Shown piece by piece: positions 1 through 64,000 of a stretch of 64,000 bases of DNA. The DNA comes from Haloferax marinum (GTDB lineage: Archaea > Halobacteriota > Halobacteria > Halobacteriales > Haloferacaceae). Positions within the stretch are counted from its first letter, which is position 1. Each line of letters begins with the position of its first letter. The translations under genes and the position numbers were made by a program. The notes below the pieces were generated by a model. That model was given only the letters and a program-made list of their open reading frames with translations. It was not told where the DNA came from and did not search any database. Location: NCBI RefSeq assembly GCF_009674625.1, contig NZ_WKJQ01000001.1:2728001-2792000 (forward strand), read 5' to 3'.

Positions 1-310
1 CTGGTACGCTGCCCGGTATGCGAGCCCCGACTCTGGAGGCGTGAAGGCCGTCGTCGACGGAATCCCTGCGTTCCTCGTCGGGTTCGTGTTGGTTGCCATC
101 CTCGCAAACGTTGGGCTGTTCTCCACCGGCACGCTGGCGGGTATCGACACTGCTAGCGATACGCTGTTCGCACTCGCGTTCGTCGGCCTCGGCCTCGACA
201 TCCGTCTCGACGCGATGCGCGAGACAGGCGTCTCTCCCGCGTTCGTCCTCGCAGTGCAACTACTCGCTATCAGCACAGTGAGCCTCGCCGCAGTGATGCT
301 GTTCATCTGA
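1..310 (+). CDS. YeiH/UPF0324-type putative anion exporter, C-terminal part
   Basis: The reading frame is open from base 2, so this is the 3' end of a gene starting upstream of the window; about 102 residues are visible. The fragment is very hydrophobic, with three membrane segments and the sequence ALAFVGLGLDIRLDAMRETG, which resembles the last helices of the UPF0324/YeiH family (putative sulfate exporters in the inner membrane). The substrate is not established. An internal GTG at 41 is unlikely to be the start because the coding pattern continues upstream. Family assignment is from remembered motif resemblance. Confidence 0.6.
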   Translation, partial: WYAARYASPDSGGVKAVVDGIPAFLVGFVLVAILANVGLFSTGTLAGIDTASDTLFALAFVGLGLDIRLDAMRETGVSPAFVLAVQLLAISTVSLAAVMLFI

Positions 311-361
311 CCACCGCGACGACGCGGGCGGTTTTTGTACCGAGCGACAGTAGCCACGAGC

Positions 362-757
362 ATGACCCGATTCGAGGCAGACTCTCCCCGTGAGCGTCGG
401 AAACTCTTCGCCGACGCAGTCGTGGCACATCGCAACCGTGGAAGCGCCTTCCTCACGATCGAAGCCGAACGTGACCCGGACGTCGACGGAGAAGACCCCG
501 GTCCGTGGATTCAGTTCGCCGAACGGACGTTCAACATGGACGTGACCGACGAGGAACTCGACCACCTGAAGGGCCTCCTCGACGAGTTCCCCGAGTTCCG
601 CATCGACCAACTGGAGAGTCCGGAGGAAGCAGAGGGAACGAACGTCAGAATCTCTGCGCGGTCCGACGCGAACCGCCTCGCTGGCTTCGTCGACCGTGTC
701 TTCCAGGTCGTCTACGGCCGGTCGGACGACTACCAGGCGTGGGTTACCGCCATCTGA
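362..757 (+). CDS. Conserved acidic haloarchaeal hypothetical protein
   Basis: A 131-residue soluble, acidic protein with no signal peptide or membrane segment. The start ATG at 362 is preferred over an upstream TTG because the upstream residues look non-coding. The middle (ERTFNMDVTDEELDHLKGLL) and end (RLAGFVDRVFQVVYG) suggest a compact alpha/beta fold, but I do not recognise the family. It stands alone, 51 bases after the transporter fragment and followed by a roughly 100-base gap. No function can be assigned. Confidence 0.65.
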   Translation: MTRFEADSPRERRKLFADAVVAHRNRGSAFLTIEAERDPDVDGEDPGPWIQFAERTFNMDVTDEELDHLKGLLDEFPEFRIDQLESPEEAEGTNVRISARSDANRLAGFVDRVFQVVYGRSDDYQAWVTAI

Positions 758-825
758 GAGAGGGAAGTTAACGAACGTCCCATAATCCCGGCGAGTTTCG
801 CCGACTCGGGGGCGGGATTTGCGAA

Positions 826-835
826 CTTCTATACC
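826..835 (+). promoter_or_regulatory. TATA-like element before the 858 ORF / usp-permease operon
   Basis: CTTCTATACC lies about 25-30 bases before an ATG at 858, the spacing expected for an archaeal TATA box driving a leaderless transcript. It is 130 bases before the usp start at 968, so the short ORF at 858, or a leader of about 110 bases, would open the mRNA. Confidence 0.4.
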
Positions 836-857
836 AATTCGCGTTCAAGCCGGCGAT

Positions 858-971
858 ATGAACTCCCGACGGTCACATTGTGAATCGGGCGCGTTTCAGC
901 CCGACACAATCCCGTTCCGCCGGGTCGAATCGCTCGCTTCACACTCGAAAACGACGTGGTCTCTACTATGA
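858..971 (+). CDS. Possible 37-residue leader peptide overlapping the usp start
   Basis: ATG at 858 opens a 37-codon frame whose TGA (969-971) overlaps the ATG (968-970) of the downstream stress-protein gene in an ATGA arrangement, as in translationally coupled haloarchaeal genes. A TATA-like element sits at the leaderless distance upstream. The peptide is basic and Ser-rich, with no membrane segment. Third-position GC is only about 60 percent, lower than in neighbouring genes, so this may be a chance frame in a leader. I do not recognise the peptide. Confidence 0.35.
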   Translation: MNSRRSHCESGAFQPDTIPFRRVESLASHSKTTWSLL

Positions 972-1465
972 CGACACGACCTGAACCACTGTTCTCGCGT
1001 CCGCTCGTCCCGCTCGCGAACGAGGAGGACGCCGAGGTAACGTGTGGCGTCGCGTTCCCGCGAATCGCGGCAACCGATGGCCGGGCGTACGTCGTCCACG
1101 TCATCGAGAAAGCCGGTGGCGCACCGGACAAAGCGGGCGTCGAGCAACGCGAAGAGCTCGCAGAAGACGTGTTCGACATCGCTCGTCGCGCCGCCGACGC
1201 TGCCGACATCGAACTAGAGACCGACCTCCGATTCGACACCGACGTTGGCGACGCCATCCTCGACGCCGCTTCCGAGGTCGATGCCTCGGCTATCGTCTTC
1301 ACGCCTCGCGGTGGTCGCTCGTGGTGGGACATCTTCTCCGGCGACGTTCGCGACCGGTTGATTCGCAAGAGCGACCGCCCAGTGGTCGTCCTTCCCGGCG
1401 ACGACGTCGAACTCGAATCGGGGAGCGAAACTGAACCAGACGGCGAAACGGACGGTGAGAAATGA
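968..1465 (+). CDS. UspA-family universal stress protein
   Basis: A 165-residue single-domain Usp-like protein. It has the alternating strand/helix pattern (AYVVHVIEKAGG, ASAIVFTPRGGRSWW, DRPVVVLPGDD). The C-terminal nucleotide loop is imperfect: GDV appears where ATP-binding members have G-S/T, so ATP binding is doubtful. An acidic tail of about 20 residues follows. The ATG at 968 is chosen over a GTG at 956. Its stop overlaps the ATG of the permease (ATGA at 1462-1465), so the two are probably co-transcribed and coupled. The likely role is to regulate or accompany the permease, which carries Usp domains of its own. Confidence 0.85.
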   Translation: MTTRPEPLFSRPLVPLANEEDAEVTCGVAFPRIAATDGRAYVVHVIEKAGGAPDKAGVEQREELAEDVFDIARRAADAADIELETDLRFDTDVGDAILDAASEVDASAIVFTPRGGRSWWDIFSGDVRDRLIRKSDRPVVVLPGDDVELESGSETEPDGETDGEK

Positions 1466-3681
1466 CGGACGAGGAACTCGCAAAAGACCTTGGCCCGCTC
1501 GCAGCGCTGACTATCGGTATCGGGACGATGATCGGCGCAGGTATCTTCGTCCTGCCCGGTGCGGCCGTCCTTCAGGCAGGGCCACTCGCCGCTGCCGCGT
1601 TCGTCCTGGGCGGCGTCATCGCACTGCTGACCGCCGCGTCCGCTAGTGAACTCGGGACGGCGATGCCGAAATCTGGCGGTGCGTACTACTACATCAACCA
1701 CGCACTCGGGCCACTGTTCGGCAGCGTCGCCGGATGGGGTAACTGGATGGGCCTCGCGTTCGCGTCCGCGTTCTACATGACTGGCTTCGGCCAGTACGTC
1801 GTCACGTTCCTCGCGGTACCGAGTCTCGTGATTGGGGGGATAACCATCTCCGGCGTCAAACTCGTCGCCCTCGCCGGTGGGTCGCTGTTCGTCTTCGTCA
1901 ACTACGTCGGCGCGAAAGAGACTGGACGACTGCAGAACGCTATCGTCATCATCCTGCTCGGAATCCTCGCAGTGTTCACCGTCTTCGGCCTGCTGAACGC
2001 CGACCTCGCGAAACTCCGACCGTTCGTCCCGCCGGACAAAGGCGTCAGCCCACTCCTCCCAGTGACGGGTCTCATCTTCGTCTCCTACCTCGGATTCGTC
2101 CAGATTACCTCTGTCGCAGAGGAAATCAAAAACCCCGGAAAGAACCTCCCGCGTGCAGTTCTCGGGAGCGTCATCATCGTCACGGCGGTGTACGCGCTCG
2201 TCCTCGTGACGGTGTTGGCCGCCGTCGATAACAGCGTCGTCGCCGGCAACGACACGGCCGTCGTGGACGTGGCACGCATCCTCATCGGACCGGTCGGGGC
2301 CGCCGCGATGCTGTTCGGTGGGCTCCTCGCGACGGCGTCGTCGGCGAACGCTTCGATTCTCGCCTCGTCGCGCATCAACTTCGCGATGGGTCGCGACCGC
2401 ATCGTCTCCAAGGAACTCAACGAGATTCATCCGCGGTTCGGGACGCCGTACCGCTCTATCGCCATCACGGGTGGGTTCATCCTCGCGTTCATCCTCCTCG
2501 CCGACGTGGGGACGCTCGCGAACGCGGGGAGCGTCCTCCACCTCATCATCTACGGGTTGCTCAACGTCTCGCTCGTAGTGATGCGTATCGCAGACCCAGA
2601 CGACTACCAACCCGACTACCGGGTCCCGCTCTACCCGTTCACGCCGATTCTCGGGGCGATTACGTCGTTCGCGCTCATCGCGTTCTTCGCGGACACCATC
2701 GTCTTGCTCGCGGTCGGATTCGTCGTGTTCGCCATGCTCTGGTACGCGGTCTACGCCCGTGGACAGGCGACGAAGCAAGGAATCCTCGGGAAGTACGTGC
2801 TCCAGCGGTCTGAGGAGATGCCTGCGGCCGCTGTCTCGGCGACCACGTCGGTCCAACCCGACGGTGGCTACCGAGTGATGGTTCCGCTGGCCAACCCTGC
2901 GAGCGAACGTGACCTCGTCACGCTCGGCGGGTCCGTCGCGAAAGCGAACAACGGCACGCTCGTCGGTGTCCACATCGTCCAGGTTCCAGACCAGACGGCA
3001 CTCGAATCCGCCCGAACGGAGTACGACTTCGCCGAGGCGGACGAGTTACTCGAGCAAGCCCGTCTCGACGCCGACGAACTCGACGTCGATATCGAGACGC
3101 ACACGGTCCTCTCACACCGGTCGTTCGAGGAAGTGTTCGACGCCGCCGAGACGTACGGCGCGGACCTCGTCGTGATGGGATGGGGACCAGACAGTCACGG
3201 CGCACCCGGCCGTGCAGAGAGCGCCATCGAAGAGATGACCAGCACGCTTCCGTACGACGTGTTGGTGCTGAAAGACCGCGGCTTCGACCCGTCGGAGGTG
3301 CTCGTGCCGACCGCAGGTGGGCCGGACTCGGACCTCTCTGCGTCCATCGCGTTGGTCCTCAAGGAGTTCTACGACGCCAACGTGACGCTCCTACACGTCG
3401 CAGACGACAAACGACAGGGCGAAGCGTTCCTCAGCGAGTGGGCCGAAGAACGCGGCCTCGGTGACGCCACACTGGCAGTCGAAACCGGCGACGTCGAGAC
3501 GGCCATCGAATCGCACGCACGAGATAAATCGTTGCTCGTCATCGGGGCGACCGAACGCGGTCTGCTGTCGCGTCTCGTCCGCGGGACGCTGGTGCTGGAC
3601 GTCGTCGACGACGTCGACTGTTCGGTCCTCCTCGCAGAACGGACTCGCAAACGCAGTCTCCGCGAGCGACTCTTCGGATAA
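1462..3681 (+). CDS. APC-family amino acid permease with two C-terminal Usp domains
   Basis: A 739-residue membrane protein. Residues 1 to about 440 form an APC-superfamily transporter with roughly 12 helices; the family glycine-rich motif IGIGTMIGAGIFVLPG lies near residue 20. Two Usp-like domains follow, about 470-605 (start YRVMVPLANP, end YDVLVLKDRGF) and 610-739 (start SEVLVPTAGG, end CSVLLAERTRK). Such permease-Usp fusions are common in haloarchaea and are thought to add nucleotide-dependent control of uptake. The substrate is probably a cationic or neutral amino acid but cannot be fixed. It overlaps the separate usp gene upstream by 4 bases. A T-rich stretch after the stop may end transcription. 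Confidence 0.85.
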   Translation: MTDEELAKDLGPLAALTIGIGTMIGAGIFVLPGAAVLQAGPLAAAAFVLGGVIALLTAASASELGTAMPKSGGAYYYINHALGPLFGSVAGWGNWMGLAFASAFYMTGFGQYVVTFLAVPSLVIGGITISGVKLVALAGGSLFVFVNYVGAKETGRLQNAIVIILLGILAVFTVFGLLNADLAKLRPFVPPDKGVSPLLPVTGLIFVSYLGFVQITSVAEEIKNPGKNLPRAVLGSVIIVTAVYALVLVTVLAAVDNSVVAGNDTAVVDVARILIGPVGAAAMLFGGLLATASSANASILASSRINFAMGRDRIVSKELNEIHPRFGTPYRSIAITGGFILAFILLADVGTLANAGSVLHLIIYGLLNVSLVVMRIADPDDYQPDYRVPLYPFTPILGAITSFALIAFFADTIVLLAVGFVVFAMLWYAVYARGQATKQGILGKYVLQRSEEMPAAAVSATTSVQPDGGYRVMVPLANPASERDLVTLGGSVAKANNGTLVGVHIVQVPDQTALESARTEYDFAEADELLEQARLDADELDVDIETHTVLSHRSFEEVFDAAETYGADLVVMGWGPDSHGAPGRAESAIEEMTSTLPYDVLVLKDRGFDPSEVLVPTAGGPDSDLSASIALVLKEFYDANVTLLHVADDKRQGEAFLSEWAEERGLGDATLAVETGDVETAIESHARDKSLLVIGATERGLLSRLVRGTLVLDVVDDVDCSVLLAERTRKRSLRERLFG

Positions 3682-3786
3682 CCCGCTTCGACGGCGTTTT
3701 TCACTCGGATTCGCCCAACGTGCTCGGGTCCCACCGACGTTCCATTCGCCGAGGAACATTTGTCTTCTGCCCGCGTAGCGGGTGGT

Positions 3787-4737
3787 ATGTCGAGTCAATC
3801 GGGGTTGACCTGCGAGGGCGTAGAGCTGTCTGTCGAGGCGTCCGACCACTGGGTCGAAGTCGGTGACGTTTCACTCCACGTCGTCGAGGCAGGACCCGAG
3901 GACGGCGAACTCGTCGTTCTCCTCCACGGGTTCCCCGAGTGTTGGTACGCGTGGGCGGACTACTTCCGGCCACTCGTCGAGGACGGATACCGGGTCGTCG
4001 CGCCCGACCAACGAGGATACAACCTGAGCGACCGACCGAGTGACGTCTCGGCGTACCACATCGACAGACTCGCAGACGACGTGAGCGGCCTCATCGAGGC
4101 TCTGGGGTACGAGAAGGCACACGTCGTCGGACACGACTGGGGTGCTGCCGTCGCGTGGTGGACCGCGCTCCATCACGAAGACCGGGTGCGGTCGCTCACG
4201 GTGATGAACCTCCCGCACCCGACGGTCTTCGCTCGACATCTTCGCCGGGACCCTGCACAGCAACTCCGTAGTTGGTACGTGTTGTTCTTCCAACTCCCGA
4301 AACTCCCGGAACTGCTCGCACCAGTCGGCGACTGGGCCGTGTTGGAGCGGACGATGCGGTCGTCGTCGCTTCCGGGGACGTTCTCGGAGACGGATATGGA
4401 CCGCTACCGGACCGCGTGGTCCGTCCCCGACGCGTACCGGTCGATGGTCAACTGGTATCGCGCGCTCGTCCGTGACCGCCCGCAACCGAAGCGGAAGACC
4501 GTCGAAGTTCCGACGCTCGTCGTCTGGGGGACCAACGACCGTTTCCTCCGACCGAAGATGGCCAGAGAGAGTCTCTCGTACTGTTCGGATGGCCACATGC
4601 GAACGTTCGAAGGCGCGACACACTGGGTTCAACACGAAGAGCCGGTCGCCGTCGCGCGCGCGCTCATCGAACACATCGACGACGTCTGGTGGACACCGAA
4701 CAACACTCCCGACGAAGCAGGTCACCGACCTGTCTGA
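3787..4737 (+). CDS. Alpha/beta hydrolase, epoxide-hydrolase-like
   Basis: A 316-residue cytoplasmic hydrolase. The oxyanion motif HGFPE is at 47-51, the nucleophile elbow GHDWGA has Asp117, the acid is in GTNDRF (Asp251), and the base is His279 in ATHWVQHEEP. An Asp nucleophile in GHDWG with HGFPE is characteristic of the epoxide hydrolase / haloalkane dehalogenase branch rather than of Ser esterases. A cap domain with several Tyr and Trp lies around 150-235. The start ATG at 3787 is chosen because upstream residues look non-coding. The gene is monocistronic. The natural substrate is unknown. Confidence 0.8.
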   Translation: MSSQSGLTCEGVELSVEASDHWVEVGDVSLHVVEAGPEDGELVVLLHGFPECWYAWADYFRPLVEDGYRVVAPDQRGYNLSDRPSDVSAYHIDRLADDVSGLIEALGYEKAHVVGHDWGAAVAWWTALHHEDRVRSLTVMNLPHPTVFARHLRRDPAQQLRSWYVLFFQLPKLPELLAPVGDWAVLERTMRSSSLPGTFSETDMDRYRTAWSVPDAYRSMVNWYRALVRDRPQPKRKTVEVPTLVVWGTNDRFLRPKMARESLSYCSDGHMRTFEGATHWVQHEEPVAVARALIEHIDDVWWTPNNTPDEAGHRPV

Positions 4738-4860
4738 CCGAGACGGCGCACGACGAGAGCCAGCAGAATTTTCCGACTCCACATTTCCCATATTTAGGTC
4801 TATCGAGGGGACTTAGCGGGGTTCTTGTACGTCCAGAGTAGATGTGTAATCGACGCGGCC

Positions 4861-4962
4861 TTACACCGGTGGTGGTGGGACGTTTTTGTCCTGTCGAACC
4901 GTCTCCGCGTCCTTCTTCATGAGCAGGGACGGGGGACCGTCCCACTTCCACCCGGTGAGCAC
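4861..4962 (-). CDS. Possible 33-residue Trp/Pro-rich small protein
   Basis: In the 294-base gap before the AIR-synthase-like gene, the minus strand has a GTG-started frame of 33 codons with high third-position GC. It encodes VLTGWKWDGPP near its start and ends in KNVPPPPV. The same frame stays open upstream without an ATG, so the start is uncertain and it may be an antisense shadow extending from the neighbouring gene. I do not recognise the product. Confidence 0.22.
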   Translation of the reverse strand: MLTGWKWDGPPSLLMKKDAETVRQDKNVPPPPV

Positions 4963-5001
4963 GGTGCGTACCGATTCTCGGCCGAATCGACGGATGGGTA
5001 C

Positions 5002-5010
5002 GTTCTTACT
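5002..5010 (+). promoter_or_regulatory. TATA-like element of the AIR-synthase-like gene
   Basis: GTTCTTACT sits 22-30 bases before the ATG at 5032, consistent with leaderless transcription. It supports 5032 over longer upstream starts. Confidence 0.35.
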
Positions 5011-5031
5011 CGCGGCCCACCGAGTCCCGAT

Positions 5032-6063
5032 ATGACCGACCTCGGAAAGGTCGACCGTGACTTCTTCGACGAGTACATCTACCCTCGCCTCGGTGCAGAC
5101 CGAGACGACGTCACGCTCGGCCCGACCCACGGCGTCGATTTCGGCCTTCTCGACATCGACGGCACCGCGGTTGCGCTCGCGACCGACCCGATATCCGTCC
5201 TGCCAGCGCTCGGCTTCGAGCGAGCAGGCCGATTCGCCATCGACATCGTCCTCTCGGATATCGCCGTCTCCGGCCTCGACCCCTCGCACATCGCTATCTC
5301 CTTTACGCTCCCTCCGGAGATGACCGACGGCGAGTTTGCCGACCTCTGGAACGCGATGCACGAAGAAGCGTCTGACCTCGGTGTGAGCATCGTCACCGGA
5401 CACACGGCCCGATACTCGGGGTGTTCGTACCCGTGGGTTGGCGGCGCAACCGCACTCGCAGTCGGCGACCACGAAGACGTGGTTCGCCCAGACGGCGCAC
5501 GTCCCGGCGACGACGTCCTCGTGACGAAAGGCCCCGCAGTCGAGACGACGGGGCTCTTGACGACGCTCTTTCCGGACGGGTTCGACGGCCTCGACCCCGA
5601 CGTCCTCGTGACAGCACAGGAACGCCTCGACGAGACGGACGCCGTCCGCGACGCGATGACCGTCTCGGCGGCCGGTGGACGCAACGTCCACGCCATGCAC
5701 GACGCGACCGAGTGCGGCGTCCACGGCGCGCTCAACGAGATTGCCGAGAGCGCGGGCGTCCAACTCGAAATCGACGAATCGAGTATCCCGCTTCGGCCGG
5801 GCGTCCGCGAAGTCTGTGACTATCTCGATATCGACCCGTGGCGCTCGACGACTGCAGGGTCGCTCGTCGTCGCCACCGACCCGTCTGTCACCGACGACGT
5901 CGTCGCCGCGCTCGAATCACGAGGGACGCCTGTCGGAATCGCCGGGACCGTCGTCGAAGGTGAGGGCGTGGTCGTCGATGGCGACCGAATCGACCACCCG
6001 GACGTCGACCCGTCGTGGGCAGCCTACGAGCGTCTCGCCCGTGCTGCAGAGACGTCGCAATAG
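5032..6063 (+). CDS. AIR synthase-related protein, HypE/PurM-like ATP-binding fold
   Basis: A 343-residue protein of the PurM/HypE/SelD superfamily. The N-terminal half contains the typical ATP-domain elements VALATDPISV and DIVLSDIAVSGLDPSHIAISF. The C-terminal half has AMHDATECGVHGALNEIAESAGV, the glycine-rich catalytic region of HypE-like proteins. HypE dehydrates a carbamoyl group to a cyanide ligand for NiFe hydrogenases, but I see no hydrogenase or other hyp genes here and no HypE-type C-terminal Cys, so that role is not supported. It is best called an archaeal AIR-synthase-family protein of unknown substrate. The start at 5032 matches a TATA element. A C/G hairpin follows the stop. Confidence 0.75.
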   Translation: MTDLGKVDRDFFDEYIYPRLGADRDDVTLGPTHGVDFGLLDIDGTAVALATDPISVLPALGFERAGRFAIDIVLSDIAVSGLDPSHIAISFTLPPEMTDGEFADLWNAMHEEASDLGVSIVTGHTARYSGCSYPWVGGATALAVGDHEDVVRPDGARPGDDVLVTKGPAVETTGLLTTLFPDGFDGLDPDVLVTAQERLDETDAVRDAMTVSAAGGRNVHAMHDATECGVHGALNEIAESAGVQLEIDESSIPLRPGVREVCDYLDIDPWRSTTAGSLVVATDPSVTDDVVAALESRGTPVGIAGTVVEGEGVVVDGDRIDHPDVDPSWAAYERLARAAETSQ

Positions 6064-6064
6064 A

Positions 6065-6101
6065 CACCCCCGACGGGGTGCTCCAATTTGGGCCAGTTTT
6101 T
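6065..6101 (+). terminator. Hairpin plus T-run after the AIR-synthase-like gene
   Basis: CACCCC at 6065-6070 pairs with GGGGTG at 6075-6080 around a CGAC loop, just after the stop at 6063. A T-run follows near 6097. Archaeal termination relies mainly on T-runs, so the hairpin's role is uncertain. Confidence 0.3.
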
Positions 6102-6158
6102 CTGACAGTCTGTGAGATATCAAACTGTATTGAAGCTATTTCCTGACGTATCTCGGGC

Positions 6159-6569
6159 ATGGTAGTGACACGGTGGCGTGCAGTGGCGATTGGCTTCGGA
6201 ATCACGCTCGTGCTCTCGCTCGTTGCCGGATTCGTCCAGCAACTCGCACTACTCGGTGGTGTGGTTGGCGGCCTCCTCGGCGGATGGGCCGCAGGATACT
6301 ACGCCCGAAGTGGGCGAATCAGCGGGGTGTGGAACGGGTTCCTTGCGGGGTCGATTGGCGGACTCGTCGCCATCGGCATGCTCTCGATAGCTGGTCTCGC
6401 CGTCTCTATCGCCCAACTCTCGCTCGGCGGCGTCTTCGCAACGCTCGGTGTTGCGCTGTCGCTCCTCGTGTTAGTGCTCTTCCACGCGATTCCCGCGACC
6501 GTCGGTGGACTCATCGGCGGCATGTACCCCCGCGAAGACGTGGACGAGACGAGCCAACCCGTCGCCTAA
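6159..6569 (+). CDS. DUF5518-like small membrane protein
   Basis: A 136-residue protein with about four membrane segments. The glycine-rich, tightly packed helices (GVVGGLLGGWAAGYYARSG, GFLAGSIGGLVAIGML, PATVGGLIGGMYPRED) are the pattern of the haloarchaeal DUF5518 family. The function of that family is unknown. Start ATG 6159; single gene, transcribed toward the convergent esterase gene. Confidence 0.75.
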   Translation: MVVTRWRAVAIGFGITLVLSLVAGFVQQLALLGGVVGGLLGGWAAGYYARSGRISGVWNGFLAGSIGGLVAIGMLSIAGLAVSIAQLSLGGVFATLGVALSLLVLVLFHAIPATVGGLIGGMYPREDVDETSQPVA

Positions 6570-6648
6570 CTCTCTGTCTTTCGACTCATTCTTCGACTCG
6601 TTCTGTGTCTCCCGACTGCGACCGGTGTACCCTGCCGTCGATAGCAGG

Positions 6649-7737
6649 TCAGACCCCGTCTCGAACTGCGTCTGCGACTCTGTCGAGTGCGACATCCGCC
6701 GCTTCGACATCCGCCGTCAGACTCAAAAATCCGTGCGGCATCGCTGGTTCGTGGTCGTGGACGACGTGGACACCCGCAGCGTCGAGTGCCGCCGCGTACG
6801 CCGTCCCCTCGTTTCGAAGCGGGTCGAATCCAGCGGTGACGACGTATGCGGGCGGGAGGTCTGCGTGTGAGTCTGCCCGAAGCGGTGCGGCAAACGGGTT
6901 GTATCGGTCGACCGCAGACCGTAGGTAGGTGTCGTGCGCCCACAGCACGTCTCGCCGGGTGAGAAGCGGCCCGTCGGCGTTTTCAGTGAGTGAGTCGTGG
7001 TCGTCCGAGAGGTCGGTCATCGGGTACAAGAGGACCTGCCTCTCGATTGCCGGCCCACCGAACTCACGGACGTAGAGACACGTGGCCGCCGCGAGGTTGC
7101 CGCCAGCACTCGTTCCGGCGACTGCGAGTCGGTCGGGGGTTGCACCGATACCGGTGGCGTTGTCTGCGACCCACTCCGTCGCGCGAACGCAGTCTTCGAG
7201 GCCGGCCGGAAACGGGTGTTCGGGTGCGAGTCGGTAGTCGACGGAGACGACGACGTGGCCAGTGCGTCTGGCGAGGCGGCGACAGACGCCGTCGATAGAG
7301 TCCAACGTCCCCATCGCCCAGAGGCCGCCGTGGAAGAAGACGAGAACCGGTGGTGATTGGTCCGGGTCGGGATGATAGACACGCACCGGAATTGCGCCCG
7401 CCGGACCGGGAATTTCGATGTTCGTAACGCGTTCGACGTCGGGGGCGTCCACGGGAGCGAACACGTCGTCTTCGATGCGGCGGGCACTCTCGATTCCGAG
7501 TGCGGACCACTCTGGGATTCCGAGTGTGTCTACCTCGTCGACGACGGTTTGGGCCTGTGGGTCCAGTGTGTCGGCGGCGTCGGCGTCCGAATCGACTGCA
7601 GTGTCGGCGTCCGAATCGACTGCAGTGTCGGCGTCCGAATCGACTGTGGTGTCGGCGTCCGAATCGACTGCAGTGTCGGCGTCCGAATCGACTGTGGTGT
7701 CTCGTCCCGTCGGTGTATCGTCGTCGAAGAGGACCAT
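6649..7737 (-). CDS. HSL/formamidase-like alpha/beta hydrolase with acidic N-terminal repeats
   Basis: A 362-residue hydrolase. The oxyanion motif HGGLW is at 136-140, the nucleophile Ser210 lies in GTSAGGN, and the acid Asp305 (GFDPLRNEG) and base His335 (MPHGF) complete a triad. The HGGxW form is shared by hormone-sensitive-lipase-type esterases and kynurenine formamidases. The N-terminus carries five 8-residue repeats of VDSDADTA type (residues 16-55), an in-frame 24-bp minisatellite. ATG 7737 is chosen; an upstream TTG/GTG-type extension is unlikely. It is divergent from kynureninase with 84 bases between starts, so a role in tryptophan degradation is possible but unproven. Confidence 0.8.
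   Translation of the reverse strand: MVLFDDDTPTGRDTTVDSDADTAVDSDADTTVDSDADTAVDSDADTAVDSDADAADTLDPQAQTVVDEVDTLGIPEWSALGIESARRIEDDVFAPVDAPDVERVTNIEIPGPAGAIPVRVYHPDPDQSPPVLVFFHGGLWAMGTLDSIDGVCRRLARRTGHVVVSVDYRLAPEHPFPAGLEDCVRATEWVADNATGIGATPDRLAVAGTSAGGNLAAATCLYVREFGGPAIERQVLLYPMTDLSDDHDSLTENADGPLLTRRDVLWAHDTYLRSAVDRYNPFAAPLRADSHADLPPAYVVTAGFDPLRNEGTAYAAALDAAGVHVVHDHEPAMPHGFLSLTADVEAADVALDRVADAVRDGV
7579..7698 (-). repeat. Five 24-bp tandem repeats inside the esterase gene
   Basis: Five head-to-tail 24-bp units (7579-7602, 7603-7626, 7627-7650, 7651-7674, 7675-7698). They differ mainly at a CTGCAGT/CTGTGGT position. Being 8 codons long, the array can expand or shrink without a frameshift, adding acidic VDSDADT(A/T) units to a disordered N-terminus. 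Confidence 0.95.
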
Positions 7738-7821
7738 GCCCAGAGGCGCGCAGGCGAGTGTGAAAAACACCCCGCCGTGTGGGCGGCAAAACTACTTGCG
7801 TCGTGCGACCAACTCGCGTCC

Positions 7822-9102
7822 ATGAACGACGAGGGCGACCACCTGACGGTCGAAACCGCCCGTGAGATGGACGCGACAGACCCACTTTCTGACCTCCGTG
7901 ACCGGTTCTACGTTCCCGATGGCGAGGTGTACATGGACGGCAACTCACTCGGCCCCTTCTCGGTGGACGCCGAGGCGGCCCTCGAACACGTCGTCGACGA
8001 GTGGCGCGAACTCGCTATCCACGGGTGGACCGACGCCGACCCCGACTGGTTCTCCTACGGCGAACGACTCGGTGGGCGACTCGCCCCGATGGTCGGCGCA
8101 GAAGCCGACGAAGTCGTCGTCGCCAACTCCACGACGGTCAACATCCACACCCTCGTCGGCACGTTTTACGACCCCGACCGCGGGGAGAAAATCGTCGTCG
8201 ACTCCCTCGACTTCCCGACCGACCACTACGCGATTCGTGCCCAACTCCGTCAGTTCGGCCGCGACCCAGACGACGCACTTCGAGTGGTCGAGAGTCGTGA
8301 CGGCCGAACCATCGAGACCGAAGACGTACTCGCGGCCATCGACGAGGACGTGGCCATGGTGTTCCTCCCGTCGGTACTCTACCGAAGCGGCCAGTTGCTC
8401 GACGTCGAGACCATCACCGAGGCGGCCCACGACGCCGGCGCGCTGGCCGGGTTCGACCTCGCACACTCGGTCGGTGTCGTCCCCCACGACCTCTCGTCGG
8501 TCGGTGTCGACTTCGCCGTCTGGTGTCACTACAAATATCTCAACGCCGGACCCGGTGCAATCGCCGGTCTCTACGTCAACGAGCGACACTTCGGCGTCGA
8601 ACCCGCGCTCGCCGGGTGGTGGGGCAACGACAAAGCGACGCAGTTCGACATGGCGATGACGTACGACCCCGCGCACTCGGCCGGCGCGTTCCAGATTGGA
8701 ACCATCCCTATTCTCGCCGCCGCACCGCTCGACGGAACGCTCGACATCGTCGAAGACGCCGGCGGTGTGGCCGCCCTGCGCGAGAAATCACTCGCCCTCA
8801 CCGACTACCTCATCGCGCTCGTGGACGACAGACTCCCGGAGTGTACCGTCGGGACACCACGAGACGCAGCGTCACGCGGCGGACACGTCGCCGTCGAACA
8901 TCCAGCGGCGTACCGAATCAGCCTCGCGCTCAAAGAGCGTGGTGTCGTCGTCGACTTCCGACCGCCGAACGTCGTCCGCATCGCACCTGCGCCGGCGTAC
9001 ACTGGGTTCGAAGACGTGTATCGGGCAGTCGAACATCTGCGAGAGATACTGGACGGCGAGGAGTACGAGCAGTTCGACCGACAGAGCGGCGGCGTGACGT
9101 GA
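7822..9102 (+). CDS. kynU: Kynureninase
   Basis: A 426-residue PLP enzyme that cleaves kynurenine to anthranilate and alanine. Family landmarks are YMDGNSLGPFS near 37, the FDLAHSVGVV motif with Asp212, and the PLP lysine in WCHYKYLNAGPGA (Lys238). The later GWWGNDKATQFDM and AFQIGTIPILA blocks are also typical. Length is normal for the family. Start ATG 7822. The divergent neighbour is an HGGxW hydrolase that could supply kynurenine by deformylation. No tryptophan 2,3-dioxygenase is visible in the window. Confidence 0.9.
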   Translation: MNDEGDHLTVETAREMDATDPLSDLRDRFYVPDGEVYMDGNSLGPFSVDAEAALEHVVDEWRELAIHGWTDADPDWFSYGERLGGRLAPMVGAEADEVVVANSTTVNIHTLVGTFYDPDRGEKIVVDSLDFPTDHYAIRAQLRQFGRDPDDALRVVESRDGRTIETEDVLAAIDEDVAMVFLPSVLYRSGQLLDVETITEAAHDAGALAGFDLAHSVGVVPHDLSSVGVDFAVWCHYKYLNAGPGAIAGLYVNERHFGVEPALAGWWGNDKATQFDMAMTYDPAHSAGAFQIGTIPILAAAPLDGTLDIVEDAGGVAALREKSLALTDYLIALVDDRLPECTVGTPRDAASRGGHVAVEHPAAYRISLALKERGVVVDFRPPNVVRIAPAPAYTGFEDVYRAVEHLREILDGEEYEQFDRQSGGVT

Positions 9103-9118
9103 GACTCAGTTCCACGAA

Positions 9119-9168
9119 GTGCGAGCAAATCAGTCACCAGGACGTGCATGCGAATCAATCACCAGGAA
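9119..9168. repeat. Imperfect 25-bp tandem duplication
   Basis: Two adjacent 25-base units (9119-9143 and 9144-9168) share most positions, including the block TCACCAGGA. A third partial copy starts at 9169. The duplication straddles the stop codon of the small membrane protein at 9155, so it seems to have grown from that gene's 3' end. Confidence 0.7.
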
Positions 9169-9421
9169 GTGCGAGCGCGAACATGAACAACGCCAACACG
9201 CCGATGACGGTGAACAGGATATTCACGAGTGCACGCGGGAGCGAGTCGTCTAGTGCCTTCGTCACGAACATCGCCGCCATCAGCGCAGCACCGAGGAGTA
9301 CAGTGAACGACGTTGGGCCCTCGAATCCCAGTGAGCCTTCGATGAACACCAGATAGAAGACTCCCGTCGCGAACCCCAGCGGCGGAAACAGGAGGATGCT
9401 CGCGTACCTCGAGACGACCAT
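9155..9421 (-). CDS. Small membrane protein, unknown
   Basis: An 88-residue protein with three predicted membrane segments (ILLFPPLGFATGVFYLVFIE, TVLLGAALMAAMFV, LVNILFTVIGVLALFMFALA). ATG 9421 is the only reasonable start. It follows the SDR gene on the same strand by 67 bases and may share its transcript. The 3' end lies in a 25-bp tandem duplication. I do not recognise a named family. Confidence 0.6.
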   Translation of the reverse strand: MVVSRYASILLFPPLGFATGVFYLVFIEGSLGFEGPTSFTVLLGAALMAAMFVTKALDDSLPRALVNILFTVIGVLALFMFALALPGD

Positions 9422-9488
9422 GAGGACGTGTCGGACGACTGCAAAATAAAGTTTCCTCCGCTGACAGGAATGTGAAGTGGGTGCCGAC

Positions 9489-10187
9489 TTACCAGTCGAT
9501 GACCTGCTTGTCGCGCCAGAACTTCCCGGACGGACTCCCCGGTTCGAACCGCGCCAACCACGTCGGTGTCTCCGCACCTTTCTCGACCGGTCGAGACGCC
9601 TCTTGGCCACCCATGTCGGTGCGGACCCATCCGGGGCAGACCGAGTTGGCGATGAGGCCATCGTCGCCGTACTGACCTTCGAGGTAGACGGTCAGGCCGT
9701 TGAGGCCTGTCTTCGAGATTCGATACGATGGAGACCCGCCGGACTGCCCTTCTTCGAGTGCACCCATACCCGACGAGACGTTGACGACGCGGCCACCGTC
9801 GTTCTGGAGGAGAAGGGGGACAGCGTGTTTGCACACGAGCATCGGGCCGCGGAGGTTGACCGCGAGTGTCTGGTCGATGGCATCAGTTGGTTCGGCGACG
9901 ATGTCGTCTCCGAACTCACCGACACCGGCGTTGTTGACGAGGATGTCGAGGCGTCCCTCGCTGGCGAAGATGCCGTCGACGACTTCTTCGATGTCCCCCT
10001 CCTGGGTGACGTCGAGGAGGACACGTTCGGTTCCCTCGGGCGTCTCGTTCGTGACGCTCCGAGACCCGGCGTAGACCGTCGCACCGAGGTCACGGAGGTT
10101 CTCGGCAATCTGCCGGCCGATTCCTCGGTTCGCACCTGTGACGAGAGCGACCTGTCCTTCCAAGTCGTCGTACACGTCGAGTTCCAT
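9489..10187 (-). CDS. Short-chain dehydrogenase/reductase
   Basis: A 232-residue classical SDR. The cofactor motif TGANRGIG is at 17-24, NNAG at 85-88, and the catalytic Ser139, Tyr155 and Lys159 are all present (VNVSSGMG, YRISKTG). NRGIG with the following basic residue suggests NADPH or NADH use; this cannot be settled by eye. The PGWVRTDMGG segment after the active site is close to carbonyl-reductase-like members. It is 102 bases downstream of the terpene-synthase-like gene on the same strand, so it could modify a terpene alcohol, but that is inference only. Confidence 0.85.
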   Translation of the reverse strand: MELDVYDDLEGQVALVTGANRGIGRQIAENLRDLGATVYAGSRSVTNETPEGTERVLLDVTQEGDIEEVVDGIFASEGRLDILVNNAGVGEFGDDIVAEPTDAIDQTLAVNLRGPMLVCKHAVPLLLQNDGGRVVNVSSGMGALEEGQSGGSPSYRISKTGLNGLTVYLEGQYGDDGLIANSVCPGWVRTDMGGQEASRPVEKGAETPTWLARFEPGSPSGKFWRDKQVIDW

Positions 10188-10289
10188 GCTGGGCAGTGAG
10201 GACTCAGGATGGATATGCTCACCGAAGCAGTTCAGTTGTCCCCCACGACAACGATTGGACCAAGTGCCCCGGCGAACTGCACGTCGTGT

Positions 10290-11258
10290 CTACTTCTGGC
10301 CGCGGCTTTCGAGATGAAAACCGTAGACAGTCTCCATCCCGCGGACGTACTCTCGAAGGTCGACCGACTCCGCCACGGGGATGCCCCCCATCAGTTCTGC
10401 ATACTGTCTGGCCCACTCGTCGTGGAACTGGTCTTCGATACCCGCGTCGTGGATTTGGTCGATGAGTTCTTCTGGTGAATACTCGTCGCCGACTAACTCG
10501 TCGACGGTGAGATACCCATCTGAAATGGTTTTGGAGACGACACCGGCCGTGTAGTCTCCCTCGTGGAGTTCTCGTTCCCAGGTCGACACCCAGTTTCCGA
10601 TACGGGCGAGTTTTTGTGCGTCCCAGACCGTTTCTCGGAGTGCACTCAAGTCTTCACAGTCGAATTCCGGAGCGTACATCAGGTCGATGTCTGCGTAGCT
10701 GAACATCACCATGTTGTGCGGCCCGTAGGTGTTGCTCCCGCGCATGTTCATGACGTGGGGGAACGTGTTGAGTAACCAACTGTATTCCATGGCGTTGATT
10801 GCTTGTCGAAAATCGTAGTAGAACAACCGTTCGAACTCGTCGAACCGCGGTGCTCGTTCGAGGGATTCGTAGAACTGGTCCCAGACTCGCTGGGTGAACT
10901 CCAGATACTCGCGGTCGCAGTCGGGGTGGTCGGGCGACGAGTCGGCACTGGGAAACGGAATCTTACGGGCCTGGTCGAACGTTCCCTTGTCGTGGTGGAG
11001 GTCGGCGAGGTCGTCGAGTAACGTCACAAAGAGGGTGAGCAGAAGCTTCTGTTTCCGAGCAGCCTCCGTGTTCTGGCCGGGAACACTAGAGAGACAGATG
11101 TGTGGGAAGACTTCGTAGAGCCACTTCCAGATGTACTCGTCACGCTCACCGATAACGGTCTGATATCGAGTCGTTAGATTCTCGACAGCAGGAGGTAGCG
11201 TGACAGCGTCGATATCCATTTGAGAGATAGACGTGGCGGACGTTCCGTTGTTCGGCAT
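10290..11258 (-). CDS. Class I terpene synthase-like protein
   Basis: A 322-residue all-helical protein. LLDDLADLHHD places an aspartate-rich DDxxD motif at 82-86, and IGNWVSTWERE gives an N-x3-T-x3-E metal-binding (NSE/DTE-type) motif at 222-230. Together these bind the Mg-diphosphate cluster in class I terpene cyclases. Arg173, 49 residues before the second motif, could be the pyrophosphate sensor; a C-terminal Arg-Tyr pair is not evident. A TATA-like CTTATATCT (11264-11272) lies so close to ATG 11258 that translation may really begin at Met14 (11219), giving 309 residues. GC is lower than in flanking core genes. The substrate (geranyl, farnesyl or longer diphosphate) and product are unknown. 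Confidence 0.6.
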   Translation of the reverse strand: MPNNGTSATSISQMDIDAVTLPPAVENLTTRYQTVIGERDEYIWKWLYEVFPHICLSSVPGQNTEAARKQKLLLTLFVTLLDDLADLHHDKGTFDQARKIPFPSADSSPDHPDCDREYLEFTQRVWDQFYESLERAPRFDEFERLFYYDFRQAINAMEYSWLLNTFPHVMNMRGSNTYGPHNMVMFSYADIDLMYAPEFDCEDLSALRETVWDAQKLARIGNWVSTWERELHEGDYTAGVVSKTISDGYLTVDELVGDEYSPEELIDQIHDAGIEDQFHDEWARQYAELMGGIPVAESVDLREYVRGMETVYGFHLESRGQK

Positions 11259-11461
11259 TTAGATATAAGGTGTCTGGGTGTTTTGACGGTGAAACGCAAA
11301 CCGTAGTGGAGATACACTTAGACTGAATACTGATAGGTGTCCCATATTTACGTTTCTATATACAAAGTAAATAAACATGCGGTTAGCGGCATTGTTTCGG
11401 TGCCAACGAGAGCACACAGTGGCGTGGAAACACGCGGAGTCTATCTTGGGCGACCAGACGC

Positions 11462-11914
11462 TCAACGATGCAACTCGAAATCGAAGACCCTGTCAACGTA
11501 GCCACGGAGAAGGGAGCGACCGATAGACGACCACGCCACGTCCATCCAGATTTCCACGACTCGACCCTGTTCGTGGCGATGTCGGCCAGTTCCGTCGAAT
11601 CGGATCGTCGCGTTAGATGGGGGAATACGTCCGACCTTCTCGGTGTGCGTTCCTTCGAAGTACCATTGTGTGTGTACAAACTCGTCGTCCGCCCAGAGGT
11701 CCAGCGGCTCGATTGTGCAGTCCGGACACGCACGAATGAACAGTCCTGCGAGTCGTCGGTACTGTTCTCTGTCGAGCGTCACTCCACCGGGGAACCCGTG
11801 GCCTTGGAAGTCTGACGCGTAGATATCACGAATCGCGTCGAGGTCGTGGTCGTTCCAGACTTCGTCGAAGTCCCGGCGGCTAATCGCTTTTCTGACAGCG
11901 GCTGGTTGGGTCAT
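11462..11914 (-). CDS. SnoaL-like (NTF2-fold) polyketide/ester cyclase family protein
   Basis: About 150 residues with the SnoaL pattern: an opening helix (DEVWNDHDLDAIRDIYASDFQGHG), then GVTLDREQYRRLAGLFIRACPDCTIEPLDLWADDEFVHTQ and strand-rich FEGTHT...ATIRFDG, ending in VVEIWMDVAWSS. These small barrel proteins act as cyclases, isomerases or hydrolases in secondary metabolism. ATG 11914 is preferred; in-frame ATGs at 11956 and 11977 would lengthen it. It lies 203 bases upstream of the terpene-synthase-like gene on the same strand, with an AT-rich gap between them. Confidence 0.65.
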   Translation of the reverse strand: MTQPAAVRKAISRRDFDEVWNDHDLDAIRDIYASDFQGHGFPGGVTLDREQYRRLAGLFIRACPDCTIEPLDLWADDEFVHTQWYFEGTHTEKVGRIPPSNATIRFDGTGRHRHEQGRVVEIWMDVAWSSIGRSLLRGYVDRVFDFELHR

Positions 11915-12139
11915 CACGAATTCCTGCTCGTAGTTCTGTCTGAACCAGTTTGACATGAAAATGTCGTTGTCTCGCATCGTTTGTCCGTGTACGCTCGACG
12001 ACCAGAGTGTGCTCGAACGGATAGGCCAGTACAGCGACGACGTCGTCGCCTCACGAGGTCTGTCTGAACGACTGACGCACAGTAGGGCTGTCGACGACCG
12101 TTCGCACGGAGGCACCGCGCTACGCAAAACGACCGGCGG

Positions 12140-12571
12140 TTATTTTACGTCGACACCCACTTCGCGGAACTCGTCGCCGGTCCACTCGTACGCATTCATC
12201 CGGCCGTCGGGGTTGCAGATGAGATAGACGTATCCTGTCCACGACGCCTGTTCCCGGTCGGTGGCGCTCGGAATCGGTGCCGACTCTGGATGCGAGTGGT
12301 AGAACCCGACCACGTCCGCGCCCACCGATTCGACGTCGTCGATGACGGCGACCGTCTCCGCGGGGTCGAGTTCGTAGGCGACTCGCGGGTCGGGTGCGAT
12401 ATTCGAAACGGGTCGGACAGAAGAGATAGAGTCCGAGTCTTCGTCACCGACGAGGACGCCACAGACCTCTTCGGGCGGGTCTCTGGCGGCACCCTCGCGA
12501 GTGTGCGACAGTATCGAGTCGCGGGCGTGTGACGAGACCGAGAGGTTACTCGAAGTCACGGCGCATCGCAA
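12140..12571 (-). CDS. JAMM/MPN+ metalloprotease, desampylase-like
   Basis: A 143-residue single JAMM domain. The zinc-site motif is complete: Glu35 in EEVCGVLVG, then His92-x-His94 followed by seven residues, Ser102 and Asp105 (YHSHPESAPIPSATD). In Haloferax volcanii the similar HvJAMM1 removes ubiquitin-like SAMP proteins from targets and its gene has, as I recall, the same neighbours. The proposed function is therefore cleavage of isopeptide-linked SAMPs. The start overlaps the 3' end of idi by 26 bases; GTG at 12559 is an alternative. Co-transcription with idi is likely. Confidence 0.8.
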   Translation of the reverse strand: MRCAVTSSNLSVSSHARDSILSHTREGAARDPPEEVCGVLVGDEDSDSISSVRPVSNIAPDPRVAYELDPAETVAVIDDVESVGADVVGFYHSHPESAPIPSATDREQASWTGYVYLICNPDGRMNAYEWTGDEFREVGVDVK

Positions 12572-13115
12572 TCTCGAACCACGGGCACAGACGCAGTTGG
12601 CGGTACCATTCGGGGTGGTCGTGGAGGTGCTCGTAGTCGACCCAGAGCATCCCTGCGATTTCCTCTTCGTCGGGGTCGAGCGAGGTGTCTTCGAGCGTGA
12701 CCTTCAGGACGGCACAGACCTCCCACTCGAGGCCGGCGTTCTCGTAGTAACGCTTGTACTCGAACTTGTCCGTGACACGGAGGTCGGAGTACTGGTCGGG
12801 CGTGATGCCGAGTTCCTCTTCGAGACGTTCTTCGGTCGCGTCTTCCTGCGATTGGCCTTCGACGGGGTGGGAGGCGACGGTGCCGTCCCAGTGGGTGTCC
12901 CACAGGCGCTTGTTCGGTGCACGCTGTGCGAGGAGCAGTTGGCCCTCCTCGTTGAACACGAGACAGGTAAACGCGCGGTGGCGAATGCCGTCGCCCGTGT
13001 GGGCTTCGAGACGGTTTACGGTCCCCTCGGCGTTGTCGTCGGAGTCGACTGCGATGACGTCCTGTGCCGCGTTCTTGTGAAGTTCCGTGGCCTCGTCGGC
13101 CGCTGCATTGCTCAT
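12546..13115 (-). CDS. idi: Type 1 isopentenyl-diphosphate isomerase-like Nudix protein
   Basis: A 189-residue IDI-1/Nudix-fold protein expected to interconvert IPP and DMAPP for isoprenoid synthesis. Metal-site residues match the bacterial enzyme in spacing: His39 and His46, His83 in ASHP, and Glu130/Glu132 in LEWEVC. The Nudix-like helix EDATEERLEEELG is at 91-103. The catalytic Cys of the classical motif (NSVCGHP in E. coli) is replaced by Ala81 (WDGTVASHP). I believe haloarchaeal homologues commonly share this, so the enzyme may use another residue or have a different activity. Start ATG 13115. It overlaps the JAMM gene downstream. Confidence 0.75.
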   Translation of the reverse strand: MSNAAADEATELHKNAAQDVIAVDSDDNAEGTVNRLEAHTGDGIRHRAFTCLVFNEEGQLLLAQRAPNKRLWDTHWDGTVASHPVEGQSQEDATEERLEEELGITPDQYSDLRVTDKFEYKRYYENAGLEWEVCAVLKVTLEDTSLDPDEEEIAGMLWVDYEHLHDHPEWYRQLRLCPWFEIAMRRDFE

Positions 13116-13167
13116 GTTCCTGTCGTCGGAGGCAGGGGTAAATTATGCTTCGATGCAGCCCAGTGGT

Positions 13168-13581
13168 TCACCCGAGTCGCTCGTCGAGAATCAAGCGTGT
13201 CTTCGTACTCTTGACGTCTTCGTGCTCGCGTGCGCGAGTGATGAGGTCGTTGACCGCCCGCGTGTCCGCGGCGTCGACGACGAGGACGACGTCTTCCTCT
13301 CCGGAGACCTGCCAGACGAAGTCGACGTCCTTCCACTCGGACATGAGTTCCGAAACGTCGTTCGTGTCTACGTCCACCGCGACGGTCACCTCTATCATCG
13401 CCTTGATGTTCCCCGTGCGAGTCGCGACGGTGAACCGTTCGATGACGCCTTCGTCGACCATCCGCTCGACGCGGTTTCGAACCGTCCCTTCGGACGTTCC
13501 GACTTCCGCCGCAATCTCCGTGTTCGGGGTTCGTGCGTCCCGTCGGAGGATGTCGAGGATGCGTCGGTCCAACTCGTCCAT
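13168..13581 (-). CDS. Lrp/AsnC-family transcriptional regulator
   Basis: A 137-residue regulator. The N-terminal winged helix-turn-helix (DELDRRILDILRRDARTPNTEI to GTVRNRVERMVDEGVIERF) spans about residues 2-50. A C-terminal RAM/effector domain (AMIEVTVAVDVDTNDVSELM, VVLVVDAADTRAVNDLI) spans 65-130. Lrp-type proteins form octamers on DNA and respond to amino acids. It is divergent from carA with 97 bases between starts and a palindrome in the gap, so it probably controls itself and carA. Confidence 0.9.
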   Translation of the reverse strand: MDELDRRILDILRRDARTPNTEIAAEVGTSEGTVRNRVERMVDEGVIERFTVATRTGNIKAMIEVTVAVDVDTNDVSELMSEWKDVDFVWQVSGEEDVVLVVDAADTRAVNDLITRAREHEDVKSTKTRLILDERLG

Positions 13582-13612
13582 ACTGCATCTGCCCGCCCCA
13601 GTGACTTACCGA

Positions 13613-13627
13613 TTACGAAATTCGTAA
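13613..13627. promoter_or_regulatory. Palindromic operator candidate between lrp and carA
   Basis: TTACGAA-A-TTCGTAA is a perfect 7-bp inverted repeat around one base, centred at 13620. That is about 39 bases before the lrp start and 59 before the carA start. It lies just upstream of the carA TATA element, a position suited to binding by the adjacent Lrp-type regulator. Confidence 0.6.
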
Positions 13628-13645
13628 CTCGGCTTCGAAAGTAAC

Positions 13646-13653
13646 ACTTATGC
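13646..13653 (+). promoter_or_regulatory. carA TATA-like element
   Basis: ACTTATGC, preceded by the purine-rich CGAAAG, lies 26-33 bases before the carA ATG at 13679. This is the spacing for a leaderless transcript. Confidence 0.45.
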
Positions 13654-13678
13654 ACCCGTGTTCCGTTCGTATCTCGTA

Positions 13679-14761
13679 ATGTCGGACGCCTATCTGGCCC
13701 TGGAAGATGGCCGCGTGGTCGAAGCGCGTGGTCGCGTTCCGGGACGTACACGTGGCGAACTGGTGTTCACGACCGCATACACCGGGTACGAAGAGAGTCT
13801 AACCGACCCTTCGTACGAAGAACAAGTACTCACCTTCTCGTACCCCCTCATCGGGAACTACGGCGTCCGAGCCGAGCGATTCGAGTCCGACCGGGTCCAC
13901 CCACGGGCCGCCGTTGCACGCGAGTTCACCGAAGACGTAGTCGAGTGGCTCGCCGACGAGGGCGTTCCGGCGGTCGACCACGTCGACACCCGTGACCTCG
14001 TGACCTCGATTCGCGAAGAGGGTGCGATGAAGGTCGGAATCGCCGTCGGCGAGGATGCGACCCCCGAAGCCGCGAAAGAAGAACTCGCGAAGTGCAAGGG
14101 CATGAGCGAACACGTCGATATCGGCGCGCAGGTCACGACGACCGAACTCACCACCTACGAAGGCGACGGCGACCAGACGGTCACCCTCATCGACTGTGGT
14201 GCGAAGCAGTCTATCATCGACTCGCTCGTCGAACGCGGTGCGACGGTCCACGTCCTCCCGTACGACGCGACGGCCGACGACGTCTCCGCACTCGACTCGG
14301 ACATCCTGTTCGTCTCGAACGGTCCTGGCGACCCCGAGAACTTCACTGCCACGCGTGAACTCGTCGAAGAGTTCGCGGGTGAGGTCCCAATCGCAGGAAT
14401 CTGTCTCGGTCAGCAAATCGTCGCGAGCGCACTCGGCGGCACCACCGGCAAGATGGCCTTCGGCCACCGCGGTGTCAACCAACCTGTCCGTGACCTCCAG
14501 ACCGGGAAGGTCATCATGACGACCCAGAACCACGGCTACACCGTCGAAGACCCCGGAGAGCACCTCGACGTCACGCAGGTCAACGTCAACGACGACACCG
14601 CAGAAGGACTCGCGAGCGAAGAACTGAGCGTCATCACGCGTCAGTACCACCCAGAAGCCCACCCCGGCCCCCACGACTCGCTCGGCTTCTTCGACGACGT
14701 TCTCTCTATGGGTACTCCAGAGGGAAATGGCCGTAAGCGCCGAGTCGTCGCCTCGGACTGA
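13679..14761 (+). CDS. carA: Carbamoyl-phosphate synthase small subunit (glutamine amidotransferase)
   Basis: A 360-residue subunit that hydrolyses glutamine and passes ammonia to CarB for carbamoyl phosphate, feeding arginine and pyrimidine synthesis. The N-terminal CPSase_sm domain begins SDAYLALEDGRVVEARGR. The C-terminal class I amidotransferase domain has the nucleophile Cys242 in GICLGQQ and the His324/Glu326 pair in QYHPEAHP. Length is normal. The ATG at 13679 fits the TATA spacing. carB is not adjacent. The divergent Lrp gene and palindrome suggest amino-acid-responsive control. Confidence 0.95.
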   Translation: MSDAYLALEDGRVVEARGRVPGRTRGELVFTTAYTGYEESLTDPSYEEQVLTFSYPLIGNYGVRAERFESDRVHPRAAVAREFTEDVVEWLADEGVPAVDHVDTRDLVTSIREEGAMKVGIAVGEDATPEAAKEELAKCKGMSEHVDIGAQVTTTELTTYEGDGDQTVTLIDCGAKQSIIDSLVERGATVHVLPYDATADDVSALDSDILFVSNGPGDPENFTATRELVEEFAGEVPIAGICLGQQIVASALGGTTGKMAFGHRGVNQPVRDLQTGKVIMTTQNHGYTVEDPGEHLDVTQVNVNDDTAEGLASEELSVITRQYHPEAHPGPHDSLGFFDDVLSMGTPEGNGRKRRVVASD

Positions 14762-14817
14762 CCACGTCTGACACCGCTTTCGGTTTTTATACCAGGTGCG
14801 TGCCATACTCGCTCTCC

Positions 14818-14836
14818 GTGCGGTGAGTCACCGCAC
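14818..14836. promoter_or_regulatory. Perfect inverted repeat between carA and the PAS protein gene
   Basis: GTGCGGTGA-G-TCACCGCAC forms 9-bp arms around a single G, 57 bases after the carA stop and about 80 before the PAS gene start. It could be a regulator site for the PAS gene or an RNA hairpin. Confidence 0.4.
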
Positions 14837-14915
14837 AGTCACTCGTTTTCACGGTGAAATTGTCGGTGCTTGATAAAGGGTACTGTCAAGCATACGCACA
14901 ACCTATTGAACCTGT

Positions 14916-15944
14916 ATGGGGGATGAATCGCTGATCGAGCGCGGCTTCGACGAATTACCTGCAGAAGTAGCTATTCTCGATTCGCACGGGGACATCATCT
15001 ACACGAACAGGTCGTGGCGGATGTTCGCGGGAGCGAACGACTACGTCGGAGACCACGACTCGATTGGTGTCAACTATCTTCTGGTGTGTGAGGCCGCCCG
15101 CGACGAGAGTGAGACTGCTGGTGTCGTTGCCGACGGCATCCGAGCACTCCTCGACGGCGAACAGGACCTGTTGACCGTCGAATATCCCTGTCATTCACCG
15201 ACGGTCTACCGATGGTTCTTGATGCACGCTGTTCCCTTCGATACCCCACGGCATGGGCGGTTCGTCATCGTCACGCATCTCGACATCACCGAACGGCGAC
15301 TCGTAGAGTTACAGGTCAACGAGAAGAACCAGCATCTGTTGATGCTGGCGCGAGTTCTCTCGGACGAACTCAAAGAACCACTGTCGGTTGCTCTCGAGAC
15401 GGCAGGTCGACTCGTAGCCAAAGACGGCCCAGATGCGTCGAAGCTCTCGAACGTTCTCGCGCGCATCGACGCCATCATCGACCAGAGCGTCACACTCGCA
15501 GACCAGACGAACACGCTCGAAATGACGTCGGTCGATTTCCGTGAATACGCGAACACAGAGTGGAACGAAGTCGACGGCGGAACAGAGACGACGTTTACCG
15601 TGAAACACGGCGGGATGCTTTCGGCGGATGACCACCTCTTTGGACTGCTACTCGCGTCGCTGTTCACGCACATTCTCGACCGAAGCTCTCTGCCCGGCTC
15701 CCCGTCTGAAGTCATCACTGGAGCGACGCGCGACGGATTCTACGTCGTCGACGACGGACCCCGTCCGTCTGACGAAGAGCGCATCGCGACTGTCGGAGAA
15801 AATCAGATACTCGGCGTCGATTACGACTCTATCGAACTCTCTGTCGTCAGACGAGTGGCCGACCTTCATGGCTGGAAACTCGGCATCTCGGAGTCCGAAC
15901 TCGGGGGCGCACGGTTCGAGATAACTGGCGTCGAGTGGTTGTGA
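14916..15944 (+). CDS. PAS domain protein with degenerate histidine-kinase module
   Basis: A 342-residue cytoplasmic protein. The PAS domain is about residues 5-128 (VAILDSHGDIIYTNRSW to FVIVTHLDITERR). A dimerisation helix pair follows, but LSDELKEPL has Asp150 where haloarchaeal kinases have the phosphoacceptor His (typically RHDLRNPL). The ATPase region is also weak: an N-box Asn is not visible, the G1 box reads VVDDGPRPSDEER, and the G2-like LGGARFEITG is retained at the end. It is probably a sensor pseudokinase rather than an active kinase. No response regulator is adjacent. Confidence 0.75.
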   Translation: MGDESLIERGFDELPAEVAILDSHGDIIYTNRSWRMFAGANDYVGDHDSIGVNYLLVCEAARDESETAGVVADGIRALLDGEQDLLTVEYPCHSPTVYRWFLMHAVPFDTPRHGRFVIVTHLDITERRLVELQVNEKNQHLLMLARVLSDELKEPLSVALETAGRLVAKDGPDASKLSNVLARIDAIIDQSVTLADQTNTLEMTSVDFREYANTEWNEVDGGTETTFTVKHGGMLSADDHLFGLLLASLFTHILDRSSLPGSPSEVITGATRDGFYVVDDGPRPSDEERIATVGENQILGVDYDSIELSVVRRVADLHGWKLGISESELGGARFEITGVEWL

Positions 15945-15949
15945 GCGCG

Positions 15950-16858
15950 TTACGAGAGGTCTGCTTCCATCACGAACGTCGGTTGTTCTGCAACGTCGCT
16001 TCGGGCGACTGACACGTCCGAAATCCACTCGACACCCTCTGGAACGAGCACCCGCGTTCGGTCTGCATCGACCGACGCGGCGTCGCGTCGAATCACGTCC
16101 ACGAGCGCACGACAGGCGTCCGTGTCCTCCCACGCGGCGACGGCGTACTCGGCCCACGTCACTTCGCCTTCGTCCTCGACTTCGCGCGAGTAGGTTCGGT
16201 TTCGGTAGGTAAAACCACTCACTCGGTCGTCGCTCACGACGAATAGCCGGTCGTCGGCCGCCGAGTCGTGGAGTTTCGAGCGGGTCAGTTCGGAGACTGC
16301 CCACGACTCTGTCGGGTCTAACGCGAGTCCAGAGAGTGCAGTTCGCATCTCGCTTTCGGTCCAGAGCGCCCACGCTGCGTCCGCGTCGTCTGTGACCGCA
16401 AGCGCAGGGTCGGCATCGGCGTCGGGGGTGGGTGTCGCCCAGCGGAACTCCATCCCTGGGTCGAACCCGACGTGTCTGGAGTTGGCGAGACTCGGAACGT
16501 TCCACGAGAAAATCATGTTCCGGACTCGCCGCGCACCCTGTTCTCGCGCCCAGTCGAAGAGTGCGTGCGTCAGGTGGGTTGCGATACCCTGTTCACGGTA
16601 CTCTGGTGCGACGCGCATCCCCTGTGCCCACGCTTCGTAGTCGGAGAGCATGACCATCTGTGCGATGGCCGCGACGTCGTCAGAGGGCGTCTCGTCGCCC
16701 ATGTCGACGAGCAGGGTCGCCTGTGGGTACTCGCCGGGTTCTATCCACTGATGATAGATGTCGGGGATGTAGTCCGACCCGCCACGGTCGGCCCACGTGT
16801 CCCGAGTGAATGCTTCGACTGCGTCGTAGTCGTCGGGACGTGCGGGTCGAACTTCCAT
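15950..16858 (-). CDS. GNAT-family N-acetyltransferase with C-terminal extension
   Basis: A 302-residue protein. The N-terminal 150 residues are a GNAT domain with the acetyl-CoA loop MRVAPEYREQGIATHL and the following ARRVRNMIFSWN strand. Residues 160-300 look like a second, weaker acyltransferase-like or accessory half (EDTDACRALVDVIRRDAASV). The substrate is unknown. It ends five bases from the convergent PAS gene and is only four bases downstream of gatD on the same strand, so it may be part of the gatD transcript. Confidence 0.8.
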   Translation of the reverse strand: MEVRPARPDDYDAVEAFTRDTWADRGGSDYIPDIYHQWIEPGEYPQATLLVDMGDETPSDDVAAIAQMVMLSDYEAWAQGMRVAPEYREQGIATHLTHALFDWAREQGARRVRNMIFSWNVPSLANSRHVGFDPGMEFRWATPTPDADADPALAVTDDADAAWALWTESEMRTALSGLALDPTESWAVSELTRSKLHDSAADDRLFVVSDDRVSGFTYRNRTYSREVEDEGEVTWAEYAVAAWEDTDACRALVDVIRRDAASVDADRTRVLVPEGVEWISDVSVARSDVAEQPTFVMEADLS

Positions 16859-16862
16859 CGGC

Positions 16863-18110
16863 TTACTCCCAGGGAACCGAGCGCTCGGTCAGTTCGCCCT
16901 CGAGGTTTCGGCCCATCGCTCCTGCGGGGTCCGAGTGGTTCGCGAGTGCCCACATGAGCTTCACCTTGGCGGTTCCGGGGAGGGTGTCTCCGGCTTCGAC
17001 GACGCCTGCGTCGAGCAGGTCACGACCGGTGTCGTAGACACGGTCACAGACACGGCCTTCGAGACACTGCGACGTCATCACGACGACGGTTCCGTCGTCG
17101 ACGAGTTCCTCGATACGTGGGATGAGGTCGGTGTGGATGTGGCCGAGGCCCGTTCCCTCGATGACGAGGCCTGCCTTGCCGTCGAGGTAGTCGAGTGCTG
17201 CGGGGTCCATCCCGGGCGTGAACTTCACGAGTTCGACGCCGGATTCGAGGTCAGCGTTGAGTGCGAGTTCTTGCTCGCCACGTGTGGTGTAGTCGCGGCG
17301 GAACGTGACTTCCTCGGCCTCGTAATCGACTTCGCCGAGCGGTTTCGCACCAATCGTCTGGAAGGCGTCGCGCCGCGAGGTGTGGTTCTTGCGGACGCGC
17401 GTGCCTTCGTGGAGGGCACAGACGTCGTCGGACTCCGACCCGTGCATGCAAATCATGACCTCTGCGGCGTCGGCTTTGGCGGCCTCGACGGCGCAGACGG
17501 CGTTCATCACGTTGTCCGACGAGGGGCGGTCCGCAGAGCGCTGACTGCCCGTGAAGACGATTGGGACGGGCGTATCGAGCATGAACGACATCGCCGACGC
17601 CGAATACTGCATGGTGTCGGTTCCGTGCATGACGACGACGCCGTCGGCACCTGCTTCGATTTCCTCGGCGATGGCTTCGGCGAGGTCGACCCACACGTCG
17701 GTCGTCATGTTCTCCGAGAGGATGTTGGCGACGACGCGGCCACGGTAGTTCGCCCGGCCCGCGAGGTCGGGGACGGCCCGGAGCACGTCTTCGGCGTCGA
17801 ACTGCGCCGTCACCGCGCCGGTGCGGTAGTCCACCGTCGAGGCGATGGTCCCACCGGTCGAGATGAGCGAGATGGTCGGCAGGTCCTCGTCGAACTCGAT
17901 TTCGGAGGTTCCGTCGCTGTCGGTCTGTACCTCTTCGATGTCGTAGACGTCGCTTTCGAGCACTTCGACGTCTGCATCTGCGCGGTCGATGCCGACGTTG
18001 TAGCCACCCTCGAGTTTGAGGACGAGATACTCGTCGGTCGAAGAGGGCATCAAGACACCTTCGTTCGTAACATCCGCGCGTGTGACGCGGACGCGGTCCC
18101 CTGCGTTCAT
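16863..18110 (-). CDS. gatD: Glutamyl-tRNA(Gln) amidotransferase subunit D
   Basis: A 415-residue asparaginase-like subunit of the archaeal GatDE complex, which releases ammonia from glutamine to convert Glu-tRNA(Gln) to Gln-tRNA(Gln). Residues 1-75 form the GatD-specific N-terminal barrel (MNAGDRVRVTRADVTNEGVL). The asparaginase active-site motifs are STGGTIAS (84-91) and MHGTDTM (161-167). ATG 18110 is chosen over an in-frame upstream extension because it opens the barrel domain exactly. gatE is not in the window. Three hairpin-forming palindromes lie 80-190 bases upstream. Confidence 0.92.
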   Translation of the reverse strand: MNAGDRVRVTRADVTNEGVLMPSSTDEYLVLKLEGGYNVGIDRADADVEVLESDVYDIEEVQTDSDGTSEIEFDEDLPTISLISTGGTIASTVDYRTGAVTAQFDAEDVLRAVPDLAGRANYRGRVVANILSENMTTDVWVDLAEAIAEEIEAGADGVVVMHGTDTMQYSASAMSFMLDTPVPIVFTGSQRSADRPSSDNVMNAVCAVEAAKADAAEVMICMHGSESDDVCALHEGTRVRKNHTSRRDAFQTIGAKPLGEVDYEAEEVTFRRDYTTRGEQELALNADLESGVELVKFTPGMDPAALDYLDGKAGLVIEGTGLGHIHTDLIPRIEELVDDGTVVVMTSQCLEGRVCDRVYDTGRDLLDAGVVEAGDTLPGTAKVKLMWALANHSDPAGAMGRNLEGELTERSVPWE

Positions 18111-18190
18111 ATCGCGGGATAGCGCGGGGGCAGACTTCAATCCCACCCTTCCACCTTTTTCTTCGTCGGGGTCGCGGAGCGACCCACTCT

Positions 18191-18302
18191 TCACGGGCGA
18201 CCCGCGGGTCGCCCGTGAGGAAGCGAGACGGTGGTGCCGTCTCGCCCTCCTCGAAAAATCTGGACCAAAAAGGCCGAACGGCTCGCTACGCTCGCCGTTC
18301 GG
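18191..18302. repeat. Cluster of three hairpin-forming palindromes
   Basis: In the 410-base gap between gatD and the next gene, three inverted repeats occur in a row: a perfect 28-bp palindrome at 18191-18218 centred on CGCG; a 9-bp stem at 18223-18231/18237-18245 with loop TGGTG; and a 9-bp stem CCGAACGGC/GCCGTTCGG at 18274-18282/18294-18302 around an 11-base loop. No frame in them looks coding. They resemble REP-like or attenuator structures. The rest of the gap (18303-18520) shows nothing I can identify. Confidence 0.75.
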
Positions 18303-18520
18303 TACAACTCAGGCAGTTTCTACAGCATGGCTCTGGTGAAGTATTCAGAATGTGACAGAAATCGCGTGGCACATACAGAGAGTGTATGCAGCAACGAGCG
18401 ACTAGACGTCAGAATCCCTCATCTGTACGAACTCTGTTTGCTTGCTCGAACCTCCGGGGTCTATGCGAGGTTGTTTACATGATACAGTGAGAGCGCACCC
18501 AAACAGTTTGCACTCACCGC

Positions 18521-18949
18521 CTACGTCTGTGTTTGGCGGATGAACTCGTCGAGTTTTGCTTCGATGAGGGTCGCAACCCGTTCGCTATATCGCCAGAGCG
18601 CTGCATTGAGTCGCTCTTCGGTCTCGTCGTCAAGTTCGTCCCGCCCGCGAAGGACAGAGTCCTTGGTGATCTGTGGGTGATACACACAGACCACACCAAG
18701 GGAGGTATCCGAACTCGATGTCCCAGCCGTATGGATTCCATACTGGTCAGTACCCCAGACACCATCGCCGCCCTCTCGCTCCAGCTCGGAGTCGAGCGCG
18801 TCGAGCAGTCGGAGTTCCGCTTCGGTGAGGATTGGTCGGTCGCCTTCGAACAGTTCAGCGTATGCCTCCCTCCGGGCATTTCTCGTCCATTGGTCTAACT
18901 GAGACCGCGCACGTAGTACGAGCTGGCGCTCGTCAGGGAACTCTGCCAT
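18521..18949 (-). CDS. Conserved haloarchaeal hypothetical protein
   Basis: A 142-residue soluble protein beginning MAEFPDERQLVLRARSQLDQW. It is mostly helical and charged, with a central segment around TDQYGIHTAGTSSSDTSLGV and a C-terminal helix RYSERVATLIEAKLDEFIRQ. ATG 18949 is preferred over 18988. Such proteins recur in haloarchaea but I cannot name a function. Base composition is somewhat lower in GC than the flanking core genes. Confidence 0.6.
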   Translation of the reverse strand: MAEFPDERQLVLRARSQLDQWTRNARREAYAELFEGDRPILTEAELRLLDALDSELEREGGDGVWGTDQYGIHTAGTSSSDTSLGVVCVYHPQITKDSVLRGRDELDDETEERLNAALWRYSERVATLIEAKLDEFIRQTQT

Positions 18950-19212
18950 AGCTATAAGGAGGACAGCCAAGTCAATCAACGTTCGCACGGTAGCTCAGGC
19001 CGACCGGTGTGCTGACGATGATACTGCGATAGGTACGTCTTCGGCCGTTTGGTCGCTATCGACATGACCAGTGCATTTCACCCGTAACACGGGCCTTGGT
19101 TGGGATGACGGGAGAATGGCTCCTCAGTAGACGTGCTGAACGCTCCTGTTTACGACCCACTCTAGTGAAGATGGCCCTCCACGTTATGCACGTAGCCGTT
19201 CAATGTTATGTC

Positions 19213-19395
19213 ATGGCAACTATTGTCTACCAAGGTGTGAATGACACTGTCTCGGAAGAGATCGGTGACGAGCAACTGAACTACCGAGAGGACCACTGGC
19301 AAATTCATCACGGCGACGACGAGTACACGTACATCCCGAGAGAGCGTGTCTATACGGTACAGATGAATGACCCACACTTCATAATGGATGAGTAA
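19213..19395 (+). CDS. Small haloarchaeal protein with IPRERVY motif
   Basis: A 60-residue protein. The C-terminal part, EYTYIPRERVYTVQ, matches the short beta-rich proteins widely seen in haloarchaea in which a polypeptide hairpin ends in an IPRERV motif. Start ATG 19213 gives MATIVYQGVNDTV; an in-frame ATG at 19186 is possible. It stands alone between convergent and divergent neighbours. Function unknown. Confidence 0.55.
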   Translation: MATIVYQGVNDTVSEEIGDEQLNYREDHWQIHHGDDEYTYIPRERVYTVQMNDPHFIMDE

Positions 19396-19454
19396 ACACG
19401 CGGTGAAGAGAACGTTCTGGAGCCTTATTTCACAGGTGGGTCAGGACATCCGTG

Positions 19455-21326
19455 TCAAGCGCGGATACCCCAGAAGAACGCAATCCCGAGGACAGTGACC
19501 ACTGACAACAACAACTGCAACGGCGCACCGACCCGTATGAAGTCCGAGAACTTGTAGCCGCCGGGCCCGTACACGAAGAGATTTGTCTGGTATCCCACCG
19601 GAGTCATGAACGCCGTCGAGGCGGCGAACGTTACGGCGAGGACGAACGCGAATGCATTCGCACCAATCGACTGGGCGGCGCTGGCGGCCACCGGGATCAT
19701 CAACACGACGCTCGCGTTGTTGCTGATGACGCTCGTCAGCAGACCGGTTGCGACGTAGAACACCCAGAGGACACCGATGGCTGGCAAGAACACCGCGGTT
19801 GAAGCTACAACATTGCCCAGCAACGCTGCCGCTCCTGTCTGTTGGAGCGCAATCCCGAGGGGAATGACGCCGGCGAGCAAGAAGATCACGTTCCACTCGA
19901 CGGACGAGTAGAGCTCAGTCGGTTTCAGGACGCCGGTGAAGACCATCGCCACGACCCCTGCTAACGCGGAGACGACAATCGGCAGGATGTTCAGTGCCGG
20001 GAGTGCGACGACGCCGGCGATGATTCCGACCGCGAAGGGAATCTTGTCGCTCCGATAGGTCACCTCGTCGAACTCGTGGGCGACAATGAAGTCCTGGTTC
20101 TCGACGAGGCGGGTGAGGCTATCGGGCGGTGCCTGTACGAGGAGCGTGTCACCGACTCTGATACGGATGTCCTCAAACCGATCTCGGATGACGTCACCAC
20201 GGGTTCGAAAGGCCAGAACGTTCGCATCGTAGCGCTGTCGGAAGGTCGAACTCGCCAGGGTTTCGCCGACGAGGAACGACCTCGTCGGAATGACGACCTC
20301 GACGAGGACCGGTTCTTCCTCACCGGGATGCAGGTCATCTTCAGTCCGAGGACCGCCCGACAGTGTGAGACCTTCTGTGTCCATGATGTGTTCGAGCGTC
20401 TCTCGGTTCGTCCTGAGTCGGAGTGTGTCATTCTCGCGGATCTCCTTGCGAGCGAGCGGTTCCGAAAAGCGCTCGCCGTATCGGATGAGCTGTAACACGT
20501 CGATGTCGAGGTCGTCGTCCCCCAGCGCCTCCTCGACCGTCTTTCCGATCAACGACGAGTTCGCCGGCACGACGACGTCCGCGAGGTATTCCTGAAGGGC
20601 GTACTCCTCGACGAGGTCCTCGTCGGCGGGAATCCGTTCGGGGAGCAGTCGAACGCCGACTGTCATCAGATAGAGCGACCCAACCACGAACACGATGAGA
20701 CCGAGTTTGGTGAACTCGAACATGCCGAACGCGTGGAGACCGAGTTCGGGCGACTCCGCGCCGAGTTGGGCCGCGATATCGCTTGCGAGGATGTTCGTCG
20801 ACGTTCCGATGAGCGTCAACGTGCCGCCGAGCATCGAGGCGAACGACAACGGCATCAGCAATTTCGAAGGTGAGGTCTTCCCGTTATGTGCGAGGTCGTT
20901 AATCACCGGGACAAGAATAGCGACGACCGGCGTGTTATTGATGAGTCCCGAGATGGGGCCGGTGATGCCAATCGTCGCCGCGAGTTGCTTGCGTCGGTTG
21001 GCCCCCGCGAACGCGGCCATCTTCCGACCGAGTAGCTGGACGATGCCGGTTCGGTTGATTCCGGTACTCAGGATGAGCATCGCCAAGACGGTTATCGTGG
21101 CCGGATTCGCAAATCCCGAGATTCCCTCCCGAGCCGATATCTGCGTCCACGGCTGGAGTACAATCAGTAGCACCATCACCAGAATCGCGGTGACGTCGAT
21201 GGGAAACCACTCGGTAGCGAACAACACGAGTGCGAGGAGGATAATTGCAAACACGACGAGCATCTCTGCCGTTACGGGTGGGGAGCCGAGGACCTGGACT
21301 GTCAACGAAACGATAGAGAAGACCAC
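19455..21326 (-). CDS. SLC13-family (DASS) permease with two RCK-C domains
   Basis: A 623-residue transporter. An N-terminal half of about six helices (to about residue 215) and a C-terminal half from about 445 enclose two TrkA-C/RCK-C-like domains at about 225-310 and 340-420 (DTLRLRTNRETLEHI, VGDTLLVQAPPDSLTRLV). The paired SLC13 signatures appear as GLINNTPVVAILVPV and ISNNASVVLMIPVA. Homologues move dicarboxylates, sulfate or phosphate with sodium; RCK-C domains imply ligand control. GTG 21326 gives an N-terminus VLGSPPVTAEMLVVF similar to homologues I recall; ATG 21263 is the alternative. Confidence 0.85.
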   Translation of the reverse strand: MVFSIVSLTVQVLGSPPVTAEMLVVFAIILLALVLFATEWFPIDVTAILVMVLLIVLQPWTQISAREGISGFANPATITVLAMLILSTGINRTGIVQLLGRKMAAFAGANRRKQLAATIGITGPISGLINNTPVVAILVPVINDLAHNGKTSPSKLLMPLSFASMLGGTLTLIGTSTNILASDIAAQLGAESPELGLHAFGMFEFTKLGLIVFVVGSLYLMTVGVRLLPERIPADEDLVEEYALQEYLADVVVPANSSLIGKTVEEALGDDDLDIDVLQLIRYGERFSEPLARKEIRENDTLRLRTNRETLEHIMDTEGLTLSGGPRTEDDLHPGEEEPVLVEVVIPTRSFLVGETLASSTFRQRYDANVLAFRTRGDVIRDRFEDIRIRVGDTLLVQAPPDSLTRLVENQDFIVAHEFDEVTYRSDKIPFAVGIIAGVVALPALNILPIVVSALAGVVAMVFTGVLKPTELYSSVEWNVIFLLAGVIPLGIALQQTGAAALLGNVVASTAVFLPAIGVLWVFYVATGLLTSVISNNASVVLMIPVAASAAQSIGANAFAFVLAVTFAASTAFMTPVGYQTNLFVYGPGGYKFSDFIRVGAPLQLLLSVVTVLGIAFFWGIRA

Positions 21327-21669
21327 ACCAAATAGAGACGCTGACGCGGGAAAAGGACTGGTATGTCTACCAGCAGGTTATTAGGGAGACAGGTCGCGAA
21401 ACGGGTGACCTCCGGGTGGAGAAATCCAACAGAAGCGTTGTGCGCGCCGAAGTTCGTTATTCTCTGGCCGCTTCTTTTGGACTCGGTTCTTCTCCGTGAA
21501 AGCTGTACGCCGCCAGGTCTGTTGTCGTGAAACACCGATGGCGTCTCCGTTATCGAGAACCGGGTTTTGAGATGACCGTTCACAAGAGCAGTAGCCGTCG
21601 CAGTGCACCGGTCGAATCGAACTTGGCCGGTGGACAAGCATCTGGTGACTTACAGAGAGAGTTCACCCA
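21327..21669. other. Intergenic gap without recognisable gene
   Basis: These 343 bases lie between the SLC13 gene start and the GNAT stop. I see no frame with coding character. A 6-bp inverted repeat CTGGTA-TGTC-TACCAG at 21358-21373, about 32-47 bases upstream of the transporter start, could be a regulatory site. Base composition falls toward the lower-GC patch that begins here. Confidence 0.5.
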
Positions 21670-22080
21670 TCAGAGTTCTTTCTCGATAACGTACCCCCAT
21701 CTCTCGTAATTTTGGTTTTGATAGTATTGATGAACTCTCTCTTTTTCTCGTGGCGACGCGAGTATGACGTATTCACACTCTCTTTCGTCAGCCCACTGTT
21801 CTATGAACTCAACAAGTAACGTGCCATATCCTTCTGATCTATGAGACTCATCTACAACGAGGTCATAGAGCCACGCATGACGCGAATGGTGGAGGAGATG
21901 GGTAACAAGGACTCCCGCTACGCCGACTAGCTCACCGTCAACAAACCCGCCAAACAAGCTGTATTCATCATCACCAATCCACTCTAGCACGTCATCAGGC
22001 TCGGTGTCACTCCATAATTGACGGAGAATTGGAACTGCCTCGCGTCGTCTGGTTTCAGTTGTTAACTCTCGAATCTCCAT
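21670..22080 (-). CDS. GNAT-family N-acetyltransferase
   Basis: A 136-residue single GNAT domain: MEIRELTTETRRREAVPILRQLW at the start, the core strand GFVDGELVGVAGVLVTHLL, and the acetyl-CoA loop VVDESHRSEGYGTLLVEFIEQW near 85-105. It ends NQNYERWGYVIEKEL, as in small GNATs. ATG 22080 is chosen. GC content and codon choice (TTG, AGA, ATA codons) are unlike nearby core genes, suggesting recent acquisition. It is divergent from a Tat lipoprotein gene. Confidence 0.8.
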   Translation of the reverse strand: MEIRELTTETRRREAVPILRQLWSDTEPDDVLEWIGDDEYSLFGGFVDGELVGVAGVLVTHLLHHSRHAWLYDLVVDESHRSEGYGTLLVEFIEQWADERECEYVILASPREKERVHQYYQNQNYERWGYVIEKEL

Positions 22081-22133
22081 CCTTTCTGTAACGAGAGGAC
22101 AGATAAGTAATCTCTTTGTGGTGACAAGACTGT

Positions 22134-22163
22134 CCGACTCGCGCCCTGTATTCAGTACGACCA
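22134..22163 (+). repeat. Dispersed ~30-bp repeat, copy A
   Basis: CCGACTCGCGCCC, two variable bases, TATTCAG, then ACGnCC. About 26 of 30 positions match copy C (39251-39280), and the core matches copy B (23361-23395). It lies in the divergent gap before the lipoprotein gene. Confidence 0.7.
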
Positions 22164-22311
22164 CTGAAAAATTACAATCGCTGTCGGGAGTGGCGTACAA
22201 CAGACAGAGGGTCTATTCGTCAGAGCGCTACCTATACCGGAGGCAGGATTTCAGTAAGGTGTTAGCTACCACAAGACACTTTTGCAGGTGGCGTCCGGTT
22301 CCAAACTGCTT

Positions 22312-23265
22312 ATGCCACTCTCTCGCCGGGAGATTCTGAGAGCTGGAGGGGTGTCAACACTGGCTGGACTTGCAGGGTGTCTGAATTTCGGAGGTTGCGC
22401 CGAAACGGCCATCTTTGAGATGGTTCAGGCCTCTGATTCGGAGGTCACACAGCGACTCTCCACGCCGGCCATTCGGATTGGGCCACTCGGACGGCGACTC
22501 GTTCAGTCCGCCATCGATGCCGACATGACGACCTATACCGCGTGTGAGCAACTGCTCCAGAACGGCGTCTACGTCCTCAATGAAGACTACTACCAGGTGA
22601 CGACGACGGTACGGGAGACGAAACAGGGAACCAGGTATGATGTCGAATATAACTTCTCCTCTTCGGAGACGACAGAGACCCCATCGGCTGCCGAAGTGAT
22701 TACCTTTGATGACCTACCCACCGTTGATCAGCAAGCATTACTGCATGGTTTTCTCAACTATACTCTTGGGAAAAGGGGTGCGACAAAGGATACACAGTTA
22801 GGACAAATCGGTGGGAGCAGTTCAATCTGTTATCATACTGATGCTGCGCGGGAGGCCTCCGTTCTGGTTCCGACTGCCCAATACACCTACATCAAGTACG
22901 GGGAATCAATTATTCAGTTAGCTGTTAACGAATCATTCCAGGCGACGAGCAAGACCTTCCAGCTAGAGGCACGGAGGATTGCCTCCTCGCCTGCGATGTT
23001 TACCCAATACGCGTATCAAGAACTCTTGGGTGAGACAGTAAATCTCGATCAAAAATCACTCACGCAAGAACAGCAGAATATCCTCAGTAAGTCAGTCGTG
23101 GAGGGAGATAATTGGGAGTCTCAAGGGTATGAGACGTGTTCCGAGGACGCATCACCGGCCTTTGAGAACCTCATGCAGATGATCTTCGCTACCGGGGCAT
23201 ACCAGGGTCAACCGGTCCTGTGGGAAAACGAGCAGTATCTCGCTAACCGGTATTCTCAAGTCTGA
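22312..23265 (+). CDS. Tat-exported lipoprotein of unknown function
   Basis: A 317-residue protein. The N-terminus has a twin-arginine signal (SRREILRAGG) and a lipobox ending at Cys23 (LAGLAGC), so it is exported folded and lipid-anchored outside the cell. The mature part has no domain I recognise; features include YDVEYNFSSSETTE and a cluster of Gln/Tyr-rich helices. The start at 22312 places the signal correctly; 22282 would add ten residues. GC is clearly lower than in flanking genes, and dispersed repeat copies A and B lie on either side, suggesting an acquired cargo gene. Confidence 0.75.
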   Translation: MPLSRREILRAGGVSTLAGLAGCLNFGGCAETAIFEMVQASDSEVTQRLSTPAIRIGPLGRRLVQSAIDADMTTYTACEQLLQNGVYVLNEDYYQVTTTVRETKQGTRYDVEYNFSSSETTETPSAAEVITFDDLPTVDQQALLHGFLNYTLGKRGATKDTQLGQIGGSSSICYHTDAAREASVLVPTAQYTYIKYGESIIQLAVNESFQATSKTFQLEARRIASSPAMFTQYAYQELLGETVNLDQKSLTQEQQNILSKSVVEGDNWESQGYETCSEDASPAFENLMQMIFATGAYQGQPVLWENEQYLANRYSQV

Positions 23266-23360
23266 CATCGACTCAGACAAGGTAAGAATCCGGTTGACTA
23301 TTACCAATTCGCGTCTGTCTCAAACGATTCCTAACTGATGGGTCGCGCTGAGTTCCTGCG

Positions 23361-23398
23361 AGATACGCGCGCTGTATTCAGCACGGCCTCGACAAACT
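23361..23398 (+). repeat. Dispersed ~30-bp repeat, copy B
   Basis: The core TATTCAGCACGGCCTCGACA followed by AACT is nearly identical to copy C at 39265-39289. It lies 96 bases after the lipoprotein stop in the same orientation as copies A and C. Confidence 0.7.
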
Positions 23399-23473
23399 AT
23401 CACTATCCAAGAATATCAACAGCGGCCACGACACGACACAAGAGCCATCAGTCTTCCCACCCACATCTCACCC

Positions 23474-23956
23474 ATGCAACGGTCGGACCAGAAAGAGTCT
23501 GAGCGGTCCGTCGACGACATCCTCGCCGGACTCAATCTCGACGACGACGAACCCACGCCGCAGAAACAGTCGAAACGCGGTGGCGGTCGTCTCAGTGGCG
23601 TGTTTTCGGCCCGCGCGTTCCTCATCGCGCTCGTCCTCTCCATCGGTGGCCTGCTCGTCGGCGGGGCGATTCCCATCGTCGGCTTCATCGGCCGGTTCGC
23701 CGGTATCGCCGCCGCCGGGTTCCTCATGGGACTCGTCGGGTCGAAGCGGCGGTACGTCGAAGTCGGTCTCGCCGGAGCAATCGCTTCGGGGTTCGCGTTC
23801 GTCCTCTCGACGCTGTTTTCGATATTTGCAATCCCGCTGCTCGCTGAGTACGGACTGGCAATCGCCGGTGTCGGTGTCGTGAGTGGTGTCCTCGCGGGAC
23901 TGGTCGGCCACTACTTCGGCCGAGATTTGAAAGACGGCCTGACGCGAGACCTGTAA
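23474..23956 (+). CDS. Haloarchaeal membrane protein, unknown
   Basis: A 160-residue protein with a charged cytoplasmic N-terminus (about 40 residues, DDILAGLNLDDDEPTPQKQ) and four glycine-rich membrane segments (FLIALVLSIGGLLVGG, FAGIAAAGFLMGLVG, AIASGFAFVLSTLFS, VVSGVLAGLVGHYFG). The layout recalls DUF5518/DUF456-like proteins but the assignment is not firm. GC returns here to the normal high level. It is convergent with the HTH regulator gene. Confidence 0.65.
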   Translation: MQRSDQKESERSVDDILAGLNLDDDEPTPQKQSKRGGGRLSGVFSARAFLIALVLSIGGLLVGGAIPIVGFIGRFAGIAAAGFLMGLVGSKRRYVEVGLAGAIASGFAFVLSTLFSIFAIPLLAEYGLAIAGVGVVSGVLAGLVGHYFGRDLKDGLTRDL

Positions 23957-23977
23957 TCTGAAAACGAGTCTGAATAC

Positions 23978-24631
23978 TCAGTTGATTTCCCAGCCGTTGC
24001 CGTTGTAGATGACGAGGCCACCGTCTGCGAGGCGGTGCAGTGCGGCGTCCACCATGCCGGGGTCCGCGTTCACGTCCTTCGCGACGGCACCGACCGTATC
24101 CGCGCCGTTCGCCAGCGACGCCAGAATCTCTGCGTAGAATCGGCTGTCGGCGTCGACACCCATGCGGTCGTTGATTTTGTCGAGGACGTCCGTCAACCGA
24201 CCCTGCACCCAGCGCTGGGCGAGTGAGAGTTCGTTGTCGAGTTCCTGTAGCTTCCCGAGCTCGCGCGCGAGGTCCACGACGTCGTTCGTCTCGGTGTTCT
24301 CTAAATCGAGCGAGACGTGGGGACAGCGTCCGGCCATGTCGAGGCTCGGACTGGGTGGATAGGCGCTCTTCGCGCCGAACCCGTACGGAGAGACGTTCAC
24401 CTCGAGACGGAGGTTACGCGAGATGTGGAAGTACTTTCGCCGCTGGTCGTCGGTGCGCGACTCGATGAGTCCCGCGTCCTCCAACTTCCGGAGGTGGTCG
24501 ATGACGGCCTTTGGGCTGACGCCGAGGTACTCGCTAATCTCGGTGACGTAGCACGGTTTGTGCGAGAGTAGCCGCAGGATACGGCGGCGGTTTTCGTTCC
24601 CGAGTAAGTCGAGCAGTACCGCGGAGTCCAT
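23978..24631 (-). CDS. ArsR-type winged-helix transcriptional regulator
   Basis: A 217-residue protein. The N-terminal winged helix (LLDLLGNENRRRILRLLSHKPCYVTEI to PKAVIDHLRKLEDAGLIE) spans about 5-60, followed by a beta wing (DQRRKYFHISRNLRLEV). A helical linker follows, and a second wHTH-like region is at the C-terminus (DTVGAVAKDVNADPGMVDAALHRLADGGLV). CPHVSLDLE supplies one Cys only, so metal sensing is not indicated. ATG 24631. Targets unknown. Confidence 0.8.
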   Translation of the reverse strand: MDSAVLLDLLGNENRRRILRLLSHKPCYVTEISEYLGVSPKAVIDHLRKLEDAGLIESRTDDQRRKYFHISRNLRLEVNVSPYGFGAKSAYPPSPSLDMAGRCPHVSLDLENTETNDVVDLARELGKLQELDNELSLAQRWVQGRLTDVLDKINDRMGVDADSRFYAEILASLANGADTVGAVAKDVNADPGMVDAALHRLADGGLVIYNGNGWEIN

Positions 24632-24696
24632 TAGGTGTCCATAGTCTGCGGGTAGCCAAAAGCCTGACTCATGGGGAACGGGTCGCTGTCAATCGA

Positions 24697-25368
24697 TTAG
24701 CGATTCGCCGCTGTCGGGAGGCGGTCGAAGGCACGGGACGCGAGATACACCGAGAGGAACGACAACCCGACTGTGATGGCCGCGAGCAGGACACCTGCTT
24801 CGTACTTCAGCGGCGGGTAGTAGCCGAATCCGTAGTCGAACACGTCGTTGACGAGCGCGAGGGTGAGCGCGAACACGAGCGCACCTTTCGTCGTCGCACC
24901 GTAGCGCGGGACGAGATACGCCGCCACGAGGAACCCGAGGTGGGTGAGCATGATTCCCCAGTAGTCCCAGAGCGCCGCGCCCGAAAACCCGACGTAGAGG
25001 TCGGGGCGGAGGTTCAACGCGACGGCCGTCCAGATGCCGTACTTGACCAGCCAGACGAACGCGAGCGTGTGGAGGTACGCGAGTGGCCGATTGACTGGGG
25101 CGTCCGCGACCCGCCGGCCGAGGTTCGAAAGCAGTGACGCAGCAGAGAGCGTCATCAACGCGAGGGCGGTCGGCGAGTCACCGAACAGCGGGTAGAGAAA
25201 CGTCGGAACGTCGGCGAACGACGGGTCCGAGTGGACGTAGAAACTCACCCCGACGAGGAACGCCGAGGAGAGGAGGACGAGAAAGACGACGAGACTCGGG
25301 CCGTTACCGAGGTAGTACTCGGCCCACTCGTCGACGGCGGCGTCGAAGTCGAAGTCACGCAGACGCAT
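24697..25368 (-). CDS. DUF1405-type integral membrane protein
   Basis: A 223-residue protein with about six helices. Segments such as RPLAYLHTLAFVWLVKYGIW, WGIMLTHLGFLVAAYLVPR and NDVFDYGFGYYPPL are typical of DUF1405 proteins. Their function is unknown. ATG 25368 (MRLRDFDFDAAVDEW) is the natural start; the longer in-frame extension is translated from an 11-bp repeat array and is not credible. It is divergent from gpmI. Confidence 0.75.
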   Translation of the reverse strand: MRLRDFDFDAAVDEWAEYYLGNGPSLVVFLVLLSSAFLVGVSFYVHSDPSFADVPTFLYPLFGDSPTALALMTLSAASLLSNLGRRVADAPVNRPLAYLHTLAFVWLVKYGIWTAVALNLRPDLYVGFSGAALWDYWGIMLTHLGFLVAAYLVPRYGATTKGALVFALTLALVNDVFDYGFGYYPPLKYEAGVLLAAITVGLSFLSVYLASRAFDRLPTAANR

Positions 25369-25425
25369 CGACGGTGTGGACGGTACGCCGGGAGAAAAGG
25401 GCGTCGGGGTCGGGGTCACCGGAGA

Positions 25426-25535
25426 GTCGTCGGTGGGTCGTCGGTGGGTCGTCGGAGAGTCGCTGGAGAGTCGCTGGAGGGTCGTCGGTGGGATATTGAA
25501 GGGTCGTCTGTGGGTCGTCGGAGAGTCGAGACAGA
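25426..25535. repeat. Ten 11-bp tandem units in the DUF1405/gpmI divergent region
   Basis: Ten consecutive 11-base units, most of the form GTCGTCGG(T/A)G(G/A), with variants GTCGCTGGAGA/G, GATATTGAAGG, GTCGTCTGTGG and GTCGAGACAGA. The 11-bp period is not a multiple of three and is close to one helical turn. The array lies between the DUF1405 start (25368) and the gpmI start (25576). Confidence 0.9.
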
Positions 25536-25555
25536 GAGCAAAGGACAATTACCCC

Positions 25556-25570
25556 GTGGTTCCGAACCAC
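25556..25570. promoter_or_regulatory. Inverted repeat at the presumed gpmI transcription start
   Basis: GTGGTT-CCG-AACCAC sits 6-20 bases before the gpmI ATG, just downstream of an AT-rich TATA-like ACAATTA (25545-25551). If the transcript is leaderless, a repressor here would block initiation. Confidence 0.4.
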
Positions 25571-25575
25571 CGGGT

Positions 25576-27171
25576 ATGAACGCAGCCCTCATCATCCTCG
25601 ACGGATGGGGTCTCGGGGACCACGACCGCCGCGACGCAATCAAGGCGGCGGACACACCGAACTTCGACCGCTACCGCGACACCGGTGCCTTCGGCACGCT
25701 CATCGTCGACGGCCGGCGCGTCGGCCTCCCGGACGGACAGATGGGTAACAGCGAAGTCGGCCACCTCAACATCGGCGCTGGCCGCGTCGTCAAACAGGCG
25801 TACACCCGAATCGGCGACAGCATCGACGACGGGTCGTTCTTCGAGAACGAGGCAATCACCGCCGCCTACGACCACGCCGAGGAGACGGGTGGGCGCGTCC
25901 ACCTGATGGGACTCGTCTCAGATGGCGGCGTCCACTCCGACCAAGAACACCTCCACGCGCTGGTTGGACTCGCTGCAGACCGCGGTGTCGAGGCCGTCAC
26001 TCACGCCTTCATGGACGGACGCGACACCTCTCCGACCGGCGGCGAGGAGTATCTCACCGACCTCGAAGCCGTCGTCGAAGAACAGGGGACTGGACAGGTC
26101 GCCACAGTCACCGGGCGCTACTACGCGATGGACCGCGACGAGAACTGGGAACGAACCAAGCGCGCGTACGACGCAATCGTCGAGCGCGATGCGGAGTGGA
26201 GTGCCGAGACGGCCGTCGACGCCGTCACGAGGTCGTACGACCGCGGCGACACCGACGAGTTCGTCGAACCGACGCTCGTCGACGACGCACCCGCACTCGA
26301 AGACGGTGACTCGGTCATCTTCTTCAACTTCCGGGCCGACCGGGCGCGCCAACTCGTCCGCATGCTCTGCGACATCGAACCCGAGTGGGACTTCGAGACG
26401 ACTCCACCGGAGATTCTCATGACGACGATGACGCAGTACGACAAGACGTTCGACGTTTCGGTGGCGTTCCCGCCGGAGCAACCCGAAGACACCATCGGTG
26501 AGGTGCTCGCAGAGGAGGGGATGACGCAGTTGCGACTCGCCGAATCCGAGAAATATCCGCACGTCACTTACTTCCTCAACGGCGGCCGGGAAGTCGAGTT
26601 CGACGGCGAGATTCGACGCATCGTCCCCAGTCCGGACGTGCCGACGTACGACTTGCAACCCGAGATGTCCGCCGAGGAACTCACCGACACGGCCATCGAC
26701 GTCGTCGAGTCGGACGACCCGGACGTGATGGTACTCAACTACGCGAATCCGGACATGGTGGGCCACACGGGTGACTACGAAGCGGCCATCGAGGCCGTCG
26801 AAGCAGTCGACGAGCAACTCGGTCGCCTCGTCGAGAGCGTCCGCGCCCACGGCGCACACGTCTGTATCACCGCCGACCACGGCAACGCAGACGACATGGG
26901 GACGGAAGACGACCCGCACACGGCGCACACGTTCAATCCGGTCCCGTTCGTCTACCTCGCCGCCGAGCGCGACGATTCCGAGTCTCGACCGGACGACGAA
27001 GAGGTAGGCGATGGGAATGAGGCAGTCGACAGCGACGAGTCAGACCGTCCGCTGTCTGGCGGCCGAACGATTCGTGAGGGGGGCTCGCTCTGCGACATCG
27101 CCCCGACGATTCTCGAACTGCTCGAAGTCGACCAACCGTCGGCGATGACGGGCGAGTCGCTGCTGAAGTAA
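25576..27171 (+). CDS. gpmI: 2,3-bisphosphoglycerate-independent phosphoglycerate mutase
   Basis: A 531-residue Mn-dependent enzyme interconverting 3- and 2-phosphoglycerate in glycolysis and gluconeogenesis. It begins ALIILDGWGLG, with the phosphorylated Ser59 in GQMGNSEVGHLNIGAG. It contains HAFMDGRDTSP, FFNFRADRARQL, NYANPDMVGHTG and TADHGNADDM metal and substrate motifs. An acidic, poorly conserved insertion at about 455-495 (ERDDSESRPDDEE) is a halophilic feature. ATG 25576 fits a leaderless promoter. The upstream repeat array and inverted repeat may regulate it. Confidence 0.95.
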   Translation: MNAALIILDGWGLGDHDRRDAIKAADTPNFDRYRDTGAFGTLIVDGRRVGLPDGQMGNSEVGHLNIGAGRVVKQAYTRIGDSIDDGSFFENEAITAAYDHAEETGGRVHLMGLVSDGGVHSDQEHLHALVGLAADRGVEAVTHAFMDGRDTSPTGGEEYLTDLEAVVEEQGTGQVATVTGRYYAMDRDENWERTKRAYDAIVERDAEWSAETAVDAVTRSYDRGDTDEFVEPTLVDDAPALEDGDSVIFFNFRADRARQLVRMLCDIEPEWDFETTPPEILMTTMTQYDKTFDVSVAFPPEQPEDTIGEVLAEEGMTQLRLAESEKYPHVTYFLNGGREVEFDGEIRRIVPSPDVPTYDLQPEMSAEELTDTAIDVVESDDPDVMVLNYANPDMVGHTGDYEAAIEAVEAVDEQLGRLVESVRAHGAHVCITADHGNADDMGTEDDPHTAHTFNPVPFVYLAAERDDSESRPDDEEVGDGNEAVDSDESDRPLSGGRTIREGGSLCDIAPTILELLEVDQPSAMTGESLLK

Positions 27172-27215
27172 TCGACTCTCGACACCCGTTCGAGGCCAGC
27201 CAGAACACTCGACTC

Positions 27216-27863
27216 TCAGTTGGCGTCCGTCGTCGCCTCTGTTTTAGACCTGTACCGCCGGTACACCGGTGGAACGAGTAACGCAACCCCCGCGAGCGCG
27301 ACGAGGACGGCGAACTCCGGGCGGACGATAGCCTGCAGCGACTCGGTCGTCAGCGTCTCGACAGACGCGCCGGCGACTACCCCGGCGATAGCCCACGGGA
27401 GTTCACCGATGGCGGTTCCAAGCGCGAACGCACCGAGTCTGACGTTCGCGACGCCCGCCGCCACCGACACGACGTCCGAGGGGACGGGCAACAGTCGGCT
27501 TGCAGTCACGCCTCTGACCGACCCCGTGATGGCGACGGTCTGCTCGCCGACCTCGGCCAGACGCGTCGCCTCACGGTAGTGGCGTGCAAAGAGAAACGGC
27601 GGGATGCTCGTGAGGACGATGAGTGCCAGTGCGAATGGAATGCCGACTGGTCCGAGTCCGTACCCAACGACGAGCGCGAGGAGTGTCGTCGGCCACGCGA
27701 GAAGCGGGCGAACGAGTGCGAGGAGACTCGCCGCGACGACCAGTCGGACGGGGTCGGCGGCGACCCACGTCGCGTGGGAGATGACCGTCGCTGGCGAGAC
27801 GGCGAACGCAGCGACGACGACCACGGCGAGTGCGAGGCCAGCGACGAGACGCGGACGGTTCAC
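27216..27863 (-). CDS. TVP38/TMEM64-family (VTT domain) membrane protein
   Basis: A 215-residue membrane protein with about six helices. LLAWPTTLLALVVGYGLGPVGIPFALALIVL and the re-entrant TASRLLPVPSDVVSVAAGVANVRLGAFALGTAIGELPW motif mark the VTT (DedA-like) fold, whose members act as lipid scramblases or transporters. A basic tail ends the protein. ATG 27863; divergent from the DUF5830-like gene across 90 bases. Confidence 0.8.
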   Translation of the reverse strand: MNRPRLVAGLALAVVVVAAFAVSPATVISHATWVAADPVRLVVAASLLALVRPLLAWPTTLLALVVGYGLGPVGIPFALALIVLTSIPPFLFARHYREATRLAEVGEQTVAITGSVRGVTASRLLPVPSDVVSVAAGVANVRLGAFALGTAIGELPWAIAGVVAGASVETLTTESLQAIVRPEFAVLVALAGVALLVPPVYRRYRSKTEATTDAN

Positions 27864-27953
27864 AGTTGGTCGGCGAAGCGTCGTCCCGCGGCGACCAAAC
27901 CCTTTGTGCTTCGGAGGGCTTTAGCCCGATGCGCGTCGAGTACAACCCGATTC

Positions 27954-28325
27954 GTGACGGACCAAACACGTGAGGAACGCGTCGAACTCGCGCTCGAACT
28001 CCTCGCCCACCTCGAAGCAGACGAACTCTCGCTGGCGGACGTCGTCGACCGAATCGAGACGGTGACGACAGACCCGACGCTCACGCGAGATATCCTCGAT
28101 ACGGCAGAGCTCCGCGGCATCATAGAGCGGGAGGATGGCCGCATCCGACACCAGCGTGGCGGGACGTTCGTCAGGTTCGAGAGTCAGGTGGTCCAGCGCG
28201 AGGGCGACTTCGACTGTCGTCGGTGCGGTGCGTCCATCTCGACAGGCCATTTCGTCCGCTTCGAGTCGGGCGAACTCGGACCCTTCGGGTCGTCGTGTAT
28301 TCGGAAAGTGCTCGGACGCGAGTAG
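27954..28325 (+). CDS. DUF5830-like zinc-ribbon protein
   Basis: A 123-residue protein. The N-terminal helices (REERVELALELLAHLEADELSLADVVDRIETVT) resemble a small HTH, followed by REDGRIRHQRGGTFVRFES. A CRRCGASISTGHFVRF zinc-ribbon half and a later Cys in GSSCIRKVLGRE follow. This matches the haloarchaeal DUF5830 pattern I recall. GTG 27954 is taken as the start; upstream in-frame codons run into the divergent promoter. Probably a nucleic-acid-binding protein, but no function is established. Confidence 0.75.
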   Translation: MTDQTREERVELALELLAHLEADELSLADVVDRIETVTTDPTLTRDILDTAELRGIIEREDGRIRHQRGGTFVRFESQVVQREGDFDCRRCGASISTGHFVRFESGELGPFGSSCIRKVLGRE

Positions 28326-28404
28326 GGGACAGAGCTGAACGCGAGTAGAAGAGAGACGAATAGCAGAGCCGAACGTGCCTCCGCGAAAAGAGCGCCGGAC
28401 GGCT

Positions 28405-29451
28405 CTACCGGCCGCGGCGCAGTTCTTCGATGAGTTGCTCGATGAGCTCTTGCTGGTAGTGGAGTTGCTCGCTTTGAACCTCGACGGCTTCACGGAGTGC
28501 TTCGACTTCTGCGGCGAGTTCGGCGCTGGCGTCGACCGGTTCCGACGCAGGTTCGAACCCTGCTGACTCGAATCCGAGGTCGGACGCGTCGGCGACGTTG
28601 TTCGGTTGTGTCTCGGCAGACTGCGTGGTCGAACTGCCTGCAGACGTCGCTTCGACGGTCTGGCCCTCGGTCGGTTCGCCGTCGTCGTCCGCGCTCCGTG
28701 TCGCGTTCGGTGGTTCGTCCGTTAGTTCACCAGGGTTGGCGCTCAGTGGGTCCGGTCCCGCACCGAAGTCGGTGTTGTCCCGTGCTTCGTCGGCCTCCTC
28801 TTCTTCCTTCTGTTCGGCCATCATGACGCGGAACTCTTCGAGGCTTCCAACGTCGTAGTGGGCACAGAGTGCTTTCGAGAGTTTCTCGCGGACGAGTCGG
28901 GCTTCTTCGTTCGGGATTTTGAACCGTTCTTGGCGTCCGCCGACGGTGAGCACCACCGTCGTCGCGACGCTGCCAGATTCGAATTCGAGGTCGGTCACGT
29001 CGTTGTAGTTGTACGACTCGAAATCTTCGTCCCACACCGCGCTGCCGATGTGCCGGACCACACGACGCTCGGCGACGATGAACGTGAGTTCGCTGAACCG
29101 GAACGACTGCGTCACGCTCTCGCCGTCTTTGATGACACCGGCCGCAGAGAGAACTCCTTCGACGATTGGTTGGAGAGCCTCGTCGAGACGTTTTACCGAG
29201 AGACCGATGGTCTTCGACCCGTCGAGACCGTAGTCGAGAATTATCTTTCCTTTGCGTCGCCCCTCACTCACCGAAAGTCGCTCCGCAGCGTGCGAAAATT
29301 CGTCGACAGATTCGTCCGAGAGCAGCCCTTCCGCGCGATAGACGAGCGTCCTCGTTGGCGTCACAAACAGTTCGTCCTCGCCCCCGAGGTGGACGCGGGA
29401 TACCACGTCTTCCTCACCCAGGACGGACTGGACGATCTCCGGTTGGCTCAT
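28405..29451 (-). CDS. DUF7115-like haloarchaeal protein with C-terminal coiled coil
   Basis: A 348-residue acidic protein. Residues 1-190 form the conserved part: MSQPEIVQSVLGEEDV, EDELFVTPTRTLVYRAEGLLSDESV, and a PH-like strand-rich region (FIVAERRVVRHIGS, TDLEFESGSVATTVVLTVGG). An acidic, low-complexity stretch (about 215-295) leads to a coiled coil (ELAAEVEALREAVEVQSEQLHYQQ). ATG 29451 is chosen over an upstream extension. Function unknown; the PH-like core suggests a scaffold or adaptor role. Confidence 0.7.
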   Translation of the reverse strand: MSQPEIVQSVLGEEDVVSRVHLGGEDELFVTPTRTLVYRAEGLLSDESVDEFSHAAERLSVSEGRRKGKIILDYGLDGSKTIGLSVKRLDEALQPIVEGVLSAAGVIKDGESVTQSFRFSELTFIVAERRVVRHIGSAVWDEDFESYNYNDVTDLEFESGSVATTVVLTVGGRQERFKIPNEEARLVREKLSKALCAHYDVGSLEEFRVMMAEQKEEEEADEARDNTDFGAGPDPLSANPGELTDEPPNATRSADDDGEPTEGQTVEATSAGSSTTQSAETQPNNVADASDLGFESAGFEPASEPVDASAELAAEVEALREAVEVQSEQLHYQQELIEQLIEELRRGR

Positions 29452-29593
29452 GCGTGTGTGCACCCAGTGCCGGGGCATAAATCCGTGGGTCAGGTAGTCG
29501 TACCAGACGTTTGGAGAGTCTGTCACTTCTACTCCGAATCGACCCAACCGAGTGGCGTGGTGACTCGCCACGGGGCCGTCCGAGATGAGAAGG

Positions 29594-29600
29594 TTAAATA
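29594..29600 (+). promoter_or_regulatory. TATA box of tRNA-Met
   Basis: TTAAATA lies 26-32 bases upstream of the first tRNA base (29626), the standard archaeal TATA spacing. Confidence 0.65.
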
Positions 29601-29625
29601 CAATCAGCATGCAACCCGAAGATGA

Positions 29626-29774
29626 GCCCGGGTGGCTTAGCTGGACATAGCGCCGCACTCATAGGGTTTCACAATCGGTGCGGAACGCCTTGGAAGCCTC
29701 CGCCCCTCGCGAAGTCATGCCGGCTTCGCACCTGGGACATGCGGAGATCGTGGGTTCGGAGCCCACCCCGGGCA
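29626..29774 (+). tRNA. Elongator tRNA-Met (CAU) with a 75-nt intron
   Basis: Acceptor stem GCCCGGG (29626-29632) pairs with CCCGGGC (29767-29773), with discriminator A29774; CCA is not encoded. The anticodon stem CCGCA pairs with TGCGG (29740-29744), and the anticodon CAT is at 29660-29662. The mature parts are 29626-29663 and 29739-29774 (74 nt). The intervening 29664-29738 is exactly 75 nt, inserted after position 37, where archaeal bulge-helix-bulge introns occur. An internal hairpin is at about 29709-29729. The same intron size is known for haloarchaeal elongator tRNA-Met. Confidence 0.93.
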
Positions 29775-29939
29775 CTACTCGATTTCTTCACATACTCTGT
29801 TAAAAAGGAGAGTCGAAACATCGTCTCTCGTTTTTTACTGGAAACGGCGGAGATGTTCCTCTGATACTAGAACGTGTGGCGAAAACAAATTCAGACGGTC
29901 ACCACGGTCGAGACGTCTACATAGCCGAATCTTTTGGAT

Positions 29940-30212
29940 TCAGTAATCGAACCCTTTCCCGAACAACTCACTCTCAGGCGGTTTACTCACCCTTCGCATA
30001 TTGACTGCTTTCAGTCCGCTGCGCGTTTTGCTGATGTCGAATTGCATCCACCACCCCTTGTGAACGTTGTCCGTCTTATAATCCGAGATGTGGAAGAATA
30101 CGTCGTCTGTTCCCTCCGGCTCTAGTACCTTCAAGAACCCATATCCTTCACTTGGCTTGTAGAACTTCACTTGACCCATTGCTGCTTTCGCCGTGAAATC
30201 ATCCCTGGACAT
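29940..30212 (-). CDS. Cold-shock-domain-like protein
   Basis: A 90-residue protein. GQVKFYKPSEGYGFLKV followed by DDVFFHISD are the RNP1- and RNP2-like segments of cold-shock domains, with a basic C-terminal tail. The spacing differs from the usual haloarchaeal CspA, so it is a divergent member, presumably binding single-stranded RNA or DNA. Start 30212 is favoured by an AT-rich TATA-like tract at 30264-30280; the in-frame Met at 30179 would give a more typical 79-residue protein. GC is low for the genome. Confidence 0.65.
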   Translation of the reverse strand: MSRDDFTAKAAMGQVKFYKPSEGYGFLKVLEPEGTDDVFFHISDYKTDNVHKGWWMQFDISKTRSGLKAVNMRRVSKPPESELFGKGFDY

Positions 30213-30555
30213 TGTTCATAGATGTGCAATTTCAGAAATGAATGTTCCCAAATTAATCAATAATTTTATATATAATATAAGTCATAAAATGAGTTCGTTA
30301 CAGTCCGGACAATTCGGACACTCCTCACTACTCAGTACGTCCGCTCACGTCGATATCTCTCAAAATGATTGCTCGAGAAGAGGTATCCGATATCGACGTA
30401 TTCGTTCTCGCTGAGCTCCCACAGAAACTACGAACTGATCTCCTTTCGACAGCGCTCTCGCGAATGCGATGGTAGTCCAGGGTCGAACACGATCGTCACG
30501 ACGTAGCCTCCTGGCATATTTTTGAAACGGTGTGGTGTCTTTCTCCCCGAACGAC
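30213..30555. other. AT-rich intergenic region with short unproven ORFs
   Basis: This 343-base gap begins with an AT-rich tract (TTTTATATATAATATAA at 30264-30280) that can serve as a promoter for the cold-shock-like gene. On the plus strand there are two short frames, 30289-30414 (41 codons) and 30365-30475 (36 codons) in a different frame. Neither resembles a known protein. They may be chance frames or the remains of a frameshifted gene. Confidence 0.4.
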
Positions 30556-31977
30556 TCACGAATCTTTCGTGGCGTTCCGCCCGTGGTGCTCCGTCTTCTC
30601 CCAATGGAGTTGGTTCGAGTAGAGTTGCTTGATAGCGCGGAGTTCGGCACCCCACAAAATCACCCAATACAACGGAACGACCAGCGGAATCGAGAGCGCT
30701 CGGACGGCACGGCGACGTGATGGTTCCTCGGAGACGAGCCAATACCCGCCCGCGTGGAACGCGAACATCTCGACGACGAAGACGACACCGAGCGTCAAGA
30801 CGGCCCACACTGCCAGTGGAACCCGAAACTGGAGCAGATTCGCGACCATCGTGAGGACGACGACTCCGACGATGTTGACCGGTGCCAGGTGCGGCAGAAA
30901 CGATTGAAACAAGCCGTGGAACTTCGCGGAGCCGGTGGCCGGTGGGTGCCGTGTGTATTGGACGAAGGTGTAGAGTTTCCCTTTCTGCCAGCGAGTCCGT
31001 TGGCGAATCCACGCGTTTATCCCGATTGGCGACTCCTCGCGAGTCACCGACTCGATGAGTGTCATCTCGTGGCCTTCTTTCCAGAGGAGTATTCCCAGTT
31101 CGAAGTCCTCGGTCACGTTTCGGGGGTCCCACGGAACGTACCCATGGAGGTGGTGTTCAGAAAGCCAGTGACGGTCGTCCTCACTCCAGCCGTCTCCATA
31201 CTCTTCGACACGGGTCTGACTGGCCTGTTCTAAGACCGTTCTGTGGAAGAAGTTCGTCGTGCCACCGAGTGGGACGGGGTACCCGACGAAGTGAAAACTC
31301 GGGAGGAGGAGACGGTACCAAAACGCGTACTCACCGCGGAACACGAGGTTTCGCCATCCGTCACCCTCGTTCACCATGTCGATTTTTCCCTGTACGTAGT
31401 CGAATCCCTCGATACTCAGCGCGTTTGCGACGTTCAAGAACAGTTTCGAGTCGACGATATCCTCTGCATCGATGATGCCGACGAGCTCACTATCTGTGAC
31501 CTCGAAACCGTAGTTGAGTGCTCGTGGCTTGTTCGGCCTTCCGGGGTAGTCGTCGGGAACGACGATTTCAGTGTAGGGACAAGGGAGGCGTTCGAGGGCA
31601 GTTCTCGTCTCAGAGTCGCCTGGTTCGACGAGAACGTGTATCCGTAGCAGTTCTTGGGGATAGTCCGCAGACCGGATAGACTCGATTGATTGACCGATGA
31701 CGTTTCCTTCCTTGTACGCCGGAAGCAGTACGTCGATCGTTGGCAACCGGTCTCTATCGATGGACTCTGGAAGCCGAGAGTACACGCCGCTGCTCGACCC
31801 GAACACAGTTGACGTGACAAAAAACTGGAAGAAAGGATAGAGGTGGTAGAAGTTCACCAGTGCCCACACCCCTCCAAACAGAACCGCAATTGCAATAACG
31901 AACCATCTCACGGGGGCGATCGACATCTCTAGCATTTCCTGACCGTCAGTACATCCAGAGACTCCGGGATATGTCAT
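30556..31977 (-). CDS. Family 2 glycosyltransferase, membrane polysaccharide synthase-like
   Basis: A 473-residue membrane protein. After one or two N-terminal helices, the GT2 core has VLLPAYKEGN at 83-92, the metal-binding IDAED at 169-173, TEDFELG at 289-295 and QRTRW at 326-330. The D/TED/QxxRW set is that of processive synthases such as cellulose or hyaluronan synthases. About four helices follow from residue 365. The sugar donor is a UDP- or GDP-sugar, not identifiable here. ATG 31977 is used; Met18 (31926) is possible. No other polysaccharide genes adjoin it. Confidence 0.85.
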   Translation of the reverse strand: MTYPGVSGCTDGQEMLEMSIAPVRWFVIAIAVLFGGVWALVNFYHLYPFFQFFVTSTVFGSSSGVYSRLPESIDRDRLPTIDVLLPAYKEGNVIGQSIESIRSADYPQELLRIHVLVEPGDSETRTALERLPCPYTEIVVPDDYPGRPNKPRALNYGFEVTDSELVGIIDAEDIVDSKLFLNVANALSIEGFDYVQGKIDMVNEGDGWRNLVFRGEYAFWYRLLLPSFHFVGYPVPLGGTTNFFHRTVLEQASQTRVEEYGDGWSEDDRHWLSEHHLHGYVPWDPRNVTEDFELGILLWKEGHEMTLIESVTREESPIGINAWIRQRTRWQKGKLYTFVQYTRHPPATGSAKFHGLFQSFLPHLAPVNIVGVVVLTMVANLLQFRVPLAVWAVLTLGVVFVVEMFAFHAGGYWLVSEEPSRRRAVRALSIPLVVPLYWVILWGAELRAIKQLYSNQLHWEKTEHHGRNATKDS

Positions 31978-32428
31978 TCGGTACCTGTCGACACACTGTC
32001 GTCTCGAGCTGTGCTAGTCAACGGTGTCAGATGCCACTCGATCGCATCACGAACCAACGACTCGGCGACGAGTCAGCAGTGCACCCTGAAATTCCGGGTT
32101 TCAGTACTACTTCCGAAATTCATCCACCTACTGCCAATAGCTTTTACTACCTTGATAACCAAGTGGTAATTGCTGTTGTCAGAGGTCCTCCCTTCTGATT
32201 CGACAGTCTGTCGACCAGATGCCCCCACACACTCCACCAGAGCAGTTACCTACACTCTGACAGCAGAGAGAGGAAGACGCGATACCGTGCGGCGCGAGTG
32301 GTACTCCCGGCCGCACTATTCTCCTTTGTGTGCCGAACGTGGGTGAGATACCGTTTTCGACTGAGTTACGCAGAACAGTGACGACGACCCACGCGAGGTC
32401 GCTCGTCTCGAAAGAGTGAGTTCCGGCG
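31978..32428. other. 451-base intergenic region
   Basis: No convincing gene on either strand. A small hairpin CTGAAA...TTTCAG lies at 32086-32104, and an imperfect inverted repeat around ACCAAGTGGT is at 32158-32167. Both are upstream of the glycosyltransferase gene and could be regulatory. The part next to trpB (32180-32428) lies after the trpB stop and shows nothing recognisable. Confidence 0.45.
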
Positions 32429-33580
32429 TTAGAGGTCGAACTTCTCGGACGCCGTCTCCATATCCTTGTCACCTCGCCCCGAGAGGTTGACGAGAATCGT
32501 CTCGTGTTCGTCTTCTTCGGCCAGTTGGATGGCACGCGCCACGGCGTGACTGGATTCGAGTGCGGGGATGATGCCTTCGGTCTCGCTGAGTTCGCGGAAC
32601 GCGGCGAGTGCTTCGTCGTCTGTCACGCCGGTGTACTCGGCACGGCCGAGTGCGCGGAACATCGCGTGCTCCGGGCCGACACCGGGGTAGTCGAGGCCGG
32701 CGGAGACGGAGTGAACCTCCACGTCTTCGTCGATGACGCGGGTTCGCATCCCGTGGATGACGTCGTCTTTCCCTTCGGCCAGCGGAGCGGCGTGCCGCTT
32801 CGACGACGACCCCTCGCCGCCACCTTCTGCGCCGTAGAATGCGACGTCGTCGTCGCGGAAGGCGTGAAAGAGCCCGATGGCGTTCGACCCGCCGCCGACA
32901 CAGGCGACGGCCGCGTCCGGCAGTTCGCCCGTTCGTTCGAGGAACTGTCTGCGTGCTTCTTCACCGATGACACTCTGGAAGTCCCGAACCATCCGCGGGA
33001 AGGGGTCTGGTCCGACGACGCTCCCCACGAGGTAGTGCGTGTCGTCGATGTTCTGTGCGAAGTCCTCTAACGCCGCGTCGACGGCGTCGGCCAGCCCAGA
33101 GTTTCCGCGCGTCACTTCGTTTACGTCTGCACCCATGAGTCGCATCCGGAAGACGTTCATCCGCTGGCGGTCCGCGTCTTTCTTCCCCATGTAAATCTCC
33201 GTGTCGAGGCCGAACAGCGCCCCGACCATCGCGGTCGCCGTGCCGTGTTGTCCGGCACCGGTCTCGGCGATGAGGCGCTGTTTTCCGGCTTTCGACGCGA
33301 GCAGTGCCTGTCCGAGCGCGTTGTTGATCTTGTGCGCGCCGCCGTGGAGCAGGTCTTCGCGCTTCAGGTAGATGTCGGCACCGTACCGCTCGCTGAGGTT
33401 TCGAGCGTAGTACAGCGGAGTGGACCGACCCGCGAACTCTTCGAGCAACGCGCGGAACTCGGTTTGAAACTCCTGCGTGTTCGAAATCTCGTCGTATGCC
33501 GCTGCGAGTTGGTCGAGCGAGTCGTCCAGTACGTCGGGGACGTACCGCCCACCGTAGCCTTCGAAATCACCATCTGACAT
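32429..33580 (-). CDS. trpB: Tryptophan synthase beta subunit, without a trpA partner
   Basis: A 383-residue PLP enzyme that condenses indole and serine into tryptophan. It begins GYGGRYVPDVLDD, carries REDLLHGGAHKINNALGQ with the PLP lysine at Lys84, and has the GGGSNAIG phosphate loop, GPEHAMFRALGRAEYTGVTDDEAL and the end LVNLSGRGDKDM. All are TrpB1-type features. No trpA or other trp gene is adjacent, which is unusual. Start ATG 33580, 62 bases downstream of a perfect 22-bp minisatellite. It may be a second trpB serving indole salvage, or the only copy moved from an operon. Confidence 0.92.
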   Translation of the reverse strand: MSDGDFEGYGGRYVPDVLDDSLDQLAAAYDEISNTQEFQTEFRALLEEFAGRSTPLYYARNLSERYGADIYLKREDLLHGGAHKINNALGQALLASKAGKQRLIAETGAGQHGTATAMVGALFGLDTEIYMGKKDADRQRMNVFRMRLMGADVNEVTRGNSGLADAVDAALEDFAQNIDDTHYLVGSVVGPDPFPRMVRDFQSVIGEEARRQFLERTGELPDAAVACVGGGSNAIGLFHAFRDDDVAFYGAEGGGEGSSSKRHAAPLAEGKDDVIHGMRTRVIDEDVEVHSVSAGLDYPGVGPEHAMFRALGRAEYTGVTDDEALAAFRELSETEGIIPALESSHAVARAIQLAEEDEHETILVNLSGRGDKDMETASEKFDL

Positions 33581-33642
33581 AGATATCCGTGTCAACTTTC
33601 CCCACGCACAAAAAGCGTTCTTAGATGACCAATTTCGCACAC

Positions 33643-33730
33643 CAGTGTGTTCCGGTGTGGTGCGCAGTGTGTTCCGGTGTGGTGCGCAGTGTGTTCCGGT
33701 GTGGTGCGCAGTGTGTTCCGGTGTGGTGCG
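33643..33730. repeat. Perfect 22-bp tandem repeat x4 upstream of trpB
   Basis: Four identical 22-base units (33643-33664, 33665-33686, 33687-33708, 33709-33730), each containing GTGTTCCGGTGTGG. The array sits 63-150 bases before the trpB start codon. Units abut without spacers, so it is a minisatellite and not a CRISPR. Confidence 0.95.
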
Positions 33731-33881
33731 GCGAAGGTTCAAAAGGGAACACGCGGCCAGTGTGTCGTGGAGATGGACAGAACGGCGCGTCGAGGGAGTT
33801 GGGCGACCAAAACGAGAGGCGAGGGGTAAACGTAGGGGCGGGAACGGTGAGAGGCGAACGATGTAGCCCGACGTGGGGCGA

Positions 33882-33942
33882 CGAGTGCGGGCCAGCAGGT
33901 GCCTGCGAGGGAGGCGAGTGCGGGCCAACGGGTGTCTGCGAG
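33882..33942. repeat. Imperfect 33-bp direct repeat
   Basis: Two copies with 33-bp period (33882-33914 and 33915-33942) share CGAGTGCGGGCCA and CTGCGAG. Together with the 22-bp array they fill most of the 382-base gap (33581-33962) between trpB and the spondin-type lipoprotein gene. No gene is seen in that gap. Confidence 0.8.
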
Positions 33943-33962
33943 CGGTGTATCTGCCGTCTCGG

Positions 33963-34742
33963 TCAGGCCGTCCGTTCGACCTGAACGAGTGCCACGGGGT
34001 CGTCCCAGCCGTAGATTTCGGGGTCGAGGTCGCCGTCGCCGACGATGCCGCCATGGGGCGTGACGACGCCGTCTTCGGCGAGGTCCGGGTTGCTCGTGCC
34101 AGTGCCGTCGGTGCCGGAGTCGATACCGTAGAGGGCTTGCGCGGGCGGAACCATGTCCTCGTACAGCTCGGTGTTCGTCTCGGTTCCAGCGTCGTAACTG
34201 GCCGCGTAGTACGACCGCGACTCGTTGACGCGTTCGGGGAGCGGAACAGTGTCGAGTCCGGCGAACCCATCGTTCGTCCCGATGAGCATGCTCACGAACG
34301 AGAGGTACGCGCCACTCGAATCGGTCTCCAGTTCCAACGTCGTCGTGTAGGGGAACATCTCGCTCGCCGGGAGTTCTGTCGGGACGAGTGGCGTCTCCGC
34401 GACGGCGACACCGCGAACCTCGGTCAGACTCTCGGCGAGTTCGCCGAGCGGGGTGAGATTCCCGTTCTCGGCGAGTTCTTTGATGGCGTCGCTGGCGGGG
34501 TCACCGACTGAGAACAGTTCCACGCTGGGTTGGTGGGCGACCACAGCAGGTGGAGTGAACGGTTGGCCGGTGGTGAGGTTGGCCACGGTCACGCGGTAGG
34601 TGCGGGCTGCCCGGTTCCCGTTCCCGTCTGCTTGCGCAGGGACAGTCACACTCCCGAGGCATCCAGCGAGGGCAGCGAGTGTACCAGCGCCGGTCAGTCC
34701 AAGGACGGTTCGTCGTGTCGTCGAAAATTGTGTGTCGGTCAT
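33963..34742 (-). CDS. Spondin-domain Tat lipoprotein
   Basis: A 259-residue exported protein. The N-terminus has a twin-arginine signal (TTRRTVLGLTGAG) and a lipobox at Cys28 (LAALAGC). The mature part begins ARTYRVTVANLTTGQPFTPPAVVAHQPSVELFSVGDPAS, the start of a spondin_N-type domain, a beta-sandwich adhesion or lipid-binding module. It continues with PASDAIKELAENGN and a C-terminal GIVGDGDLDPEIYGWDDPVALVQVER. Cell-surface location is expected. A 14-base motif 91 bases upstream is shared with the HTH gene nearby. Confidence 0.8.
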   Translation of the reverse strand: MTDTQFSTTRRTVLGLTGAGTLAALAGCLGSVTVPAQADGNGNRAARTYRVTVANLTTGQPFTPPAVVAHQPSVELFSVGDPASDAIKELAENGNLTPLGELAESLTEVRGVAVAETPLVPTELPASEMFPYTTTLELETDSSGAYLSFVSMLIGTNDGFAGLDTVPLPERVNESRSYYAASYDAGTETNTELYEDMVPPAQALYGIDSGTDGTGTSNPDLAEDGVVTPHGGIVGDGDLDPEIYGWDDPVALVQVERTA

Positions 34743-34832
34743 CGTCTCTCACGTGTGGTGTAATCCACGACGAACTGGAGGCGAGCAGACCTGATGTTGG
34801 TTTTTCGAGATTAGGACCTAGTCAGGGGCAAA

Positions 34833-34846
34833 TCAGTACCAAATTC
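34833..34846 (-). promoter_or_regulatory. 14-bp shared motif upstream of the spondin lipoprotein gene
   Basis: TCAGTACCAAATTC is found here and again at 35559-35572 upstream of the HTH gene, in the same orientation relative to both genes (91 and 109 bases before their starts). It may be a binding site of the HTH regulator. Confidence 0.4.
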
Positions 34847-34874
34847 TGTGTCCGAACCCTGACTGTCGGTCGAG

Positions 34875-35171
34875 TTAGCGCATCGTGACGTACGTCAAGA
34901 ACGTGAGTGCGACGAGTTGGAGGCCACGGAGGACTAACACCGCCTGTTGGACGTGCGGGTCGCCCGAGTAGAGACTCTGCATGGTGAACAGGAAGTACAG
35001 CGCGACCGCGTTTTCGACGAGCATCACGACGGCGAACGCCAGGAGGCCTAAGACGAGCGACGTGCGGAACGTCCGATAGTTACGTACCCACACGACGGTC
35101 AACGCCGCGAGGAAGACGATGTTCACGCCCGAGAGGACGCTCGCTGCCATGATTTGGGTGCCCATTTCCAT
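34875..35171 (-). CDS. Small membrane protein paired with an HTH regulator
   Basis: A 98-residue protein with three membrane segments (VNIVFLAALTVVWV, SLVLGLLAFAVVMLVENAVALYF, AVLVLRGLQLVALTFLTYV). It follows the HTH gene by three bases on the same strand, a recurrent haloarchaeal two-gene arrangement in which the membrane partner probably senses a signal. No named family is asserted. Start ATG 35171; Met at 35165 or 35150 is also possible. Confidence 0.7.
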   Translation of the reverse strand: MEMGTQIMAASVLSGVNIVFLAALTVVWVRNYRTFRTSLVLGLLAFAVVMLVENAVALYFLFTMQSLYSGDPHVQQAVLVLRGLQLVALTFLTYVTMR

Positions 35172-35174
35172 GAT

Positions 35175-35450
35175 TCAATCGAGGTGTTTTGCTATCTCTT
35201 CGAACGTGTCGCGGGAGTGTTCGAACTGGTCGGTCAGGAAGTACAGTTGCCCGTACTTGTCGCCGCCAGCCTCGACCACGTTGTGCGATTCGAGTACGTC
35301 GAGGTGGTGTCTGATGGTCTTGTACCCGACGTCGAGTTCGTCGGCGAGGCGGTTTGCGTTCAACGGTTGGTCCGAGAGCGCACGGATGATTCTGACGCGG
35401 TTTTCACCGCCCCGTGTCGCCGTGAGTAGATACCAAAGCGCCTTCTCCAT
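35175..35450 (-). CDS. ArsR-type winged-helix regulator
   Basis: A 91-residue single winged helix: GGENRVRIIRALSDQPLNANRLADELDVGYKTIRHHLDVLESHNVVEAGGDKYGQLYFLTDQ spans about 14-75. The recognition helix is YKTIRHHLDVL. There is no metal or ligand domain. It is the first gene of a pair with the membrane protein downstream. TCAGTACCAAATTC 109 bases upstream, repeated near the spondin lipoprotein gene, suggests that it may regulate both loci. Confidence 0.8.
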   Translation of the reverse strand: MEKALWYLLTATRGGENRVRIIRALSDQPLNANRLADELDVGYKTIRHHLDVLESHNVVEAGGDKYGQLYFLTDQFEHSRDTFEEIAKHLD

Positions 35451-35558
35451 CGACTGCTCTTCGTACTGTTTGGTCGTAGGTCGTAATATTCACACTGGTC
35501 TGATACGACACGTCGACAGTAATTCTCGGCGTGGAACCTACATGAGGGTTGTTCCACT

Positions 35559-35572
35559 TCAGTACCAAATTC
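35559..35572 (-). promoter_or_regulatory. 14-bp shared motif upstream of the HTH gene
   Basis: TCAGTACCAAATTC, identical to 34833-34846. It lies upstream of the HTH/membrane pair and could be an autoregulatory site. Confidence 0.4.
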
Positions 35573-35730
35573 GGGGTGAGTTGGTGTCTGGGCCAGCCAA
35601 CGGCTCGAGCTGTTCGACCGGACGCACGCAAAGACGCGTTTAATCTCTGAGACCGCCACTAGTTGTGCATGGATGAACACCGTTGGACGTTCGCCACGAG
35701 CGGTGGGACCTCGTCGAGGGGGCTGTGAAG

Positions 35731-36993
35731 ATGAAGTTATCGGCCATTCGTCGGCGGAAGACGGGCGAGGTGCCCTGGCAGAGTCCGACTGTCCAGGTCG
35801 TCCTCGCGAGCACGCTTCTCGCACCGCTTGGCGTCCCACTCGTCGCGCCAGCGCTTCCCGTCATTCGTGACGTGTTCGTCCTCACCGACGCCGAAGCGAG
35901 CCTCCTCGTCAGCGCGTACTTCCTCATCGGCATCGTCGTCTCTCCGTTCGTCGGCCTCCTCGCCGACCGAGTCGGGCGAAAGCGAGTACTCGTCCCTGCC
36001 CTGCTGGTCTTCAGTGTTGCCGGCCTCGCCTGCTACTTCGCACCGAACTACCTCACGTTGCTCGGATTGCGAGCGATTCAAGGCACCGCTGCAGCGGCCC
36101 TGTTCGTCACGACGGTCACCGTCATCGGAGACGTGTTCGAAGGCGTCCAGCGAAACGCCGTCCTCGGTGTCAACATCGCAGTTCTCTCGTTGGGCGCGGC
36201 GATTTTCCCCGTCCTCGGCGGCGCGCTCGCCACAGTTGCGTGGAATGCGCCGTTCGTCGCGTACGCGTTCGGATTCCCCGTGGCACTGTTCGCGTACGTG
36301 GCACTCGACGAGACGGTGAAGAACACCGGTGGAGAGCCCGACGATGTGTCGGACAGTTCCGGAGATAGCTCCGGGCGCACCGATGGATATCTGAGAGGTG
36401 CGATATCCGCGCTCACGCTCGGAATGGGTGCGCTCCTCACGACGGCGTTCCTCACGGAGTTCTTCTTGTTCGGTGCGCTCGTGACTGCACTCCCATTCTT
36501 GATGACCGCGGTCTACGGCGTCGGTCCACTCTACATCGGATTGGTCCTGATGGTCGCAGAGGCAGGCGCCATCGCCGCCGCGAGCGCGAACGGGCGGTTG
36601 GCACGGATATTCTCGAACGGGCGGATAATCACCCTCGGATTCGTCTGTTACGCGCTCGCACTAGCCGGGGTGTACGTCGCCCCGTCGCCGATTCTCGTCG
36701 TCGCTTCGGTGCTGGTGTTCGGCGCTGGACTTGGCCTCAGTATGCCGGCGGTCGATGCAGCAGTCAGCAACAGAGTCACACAAGAGTACCGTGCCGGACT
36801 GCTTGGGCTACGTAACAGCACGACGTTTCTCGGCCGCGCGACCGGTCCAGTGGTGTTCGCCGCGGCGGCGACTGCCGTGGGATACCGGCCGCTCATGGCC
36901 GTTGCAGCGGTCGCGTTAGCCGGTGTCGCGTTGGTCGCGGCGATGACGACGCGGGGCTCTGTCCCACTTCAGGAGGCGCAGACTGGCGTTTAA
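35731..36993 (+). CDS. Major facilitator superfamily transporter
   Basis: A 420-residue permease with 12 predicted helices and a hydrophilic central loop (DDVSDSSGDSSGRTDG, about 195-215). The MFS signature between helices 2 and 3 reads GLLADRVGRKRVLVP. Helix 4 has RAIQGTAAAALF, as in drug-efflux members. ATG 35731 is chosen; GTG 35725 and TTG 35683 are alternatives. The substrate is unknown. It lies upstream of the carotenoid genes on the same strand, with a zinc-finger gene between. Confidence 0.85.
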   Translation: MKLSAIRRRKTGEVPWQSPTVQVVLASTLLAPLGVPLVAPALPVIRDVFVLTDAEASLLVSAYFLIGIVVSPFVGLLADRVGRKRVLVPALLVFSVAGLACYFAPNYLTLLGLRAIQGTAAAALFVTTVTVIGDVFEGVQRNAVLGVNIAVLSLGAAIFPVLGGALATVAWNAPFVAYAFGFPVALFAYVALDETVKNTGGEPDDVSDSSGDSSGRTDGYLRGAISALTLGMGALLTTAFLTEFFLFGALVTALPFLMTAVYGVGPLYIGLVLMVAEAGAIAAASANGRLARIFSNGRIITLGFVCYALALAGVYVAPSPILVVASVLVFGAGLGLSMPAVDAAVSNRVTQEYRAGLLGLRNSTTFLGRATGPVVFAAAATAVGYRPLMAVAAVALAGVALVAAMTTRGSVPLQEAQTGV

Positions 36994-37108
36994 CTACTGC
37001 GCGGGGCCACTGTTGCCGCCTCCAGTCACGCGAAGGGGCGGATGAAAAATCGTCGTGAGGACCACACGAATCGATGAACCGGCAGGTGGTGCCGGCAATG
37101 GCAGTAAG

Positions 37109-37118
37109 CAATATGTTA
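37109..37118 (+). promoter_or_regulatory. TATA-like element of the small zinc-finger gene
   Basis: CAATATGTTA lies 23-32 bases before ATG 37141, fitting a leaderless transcript. A hairpin CCGGCA/TGCCGG (37079-37095) lies just upstream. Confidence 0.35.
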
Positions 37119-37140
37119 GTGGGGTCCTTGCAAATGTCGT

Positions 37141-37290
37141 ATGGACGCCCCTGATGCAGACGCGTGTACGATAGAGTCCCCAAAGGGACGCCCGTGTCCA
37201 TTTTGTGGGGCGTCGATGAACCACCGCCACTGCAAGTATATCTGCCCAGAACACGGCGTCGTCTACGACTGTAGCGACACGTTCTGGTAG
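37141..37290 (+). CDS. Small CPxCG-type zinc-finger protein
   Basis: A 49-residue protein. Cys19-Pro-Phe-Cys22-Gly and Cys31/Cys35 with His38 form a likely zinc knuckle (RPCPFCGASM, HCKYICPEHG). The last residues are VYDCSDTFW. Small CPxCG proteins are abundant in haloarchaea and several affect biofilm or stress phenotypes. Coding quality is high and the start has a TATA-like element at leaderless distance. It lies 182 bases before crtB on the same strand, as I recall for Haloferax. Confidence 0.8.
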   Translation: MDAPDADACTIESPKGRPCPFCGASMNHRHCKYICPEHGVVYDCSDTFW

Positions 37291-37471
37291 TGAAATCTGA
37301 CATGAGCGTATCAGTGTGCTGTCACCGCTACGTCCATGGGTTACGTGGTTGATTCCACGGTGGTGGCAACTGTTATGTCGCCAGCGCCCTATTAACAGAG
37401 CGAGACCACTTGCGGCCCTCCGGCCCTTTTCTCGCTCACGAGAGACAAGACGGTCACGCGAACAAGAAACG

Positions 37472-38491
37472 ATGCTAAACGAATCACAGGTCGAAGCCGG
37501 GAAAGAGATACAACAACGGACGGGGAAGACGTTCTACTTCGCGACACGACTCCTTCCAGAGCGTGTGAGACACGCGACGTACGTACTCTATGCGTTCTTC
37601 CGCGTCGCTGACGAGGTCGTCGACGCCGAAGAGACGGCGCCGCCAGCACAACAGCGCGAACGCCTCGAACGACTCCGTGCCGAAGCACTCGGAGATGTCG
37701 AGGCGGACGACCCCGTCCTCTCAGCGTTTGCTGAACTCAGAGAACGATACGGCATCGACCCCGACGACGTGAACGTCTTCATCGACGCGATGGCGTCAGA
37801 CATCGACAAAGACCACTACGCCACCTACGAGGAGTTAGAGACGTACATGGACGGGTCGGCGTCTGCGGTCGGCCGGATGATGACCGACGTGATGCGCCCG
37901 GACGACCCGGAGACGGCGCTCCCGCACGCGACGGCGCTCGGGCAAGCGTTCCAGATGTCGAACTTCCTCCGCGACGTGGGCGAAGACGTGGTCGAACGTG
38001 ACCGCGTCTACCTGCCGCAGACGTCCCTCGACGACCACGGCGTGGATATTCAACAGATTCTCGACTTAGAGTTCGACGAGTGCGTCGCGGCCGTGATGCA
38101 AGACGAACTCCGCCGAACGGAGGCACTCTACCGCGACGGCGTCGCCGGAATCGAACACCTCCCCGCGGATTGCCAGTTCCCGGTGCTCCTCTCGGCGGTG
38201 CTCTACGCCGACCACCACCGCTCGATTCGGAACCTCGGCTACGACACGCTCTCGACCACACCCGAGTTGAGTTTCGCTCGGAAGGTCACGCTCCTCGCGA
38301 AGACGGCGGCGTACTGGGCAATCTGGCGCGACCCGGTGGCCGTCTTCAAGGCCGTCAGCGTCGTTCCATATCCAGACGACGACGGCTTCGACGCCGACTT
38401 CGGCCCCGGTTCGACACCCGCCCGCAACTCCCCAAACCAGAGTCGATTCTCCGGGTGGCTTCGCTCGCTGAATCGCTGGGATTCCGAGTAA
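37472..38491 (+). CDS. crtB: Phytoene synthase
   Basis: A 339-residue enzyme joining two geranylgeranyl diphosphates to phytoene, the first step of carotenoid synthesis. The first Asp-rich motif is YAFFRVADEVVDAEE (Asp47, Asp51) and the second is ALGQAFQMSNFLRDVGEDVVERDRVYLP (Asp168, Asp172). Length and order match the squalene/phytoene synthase family. ATG 37472 is chosen because upstream residues are rich in Arg and Trp and look non-coding. It leads into the bacterioruberin locus. Confidence 0.95.
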   Translation: MLNESQVEAGKEIQQRTGKTFYFATRLLPERVRHATYVLYAFFRVADEVVDAEETAPPAQQRERLERLRAEALGDVEADDPVLSAFAELRERYGIDPDDVNVFIDAMASDIDKDHYATYEELETYMDGSASAVGRMMTDVMRPDDPETALPHATALGQAFQMSNFLRDVGEDVVERDRVYLPQTSLDDHGVDIQQILDLEFDECVAAVMQDELRRTEALYRDGVAGIEHLPADCQFPVLLSAVLYADHHRSIRNLGYDTLSTTPELSFARKVTLLAKTAAYWAIWRDPVAVFKAVSVVPYPDDDGFDADFGPGSTPARNSPNQSRFSGWLRSLNRWDSE

Positions 38492-38703
38492 GTTCGCGTC
38501 CGTCTTCTGTCGTCTGCTCTGTCGAAACTCTTCGCTACGAGACGAACGCGTGACAGCGTCGGCTTACTCTCTCGTGATGCCGAATAAAAGACTATGCCGA
38601 AATGGAGTCTATACCGATGTGCAGTTGGGAATCGGCCGGACGGGGCCGACGTGGACGACGCACGTCTGGTACGTCTGGTTCGTCATCCCAACGGTGACCA
38701 GAC

Positions 38704-39237
38704 ATGAAACTGGAAGACAAACGAATCGCCATGTTGGTCGGCCCCGGTTTCGAGGACCTGGAGTTCTGGGCCGTCTACATGCGCATGAAAGAGGAAGGAG
38801 CACAGCTCGACGTCGTCGGCATGGACGCCGGCGTAGAGTACACGGGAAAGAGCGGTGGACTCACCGCCGAGACCGAACTCGCGGCCGGAGAGGTCGACCC
38901 GGCGGCGGTCGACGCGGTCCTGGTGCCTGGCGGCTGGACGCCCGACAAGATTCGCCGCGACCAGGCGGTACTCGACCTCGTCCGGGACGTCTACGAGGAC
39001 GGGAAAATCGTCGGGCTGATTTGTCACGCCGGGTTGGTCGGCATTTCGGCCGGCATCGTCGAGGGGTCGGACGCGACGGGTTCGCTTGGCATCAAAGACG
39101 ACCTGGTAAACGCCGGCGCGACCTGGGTCGACGAACCGGCGTTCCGCGACGGCAACATCGTCTGGGGACGCGTCGTCGAAGACATCCCCGACTACTGCCG
39201 CGTCCTGGTGGACGCACTGGCCGAGCACCCCGCCTAG
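38704..39237 (+). CDS. DJ-1/PfpI-family protein
   Basis: A 177-residue protein of the DJ-1/PfpI superfamily. The nucleophile elbow is GLICHAGLVGIS with Cys107 followed by His108. The N-terminal GPGFEDLEF has a Glu that could assist the Cys. AVLVPGGWTPDKIRR is the usual glycine turn. Members act as glyoxalases, deglycases, chaperones or proteases, and the activity cannot be told here. It lies between crtB and the convergent cruF gene, so a link to the carotenoid locus is only positional. Confidence 0.85.
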   Translation: MKLEDKRIAMLVGPGFEDLEFWAVYMRMKEEGAQLDVVGMDAGVEYTGKSGGLTAETELAAGEVDPAAVDAVLVPGGWTPDKIRRDQAVLDLVRDVYEDGKIVGLICHAGLVGISAGIVEGSDATGSLGIKDDLVNAGATWVDEPAFRDGNIVWGRVVEDIPDYCRVLVDALAEHPA

Positions 39238-39250
39238 GAACCCGTTTCTC

Positions 39251-39289
39251 CCGACTCGCGCCCGCTATTCAGCACGGCCTCGACACACT
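39251..39289 (+). repeat. Dispersed ~30-bp repeat, copy C
   Basis: CCGACTCGCGCCC then GCTATTCAGCACGGCCTCGA. It matches copy A (22134) in the first half and copy B (23371) in the second. It sits in the 115-base gap between the DJ-1 stop and the convergent cruF stop. Confidence 0.7.
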
Positions 39290-39352
39290 AGCAGTAACTG
39301 AGGATTTCGACGAAGTCTCGTCGCCCGGTGTTTCTGTCACCCTGTCTCCAGA

Positions 39353-40228
39353 TTACGACTGCCACGGGAACCGTCGCGGAATCCGGAGTAAACTGGAGTC
39401 GAAGCGGTCAGTTCGAAGCAGACCGACGCCGAAGAGTCCAGCGACGATGACCGGGACCCAGTTGCCGAACCACGCGTTGATGCCACCCCAGAGGATGACG
39501 AAACTCACCAGGTCGTCGAGCATGAACTCGGTCCCCGAGAGTCGAGAGAGGAGTGCGTCGCGGTCGAATCCCCAGTCGAGGAGGACGACGGCGATGGTCG
39601 CGCTGATGACCCACCCGGCGTAGTTCGACAACGGGACGCCGTAGAAGAGGAGCGCACCCTCCCCCAGTCTGTAGTACTCCCAGAACCCGAGCGCGACGGC
39701 ACCGGGGTCTAACACGACGTCCATCGCGAGCACGGTTGCGATGACGACGCCGAGGCGGACGGCCGTGTTCCGAGCGCGGTCACCCAACAAGAGGAGACAC
39801 AGCAGGTAGGCGTTCATCACGAGTGGGATGAAGAACACGGGGAGGCCGACTGGGACGCCCGCGACAGTCGGTCCGAGGTCGACGCCGTAGGTGAACCATC
39901 CGTAGGGCCACCCCGTCGTGATGCCGGTGTACTCGATAGCGTAGGCGTAGGCGGTGAGTGCACCGACGGCGATGGCGGCCCGGCGAGTCACGAGTGGTAA
40001 GAGGCCGACGATGAGCGGCGAGCGCATCACCAGCGTCCCGAAGAGGATGAGAAACGCGTTGAACGCGAGTGGTTCGGGCATCCACGCCATCGCACTGGCG
40101 ACGAGCATGACAGCGCCGTTCAGCGGGAAGAACACCGAGATGGTAAAGCGGTTGTCGCGCACGAGTTCGTCGAACGCGAGTTCGACTTCCCGGCGCGACC
40201 GAGGAAGTTTCGTTCGCAAGTCAGCCAT
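39353..40228 (-). CDS. cruF: Bisanhydrobacterioruberin hydratase
   Basis: A 291-residue CruF/DUF422-type membrane protein with about seven helices (PLIVGLLPLVTRRAAIAVGALTAYAYAIEYTGITTGWPYGWFTYG is the most recognisable block). It hydrates the terminal isopentenyl groups of bisanhydrobacterioruberin to give C50 bacterioruberin, the red membrane pigment. It overlaps the 3' end of lyeJ by eight bases, so the order crtD-lyeJ-cruF is one transcript. Confidence 0.88.
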   Translation of the reverse strand: MADLRTKLPRSRREVELAFDELVRDNRFTISVFFPLNGAVMLVASAMAWMPEPLAFNAFLILFGTLVMRSPLIVGLLPLVTRRAAIAVGALTAYAYAIEYTGITTGWPYGWFTYGVDLGPTVAGVPVGLPVFFIPLVMNAYLLCLLLLGDRARNTAVRLGVVIATVLAMDVVLDPGAVALGFWEYYRLGEGALLFYGVPLSNYAGWVISATIAVVLLDWGFDRDALLSRLSGTEFMLDDLVSFVILWGGINAWFGNWVPVIVAGLFGVGLLRTDRFDSSLLRIPRRFPWQS

Positions 40229-41099
40229 TCACGATACTCCAGAGTGCTCCGAAGGTGATGAGCATGCCGACGATTGTGTTCAAAAGCGGGTACCACCAGT
40301 ACGCCTCGGCGACGTCGACGTCCGAGCGTGCGATGCCGATGACGACCACCGGATACGCCGCCAACAGCGCCCCGAGACGGACGTCCACGAGGGCGAACGC
40401 GAGGGCGGCGAGTCCCCACGTCACCGCGCAGTAGGCGTAGGTTCTGCGTTCTCCGAGGAGGGTCGCGGTCGTTCGGATTCCGGCCGCACGGTCGGGTTCG
40501 ATGTCGGGAATCGCAGAGAACGTGTGCATCCCCATCGTCCAGAGCCACGCGCCTGCGATAGCGAGCAGTGGCGGATTCACCCCTGCAATCGTCGCGTACG
40601 CGGCGACGCCGGGGAGGATGTACAGGCCGTTCGAAATCGAGTCGAGAAACGGCGTCGTCTTGAACCGGAACGGCGGGGCGCTGTACTCGACCGCGAGGAA
40701 GAAGTGTGCGACCAGCCACGGCCACGCGACCTGTGGCGTGAGGGCGAACAGGCCGACTCCGAGGACGCCGCTACCGACGACGATAGCGAGGTTCACCGGG
40801 TCGCCACGCCACCGGGCCTCTCTGTCGTCTTTCTTGGGATTGGCTTCGTCGACGTCGACGTCGAAGACGTCGTTGACACCGTAGAGAAAGACGTTCGCCG
40901 GGACCAGGAAGTACGCGAACAAGACGAGCGCTTCGACCGAGTACAGGTCCGAGAGCGTCGTCGCGGCGGCGGCGACGCCGACGAGCACCGGACCGGCGAG
41001 GTAGAGCCAAAATCGCGGCCGGGAGAGGACGAACAGGTACCCGAGTCTCTCTCGGAGTCCGCCGTTCGTCTTCGTCCCTGTCGCCATGTCGGTGCTCAT
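40221..41099 (-). CDS. lyeJ: Lycopene elongase/hydratase (UbiA-type prenyltransferase)
   Basis: A 292-residue membrane prenyltransferase with about eight helices. The UbiA motif N-x3-D-x3-D is N76/D80/D84 (GVNDVFDVDVDE), and a second Asp pair is in AIPDIEPDRAAG. It adds a C5 unit from DMAPP to each end of lycopene with hydration, the step that commits lycopene to bacterioruberin. The ATG (41099) overlaps the crtD stop in ATGA, so translation is coupled and this start is well supported. Confidence 0.9.
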   Translation of the reverse strand: MSTDMATGTKTNGGLRERLGYLFVLSRPRFWLYLAGPVLVGVAAAATTLSDLYSVEALVLFAYFLVPANVFLYGVNDVFDVDVDEANPKKDDREARWRGDPVNLAIVVGSGVLGVGLFALTPQVAWPWLVAHFFLAVEYSAPPFRFKTTPFLDSISNGLYILPGVAAYATIAGVNPPLLAIAGAWLWTMGMHTFSAIPDIEPDRAAGIRTTATLLGERRTYAYCAVTWGLAALAFALVDVRLGALLAAYPVVVIGIARSDVDVAEAYWWYPLLNTIVGMLITFGALWSIVNG

Positions 41100-42598
41100 C
41101 GAGCGTCTTCGGCCATCTCCTCGGCGGTGAGTTGCCCGCTGATGAGACACATCGGGACGCCGATACCGGGCGTCGTGAACGACCCAGTGAAGTAGAGGCC
41201 GTCGACTTTCTTCGACGCGTGTGGCGGGCGGAGGAGCGCAGTCTGGGTGAGGGTGTGTGCGAGGCCGAGCGCAGTCCCTTTCGTACTGTTGTATCGGTCT
41301 GCGAAGTCGTTCACACAGAACGTCTCTTCGACGACGATGCGGTCTCGGAGGTCGACACCGGTGTTCGCTGCGATGTCGTCGAGGAGCATGTCACGGTAGG
41401 ACTCGCGCAACTCCGGCGTGTCTTCGAGGCCGGCGGCGATAGGGACGAGTGCGAAGAGGTTGCTGTGGCCTTCGGGGGCGACCGAATCGTCTGTCTTCGA
41501 GGGAACACAGAGGTAGTACGCGGGGTCGTCGGGCCACGCCGGGTCGTCGAAGATGTGCTCGAAGTGGTCGTCCCACTCGGTCGGCAAGACGAGCGTGTGG
41601 TGGGCGAGTTCTTCTACGTCGCCTTCGACGCCGAGATAGAGGAGGAACGCAGACGGTGCGTAGGTTCGCGACTCCCAGTAGTCGGCGTCGTACTGCCGCT
41701 TTTTGGGTGGGAGCAGTTCCTGTTCGGTGTGGGCGTAGTCGGCGTCGCTGACGACGAGGTCACAGAGGAACTCCTGTCCGTCTTCGGTTCGGACGGCGAA
41801 CCCGCCTTTCCGCCCCGCGATTTCGGAGACGGGTGAGTCGGTGTGGTACTCGACGCCGAGTTCTTCGCCGAGTTCGACCATCGCGTCCACCACGGCCGCC
41901 AACCCGCCGTCTGGGTAGTAGACGCCCATGTTGAAGTCGACGTGACTCATGAGGTTGTAGAGCGCCGGCGTGTTGTTCGGCGCGCCACCGAGGAACACCA
42001 GCGTGTACTGCATTATCTGCTGGAGTTTGGGGTGGTCGAAGTACTTCTCGACGTGGTCTTGCATCGACCCGATGAGCGACAGTCCCCACGCGTTTTTGAA
42101 CACGTCGAAGTCGATGAAGTCGGTGAGTTTCGTCCGGTCGGTGTAGACGAAGTGTTCCATCCCGATGCGGTAGTTCCGTTCGGACTTCCGGAGATATTCG
42201 TCGAACTTCTCACCTGCACCGGGTTCGTACGACTCGAAGAGTGCTTTGTTCGTCTCGATGTCGGGGACGAGGTCGACCTGGTCACCGTCTTTGAAGAAGA
42301 TGCGGTAGTGCGGGTCGAGTCGGCGCAGGTCGTAGTAGTCCGAGGGGTGTTTCCCGAAGGAGGCGAAGAACTGCTCGAACACGTCGGGCATCAGATACCA
42401 CGACGGACCCATGTCGAAACTGAACCCATCGCGTTCGAGCGTACTGGCTCGGCCACCGAGTTGTTCGTTCTTCTCTACTACCGTGACGTCCGCGCCAGCG
42501 TCGGCGAGGTAGCACGCCGTCGAGAGACCGCCGAACCCGCCGCCGATGACGACGACGGACTGCCCAGCGAGAGAATCGAGGTCCGAGACAGAATTCAT
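41096..42598 (-). CDS. crtD: Carotenoid 3,4-desaturase (CrtI/CrtD family)
   Basis: A 500-residue FAD oxidoreductase. The Rossmann motif VVVIGGGFGGLSTA is at 15-28, followed by ERDGFSFDMGPSWYLMP. The C-terminal FAD motif GLYFTGSFTTPGIGVPMCLISGQ is intact. In this locus it introduces the 3,4 double bonds of bacterioruberin. A phytoene-desaturating activity cannot be excluded from sequence alone. ATG 42598 lies 25-30 bases after a TATA-like element, supporting a leaderless start rather than 42682. Confidence 0.9.
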   Translation of the reverse strand: MNSVSDLDSLAGQSVVVIGGGFGGLSTACYLADAGADVTVVEKNEQLGGRASTLERDGFSFDMGPSWYLMPDVFEQFFASFGKHPSDYYDLRRLDPHYRIFFKDGDQVDLVPDIETNKALFESYEPGAGEKFDEYLRKSERNYRIGMEHFVYTDRTKLTDFIDFDVFKNAWGLSLIGSMQDHVEKYFDHPKLQQIMQYTLVFLGGAPNNTPALYNLMSHVDFNMGVYYPDGGLAAVVDAMVELGEELGVEYHTDSPVSEIAGRKGGFAVRTEDGQEFLCDLVVSDADYAHTEQELLPPKKRQYDADYWESRTYAPSAFLLYLGVEGDVEELAHHTLVLPTEWDDHFEHIFDDPAWPDDPAYYLCVPSKTDDSVAPEGHSNLFALVPIAAGLEDTPELRESYRDMLLDDIAANTGVDLRDRIVVEETFCVNDFADRYNSTKGTALGLAHTLTQTALLRPPHASKKVDGLYFTGSFTTPGIGVPMCLISGQLTAEEMAEDAR

Positions 42599-42622
42599 GT
42601 TCTCTTGTAAGAACGTAGAGAA

Positions 42623-42628
42623 CATAAA
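42623..42628 (-). promoter_or_regulatory. TATA-like element of the crtD-lyeJ-cruF operon
   Basis: On the minus strand TTTATG precedes the crtD ATG at 42598 by 25-30 bases, the leaderless arrangement. Confidence 0.5.
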
Positions 42629-42712
42629 TCGACTGACCGAATCGGTCCGGCCAAGCGGTTCGTGGGCGTCGCCGGCAGACATCTTTAGGCCCGGTCCGTC
42701 CTAACGAGACGC

Positions 42713-43405
42713 ATGAACGACACGACCGTCGTGGTCACAGGTGCGAGTTCGGGAATCGGGGCAGCAGTCGCCCGCGCGTTCGGCCACGCAGGGGCGACCG
42801 TCGTCGTCTGCGCTCGTGACACCGACGCCCTCCAGACCGTCGTCGACGACGTCGAAACCGCTGGTGGGTCCGCGACGGCGATTCGCGGCGACGTTCGTGA
42901 CGAGTTCGACATGGAACGACTGATGGAGACGGCCGCCAGGGTCGGCGGACCGATCGACGTTCTCGTCGCGAACGCCGGCGTCAATCACGGAACCCCCGGT
43001 GAGATGCCGATGGCGGACGAGACGTACGCCGCCTTCGACGACACACTCAGAACGAACGTTCGTGGCGTCTTCGCGGCGGTGAAAGAAGCGCTCCCGCACA
43101 TGGCCGACGACGCGCGGATTCTCGTCCCATCCGGGTCTATCGCTCGCGAGGCGAAACCAGGGATGGGCGCGTACGCCGTCTCGAAAGCGGCCAGCGAAGC
43201 GCTCGTCCGGCAGTTCGCTGCCGACTGCTCCCAAACGGTGGGCGTAATCGACCCCGGTCTCGTCGCTACCGACGTCACCGGTGGACAGGGGCGCGACCCA
43301 GACGACGTCGCCCAGTTGTTCGTGTGGGCGGCGACAGAGGCCGAACCGACCGACCTCGATGGTGCCGTCCTCGGCCTCTCGGCGTGGAAGCAGGCGACTC
43401 GCTGA
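42713..43405 (+). CDS. Short-chain dehydrogenase/reductase
   Basis: A 230-residue SDR. Its cofactor motif is TGASSGIG at 9-16, followed by ANAGVNHG; the active-site region has VPSGSIARE with Ser and YAVSKAASEALVRQF with Tyr and Lys, so the catalytic set is present. The following CARDTDAL suggests NADP preference. It is divergent from crtD and transcribed toward the ZIP-like gene. The substrate is unknown. Confidence 0.85.
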   Translation: MNDTTVVVTGASSGIGAAVARAFGHAGATVVVCARDTDALQTVVDDVETAGGSATAIRGDVRDEFDMERLMETAARVGGPIDVLVANAGVNHGTPGEMPMADETYAAFDDTLRTNVRGVFAAVKEALPHMADDARILVPSGSIAREAKPGMGAYAVSKAASEALVRQFAADCSQTVGVIDPGLVATDVTGGQGRDPDDVAQLFVWAATEAEPTDLDGAVLGLSAWKQATR

Positions 43406-43458
43406 CGTGCCCTCGCACCAGCGCCCATCGCGTCGAACGGCCTGACGGAATCGGGCGT

Positions 43459-43467
43459 CTTATTAAT
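43459..43467 (+). promoter_or_regulatory. TATA-like element of the ZIP-like gene
   Basis: CTTATTAAT lies 22-30 bases before ATG 43489, fitting a leaderless transcript and supporting that start. Confidence 0.45.
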
Positions 43468-43488
43468 CCGAACACATTCGTTCACAAC

Positions 43489-44310
43489 ATGAATCGTTCG
43501 ACAGCCATCGGCGTCGGTAGCGTCGTCGTGCTCGTCGCCCTCTCGGCGTACGCAGTGTCCACGCAGGCGTGGAAACTCCTCGTCGTCTCGTGGGCCGCCT
43601 TCGCAGCGATGGCGTTCGCCGCCCCGTTCGGTGCCCGCTCTCGGACCGAACACGCTGAAGGCCTCGTCTGGGGCTACGGACTCGCCAGCGGTGCGATGGT
43701 GACGAGTGCCGCCGTCTTCCTCGTCCCGCAGGCTATCGGTCACCACCCACAGTTCGGTGGGTTCGGCATCGCCTTCGGGATTCTCGCCGGGTTCGGTGCC
43801 CACACCGTCGGCCATCGCTTCGCACACATGGACTTCCCGATGGACCGCACCGTGACGGAACTCTCGGCGCACGCCGTCTCTGCGGGCGCGATAATCGGCA
43901 TCGTCTACGGAAACATCGACGTCGGTGTCGGTCTCGGCCTCGCTATCGTCTCGCACAAGGGACCCGCGGGATACGCTGCCGCGCGTCGGTTGGCCGGAAA
44001 GAACAAATCGGTCTACCCACTCTTGCTTCCGGCGGCCGGGTTGGGTATCGCCGCCATCGTTTCGAGCGCCGTCTCGCTCCCTGCGACGGCCGCCTTCCGC
44101 GGCATCGTCTTCGGATTCGCCTCGGGCGTCTTCCTCCACGTGGCGATGGACTTCCTCCCGCGGTGTGAAATCGGGAGCGAGATTCACGACCTGCTGTCGG
44201 TCGAAGACGAACACGCACACACCATCCTCGACAGACTCCGCGTCCACGCGGCGATTAGCACGGTCGTCGGCGGCGGTGCCGTCTTTGCGGCGTGGCTTCT
44301 TCTCGGGTGA
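43489..44310 (+). CDS. ZIP-like metal transporter, divergent
   Basis: A 273-residue protein with about eight membrane segments. The layout and the helix LSAHAVSAGAIIGIVYGNIDVGVGLGLAIVSHKGPAGYAAA recall ZIP-family transporters, in which helices 4 and 5 carry HNxPEG and HxxxE metal sites. Here the equivalents read SHKGPAG and HVAMDFLP. Key residues therefore differ, and zinc transport is not assured. ATG 43489 fits the TATA-like element. Confidence 0.6.
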   Translation: MNRSTAIGVGSVVVLVALSAYAVSTQAWKLLVVSWAAFAAMAFAAPFGARSRTEHAEGLVWGYGLASGAMVTSAAVFLVPQAIGHHPQFGGFGIAFGILAGFGAHTVGHRFAHMDFPMDRTVTELSAHAVSAGAIIGIVYGNIDVGVGLGLAIVSHKGPAGYAAARRLAGKNKSVYPLLLPAAGLGIAAIVSSAVSLPATAAFRGIVFGFASGVFLHVAMDFLPRCEIGSEIHDLLSVEDEHAHTILDRLRVHAAISTVVGGGAVFAAWLLLG

Positions 44311-44370
44311 GCGCGGCGACTCGTCTGTCTCCCGGTGGACACACCCGGTGACGGCGAACGGCCGACGTGT

Positions 44371-44640
44371 TCACTCGGTGTTCTTCGTTCCCGTACGGAG
44401 GTTCTCTCGGTACTCGGCCCACGCTCGATACATCTCGACTCGCTCCGATTCCGTCATCGTGTCGTGTTCGTCGGGGTCGTAGAACAGGAGCTCTTCCTTT
44501 TCGGGCATCTTCACGATGACTCCGAGCGGGTAGAGTTTCTCGTAGTAGTGGTCCAACACCCACTCTTCACCGTGTTCTTCGACTGCGTTCTGGATGTACG
44601 CTGCTGCCTCGGGATACGCTTCGTCTAGTGTGTTAGTCAT
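44371..44640 (-). CDS. Small acidic hypothetical protein
   Basis: An 89-residue soluble protein, MTNTLDEAYPEAAAYIQNAV..., rich in Glu, Asp and Tyr. It is mostly helical, with a short strand region (LGVIVKMPEKEELLFYDPDEHD). No known domain is seen. Start ATG 44640; an 18-bp direct repeat lies just upstream (44683-44723). It may share transcription with the upstream minus-strand genes. Confidence 0.55.
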   Translation of the reverse strand: MTNTLDEAYPEAAAYIQNAVEEHGEEWVLDHYYEKLYPLGVIVKMPEKEELLFYDPDEHDTMTESERVEMYRAWAEYRENLRTGTKNTE

Positions 44641-44682
44641 TGTCGATAGAGACGCGTTACTCGAAGTTCGATACTGTGCTCT

Positions 44683-44723
44683 GCTGGGCCTGTCTACCGG
44701 ATGTTGCTGGGCCTGTCTACCGG
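44683..44723. repeat. Two perfect 18-bp direct repeats
   Basis: GCTGGGCCTGTCTACCGG occurs at 44683-44700 and 44706-44723, separated by five bases. The second copy covers the stop codon of the 119-residue gene (44717-44719), so the duplication includes its 3' end. Confidence 0.9.
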
Positions 44724-45076
44724 GAGTCTGTGAACTCGGTGAGTGAGCGATTTGGGCTATCTGTGCTCCACTTGCCGATTTGGACGAGTTCGAACGCCTC
44801 GAGAGAGGTGTCGAGTGCGTCGGCTAACTCGGCCCGCACCGTGTCTGGGAGACTGTCGACGGCAATCGCAGTGAGCGGATGTTGCGTCAGGGCGTAACTG
44901 GTCGCGAGACTCGTCGGGGCGACGACGACAACGGCTGACCCATCGGCATCAGCGAGTGCGAGTTGGGCGTCTCGGTGCTGCAGGACTGTCGCGTCGAGGT
45001 CGTCGACGGGGAAGAGGACCTCGGCGTCTCCGTACTCGATACTCGCCCCTGCCGACGTGAAATGCCCTTTGAGCAT
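44717..45076 (-). CDS. Haloarchaeal hypothetical protein
   Basis: A 119-residue protein. The start LKGHFTSAGASIEYGDAEVLFPVDDLDATVLQHRDAQLALAD and the end AVDSLPDTVRAELADALDTSLEAFELVQIGKW suggest an alpha/beta domain. No motif identifies a function. ATG 45076 is used because the upstream frame is Arg-rich and non-coding in character. Its 3' end carries an 18-bp duplication. Confidence 0.6.
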   Translation of the reverse strand: MLKGHFTSAGASIEYGDAEVLFPVDDLDATVLQHRDAQLALADADGSAVVVVAPTSLATSYALTQHPLTAIAVDSLPDTVRAELADALDTSLEAFELVQIGKWSTDSPNRSLTEFTDSR

Positions 45077-45191
45077 AACCAGTAGGTGATTTATTCCCAG
45101 GACGCATTTAGTTTGTGGTGGTTGGACGACAGACGCTCGCACGACCACCCTGGAAACGAGTCGAGCAACTGCACGGCCGTCGCGTCGGCGA

Positions 45192-46454
45192 CTACCCGCG
45201 GTCGATTTCTGCAATCGCGGCCGCCGCGGCCTGCCGCACTTCTTCGTTCGGGTCGGACCGTTCCAGTTCCTGCAATCGCTCCAGTGCGTCCGCGGCCTGT
45301 AGATAGCCGAGGGCCCAGCAGGCGTTCCCCCGAGTGTATGCAAACTCCTCGTCTAACGCGCCGACGAGCGGTTCGATAGCCGGTTCGACGCTGTCTGGGT
45401 GAACTTTGGCGACGTGTGCGAGAATGGACGTGGCGTTGTACCGAGCGTGCCCGTCAGTATCCACCAGTAACTCGATTGCCCGAGGGATGGCCGGTTCGAT
45501 TTGGTCGGGATATTCGCTAGCCAAGTCGGCGAGCAACCCTGCCGCGTTTGCTCGAACTTTGTCGTGTTCCGCCTGTAGGAGGCCAATCGCCGTGGGTATC
45601 GTCTCCTCGGCGACGTTCGGATAGCTCTTCGAGAGCGTCCCGAGGACGGCGAGTGCACCGATTCGGTGTTCGTCGCGACTCTCGTCGAGATACGCGACGA
45701 GTTGTGGCGTAATCGGTACGACGGAGTCCGGGTACACTTCCGCGATGTGTAGTATCGCCGCCAGCGCCGTGCCGTCGGCGGGTGACCCGTCTTGAAGGAG
45801 TGCCGCGAGTTTCGGAACACTGTCGACCACGGCACCTGGGTTCGAATCGCTCACCGCCTCGACGATGCCGATAGCGTCGACGAGTATCTCTGACGGCGTC
45901 TCTGGCGTGAGAAACCTGATTACGTCTCCGACGGCAGGTGAAACCGATTCGGGATACTGCTCGGCGAGACGTGAGAGGACGGCCAGTGATTCGGCTTGCA
46001 TCGAGAGGCCCGTCTCTTGTAAGACGGTGGTCAGCACCGGGAGTGCGTCGAGGCAGGCTTGTGGTTCGTCGGCGGCGACGCTGACCAATCTGCACAAGGC
46101 TAACCGCTGTGCGTGGCGCTCGCCGGTCCGGATGGTGTCGACCAACTCATCGACTGTCGATGTCGCCGTGGTCTCCGAGGAGGCGCCGAGGTCGTCGTGG
46201 TCGTAGGCGTGGCCGTCCGCGTCGTAGACCACGTAATCTTCGAACTCGGTCGCCGGCGGGAGTGTAATCGAAGAGAGTTTCAGAGAGTGACCGAGGAGCG
46301 TGAGCGCCCTGCCGGGTGGCCGCATCGTGTCGATTTCGACGAGGTTGTATCCTCTGTCTGGGTAGTGGGCGTTCCGTTCTTGCTGGCCGGACGCGAACGG
46401 CCGGTCTGTGTGGTCGGTCGAGTCGGAGTCTGTGTGGTCGTCGTTTTCGGTCAT
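45192..46454 (-). CDS. HEAT-repeat protein
   Basis: A 420-residue protein. The N-terminal 130 residues include an acidic tail, a conserved beta region (GYNLVEIDTMRPPGRALTLLGHSL) and a linker. About 135-420 is a chain of HEAT-type helical repeats: VDSVPKLAALLQDGSPADGTALAAILHIAEVYPDSV, then DKVRANAAGLLADLASEYPDQI, then HARYNATSILAHVAKVHPDSV. The motif YP(D/E)SV recurs at each repeat end, indicating at least six units. Such solenoids are protein-interaction scaffolds; the partner is unknown. Start ATG 46454. A tandem repeat lies just upstream. Confidence 0.85.
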   Translation of the reverse strand: MTENDDHTDSDSTDHTDRPFASGQQERNAHYPDRGYNLVEIDTMRPPGRALTLLGHSLKLSSITLPPATEFEDYVVYDADGHAYDHDDLGASSETTATSTVDELVDTIRTGERHAQRLALCRLVSVAADEPQACLDALPVLTTVLQETGLSMQAESLAVLSRLAEQYPESVSPAVGDVIRFLTPETPSEILVDAIGIVEAVSDSNPGAVVDSVPKLAALLQDGSPADGTALAAILHIAEVYPDSVVPITPQLVAYLDESRDEHRIGALAVLGTLSKSYPNVAEETIPTAIGLLQAEHDKVRANAAGLLADLASEYPDQIEPAIPRAIELLVDTDGHARYNATSILAHVAKVHPDSVEPAIEPLVGALDEEFAYTRGNACWALGYLQAADALERLQELERSDPNEEVRQAAAAAIAEIDRG

Positions 46455-46481
46455 CGTCTTCAGGGTGTGTCGCCTTCGCGG

Positions 46482-46584
46482 TGTGGGTCGTCGACAGAGT
46501 ATGGGTCAGTTTCGGGTGTGGGTCGTCGGGGTATGGATCGACTTCGGGGCGTAGGTCGTCCACAGAGTATGACTCAACTTCGGG
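46482..46584. repeat. Three imperfect ~35-bp tandem repeats upstream of the HEAT gene
   Basis: Units of 35, 32 and 36 bases (46482-46516, 46517-46548, 46549-46584), each with GTCGTC near the start, a TATG core and ending TTCGGG. They start 28 bases upstream of the HEAT gene ATG and may overlap its promoter. Confidence 0.8.
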
Positions 46585-46679
46585 TGAGTGTGGCGAGACG
46601 ACTCAGATTCTGAGAGGCCCCCACGTGTGTCCCATCTCGCCCTCTCTTTCGTTCGAGTGCTCGCCGGTGCCGTGTGAGG

Positions 46680-47006
46680 TTATTCCTTCGTCAACCGCCG
46701 AAGTTGGATGGAGATACCGAGTGCTGCCGCGAGGAGCAACACGAGGTTGAACGCCGCCTGAAACGGCGCACGGTACTCGGGGTTCACCCACGTCGAGATG
46801 GTCTGCGAGGCGTTGAGGTAGAACTGCAGGGCCGCGATGAGCGCGAGCAACAGCAGTCCGGCGAGGACGGCGTAGTCCAGATACCGGCGGACGCGTGCCG
46901 CAAACTCGCGGTTCTCGGTATCGGACGTGTCTGCGTCCGGGTCGGGGGCCGGTTGCGTCTGTGCGGACTTCTTCGTCCCCGACTTGGTCGGTGTCTCTTC
47001 GCTCAT
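46680..47006 (-). CDS. Small membrane protein coupled to the DUF7490-like gene
   Basis: A 108-residue protein. The N-terminus is charged (MSEETPTKSGTKKSAQTQPAPDPDADTSD), followed by two membrane segments (LDYAVLAGLLLLALIAALQFYL, FQAAFNLVLLLAAALGISIQL). Its ATG (47006) overlaps the stop of the upstream surface-protein gene in ATGA, so translation is coupled. The pair is likely a functional unit at the membrane. No family name is asserted. Confidence 0.65.
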   Translation of the reverse strand: MSEETPTKSGTKKSAQTQPAPDPDADTSDTENREFAARVRRYLDYAVLAGLLLLALIAALQFYLNASQTISTWVNPEYRAPFQAAFNLVLLLAAALGISIQLRRLTKE

Positions 47007-48010
47007 TGCCGCCACCTCCGGGCGACCAAGGCAGTGGCAAGCAGCGCCACGAGTGCCACGACGACACCGAATCCGGGGGCCGAAGATTCGGTTCTGGTTC
47101 GTTCGGATTCGTAGTCCTCGGGTGTTCGGTCGTCGTCGTCTTCGAAGTCTTCGACGCGCAGTTCGACGTCTTCTGTAGTCTGGTTCACGCTAATCGTCCT
47201 CGTTGGGTTCAGGTTTGCCGCACCACGGGCGGTGTCGATGACGACACCATCCCGCATGAGCACAGCATCGATGTAGTAGTTGTAGCCGCTCGGTACAGTG
47301 GCCGTCGCGTCCACGGAGTCGGTTCGACCGGCACTGATGGTCCCGGCGTCGACTGTCGTCCGCGACGCGACGATGTTCGACTCGGCCTGCCGGAGGACGA
47401 ACGTGACCGAGAGGTCCTCGGCCGGTTCGTCGCCGGTGTTGGTGAGCGTCGCCGTCAGGTCGAGCGTCGTTCGGTCTTCGCCGGCGTCCTCGATAGAGTA
47501 CGAGACGGGTGGGAGGGCCTCCGTGTCGGTGAAGGAGGTCGTCGATTGGAGGTACGGCGGCTTGATGGCGGAGACACCGCTCACACTCCGTTTTGCCTGG
47601 TCGACACGCTCTGCCTCACGGTAGAGGGCGACTTCGATGTCGTATCCTCCCTCGCGGGGGACGGTGAGATTCGTGGCCGCCGTCGTCTCGCCGTCACGGG
47701 AGATGTTCCCGACGTCGACTCGTTGGGTCGTCGCCAGCAGTCCCGACTCGGCGTCGATTGCACGAACGAGTACGCTCACGTTCTGGGTCGGATTTCCACG
47801 ATGGTCGATTCGGGTCTCGATACCGAGGGTGACCGTCTCACCCGTTGCCGGGCCGGCCGCAATCGAGACGTCCGCGACGTCGACCGGACCAGGTCGGATT
47901 GGCCCCTCGTCCGTCGGGTCCGCGAGGACGCCAGGGACGAGGACGGCGGTGACCGCGGCGACGACGACGACGCCGACGGCCCCACCGACGAGGAGGGCAT
48001 TTCTATCCAT
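47003..48010 (-). CDS. DUF7490-like surface protein with PGF-CTERM anchor
   Basis: A 335-residue exported protein. One N-terminal hydrophobic segment (ALLVGGAVGVVVVAAVTAVLV) is followed by two or three beta-sandwich repeats (VDVADVSIAAGPATGETVTLGIETRIDHRGNPTQNVSVLVRA, PAEDLSVTFVLRQAESNIV). The end APGFGVVVALVALLATALVARRWRQ is a PGF-CTERM signal, processed by archaeosortase A for lipid anchoring. ATG 48010 is used; 48022 is possible. The stop overlaps the downstream membrane gene. Confidence 0.75.
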   Translation of the reverse strand: MDRNALLVGGAVGVVVVAAVTAVLVPGVLADPTDEGPIRPGPVDVADVSIAAGPATGETVTLGIETRIDHRGNPTQNVSVLVRAIDAESGLLATTQRVDVGNISRDGETTAATNLTVPREGGYDIEVALYREAERVDQAKRSVSGVSAIKPPYLQSTTSFTDTEALPPVSYSIEDAGEDRTTLDLTATLTNTGDEPAEDLSVTFVLRQAESNIVASRTTVDAGTISAGRTDSVDATATVPSGYNYYIDAVLMRDGVVIDTARGAANLNPTRTISVNQTTEDVELRVEDFEDDDDRTPEDYESERTRTESSAPGFGVVVALVALLATALVARRWRQ

Positions 48011-48123
48011 ACCGATTGACATTTTCGGCGGGGTAAATGTTTTCCCCCTGAGTAGTCGCTGTTCGAGAATGTCTCTGAATTTGTAAATGCGGTTTTTGAC
48101 AGTTGAACGCGTACTTTGGTGCG

Positions 48124-48279
48124 ATGCCAAAGATGCAACAAGCGACGTGCTCCTGTGGATTTAGCGTAACCTCCGAGAACGAAGACGAACTCGTCGAAAT
48201 CATTCAACACCACGCAGACGACATGCACGGAAAGCCGATGACAGTCGCTGACGTGAAAGCGATGATGAAGCAGGTGTAA
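48124..48279 (+). CDS. DUF1059 small protein
   Basis: A 51-residue protein, MPKMQQATCSCGFSVTSENED... It matches the DUF1059 pattern: a CSCGF Cys pair near the start, ELVEIIQHHADDMHGKPMT in the middle, and a C-terminal helix. Family function is unknown, though the Cys and His residues suggest metal binding. ATG 48124; divergent from the DUF7490-like gene and 51 bases before a usp gene. Confidence 0.8.
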   Translation: MPKMQQATCSCGFSVTSENEDELVEIIQHHADDMHGKPMTVADVKAMMKQV

Positions 48280-48302
48280 CCGAATCGTACGAAGCGTGGA
48301 TT

Positions 48303-48308
48303 TTTATA
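48303..48308 (+). promoter_or_regulatory. TATA box of the 48331 usp-type gene
   Basis: TTTATA within GGATTTTTATAGG lies 23-28 bases before ATG 48331, typical of a leaderless haloarchaeal promoter. Confidence 0.6.
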
Positions 48309-48330
48309 GGACGGCGTAGGGATATGTGGC

Positions 48331-48735
48331 ATGGCAACGTACGTTATGGGCACGAACTCGGTACACACCAGTGCCGAACTCTGTGACTACCTCTCGCGAC
48401 GTATCGAAACTGGCGACGTCGTTCACGTCGTCAACTCCCACATGGGTGGCGACAGCACCGACAGCGACGACGTCCGAGACGGCGACGACGCGTTGAACGT
48501 CGTCTCCTCACGACTCGGTGATTTCGTCACCGTCGAGACACACCAGTTCATCCGCGGCAACGACCCCGCTGAGGACATCCTCGAATGCGCCGAAGAACAG
48601 GGTGCGGACGAGATCGTCATCGGCGTCAGGAAACGAAACCCGACCTCGAAGATCGTCTTCGGAAGCACCGCACAGGACGTCCTCTTGGGTTCGAACATCC
48701 CGATGGCCGTCGTCCCGCTCGAAAAAGTATTCTGA
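48331..48735 (+). CDS. Universal stress protein-like
   Basis: A 134-residue Usp-like domain. Strand and helix order is MATYVMGTNSVHTSAELCDYL, VVHVVNSHMGG, GADEIVIGVRKRNPTSKIVFGSTAQDVLLGSNIPMAVVPLEK. The last part keeps the Gly-Ser of the nucleotide loop (FGSTAQDVLL), so nucleotide binding is plausible. It is transcribed alone from its own TATA box. Confidence 0.8.
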   Translation: MATYVMGTNSVHTSAELCDYLSRRIETGDVVHVVNSHMGGDSTDSDDVRDGDDALNVVSSRLGDFVTVETHQFIRGNDPAEDILECAEEQGADEIVIGVRKRNPTSKIVFGSTAQDVLLGSNIPMAVVPLEKVF

Positions 48736-48768
48736 GACTGGGGCTGAGACTGAGACTGAGACCGACGC

Positions 48769-49515
48769 TCAGTTTCCGGGGCGGTACTCGACGAGCGTCA
48801 TCTCGAACGCCGGCTCGTCGTCACCTTCCTCTTCGTAGAACGCCATGTAGCCTGGGAGCGGACTCTCCGGTGAGACACAACTCTCCCAGAAGACGCTTCC
48901 GTTCATCCGAACGACGAAGTCCGCGCACTGGAGGCCAGCGTACGAGGAGGTGCTCACGACGTCGAAGCTCACGTTCCCGTTCGACCCGGAGACTTCCCAT
49001 CCATCGCCGACTTCGAGCGTCTCACCGTCGACACCGCTGTAGTACGGCGAGTTGAAGCCGACCGTCGCGACGGACCCCGACGGACTGCCAGAGAGTTCGC
49101 TGTAGAGTTGGTCTCGTGACGCGGTCACGGTCTGCTCGCTCGTCATCTCGGGCGAAGACACCGTCGTTCGGATGGTGACGTTCTCTTCGGTCGCCGAGAC
49201 GACTTCCCACTCGTACGTCGCCGTCTCTTCGAGGTTCGGAGATTCGACTTCGTACCGATAGTACTGACCGGCCCGGAACTGCTCGTCCCACGACTGGTTG
49301 AAGTCGAAGGTCGCCGCTTTGGCGCTGTCCGACCCACCGCTTCCGGCGGTGTCGTCAGTCGCCGTCGCCGTGGCCGTCGCCGTCTCCGTCGCTGTGGCGG
49401 TTTCGGTCACGGCGTCGTTGGCCGCCGTCGTTGCGTCTTCACCACCCGCCCCGCCCGAACAACCAGCCACGAGGACTAGAAGCGCGACGAGGAGGGTCTT
49501 CCACACTGCATTCAT
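48769..49515 (-). CDS. Sec-type lipoprotein, unknown
   Basis: A 248-residue protein with a signal peptide and lipobox at Cys19 (LLVALLVLVAGC) and no twin-arginine pair, so a Sec lipoprotein. A low-complexity Thr/Ala linker (TETATATETATATATATDD) leads to a beta-rich domain of about 170 residues (QYYRYEVESPNLEETATYEWEVVSATEENVTIRTTV). No recognised catalytic motif. Extracellular location is expected. Confidence 0.7.
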   Translation of the reverse strand: MNAVWKTLLVALLVLVAGCSGGAGGEDATTAANDAVTETATATETATATATATDDTAGSGGSDSAKAATFDFNQSWDEQFRAGQYYRYEVESPNLEETATYEWEVVSATEENVTIRTTVSSPEMTSEQTVTASRDQLYSELSGSPSGSVATVGFNSPYYSGVDGETLEVGDGWEVSGSNGNVSFDVVSTSSYAGLQCADFVVRMNGSVFWESCVSPESPLPGYMAFYEEEGDDEPAFEMTLVEYRPGN

Positions 49516-49660
49516 ATCCTACCCGATGAGCGTGAGGGTTATAATATGGGTGTTTCACAGAGTATCTCTCCGGCGAGAACGTCGTCTCTCGACCAGTGTT
49601 TCGCTCCCAGTCCGGTGACCCGTCTCTCGTCGAAGGCGTCGTCTCTCCTCGAGGGCGTCT

Positions 49661-50902
49661 TTACTCGTCGGACCCTTCGAGAACTTTCTCTGCGAGCGTC
49701 GGGACGAAGGTTCCGATGTCGGTCACCATCCCGATCGCCTGCGAGGACCCGCGGTCGAGCAGTTGCGTGACGGTGGCGGGGTTGATATCGACACAGACGG
49801 TCTTCGCCGTCGATGGCAGGCAGTTGCCGACGGCGACAGAGTGTAGAAGCGTCGAGAGCATGAGCACCATGTCGGCCTTGTGGGCCTGTTCACGGATGGC
49901 GTTCTGTGCTTCGATGGCGTCGGTGATGGTGTCTGGAAGCGGCCCGTCGTCACGGATGGACCCCGCGAGGACGTACGAGACGTCGTTTTTCACGCACTCG
50001 TACATCACGCCTTCTTTGATGAGACCTTCTTCGACGGCCGCTTCGATGCCGCCGGCCCGGATGACTTCGCTGATGGTGTAGATGTGGTGTTTGTGCCCCT
50101 TCCGTGGGTGTTCCATCGTCTCCATATCCATCCCGAGAGACGTGCCGTAGAGTCCGCGTTCGATGTCGTGGGTTGCGAATCCGTTGCCGGCCGAAATCAT
50201 GTCGATGTAGCCTTCGCGGATGAGTTCGGCCAACGCGTCGCCACCACCGGAGTGGATGAGTGCTGGACCGGCGACGACGAGAACGTTCCCCCCTTCTTCT
50301 TTCGTCTCGCGAAGCGCGTCTGCGACCTCACCGATGAGTGACTCGGAGGGTCGTTCCGACGAGACGCCACCTTGCATGAACCCGAACGGGCCAGAGGAGT
50401 CGCGGGGTCGCTCCGGTGGTTTGACGCGGATTCCTGCCTCGTCGGTGACGATGAGGTCGCCTTCGTCGACACTGTTGAGGACCTTCGTGTACGCACGTGG
50501 GCCGTCTTCTGCGTCAGGGTCGACCACGATGGCACAGTCCATCTCGATATCCTCTACTGAAAGCCACTCGCCGTCGTAGCGGACTTCGGTCGGGTGGTTG
50601 GTCGTCGAGTAGAATCCAATCGGGACGACCTGGTCTGCAGGCGAGGGTTCGACGTGTGCGTCCACCGGGTCGGTGAGGTTCGCCCCAATCTGATGGAGTT
50701 CGTGGAGAATCTCCTGAAGCTTTTTTTCGTCGTCGGCGGTGACGGCCATCCGGCAGTACGACGTCTTGTCTTTCTGTTTCCCGACGTCGAACTGCTCGAC
50801 GTCGAACTCCCCTCCCATGTCCATCACGATACCGAAGGCCTGTTGCATCATCCCGGAGTCGATGATGTGGCCCTCGAGTTCGACCGTACGCGTGTTCGTC
50901 AT
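49661..50902 (-). CDS. TIGR00300-family protein (LOR/SDH-like, ornithine cyclodeaminase group)
   Basis: A 413-residue protein of the archaeal LOR/SDH-domain family: VELEGHIIDSGMMQQAFGIVMDMGGEFDVEQFDVGK at the start, then PIGFYSTTNHPTEVRYDGEWL, LVVAGPALIHSGGGDALAELI and TAKTVCVDINPATVTQLLDRG. One archaeal member was reported to be an ornithine cyclodeaminase, converting ornithine to proline and ammonia. By that precedent this protein may act in arginine/proline metabolism, but I cannot confirm it. Start ATG 50902. Confidence 0.8.
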   Translation of the reverse strand: MTNTRTVELEGHIIDSGMMQQAFGIVMDMGGEFDVEQFDVGKQKDKTSYCRMAVTADDEKKLQEILHELHQIGANLTDPVDAHVEPSPADQVVPIGFYSTTNHPTEVRYDGEWLSVEDIEMDCAIVVDPDAEDGPRAYTKVLNSVDEGDLIVTDEAGIRVKPPERPRDSSGPFGFMQGGVSSERPSESLIGEVADALRETKEEGGNVLVVAGPALIHSGGGDALAELIREGYIDMISAGNGFATHDIERGLYGTSLGMDMETMEHPRKGHKHHIYTISEVIRAGGIEAAVEEGLIKEGVMYECVKNDVSYVLAGSIRDDGPLPDTITDAIEAQNAIREQAHKADMVLMLSTLLHSVAVGNCLPSTAKTVCVDINPATVTQLLDRGSSQAIGMVTDIGTFVPTLAEKVLEGSDE

Positions 50903-51009
50903 CGACGGAGAATCGGCCGTGGGGGCAAAGTGGGTTACGGACGCGACAGTCTGCGCTCCGACCGGTCGTTGGAAGCAGTCAGCAACGAAAGTCGAGGTGG
51001 ACTCCTCGC

Positions 51010-51492
51010 TCAGAACAGGATGCCCTTGAACAGGTTGGCGACGGTCCAGATTGCTTGCTCGATGAGGTTCCCCTCCTCACCAGAGACGCGGATTCGGTCG
51101 TCACGGACTGCCTGTTCGACTTCACCCAGTGGGTCCGACGAGGACGCGATGGTTTCGAGCGTCTCGCGGTCGGTGGTGATTCGGGTCGACGCCTCAGAGT
51201 TCGGCCCTGTCGCCACGTTCGATATCTGCATGTCGTCTTCGATGACGGCCGAGTACACGTGCGTCTGGTCACCGTCTTCGATGTAGACGTTCACCGTCTT
51301 TCCGGCGAGGAGGTCCTCGGCGAACGAGACGTCGAACTGGTCGGCGTTTTCGTTGTACAGTGCGAGGCCCTCCTCGAGGAGTGCCTTCATCTCCTCACTG
51401 GACGGGTCTGACTGTGCGAGTGCTGGCCCTGCGGAAGCCACGACGAGTGCGACGACGAAGAACAGCGAGATGAACCGATGTGCAGTTATCAT
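51010..51492 (-). CDS. Secreted haloarchaeal protein, unknown
   Basis: A 160-residue protein with a cleavable Sec signal (HRFISLFFVVALVVASAGPALAQ, about 1-27). The mature part, EEMKALLEEGLALYNENADQFDVSFAEDLLAGKTVNVYIEDGDQTHVYSAVI, then TRITTDRETLETIASSSDPLGEVEQAV, recurs in haloarchaeal secreted proteins. It is acidic and has no enzyme motif. Transcribed alone. Confidence 0.7.
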   Translation of the reverse strand: MITAHRFISLFFVVALVVASAGPALAQSDPSSEEMKALLEEGLALYNENADQFDVSFAEDLLAGKTVNVYIEDGDQTHVYSAVIEDDMQISNVATGPNSEASTRITTDRETLETIASSSDPLGEVEQAVRDDRIRVSGEEGNLIEQAIWTVANLFKGILF

Positions 51493-51560
51493 AGTCGGAG
51501 ATACCTTGGTCCCAACTGATATAATGGTATCCGCGATTGTTCAGTGAGTTGCTAAGATAT

Positions 51561-52505
51561 TCACGAGCGAATCGTCTGCAAGAACGACAGTACGTGGCCG
51601 AACGTCTGTTCGAAAGCCGTGTCGTAGTGGGCGAAGTGGTCCGTCGGGAGTTCGACGAGCGTCGCGTTGTCGAGTTTGTCGGCGAGGGAGGCGACGTCGT
51701 CGGCAGGTGCCAGTTCGTCACGCGTTCCGGCGACGAGGAGTGCTGGACAGGTGATGGCTTCGGGGTCAGAGACTGCGTCGTATCGGAACATCGAGAGGAA
51801 CACCCGTGCAGGCGTCTCGTCGCGCCACGCACTCCCCGGCGAGAGGAGTTCTCGATACGCGACACGGACTGACCGTGATTCGAAGACCGACATCGACGTG
51901 CCGTCACCGACGACGGGCACGCGATACGGCCCGAGAAGACGAGACTGCACCTTGTCGCGCACGCCCGCGGCGAGCGCAGCGAGCGTTCCACGAACGCCTC
52001 GCCCACCCATCACGGCCGAGCCGTCGAGCATCGGATTCTGTGCGACGACGCCGGCGACACGCCGGTCTTCGGCGGCAACCTGGAGCGCGTACCCACCGGA
52101 GAGACCGGCACCCCAGAGGACGACACGGTTGCCGTCTATCTCCGGGCGCTCGCGTAGCCCGTCGACCGCGGCGTGCCAGTCAGCAATCTGCGCGTCGGGT
52201 GCCACGAGATTTCGAGGCTCGCCGTCCGAGTCACCAGTGTTGCGATAATCGAATACGAACGCGGCGTAGCCTGCTTCGGCCAACCGTTCGGCGTAGGTTC
52301 GAAGACCGAAGCGCCGGTCTGTGGCGAGTTCGCCGGCCATGACCACGACGGGCGGCGAGTCGACACCATCGGGTCGGTAGAGCCAGCCTGCACAGTCTGT
52401 CCCGTCGCTCGTGAAGGTGAGACTGACGCGAGAGTAGTCGAAGTGAGACGGCCGGCGAGGGCCGCGGGCCGCCGGCGGTTCACCACGGTGACGCCACGCG
52501 TTCAC
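51561..52505 (-). CDS. Alpha/beta hydrolase (dienelactone hydrolase-like)
   Basis: A 314-residue hydrolase with the Ser nucleophile in GAGLSGGYAL, a likely acid Asp in LVAGTRDELAPADDV and the base in LPTDHFAHYDTA. Such proteins often act on dienelactones or acyl substrates. GTG 52505 overlaps the upstream stop in GTGA, which fixes the start and shows translational coupling. Substrate unknown. Confidence 0.8.
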   Translation of the reverse strand: MNAWRHRGEPPAARGPRRPSHFDYSRVSLTFTSDGTDCAGWLYRPDGVDSPPVVVMAGELATDRRFGLRTYAERLAEAGYAAFVFDYRNTGDSDGEPRNLVAPDAQIADWHAAVDGLRERPEIDGNRVVLWGAGLSGGYALQVAAEDRRVAGVVAQNPMLDGSAVMGGRGVRGTLAALAAGVRDKVQSRLLGPYRVPVVGDGTSMSVFESRSVRVAYRELLSPGSAWRDETPARVFLSMFRYDAVSDPEAITCPALLVAGTRDELAPADDVASLADKLDNATLVELPTDHFAHYDTAFEQTFGHVLSFLQTIRS

Positions 52506-52855
52506 GCCGTTCCCCCCTGGTAGAGCGTCTCCAGAACTCGCTCGGAGAGGTCCTCGTCGTCGAGTGCGTAGCTGTTGTACGCCTGAATCCACTCCTCTTC
52601 GAGTCGCCACGTCGCCTGCACGTCGTCTTCGCTGCGAATAATCGTCGCTTCGACGGTCATCGGTTCCCAGTCGTCTTGTGCCAGGTCGAGGAACGCTGTG
52701 ACCGCGCGTCCGACCTCACCGTGGTCGGGCTTGACGTCCGGAAACGCCGTGAGATACGTCAGCGACACCGTCTCGTCGAGTGAGACCGACTCGACGCTGA
52801 TGCCGTTTCCACGGAGCGCTTCCTCGATATCGGTGACCGGTTCGAGGTCGTTCAT
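52502..52855 (-). CDS. Haloarchaeal hypothetical protein coupled to a hydrolase
   Basis: A 117-residue protein. MNDLEPVTDIEEALRGNGISVESVSLDETVSLTYLTAFP, then the strand EDDVQATWRLEEEWIQAYNSY, then LSERVLETLYQG. An alpha/beta fold is likely, but no known domain is seen. Its stop (52502-52504) overlaps the hydrolase GTG. The pair presumably functions together. Confidence 0.65.
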   Translation of the reverse strand: MNDLEPVTDIEEALRGNGISVESVSLDETVSLTYLTAFPDVKPDHGEVGRAVTAFLDLAQDDWEPMTVEATIIRSEDDVQATWRLEEEWIQAYNSYALDDEDLSERVLETLYQGGTA

Positions 52856-52915
52856 GCAAGGCGATACGGCACCCGCCGGCTAAACGTTTGCCGCGAGACA
52901 TGAGTGTGTACCCGA

Positions 52916-53626
52916 CTACGGTTCGGCGACGGCGTCGAGCACTGCGTCGTGGAGCGAAAACAGCGGTTCGATGTCGCCAGCGGCGTACTCGACCAGGAGG
53001 CGAGTCAGTTCGGTGTGGGTTCGCGTGTGGCCGAGGTCGTTGACGACGCCTTCGACGTAGCGTTCTCCCAGGGCCTCACCGACGTGAGCGCCCTTCACGT
53101 GGGAGTCGTCGATGCCGAGGTGGTCGAGGTACCCCACCGGAAGGTCGTAGTCGTCGTACCACACCGTCGGTTGGTCGATTCCTGCCTCCTCGCAGGCCTT
53201 CCACAGCGCAGGTATCTCTCTGTTGCGGCGGACTGCGTGGGGATAGGCCGTCGCGGCGAGCGTGCCGAGGTCGACGTGGTCCGAAAAGAGCGCGTCGACC
53301 CGAGCGGGGGCCTCGGACCAAATGCCCTCGTCTGCGACCTCCTTCGCCCACGCCCGGAGGTGGTGTTCGTCGAAGAACTCGCCGTTGTACGTGACGACGG
53401 GGCCGCCTCGCTTCTCACACCACTCGACGACGTCTCGAAGGAGCGTCGCAGTGTGTTCCGGACTCCAATCGCCGTCGCGGAGGATAACCTCGATTTCGGT
53501 GTCGTCACCGACTCGGTGACCGAGGCCGACGGCGACCAATTCGAACTTTTCGGTGTTCTGAAAGTTTCTCGGTGTACCACGCGGACTAGCTGTCTCGATG
53601 TCGAGTGCGAGTCGCCCCTCGTCCAT
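52916..53626 (-). CDS. YprB-like RNase H-fold exonuclease
   Basis: A 236-residue protein of the DnaQ-like exonuclease fold. Motif I is LALDIETASP (Asp9, Glu11), motif II is VVTYNGEFFDEHHLR, and a later Asp is in AAGDIEPLF near the end. Similar archaeal proteins are predicted 3'-5' exonucleases. ATG 53626 is used; the longer in-frame extension is proline- and arginine-rich. Divergent from the LURP-one-like gene. Confidence 0.75.
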   Translation of the reverse strand: MDEGRLALDIETASPRGTPRNFQNTEKFELVAVGLGHRVGDDTEIEVILRDGDWSPEHTATLLRDVVEWCEKRGGPVVTYNGEFFDEHHLRAWAKEVADEGIWSEAPARVDALFSDHVDLGTLAATAYPHAVRRNREIPALWKACEEAGIDQPTVWYDDYDLPVGYLDHLGIDDSHVKGAHVGEALGERYVEGVVNDLGHTRTHTELTRLLVEYAAGDIEPLFSLHDAVLDAVAEP

Positions 53627-53795
53627 ACTCAGGACGTCTCCGATTGGGTACAAAAACGGACGGGTTCGGCGAACTGGGCCGACTTCCACGGCAGCGACTG
53701 GACGTGGGTATTCCACGGACGTTGAACGTCAGTTCCCGACGACATTCTTTTCAACTTTCCTACAGATTCATCTCCTCATCACTCGATATGTGAGT

Positions 53796-54362
53796 ATGGC
53801 CCGACGACAACGAGCGGAGACACGACGTGCACGACGAGAAGACCGCGGTGTCGGCCGACGCGGTGGGCGACGCGAGTGGAACCGGTACAAGATGACACAG
53901 AAACTCGTCTCCATCGGGGACGACTACTACGTCGAGAACCAGGCCGGTCAGAAGGTGTTCAAAGTCGACGGCAAGGCGATTCGCGTCCGGGACACGCTGA
54001 AGATGGACGACCTCCAAAGCAGTGATTCGTACACTATCAAAGAGCGAATCGTCCGGGTCAAAGATACGATGACGGTCCAGAAGAACGGCCGTCCAGCGGC
54101 GACGGTGAAGAAGGCGCTCATCACGCCGCTTCGTGACCGGTTTACCGTCGAAATTCACGGCGGCCCAAATCTCACTGTCAAAGGGAACATCCTCGCCCAC
54201 GAGTACAGACTCATGCGAAACGGTGAGAAAGTCGCAGAAGTCTCGAAGAAGTGGTTCAGAATCCGCGACTCTTACGGCATCGAAATATCACCAGAGATGG
54301 ACACCGGTCTCGTGATTGCCTGTACTGTCGCGCTCGACATGATAGTCCATCCGACGCGGTGA
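53796..54362 (+). CDS. LURP-one-related/YxjI-family protein
   Basis: A 188-residue protein. A very basic N-terminus (MARRQRAETRRARREDRGVGRRGGRR) precedes a Tubby-like beta barrel: KLVSIGDDYYVENQAGQKVFKVDGKAIRVRDTL, RVKDTMTVQKNGRPAATVKKALI, RFTVEIHGGPNLTVKGNIL, ending IEISPEMDTGLVIACTVALDMI. This is the LOR/YxjI fold, with a hydrophobic last helix. Function unknown. ATG 53796. Confidence 0.8.
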   Translation: MARRQRAETRRARREDRGVGRRGGRREWNRYKMTQKLVSIGDDYYVENQAGQKVFKVDGKAIRVRDTLKMDDLQSSDSYTIKERIVRVKDTMTVQKNGRPAATVKKALITPLRDRFTVEIHGGPNLTVKGNILAHEYRLMRNGEKVAEVSKKWFRIRDSYGIEISPEMDTGLVIACTVALDMIVHPTR

Positions 54363-54369
54363 GCGCTCT

Positions 54370-54528
54370 GTGAGTTCCGGCCAAACCGAACAGGTGCGAC
54401 GGAATCTCGTCGAGTCCCTCCGAGACCGAGGCTACGTCTACACCAACCGTGTCGAGAGGGCCATGCAGTCCGTGCCGCGACACGAGTTCGTCCCGCTTAT
54501 CGGAGAACACGGGTTCGCAAAAGAGTGA
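54370..54528 (+). pseudogene. Truncated protein-L-isoaspartate methyltransferase (pcm) remnant
   Basis: GTG 54370 begins 52 codons that match the N-terminus of archaeal Pcm (NLVESLRDRGYVYTNRVERAMQSVPRHEFVP). The frame then ends at GEHGFAKE-stop, before the SAM-binding region. Intact Pcm proteins have about 200 or more residues, and no continuation is seen in the next 150 bases. This is a broken copy, starting seven bases after the LURP-one-like stop. A functional pcm is presumably elsewhere. Confidence 0.75.
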
Positions 54529-54687
54529 GTGAACGGCTGCATTCACCCCGGAACACACGCCGACAGTTTGTCACGCGGAGATGAGTCGGCTCCAACTACG
54601 CAGAATTCTATCGTACTGAGCGGTCTCCGGAACGGTCGAGGGTGTACTCCAAACATGTAGACAACAAACATTATCTCTTGATCGAAC

Positions 54688-56043
54688 ATGATTTCCGATA
54701 TGCAAATCTCTCCCCCTGACTGGTCCCGTACAACCCCCACGAGGCGTCGGTTTTTACAGGGAAGCGGGTTGGTCCTCGCTTCACTCGCCGGATGTACCGG
54801 GTCGGAGGTCAAAGATACGGATGGAGACGGAGTCGTCGATTCGAAGGACTACGCTCCCCGTGACCCCGACGTGCGATTTAAATCCGACGTCCAAGGTACT
54901 GCAGCCGTTACAAAGCAGTCACCGACACCAACCGCGACGGCGACTCCGCAGGCGACTCCGACACAAACCCCTACTCCGACGCCGACACCCGCACCGTCGA
55001 GCGGAACTTCGATGCTCACCGCGAAGAACCCGGAATCACTCGAACGGACGTCCTACATCAGTTCCTATGGAACTGCTGAGGTGACGGTGAACGTCTCCCC
55101 CGACGAGTTCACAGAGACTGAAATCAGTGGAACGGACCTCGTCGTGTTCCTCGGCGGGTACCCCCGCGAACGCGAGTACGCCCGTGGACGAACCGCCATC
55201 GAGCCTGACGAGTCCAGGTCGTATACGATTTCTATCGACTTCCCCAACGACGCGACGGGTCGTCCACTTCACTATCTCGCACTTCTCGTCTCGTCAGATA
55301 CCGACCTCGAGGATGCATCGAACGACGACTTATCTTTCTTCCACGAAACCGACCCGTTCGTCGTCGACGAAGAGACGTTCGAACCGGAGCGAACGACGGT
55401 TCCCGAACTAGAATCGATGGGCTCCGAGTCCGGAGAGAACTACTCACGTTTCGACACCGAGGGAATGTGGGACATCACGGTTACCGGGCGAACGAATGGA
55501 ACGAACTGGGAAGCGTATTTCTACGTCTACAAAGCCGCGTACGTCATTCACAGGCGGAAAGATCACGGTCGAAACTGGGCCGACTTCGTCAATTACGAGA
55601 TGCAAAACGGGTATCTCGAGAGCTGGGCGACGCTCCTCTACGACGTCGCGAACGACATCGGATTCACCGAGAAACGGGTCCAAGCGGAGTTCGTGATTGA
55701 CTTCGTTCAGGGTCTCCCGTACGTTCCAGACGACGTCTCTTCCGGATTCGACGACTACACGAAGTTCACCGTCGAGACGCTTGGCGAACTCGGCGGTGAC
55801 TGTGAAGACACAGCGATACTCCTCGCCGGTGTGTTGCAGGCGGAACCGTTTGGTTACGACACCGTTCTCATTCACCTGCCGGAGCACATGGGTGTCGGAA
55901 TCAAAGGCAGGGACCTTCGGGGAACGTACTGGGAACTGGATGGCAACCAGTACTACTACATCGAGACCACCGGTGAGAACTGGGGGGTCGGTGACCTACC
56001 GGACGAGTACCGTGACGACTCGGCGTACGTCTATCAAGTGTAG
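54688..56043 (+). CDS. Transglutaminase-like Tat lipoprotein with thrombospondin-type Ca repeat
   Basis: A 451-residue exported protein. A twin-arginine signal (TRRRFLQGSGL) and lipobox at Cys36 (LASLAGC) give a lipid anchor. DTDGDGVVDSKDYAPRDPD (43-61) is a thrombospondin type-3-like calcium-binding repeat. A Thr/Pro linker (78-106) leads to a beta domain (about 125-240). The C-terminal part has a transglutaminase-like core with Cys in LGGDCEDTAILLAGVL, His in LPEHMGVGI and an acidic partner in YYYIETTGENW. Cross-linking or protease activity at the cell surface is plausible. Confidence 0.8.
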   Translation: MISDMQISPPDWSRTTPTRRRFLQGSGLVLASLAGCTGSEVKDTDGDGVVDSKDYAPRDPDVRFKSDVQGTAAVTKQSPTPTATATPQATPTQTPTPTPTPAPSSGTSMLTAKNPESLERTSYISSYGTAEVTVNVSPDEFTETEISGTDLVVFLGGYPREREYARGRTAIEPDESRSYTISIDFPNDATGRPLHYLALLVSSDTDLEDASNDDLSFFHETDPFVVDEETFEPERTTVPELESMGSESGENYSRFDTEGMWDITVTGRTNGTNWEAYFYVYKAAYVIHRRKDHGRNWADFVNYEMQNGYLESWATLLYDVANDIGFTEKRVQAEFVIDFVQGLPYVPDDVSSGFDDYTKFTVETLGELGGDCEDTAILLAGVLQAEPFGYDTVLIHLPEHMGVGIKGRDLRGTYWELDGNQYYYIETTGENWGVGDLPDEYRDDSAYVYQV

Positions 56044-56136
56044 ACCAGTTTTACTTCGAGAATGTTCCGCGGGTTCGTCGCCGGTGGTAGCGATGTCACT
56101 CGGTGGTCAGTCTGGATAAAGAAGGTTTTCGGCGAT

Positions 56137-57606
56137 TTACTCGCTGCCGAACATCTGGCGCATCATCGGGTGCATCTCCATGAGCTGCTCTTCTGCGATC
56201 TCCTCGTACAGTTTGTACGTGATGGAGACCGTCAGCAGCAGCCCCGTCCCGGAGACGGCACCGATGGTGCCCAGCATGTTCGCCATGACGGCGAGTAGGC
56301 CGACGAGCGCGCCACCGATGACGGTCACTTGCGGGATGTACCGCTCCATGACCTTCTCGATGACCTGCGGGTTACGTCGGAAGCCGGGAATCTGCATCCC
56401 GGAGTTCTGAATCTGTCGTGCCGTCGATTCGGGGCCCATGCCCGTCGTCTCGACCCAGAAGACAGCGAACACCGCGCCACCGACGATCATGAACGTGAGG
56501 TCGATGAGCACGCGGATTGCGATGTCGAGGGGGTCGGCCGACGTGAGGCCCAGGAACCACATCCAGTCGGAGCGCGACTGGATGGGCGCGAGGTAGTAGA
56601 ACAGGCCACCGGTGACCTGCCCACTCGCGTACTCGCCCAGCCACGCGGGCATGGCCGCCCACTGGCTGTCGAGGATGCGCCCGAGGAACTGGATGTTCGC
56701 CTGCAGGGCGCGGACGAGAATCATCGGCAGGACACTCGCGTAGATGAGTTTGACCGGGAAGCGTCCGCGAGCACCCTTCACACGAGCGTGCGAGAGGGGA
56801 ATCTCGACGCGGACACTCTCGGCGTAGACGACGATGCCGAAGATGAGCACCGTCGTGATGAGCGCGAGCAGTTGACCCTGACCGAGGAAGAGGGTCGACA
56901 GCAGGTCGGTCGGCGAACTCGGGAGTTGGACCGAGCCGGTGATGATACCGAGCCACGTCGGGAAGAAGCCCGACGCGCCACCGAGGCCCTGCCAGCTGAA
57001 CAGCCCACCGACGAGCTGCTGGCTGACCCCAGCGATGATGAACAGCCCAACACCGGAGCCGACGCCCCACTTGCTGACGATCTCGTCCATGAACAGGATG
57101 AGGACACCACCGACGGCGATCTGCGCGAAGATGAGTGTCTTCACGCCGAACGTACCGACGCCGAGCGAATTCGCGACGGCCGGGTCGGCCGGCAGGAATC
57201 CGCCAGCGAACACCATCGGCAGGCCCGTCAGGACGATCATGACCCCGACGAGCAGCTTCTGCAGACCCTGATAGAGGATCTGGTCACGTGGATTGTTGTC
57301 GGTGTCGAGCCCGAGCAGGTCAGCACCGCCAAGCAGTTGTAAGACAATGCTCGCGGTGACGATGGGACCGATACCCAGTTGGAGCACAGAGCCCTGCTGA
57401 CCGGCGAGAATCGACCGGAACTGACCGAAGAGGTCGTTCGCGGCCGCCGCGTCCACACCGAACAGCGTCACGTTCGTCAGGAAGAAGTACAGCACGAGAA
57501 TGCCACCAGTCCACCCGAGTTTTCGGCGGAACGGTACGTGTCCCTCCGGTCGGGCGACTGCAGGCATCCGCGCCAGCACTGGTTCGGCGGCGTCCTTCCA
57601 TCCCAT
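56137..57606 (-). CDS. secY: Preprotein translocase subunit SecY
   Basis: A 489-residue, ten-helix protein-conducting channel subunit. It begins WKDAAEPVLARMPAVARPEGHVPFRRKLGWT; the plug/helix 2 region includes GPIVTASIVLQLLGGADLLGLD, and later RFPVKLIYASVLPMILVRALQANIQF with the NIQF-type segment of archaeal SecY. It follows rpl15 by three bases as the last gene of the ribosomal operon, a standard order linking ribosome and translocon synthesis. Confidence 0.96.
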   Translation of the reverse strand: MGWKDAAEPVLARMPAVARPEGHVPFRRKLGWTGGILVLYFFLTNVTLFGVDAAAANDLFGQFRSILAGQQGSVLQLGIGPIVTASIVLQLLGGADLLGLDTDNNPRDQILYQGLQKLLVGVMIVLTGLPMVFAGGFLPADPAVANSLGVGTFGVKTLIFAQIAVGGVLILFMDEIVSKWGVGSGVGLFIIAGVSQQLVGGLFSWQGLGGASGFFPTWLGIITGSVQLPSSPTDLLSTLFLGQGQLLALITTVLIFGIVVYAESVRVEIPLSHARVKGARGRFPVKLIYASVLPMILVRALQANIQFLGRILDSQWAAMPAWLGEYASGQVTGGLFYYLAPIQSRSDWMWFLGLTSADPLDIAIRVLIDLTFMIVGGAVFAVFWVETTGMGPESTARQIQNSGMQIPGFRRNPQVIEKVMERYIPQVTVIGGALVGLLAVMANMLGTIGAVSGTGLLLTVSITYKLYEEIAEEQLMEMHPMMRQMFGSE

Positions 57607-57609
57607 GAT

Positions 57610-58113
57610 TTATTCCTCGTTATCCTCGTCGGCGTCGGCGTCCGCTTCCGCTTCGGCCTCGGCCGCTTTCTCTGCGCGTTCGGAGAGTTCGGCGCTGCCG
57701 CCAGCCTCTTCGATGAGTTCGACGGCACCGGCCGTGAACGCGTCAGCGACGACGTTCAGTTCGTTGCGAACCTGGCCGCCACCGAGCACCTTCACGACGT
57801 CTGCTTCCCAGCCGTCTTCGGCCACGTCGCGAGCGTCGATGGTGTATGCGTCACCGTCTTTCTCGGCGACTCCGTCGGCGGCGAGGAGTGCGGCGTCCTC
57901 GTCGAGCTTCTGGACTTTGACTTCGGCGACGGTGTCCTGAAGCGTGTCCGGACGCTTGAACCCGTGCTTGCCGAGCGGTTCGTAGTTGTGGAACTCGTGC
58001 TTGTCGCGCCCGGCACGGCCACGGCCACCACGGTGTCCGGCACCACGCCGGTTCTTGTGGGTACCGCCGCTGTGCGTCCGGGAGCCACGTTGGCGTCGTT
58101 TCTTGGACGTCAT
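57610..58113 (-). CDS. rpl15: 50S ribosomal protein uL15
   Basis: A 167-residue large-subunit protein. It begins MTSKKRRQRGSRTHSGGTHKNRRGAGHRGGRGRAG, the Gly/Arg-rich 23S rRNA-binding N-terminus, continues with GFKRPD and KVLGGGQVRNELNV, and ends in a long acidic tail (about 30 Ala/Glu/Asp residues) typical of halophiles. ATG 58113 overlaps the stop of rpl30 (ATGA). Part of the spc-type operon. Confidence 0.95.
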   Translation of the reverse strand: MTSKKRRQRGSRTHSGGTHKNRRGAGHRGGRGRAGRDKHEFHNYEPLGKHGFKRPDTLQDTVAEVKVQKLDEDAALLAADGVAEKDGDAYTIDARDVAEDGWEADVVKVLGGGQVRNELNVVADAFTAGAVELIEEAGGSAELSERAEKAAEAEAEADADADEDNEE

Positions 58114-58574
58114 CGCATTGCCTCCAGGAGTTCGTCGATCTGCTCGGTCTCGTGCTTGCCGAGCTGACCGCCTTCTTTCGTCACGTGCTTCTGGCCGCGG
58201 TGGCCACCACGTGCGGGGTGGAGTCGGAGCACCGGCGAGAGACCCTGCTTTCGCAGCGTCGTCTCCTCGTCGTAGACTGCCTGCGCGAGCGAGGCGATGT
58301 CGTCGTAGTCGGTGTTCTCCGAGACCCACTCGTCGGTGACGTCGGCCGAGCCCTCTTCGGGTTCGGCGCGCGTGCGGATGAGCGTCTCGACGACGTCGAC
58401 ACTCGGCGTGCCGTGTGCGACGTAGTCGTTGACCTTCGTGATCATCCCACGGTAGGTGTCCGACTCGGGGACGAACGTTGCGTGGTTCACGCGTTCGATG
58501 TTGAGCATCTTCAGCGTGTCACGGACGTCCTGTGCCATGTTGACTTCGCCGCGAAGTTGGACGATAGCCTGCAT
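58110..58574 (-). CDS. rpl30: 50S ribosomal protein uL30
   Basis: A 154-residue archaeal-type uL30. The N-terminus [45 protein letters not shown] is diagnostic, and the C-terminal half is RLHPARGGHRGQKHVTKEGGQLG. Larger than the bacterial homologue, as in other archaea. The ATG overlaps the rps5 stop by one base. Confidence 0.95.
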   Translation of the reverse strand: MQAIVQLRGEVNMAQDVRDTLKMLNIERVNHATFVPESDTYRGMITKVNDYVAHGTPSVDVVETLIRTRAEPEEGSADVTDEWVSENTDYDDIASLAQAVYDEETTLRKQGLSPVLRLHPARGGHRGQKHVTKEGGQLGKHETEQIDELLEAMR

Positions 58575-59218
58575 CAGTCGCGCACCTCCTGACGGACCTC
58601 ACGAGCGCGCCGCGGCGTACGGGACTGCGACGCGTTCTTGAGTGCGTTGTACGTTGCCTTTGCGAGGTTGACGGTCGTCCGCGTGTTCCCGTCACTCTTG
58701 GTCCAAGCGTCCTGGACGCCAGCGAGTTCGAGGATGTTGCGGACCGTCTCTGCGGCCGCGAGGCCGAGACCCTGCGGTGCCGGGATGATACGGACCGTCA
58801 CAGAGCCTGCCTTCCCTTCTGCCTTGCGGGAGAGGGAGTTGAGGCCGCCTGCGCGGTCTTCCCAGGAACCGGAGCCGCGGTCAACCTTGATAATGTTCAG
58901 TTTCGCCACCTCGATGGCTTTCTGGATAGCGCCGCCGACCTGATCGTCGCGGGCTTCAGCGTAGCCGAGGTAGCCGTCACGGTTCCCGACTGCGACGACA
59001 CACCGGAACTTCACCCGGCGGCCGGAGTCGGTCATGCGCTGAACCATGTTGATGTCGAGAACTTCGTCTTCCAGTCCGGGAAGGAGCTGGTCGACGATCT
59101 GGGGTTCCTTGAGCGGAAGCCCAGTCTCGAGCGCGTGGTCCATCGACGTGACGTCGCCGTTCTGCACCATTCGGCCGAGCCGCGTTCGCGGCTCCCAGCC
59201 GTTGTTATCTCTGCTCAT
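58574..59218 (-). CDS. rps5: 30S ribosomal protein uS5
   Basis: A 214-residue small-subunit protein at the mRNA entry and decoding region. Visible landmarks are [57 protein letters not shown] and [31 protein letters not shown]. Adjacent to rpl18 upstream with a 4-base ATGA overlap (59215-59218). The same transcript continues through rpl30 and rpl15 to secY. Confidence 0.96.
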
Positions 59219-59769
59219 TCGTCCTCCTGAAGTTTCCCGAGCACTTCGTCGAAGTGGTCGGGGAGGTTCGTGGCGTCGAACTCTCCACTGTAGAGCGGCT
59301 CGTCGAGCTGCTCTGCGTACTCAGCGATGTGGACACCGCGGTTGCGGTCCCAGTCTGCGAGTACGGCGTCGTTGTGGGGGATTTCGAGGCCAGCGTCGAT
59401 AGCACCCTCCTGCACTGCGAATACCTTGTTACCGGGCGTGGCCGTGTTGAGGCCGATGTCGAGGACTGCTTCCTCGACGCCGGCGGCCAGCGCCCGCTTA
59501 CCTGCCAGATACCCCGTGAGGTACGCGCTCGGGAGGTTGCCCGTCGGGGCTTCCCAGCCGTACTCGGCGAGGTCGGCAGAGGTCGCTGCAGCGTGGGTCT
59601 CGTCGCCCTGCGGGCCCGGAGTGACCAGCTGCGCCCTGACGTGCTTGTTGCTCACGCGAGCAACGAGGCGGGGTTTACCCGATTTCAGCAGGCGCAACCT
59701 TTGATGGTAGTCCGTCCGGACTTCGCGGCGGCGACGCATCGGAACCTTGTATCGTGGTCCTGTCGCCAT
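59215..59769 (-). CDS. rpl18: 50S ribosomal protein uL18
   Basis: A 184-residue 5S rRNA-binding protein. The sequence begins [53 protein letters not shown], with [29 protein letters not shown] and an acidic C-terminus. Its stop overlaps the rps5 start; it begins at the stop codon of rpl19e with a one-base overlap. Confidence 0.96.
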
Positions 59770-60224
59770 TATTGAATCTCCACCTGGTAGTTGTTCTGGA
59801 TGTATGCTTCGAGCCGGTCCACGCTGTCGAATTCGCCACCGGACGCCTTGTTGTAGAGCGAGCGGTACTGGGTACGGTCGAGCGTACCGTCAGCACGCAG
59901 CTCTTTCAGGCGACGGCGCTGGGCGCGGATTCGGCTGACCCATGCGTCTTTCTTGTTCTTCCGAGCGCCGGAACGGCCCTTGCGGGAACCGGCACCCTTG
60001 CGGTGACCGTAGGAACGCTTGGCGGCGCGCTCGCGTGCGCGACCTTTGGAGTTGCCCTTGGCGTCCTTGGCGCGAATCGTGCCCTCGTCGACGAGTTCAC
60101 GGATGTCTTCGCGCGTGATGGCCTCCGCGATGTCGGACTGTGCGTCGGGGTCGAACCACACACGGCTCTTACCGACGTCGAGGACGTCGGCGGCCATGCG
60201 CTTCTGTGCTTTCAGGTCCGTCAT
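59769..60224 (-). CDS. rpl19e: 50S ribosomal protein eL19
   Basis: A 151-residue protein of the archaeal/eukaryotic L19e family. It begins [27 protein letters not shown] and includes REDIRELVDEGTIRAKDAKGNSKGRARERAAKRSYGHRKGAGSRKGRSGARKNKKDAWVSRIRAQRRRLKELR, the rRNA-binding stretch. Absent from bacteria, so diagnostic of an archaeal operon. Spaced with one-base overlaps to rpl32e and rpl18. Confidence 0.96.
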   Translation of the reverse strand: MTDLKAQKRMAADVLDVGKSRVWFDPDAQSDIAEAITREDIRELVDEGTIRAKDAKGNSKGRARERAAKRSYGHRKGAGSRKGRSGARKNKKDAWVSRIRAQRRRLKELRADGTLDRTQYRSLYNKASGGEFDSVDRLEAYIQNNYQVEIQ

Positions 60225-60928
60225 CAGTTGTCCACCTCGACTTCGACGTAGGTGGGGTTGAGAACGCGAATCTCGCGGTCTTCAGCCACTTCCTCGATGC
60301 GCTCGCGCTTGCGTGCGCCGACCGAGGACGCGATACGAACGGCCTGCGTGTCGCCGTCGACGCCCTCGAGGTCGTCCGTGTTGAACACACGAACTTCCTC
60401 GAAGCCGGACGGGTGCAGTCCGCGGGCGGCCTTCGGCGTGCGGTAACCCGCCTGAACCTTGGGGCCTTTGCCCTTGACACCGCGACGCTGCTTGGACAGG
60501 CCACCACGGGGGCGACGCCACGACGTGGGCGTGCGCTTCTTCTTGTGGTAGTCCTGTCGGTTGAACTGCGGCTTGCCTTCGCGACGCTTCTGTGCGAGGG
60601 CGGCTGCCTTCTCGGCGTCGAGTTCAGGCTTCTTGTCCGCGTAGCCGCGGGCGCGAAGTTCCGTCTCGACTTCTTCGGCAGGCTCTTCTTCGACTTCTTC
60701 GGTCTCGTCTTCGACCTCAGCCTCCGCCTCTTCGGAGACTTCGAGGCCACCGACGTCGGCCTTGATACGCGCAGCGAGCGCGTTACCAATGCCGTCAACC
60801 TCGGCCAGTTCGGACTGGCTCGCGGCTTTCACGTCGTCGACGGTCTCGAAGCCTGCGTCGCGGAGCGAGTCAGCCTTCGATGGGCCGACACCGCTGATGT
60901 CTTCGAGTTCGGTGATTTCGTCCGACAT
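60224..60928 (-). CDS. rpl32e: 50S ribosomal protein eL32 with N-terminal HhH extension
   Basis: A 234-residue protein, longer than methanogen eL32. Residues 1-58 form a helix-hairpin-helix-like domain ([46 protein letters not shown]). A highly acidic linker ([27 protein letters not shown]) follows, then the eL32 core ([45 protein letters not shown]). The extension is characteristic of haloarchaea. The start is adjacent to the rpl6 stop. Confidence 0.95.
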
Positions 60929-61465
60929 TTAGGCACCACCTGTCTTTGGTTTCTGGGTGATGTACACGCCGTCGGTGAACACGCGAGTGTCCTTGTCCGT
61001 GACGCGAGTGAGTTGTTCGATGTCGGCGGCAGTCTGCCCGACGTCCTCCTTGCTGGGGCCGCTCAGGGTGACATCTTCGCCGTCGACCTGTACCTGGGTG
61101 TCTCCGCGAACCTGCGCTCGTCGCGGGGACTTCTCGCCGAGGAAGTTCTTGATGACGACTTCGTCGCCTTCGACGTTCACTTGCATCGGGAAGTGAGCGT
61201 AGTGGACTTCCATCTGGTACTCCCATCCCTCGGTGACGCCGTAGAGCATGTTGTTCACGTGGCTCTCGAAGGTGCCGATCGTCGCGTTCGTCTTCGCGTT
61301 CTCGACGTCGGTTTCGATGACCACGGAACCGTCTTCGACGGTGACCGAGACGTTCGGGTACCACAGGCGCTTGGTGACGCTACCGTTGGAACCCTCGACG
61401 GTGAGTTCGAGGTTGTCGACCTCGGCGGTTACCTCGTCCGGGATTTCGATTTCTATTCGGCTCAT
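60929..61465 (-). CDS. rpl6: 50S ribosomal protein uL6
   Basis: A 178-residue protein with the two uL6 folds: MSRIEIEIPDEVTAEVDNLELTVEGSNGSVTKRLWYPN and, later, VHYAHFPMQVNVEGDEVVIKNFLGEKSPRRAQV. It contributes to the factor-binding region of the large subunit. ATG 61465 is the true start; longer in-frame starts lie inside rps8. The next gene, rpl32e, begins one base after its stop. Confidence 0.96.
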   Translation of the reverse strand: MSRIEIEIPDEVTAEVDNLELTVEGSNGSVTKRLWYPNVSVTVEDGSVVIETDVENAKTNATIGTFESHVNNMLYGVTEGWEYQMEVHYAHFPMQVNVEGDEVVIKNFLGEKSPRRAQVRGDTQVQVDGEDVTLSGPSKEDVGQTAADIEQLTRVTDKDTRVFTDGVYITQKPKTGGA

Positions 61466-61469
61466 TGTT

Positions 61470-61862
61470 CTAGTAGACGTAGGCGATGATCTGGCCACCG
61501 ATGCCCTGTTCGCGGGCCTCGTAGTGGCTCATGACGCCGTGGCTCGTCGTGACGATGAGCGCACCGTAGTCACGGGCAGGGAGGAACTGCTTCTCCCATC
61601 GCTCGAAGTCGTCAGCACCCGCGGAGTACCGCGGCTTGACGGCGCCACACTTGTTGATTGCGCCTTTCAGTTCGACCTCGAACTTACCGGCCTTGCCGTC
61701 GTCGACGAACTCGAAGCCGTCGACGTACCCGCGGTCGTAGAAGACCTCGAGGACGGAGCCGATGATGTTCGAGGCGGGCTGGATCTCGTGGGACAGGTGT
61801 CCGACGCTCTCGGCGTTGTTCACACCGGAAAGCGCGCTACTGAGTGGATCGTTGTCAGCCAT
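61470..61862 (-). CDS. rps8: 30S ribosomal protein uS8
   Basis: A 130-residue protein, an early binder to helix 21 of 16S rRNA. It begins [47 protein letters not shown] and ends [33 protein letters not shown], the standard archaeal C-terminus. Separated from rps14 by three bases and from rpl6 by four. Confidence 0.96.
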
Positions 61863-61865
61863 ATG

Positions 61866-62042
61866 TTATCGGTACTTCTTGAATCCCATTTCACGGGCAA
61901 TCTCTCGGAAGCACTGGCGGCACAGGTTGATGTCGTACTTGCCGACAAGTCCCTGTTTTCGCCCGCAGCGCCGGCACTCGTTCTCCTGGCCGGTGCGGCG
62001 GGTCGCGTGCTCGCCCGTCTGTTCTGTTTCGCTATCGCTCAT
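61866..62042 (-). CDS. rps14: 30S ribosomal protein uS14, zinc-binding type
   Basis: A 58-residue protein. Four cysteines (Cys23, Cys26, Cys41, Cys44; CRRC and CRQC) form the zinc site of archaeal/eukaryotic uS14. The end [13 protein letters not shown] is conserved, while the N-terminus is acidic. Its start ATG 62042 overlaps the rpl5 stop by four bases (ATGA). Confidence 0.93.
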
Positions 62043-62557
62043 TCTTCAACCTCCACGTCGAACGTGGATTCGATGAACGCGACGGCGTCCTCGACGGTCA
62101 TCCGGTGGGAAGACGGAATCTGTCGGGAGCGCTTGTCGCGCTTTTTCACACGGTAGCCGGGTCGGACGAGGTTGACCGTCACGTCCAGTCCGTAGATACC
62201 GATCTGCGGGTCGTACTCCTGACTCGGGAATTCGGTGTGTTCTGCGACACCGAAGCCGAAGTTACCCGTCTCGTCGAACGACGAGTACGAGAGGTCTGCG
62301 ATGGGGAGTGCGGTCTCGAGGAACTCGGCGGCGGCCTCGCCACGGAGCGTGACCTTCGCGCCGACGGGTTCGCCCCGGCGGACACCGAAGTCCTGCGAGG
62401 CGCGGCCAGAGATGGTTCGAACGCTCTCTTGGCCCGTAATCTCCTCGAGGATGTCTTCGGCTTTCGCGAGTTCTCGACCACCTTCACCGATGCCCATGTG
62501 GACAACGACTTTCTCGATACGCGGGTCGCGCATCTCGTGGAACTCAGCCTCGCTCAT
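62039..62557 (-). CDS. rpl5: 50S ribosomal protein uL5
   Basis: A 172-residue protein contacting 5S rRNA and P-site tRNA. Landmarks: [51 protein letters not shown] and a C-terminal [27 protein letters not shown]. Overlaps rps4e upstream (ATGA) and rps14 downstream. Confidence 0.96.
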
Positions 62558-63255
62558 TCGTCATCACCCGTGAAGTTCTCGTCGATGACGACGACGTACT
62601 GTTCGATGGTCTCGAACTCGCCGTCTTCGGTCTCGACGACGACGGAGTTGTTACCGCTGCCCTTCGTCGTGATGATCTCGCTGACCTCACCGATTTCGCC
62701 GGCGTGGGAGCCGTCGACTGCGGTGACGAGTGCACCTTCCTCGTAGAGGAAGTGTGCGACGACGTCCTTCGTCTCGTTGTCGACGACGATGGAGTCCTTG
62801 TTGTTGTACTCCGAGGCGTCGTCGACGACGAGGTTCGAGCCGTCGTGAAGCGTCAGCTGGAACTTGCCACCCGAGACTTCGGTCTTGCGGACGATCTTGC
62901 CGAGACGGCTGGACGCCGAGTCGGCGTCGACAGACGTCAAGGCGAGACGGCCACCCTCGTCGGGGAAGACGCGGTAGTATTCGTCACGCTCGGTGAACGC
63001 CAGGATGTCGAACATCCCGATGGGACGGCGAACGTCGGAAGCGGGGTCGCCGTTGACCAGAACGCTCTGGTTGTTGAGGGCGTACTTCGCTTCCTTCTTC
63101 GAGTCCACGTAGCCGAGCACGTCACGCAGGACGATGAGCAGGGGAACCCCTGCCTTGCCGTGCGGACCGGCACCGGCTTTGACCGTGAACGTGCCTGTCT
63201 TGCGCTCGACCGGCCAGGACTTCGGTACGGACAGTCGCTTCTGGTGTCGAGTCAT
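62554..63255 (-). CDS. rps4e: 30S ribosomal protein eS4
   Basis: A 233-residue archaeal/eukaryotic protein. N-terminal [45 protein letters not shown], an S4 RNA-binding domain ([32 protein letters not shown]), and a C-terminal KOW-like segment ([18 protein letters not shown]). Stop and start overlap its neighbours rpl5 and rpl24 by four bases each. Confidence 0.95.
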
Positions 63256-63608
63256 TCGTTATCCTCCTTGAGTCGGGCCTCGCGCACGTCGTCTTCGAGG
63301 TCCAGTTCCGTCACGCGGACGTTACTGGCCTGAAGGGGTCGTGGGACCTCCTCACCGTCGGCTTTGGCCACAGTGACGCCTTCGACGTAGATGACGGCGT
63401 CCTTGAGGTCGACCTCGGTGACTTCGCCATCTTCGCCGGCGAAGTCGCCACGGAGCACTTCCACAGTGTCGCCCACGTTGACGCGGACGTTGCGGGTGTC
63501 GTACTCCTCGCGGAGGTCGGCCGACAGCGGTGCGCGGACCTGCTTTTGCCGCTCGTGGAGCGGCGCGTCGCGAACTTCGTTTCGCTGTTTGCGCGGTTGT
63601 CGGGTCAT
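63252..63608 (-). CDS. rpl24: 50S ribosomal protein uL24
   Basis: A 118-residue protein. [63 protein letters not shown] contains the KOW motif ([17 protein letters not shown]), followed by an acidic C-terminus. ATG 63608 is selected, one base from the stop of rpl14. Essential for early large-subunit assembly. Confidence 0.96.
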
Positions 63609-63609
63609 A

Positions 63610-64000
63610 CTATACAATCATCGTAGCCGTCGATGCGATACTCCCGAAGCGCTCGGCCACTTCGCGTGCAACGGGACCCTTGATCTCGGTCCCGCGAGGC
63701 TCTTCCATCTCGTCGATGATGACGGCGGCGTTGTCCTCGAATTTCACACGCGTGCCGTCCGGCCGGCGGATAGATTTCCGCTGGCGGACGACGACGGCTT
63801 CGAGCACCTGGCGGCGCATCTCGGGGGTACCTTTGGTGACCGAGACGGTCACCTTGTCCCCGATGCCTGCCTTGGGGTGTCGGTTCTTCGTGCCGGAGTA
63901 ACCCGCGACGCTGATAATCTTCAGTTCACGAGCGCCGGTGTTGTCGGCGCACGTGACCAGCGAGCCACGAGCAACGCCTTTGGTGATGTCTGCTTTGAGC
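63610..64000 (-). CDS. rpl14: 50S ribosomal protein uL14, N-terminus off the window edge
   Basis: The reading frame runs to the right edge; about 129 codons are visible. The first visible residues, [59 protein letters not shown], are the start of uL14, so only about three codons are missing. The end [26 protein letters not shown] is complete. It heads the visible part of the spc-type operon, which presumably continues with rps17 and other genes beyond the edge. Confidence 0.95.

Follow-up and report, generated by a model that had tools for sequence, protein, structure and literature searches.

The window analysed here, a 64,000-nucleotide stretch of the Haloferax marinum genome, contains six consecutive open reading frames, and the window ORF table agrees with a first-pass annotation both that all of them are read from the minus strand and that they succeed one another as idi, JAMM protease, SnoaL-like protein, class I terpene-synthase-like protein, SDR and small membrane protein (Table 1). 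The idi product scores slightly below cut-off with TIGR02150 as well as with PRK03759. Several reading frames are probably shorter than called. Specifically, the synthase probably starts at its second ATG (11219), giving 309 aa, since residues 1–12 have pLDDT < 50 and fall outside most alignment rows; the SnoaL frame probably starts at ATG 11914, and the membrane frame at 9421, and hence not within the SDR gene. The TATA-like element provides the synthase gene with a possible promoter of its own.

Table 1. Features of the locus (window coordinates).
Feature	Coordinates	Strand	Basis and remarks
Small membrane ORF	9155..9661	-	flanking; no family matched
SDR oxidoreductase	9489..10187	-	PF00106 E 9e-38; flanking core gene
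Insert of ~1.9 kb, synthase + SnoaL	10229..12146	.	blastn edges versus 14 congeners; GC 0.554
Class I terpene-synthase-like gene	10290..11258	-	322 aa as called; AF2/Foldseek and family alignments
NSE-type metal motif NWVSTWERE, residues 222-230	10569..10595	-	alignment conservation
Aspartate-rich metal motif DDLAD, residues 82-86	11001..11015	-	alignment conservation
TATA-like element TTATAT	11263..11268	-	upstream of probable synthase start 11219; sequence reading
SnoaL-like protein	11462..12127	-	PF07366 E 6.6e-19, PF12680 E 5.2e-16; within insert
Desampylase (JAMM)	12140..12571	-	NF041370 190.3 bits vs 130-bit cut-off; flanking core gene
Type-1 IPP isomerase idi	12546..13115	-	PRK03759 126.5 bits vs 127-bit cut-off; flanking core gene

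The synthase region had been described as lower in GC than its surroundings and as a later insertion beside core genes. Its GC content is indeed 0.554, compared to 0.632 for the SDR gene and 0.628 for JAMM-idi, and comparison with 14 congeners bears out the insertion. The SDR, desampylase and idi genes occur together in all 14, none of which has the synthase, and idi is present in 15/15 genomes of the genus. At the position of the ~1.9-kb insert, the congeners carry ~31–77 bp (blastn, n=14). The SnoaL gene is likewise absent from the site in 14/14 congeners, and a stretch matching the membrane ORF adjoins the SDR gene in four. The synthase and SnoaL genes thus arrived together by insertion between SDR and desampylase-idi, and the SDR gene, a core gene at the edge of the insert, predates it.

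The window protein matches nothing in NCBIfam or among PDB sequences, and nothing in Pfam beyond the level of chance; a weak match to Rep_fac_C (E 0.14) was dismissed as chance. Its AF2 model (pLDDT 92.5, pTM 0.90) is helical, and a Foldseek search against the PDB returned 36 chains at E <= 1e-3 (about ten proteins), 35 of them terpene or isoprene synthases and the remaining one an FPP synthase. The top match was T-muurolol synthase (9hqz; E 7.4e-5, prob 1.00, TM ~0.6). A separate model of a Methanofollis relative gave 24 chains at the same threshold, comprising 23 terpene synthases and one FPP synthase, and both predicted models display the class I terpenoid synthase alpha-helical fold. Moderate TM-scores (~0.6) are also compatible with the broader isoprenoid-synthase fold. 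At the sequence level, Terpene_syn_C_2 (PF19086) does not match the window protein at E <= 1, so that it lies below the gathering score, and the link runs instead through relatives: 15 of 27 hand-chosen family members match at E <= 1, some weakly, with a best value of 4.7e-8. The Methanofollis relative scores 21.4 bits against a gathering score of 23.7, and its match spans positions 4–179 of the 199 in the profile, with both metal motifs inside. Profile searches of PDB sequences yielded nothing significant, although some weak matches coincide with the terpene-synthase NSE helix, and a PF19086 scan of 40 planctomycete genomes was uninformative, as control genomes were equally blank. Taken with the metal motifs, these data uphold the initial description of a class I terpene-synthase-like protein.

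Both motifs lie at the residue positions first given for them (DDLAD at 82–86, N-x3-T-x3-E at 222–230). Two alignments were used to assess conservation: A1 holds 28 of 30 haloarchaeal places, including the window and omitting two pieces of one frame-shifted copy (G065), and A2 holds 27 rows hand-chosen for breadth, of which four are near-identical Methanofollis-type sequences. Residues D83, N222, T226, R229 and E230 are identical in 28/28 A1 rows and also in 27/27 A2 rows, indicating that the motifs are not due to chance. Position 82 is less strict (Asp in 24 and Asn in 4 of the 28 A1 rows; Asn in one A2 row), and position 86 is Asp or Glu throughout A1. The spacing from D83 to N222 is 139 residues, and the residue following the NSE Asn is Trp, Leu or Val, not Asp. 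In bacterial terpene synthases, the NSE Asn is preceded at a distance of 46 residues by a diphosphate-sensor Arg, and the canonical enzymes have a C-terminal R-Y pair downstream of NSE. The sensor Arg is not conserved here, position 176 being Arg in 6/28 A1 and 3/27 A2 rows; near 282–286 the A1 consensus has a WxRRY stretch, with R284 in 14/28 A1 and 3/27 A2 rows. A class I terpene synthase is defined by a DDxxD/E motif together with an NSE/DTE triad (PMC10563020); the window protein has the former, and the triad is represented by the invariant N222, T226 and E230.

Members of the family are scattered across Halobacteria, methanogens, Planctomycetota and candidate-phylum bacteria, with both metal motifs kept. 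A viral origin was considered and set aside: two pattern-based IMG/VR scans returned no relative, and the best BFVD match, the Orpheovirus viral terpenoid synthase (E 0.03, prob 1.00), is at fold level only. To describe the surroundings of the synthase, the best 80 of 86 loci were kept; the synthase gene was called in 77 (missed in L105, L129 and L132), and dropping those at least 70% identical left 47 non-redundant loci from archaea and bacteria. Sensory genes (Bat-type, PAS, histidine kinase) make up 25/90 immediate neighbours versus 9/271 genes at rank 4–7, a count biased by its HMMs, which were built from clusters picked for recurring beside the synthase. Pfam counts are free of that bias, and give PAS_9 19, HATPase_c 12, BAT 10 and HTH_10 10 among the immediate neighbours (n=90), compared to HTH_10 2 and at most one each of PAS_9, HATPase_c and BAT among far genes (n=81); HalOD1 shows no enrichment directly beside the synthase (3/90 near, 2/81 far). 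Both gene sets come from a home-made, error-prone ORF caller (it missed the SDR beside the L086 synthase), with errors common to both. In the annotated plasmid records, a sensor or regulator adjoins the synthase at 5/6 loci. No sensor gene adjoins the window synthase.

Bacterial relatives provide ties to isoprenoid metabolism. Full-length DXS is fused N-terminally to the synthase in two planctomycete MAGs (L126, L131), and decayed DXS remnants occur in three other genomes (L220–L222). IspH lies downstream of the synthase at L127, and the order synthase – FAD oxidoreductase – IspH is found at L135. A Gribaldobacteria operon (L129) comprises a NUDIX/Idi-like and polyprenyl synthetase ORF, the synthase, a histidine kinase and a response regulator. 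In addition, the synthase is fused to a methyltransferase at L225 and adjoined by methyltransferase genes at L226 and L228.

The predicted fold, motif conservation, the PF19086 link through relatives, the insertion, neighbour statistics and gene fusions were observed here, and we infer the catalysis, substrate, product and regulation of the predicted synthase. Overall, the window gene likely belongs to a clade of class I terpene synthases unnamed in the libraries, inserted here with SnoaL and having isoprenoid and sensory ties elsewhere. Counting against this reading are the absence of family and PDB sequence matches to the window protein, the moderate TM-scores, the unconserved sensor Arg, the altered residue after the NSE Asn, Asn at position 82 in four A1 rows, and the lack of a sensor gene beside the window synthase and of a detected adjacent one at 25 of the 47 loci. 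The alpha-helical bundle would bind three Mg2+ via DDLAD and N-x3-T-x3-E and ionise a bound allylic prenyl diphosphate to release a cyclic or linear terpene; the most likely substrate is FPP or GGPP, which an archaeon has as isoprenoid intermediates. Given the ties of the synthase to isoprenoid precursor enzymes among bacteria, and to sensory or regulatory genes among both archaea and bacteria, its product would probably be formed when light, redox or other cues call for it; that the family is often under sensory control is our best reading of these associations. A more specific proposal, which we advance tentatively and with appreciable doubt, is an archaeal–bacterial terpenoid signalling module, in which the synthase, DXS-fused in some bacteria, makes a terpene linked to the PAS, Bat, HalOD1 and histidine-kinase neighbours. 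These sensors would either control terpene synthesis or sense the terpene, which is perhaps volatile; the DXS fusion would join precursor entry and product release in one polypeptide, and the window organism would carry the synthase part as an insertion.

The first-pass annotation had instead envisaged a local pathway, in which idi supplies precursor, the synthase cyclises it, and SnoaL and SDR tailor the product. The same-strand gene order in the window favours this idea, as do the L129 operon in one bacterium and three haloarchaeal loci (L086, L093, L097) where a distant SDR, 28% identical, directly adjoins the synthase on the opposite strand; this group, near the window synthase in the tree (support 93/67), amounts to 2 of the 47 non-redundant loci. 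Against it, SDR-desampylase-idi is kept in every congener without the synthase, a TATA-like box lies directly upstream of the synthase, and tblastn searches for the neighbours found the full set at none of 108 further synthase loci, which represent 96 distinct places. Individually, idi is near the synthase at one of these loci (a bacterium), the desampylase at one, the membrane ORF at none, and SDR at ten, as paralogues 27–34% identical. A partner role for SnoaL was likewise rejected: many haloarchaea have SnoaL-like genes (38/78 genomes, own included), yet these were found near the synthase at only 2/108 loci, 27% identical and ~6–7 kb off, and the closest homologue found (56% identical, in G039) lies on a different contig from the synthase of that genome. 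As the neighbours do not co-occur, the local pathway fails and is very unlikely to operate, and the enzyme idea stands.

Two further alternatives concern the protein itself. It may be a non-catalytic isoprenoid sensor, whose fold binds prenyl diphosphate and relays isoprenoid status to adjacent PAS, Bat or histidine-kinase proteins. The sensory genes found next door in both domains and the existence of variant NDLSD forms favour this reading. However, both metal motifs are almost perfectly kept in both domains, which counts against a pure sensor because binding alone would need no such conservation; the L225 methyltransferase fusion appears enzymatic, and an adjacent sensor is undetected at 25/47 loci, making this reading unlikely. 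The other alternative, an odd isoprenyl diphosphate synthase acting in chain elongation, draws on the shared superfamily fold and on the one FPP synthase that Foldseek returned in its 36 chains. PF00348 enzymes also have the first aspartate-rich motif in common with the family. In contrast to those enzymes, the family has an NSE motif in place of the second DDxxD, and neither the window protein nor the 27 relatives match polyprenyl_synt at E <= 1; the missing second DDxxD leads us to reject a PF00348 identity, and such a role is extremely improbable.

Class I terpene synthases occur in plants, fungi, bacteria, amoebae, some animals and giant viruses, and full-text literature searches turned up no paper with an archaeal one described in its title or abstract. 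The terpene synthase family proposed here hints at archaeal terpene compounds still to be sought, and its presence in cultured haloarchaea, annotated as 'hypothetical protein' (6/6 plasmid records found), opens it to direct testing. A natural DXS–terpene-synthase fusion and a sensor-gene neighbourhood are unexpected, and would connect isoprenoid metabolism with signal transduction across two domains. Among known systems, the Orpheovirus enzyme has the same fold but is ~10% identical to the window protein. Haloarchaeal antiSMASH terpene calls often rest on squalene/phytoene synthase. AntiSMASH 'terpene clusters' are reported in Halomicroarcula, which also harbours the synthase family (L062), with no gene or enzyme named in the relevant passages (PMC8600319). 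Terpene synthase and methyltransferase systems, as for 2-methylisoborneol and sodorifen, are resembled by bacterial G488, with one synthase fused to a SAM methyltransferase and another adjoining one, although the G488 synthases form a distant family branch and the window gene has no adjoining methyltransferase. Compared to the bacterial class I enzymes of PF19086 (9hqz, hydropyrene synthase 8b4l, tolypothrichol synthase 9kgb), the window protein has in common the alpha-helical fold and the DDxxD/E and N-x3-S/T-x3-E motifs ~140 residues apart, with Arg before the final Glu; it differs in being undetected by PF19086, and its family in having NW or NL for ND, in lacking a conserved diphosphate-sensor Arg, and in its DXS fusions, sensor-gene neighbours and many archaeal members.

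The best account of the 322-aa window protein is a predicted class I terpene synthase. Its AlphaFold2 model, computed from 28 aligned rows, is a confident helical bundle (pLDDT 92.5, pTM 0.90), and a Foldseek search of the PDB with this model returned 36 chains at E ≤ 1e-3, from about ten proteins. The terpene-synthase fold proposed in the first-pass annotation is upheld by this search, since 35 of these chains are terpene or isoprene synthases; the other is an FPP synthase, the one match that would favor an isoprenyl diphosphate synthase instead, a reading that we regard as very improbable. Similarly, the model of a Methanofollis relative (27 rows) matched 24 PDB chains at the same threshold, 23 being terpene synthases and the last an FPP synthase. 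The top match among predicted viral structures is a 'Terpenoid synthase' of Orpheovirus.

At the sequence level, searches of Pfam, NCBIfam and PDB sequences named the window neighbors as type-1 Idi, desampylase, SnoaL and SDR and gave no name for the synthase, which itself lies below detection by the terpene-synthase Pfam profiles. PF19086 was matched at E ≤ 1 by 15 of 27 hand-chosen family members (best 4.7e-8) and PF03936 by three of the 27 (best 0.0024); a Methanofollis member aligned to positions 4–179 of 199 in PF19086, where its 21.4 bits fell short of the 23.7-bit cut-off. No significant match came from searching PDB sequences by profile; among the weak matches, those with Stt4548, Sat1646 and terpenoid synthase 18 map to the NSE helix, and the rest are unrelated proteins. 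DDxxD/E and NSE/DTE are given as conserved motifs of class I synthases in passages of a review (PMC10563020). A residue check confirmed both metal motifs previously read in the window synthase, and D83, N222, T226, R229, E230 and D235 are present in all rows of a 28-row haloarchaeal alignment that includes it and of a wider, hand-chosen 27-row alignment; D82 is replaced by Asn in 4/28 and 1/27 rows, respectively. NDLSD copies, with Asn for the first metal-motif Asp, occur at haloarchaeal loci L022, L023, L028 and L030 and also at L137 and L138; one genome (G033) holds three synthase copies, two of them with NDLSD. The diphosphate-sensor Arg is expected 46 residues before the NSE Asn, where it is not conserved in either alignment. 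Judging from sequence, R39, R208 and R219, each kept in 28/28 haloarchaeal and 26/27 wider rows, could be candidates to replace it.

The six-ORF arrangement in this part of the 3.07-Mb contig was verified by a sequence check (table); an acidic DSDADT/VDSDAD repeat also occurs in the window, near the start of an alpha/beta hydrolase ORF. All 14 other genomes of the genus share the order kynureninase–SDR–desampylase–idi–Lrp–carA; neither synthase nor SnoaL lies between these core genes, and the SDR–desampylase gap is about 31–77 bp. The blastn match to these congeners stops at window positions 10224–10228 and restarts at 12147–12165, and the insert has a GC content of 0.554 compared to 0.63 in its surroundings, in support of the later insertion suspected earlier. 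Because the core genes stand together without the synthase in 14/14 congeners, idi and the SDR adjoin it through the place of insertion, and the same-strand order, from which an idi–SDR–synthase pathway had been proposed, is no evidence for one. The SnoaL gene arrived together with the synthase. It did not prove to be a kept neighbor, with weak matches near only 2 of 108 other synthase loci, and the best homologue found for it (56%) lies on a different contig from the synthase in a genome carrying both. An SDR partner may still be conceivable in the window's subgroup, because an SDR about 28% identical to that of the window directly and divergently adjoins the synthase in three related haloarchaeal loci (L086, L093 and L097) that group near the window synthase in the family tree (93/67).

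Among 98 genomes of relatives, 25 (counting the window's own) contain a homologue, spread over 20 of 54 genera; the 14 congeners have none. A phylum-wide draw gave 26/294 genomes, own included, relatives of Methanohalobium and Methanofollis among them, and a draw around a planctomycete genome gave 5/294, centre included. A pattern-based collection scan confirmed 86 loci; the best 80, which are the named loci, are mostly from Halobacteria, the others among them coming from Methanohalobium and Methanofollis MAGs, Planctomycetota, Gribaldobacteria, Parcubacteria and one bacterium without assignment. In a 59-row tree, 40 haloarchaeal rows form a single clade (100/100), which methanogens and one bacterial MAG adjoin (99/99), and nine planctomycete-phylum rows form another (100/99); the window synthase pairs with Halovenus carboxidivorans (99/90). 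The synthase is also present in six plasmid records, each time labeled 'hypothetical protein'. Broken fragments, some with in-frame stops, were seen at L175, L178, L180 and L182, in two genomes (G333 and G290) that belong to the phylum but not to the order, suggesting loss there.

Sensory genes recur beside the synthase. Among 47 non-redundant loci, local HMMs assigned Bat-like, PAS-kinase or HalOD1 proteins to 25/90 immediate neighbors versus 9/271 genes at rank 4–7 (Fisher p 4e-10, which overstates independence, as loci below 70% identity remain related). A sensor lies within two genes in 26/47 loci compared to 4/47 at ranks 5–6, where fewer genes fall inside the stored DNA. These HMMs were built from clusters picked near the synthase; an independent Pfam scan agrees, with PAS_9 in 19, HATPase_c in 12, BAT and HTH_10 in 10 each and response regulators in 5 of 90 near genes, versus two HTH_10 in 81 far genes, where none of the other four ranks among the first 25 of 128 families, giving at most one of each. 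HalOD1 was not enriched by Pfam (3/90 near, 2/81 far). On the annotated plasmids, a PAS protein, bacterio-opsin activator, PAS histidine kinase or helix-turn-helix gene adjoins the synthase at 5/6 loci (3/6 without helix-turn-helix genes), and HalOD1 lies within two genes at 4/6. No sensor gene stands beside the window's own copy. A number of the bacterial loci lie on short MAG contigs, and long contigs too carry synthases with kinase neighbors (L222, 7.7 Mb; L224 and L225, 9.5 Mb). The recurrence of sensor genes beside the synthase suggests conditional production of the putative terpene, and product and sensor might possibly form a signaling pair.

Isoprenoid precursor enzymes are also linked to the family. 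In two planctomycete MAGs a single ORF places the synthase domain after a full set of three DXS domains, the DXS parts being 73% identical; such fusion suggests channeling from pathway entry. Decayed DXS parts are fused to the synthase domain at L220 and L221 (Pfam) and L222 (blastp, E 5e-11), and the N-terminal part of L223 has no DXS trace. In a chromosome-level MAG (L135) the synthase is accompanied by an FAD oxidoreductase (Pfam FAD_binding_3; its geranylgeranyl-reductase look is our label) and IspH, and IspH lies downstream of the synthase at L127. A Gribaldobacteria ORF, open at the contig edge, joins an Idi-like NUDIX part (33% identical to window Idi) to a polyprenyl synthetase, and is followed by a small gene, the synthase, a histidine kinase 5 bases on and a response regulator. 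Methyltransferase genes adjoin the synthase at L226 and L228, and L225 is a synthase–SAM methyltransferase fusion adjoining a 1797-aa protein kinase/GAF/PAS/histidine kinase protein. In the genome holding this fusion (G488, 9.5-Mb contig; L224–L226), two divergent synthases also stand in tandem next to a protein kinase, and a further synthase lies by a methyltransferase gene. On a Halobellus limi plasmid, a methyltransferase and a prenyltransferase/squalene-oxidase-repeat gene adjoin the synthase on the opposite strand.

Coordinates of the features discussed (window or locus numbering)
Feature	Location	Length
Alpha/beta hydrolase ORF	window 6649-7770(-)	
Acidic repeat	window 7530-7700	
Small membrane ORF	window 9155-9661(-)	
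SDR	window 9489-10187(-)	
Synthase	window 10290-11258(-)	322 aa
SnoaL	window 11462-12127(-)	
Desampylase	window 12140-12571(-)	
idi	window 12546-13115(-)	
DXS-synthase fusion	L126:3840-6587	915 aa
DXS-synthase fusion	L131:6051-8861	936 aa
NUDIX/polyprenyl synthetase ORF	L129:2-2963	
Halobellus limi plasmid genes	L248:5961-8250	

Full-text searches of the open literature gave no paper whose title or abstract opening describes an archaeal terpene synthase; archaeal family members may have been described elsewhere, for example in subscription papers or preprints. Passages of one paper (PMC8600319) report eight Halomicroarcula genomes, each with two antiSMASH terpene clusters, name no enzyme, and credit Wang et al. 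2019 with such clusters in Halobacteria. To known terpene synthases, the modeled kinship of the window protein is one of fold rather than a close one, because TM-scores lie near 0.6.
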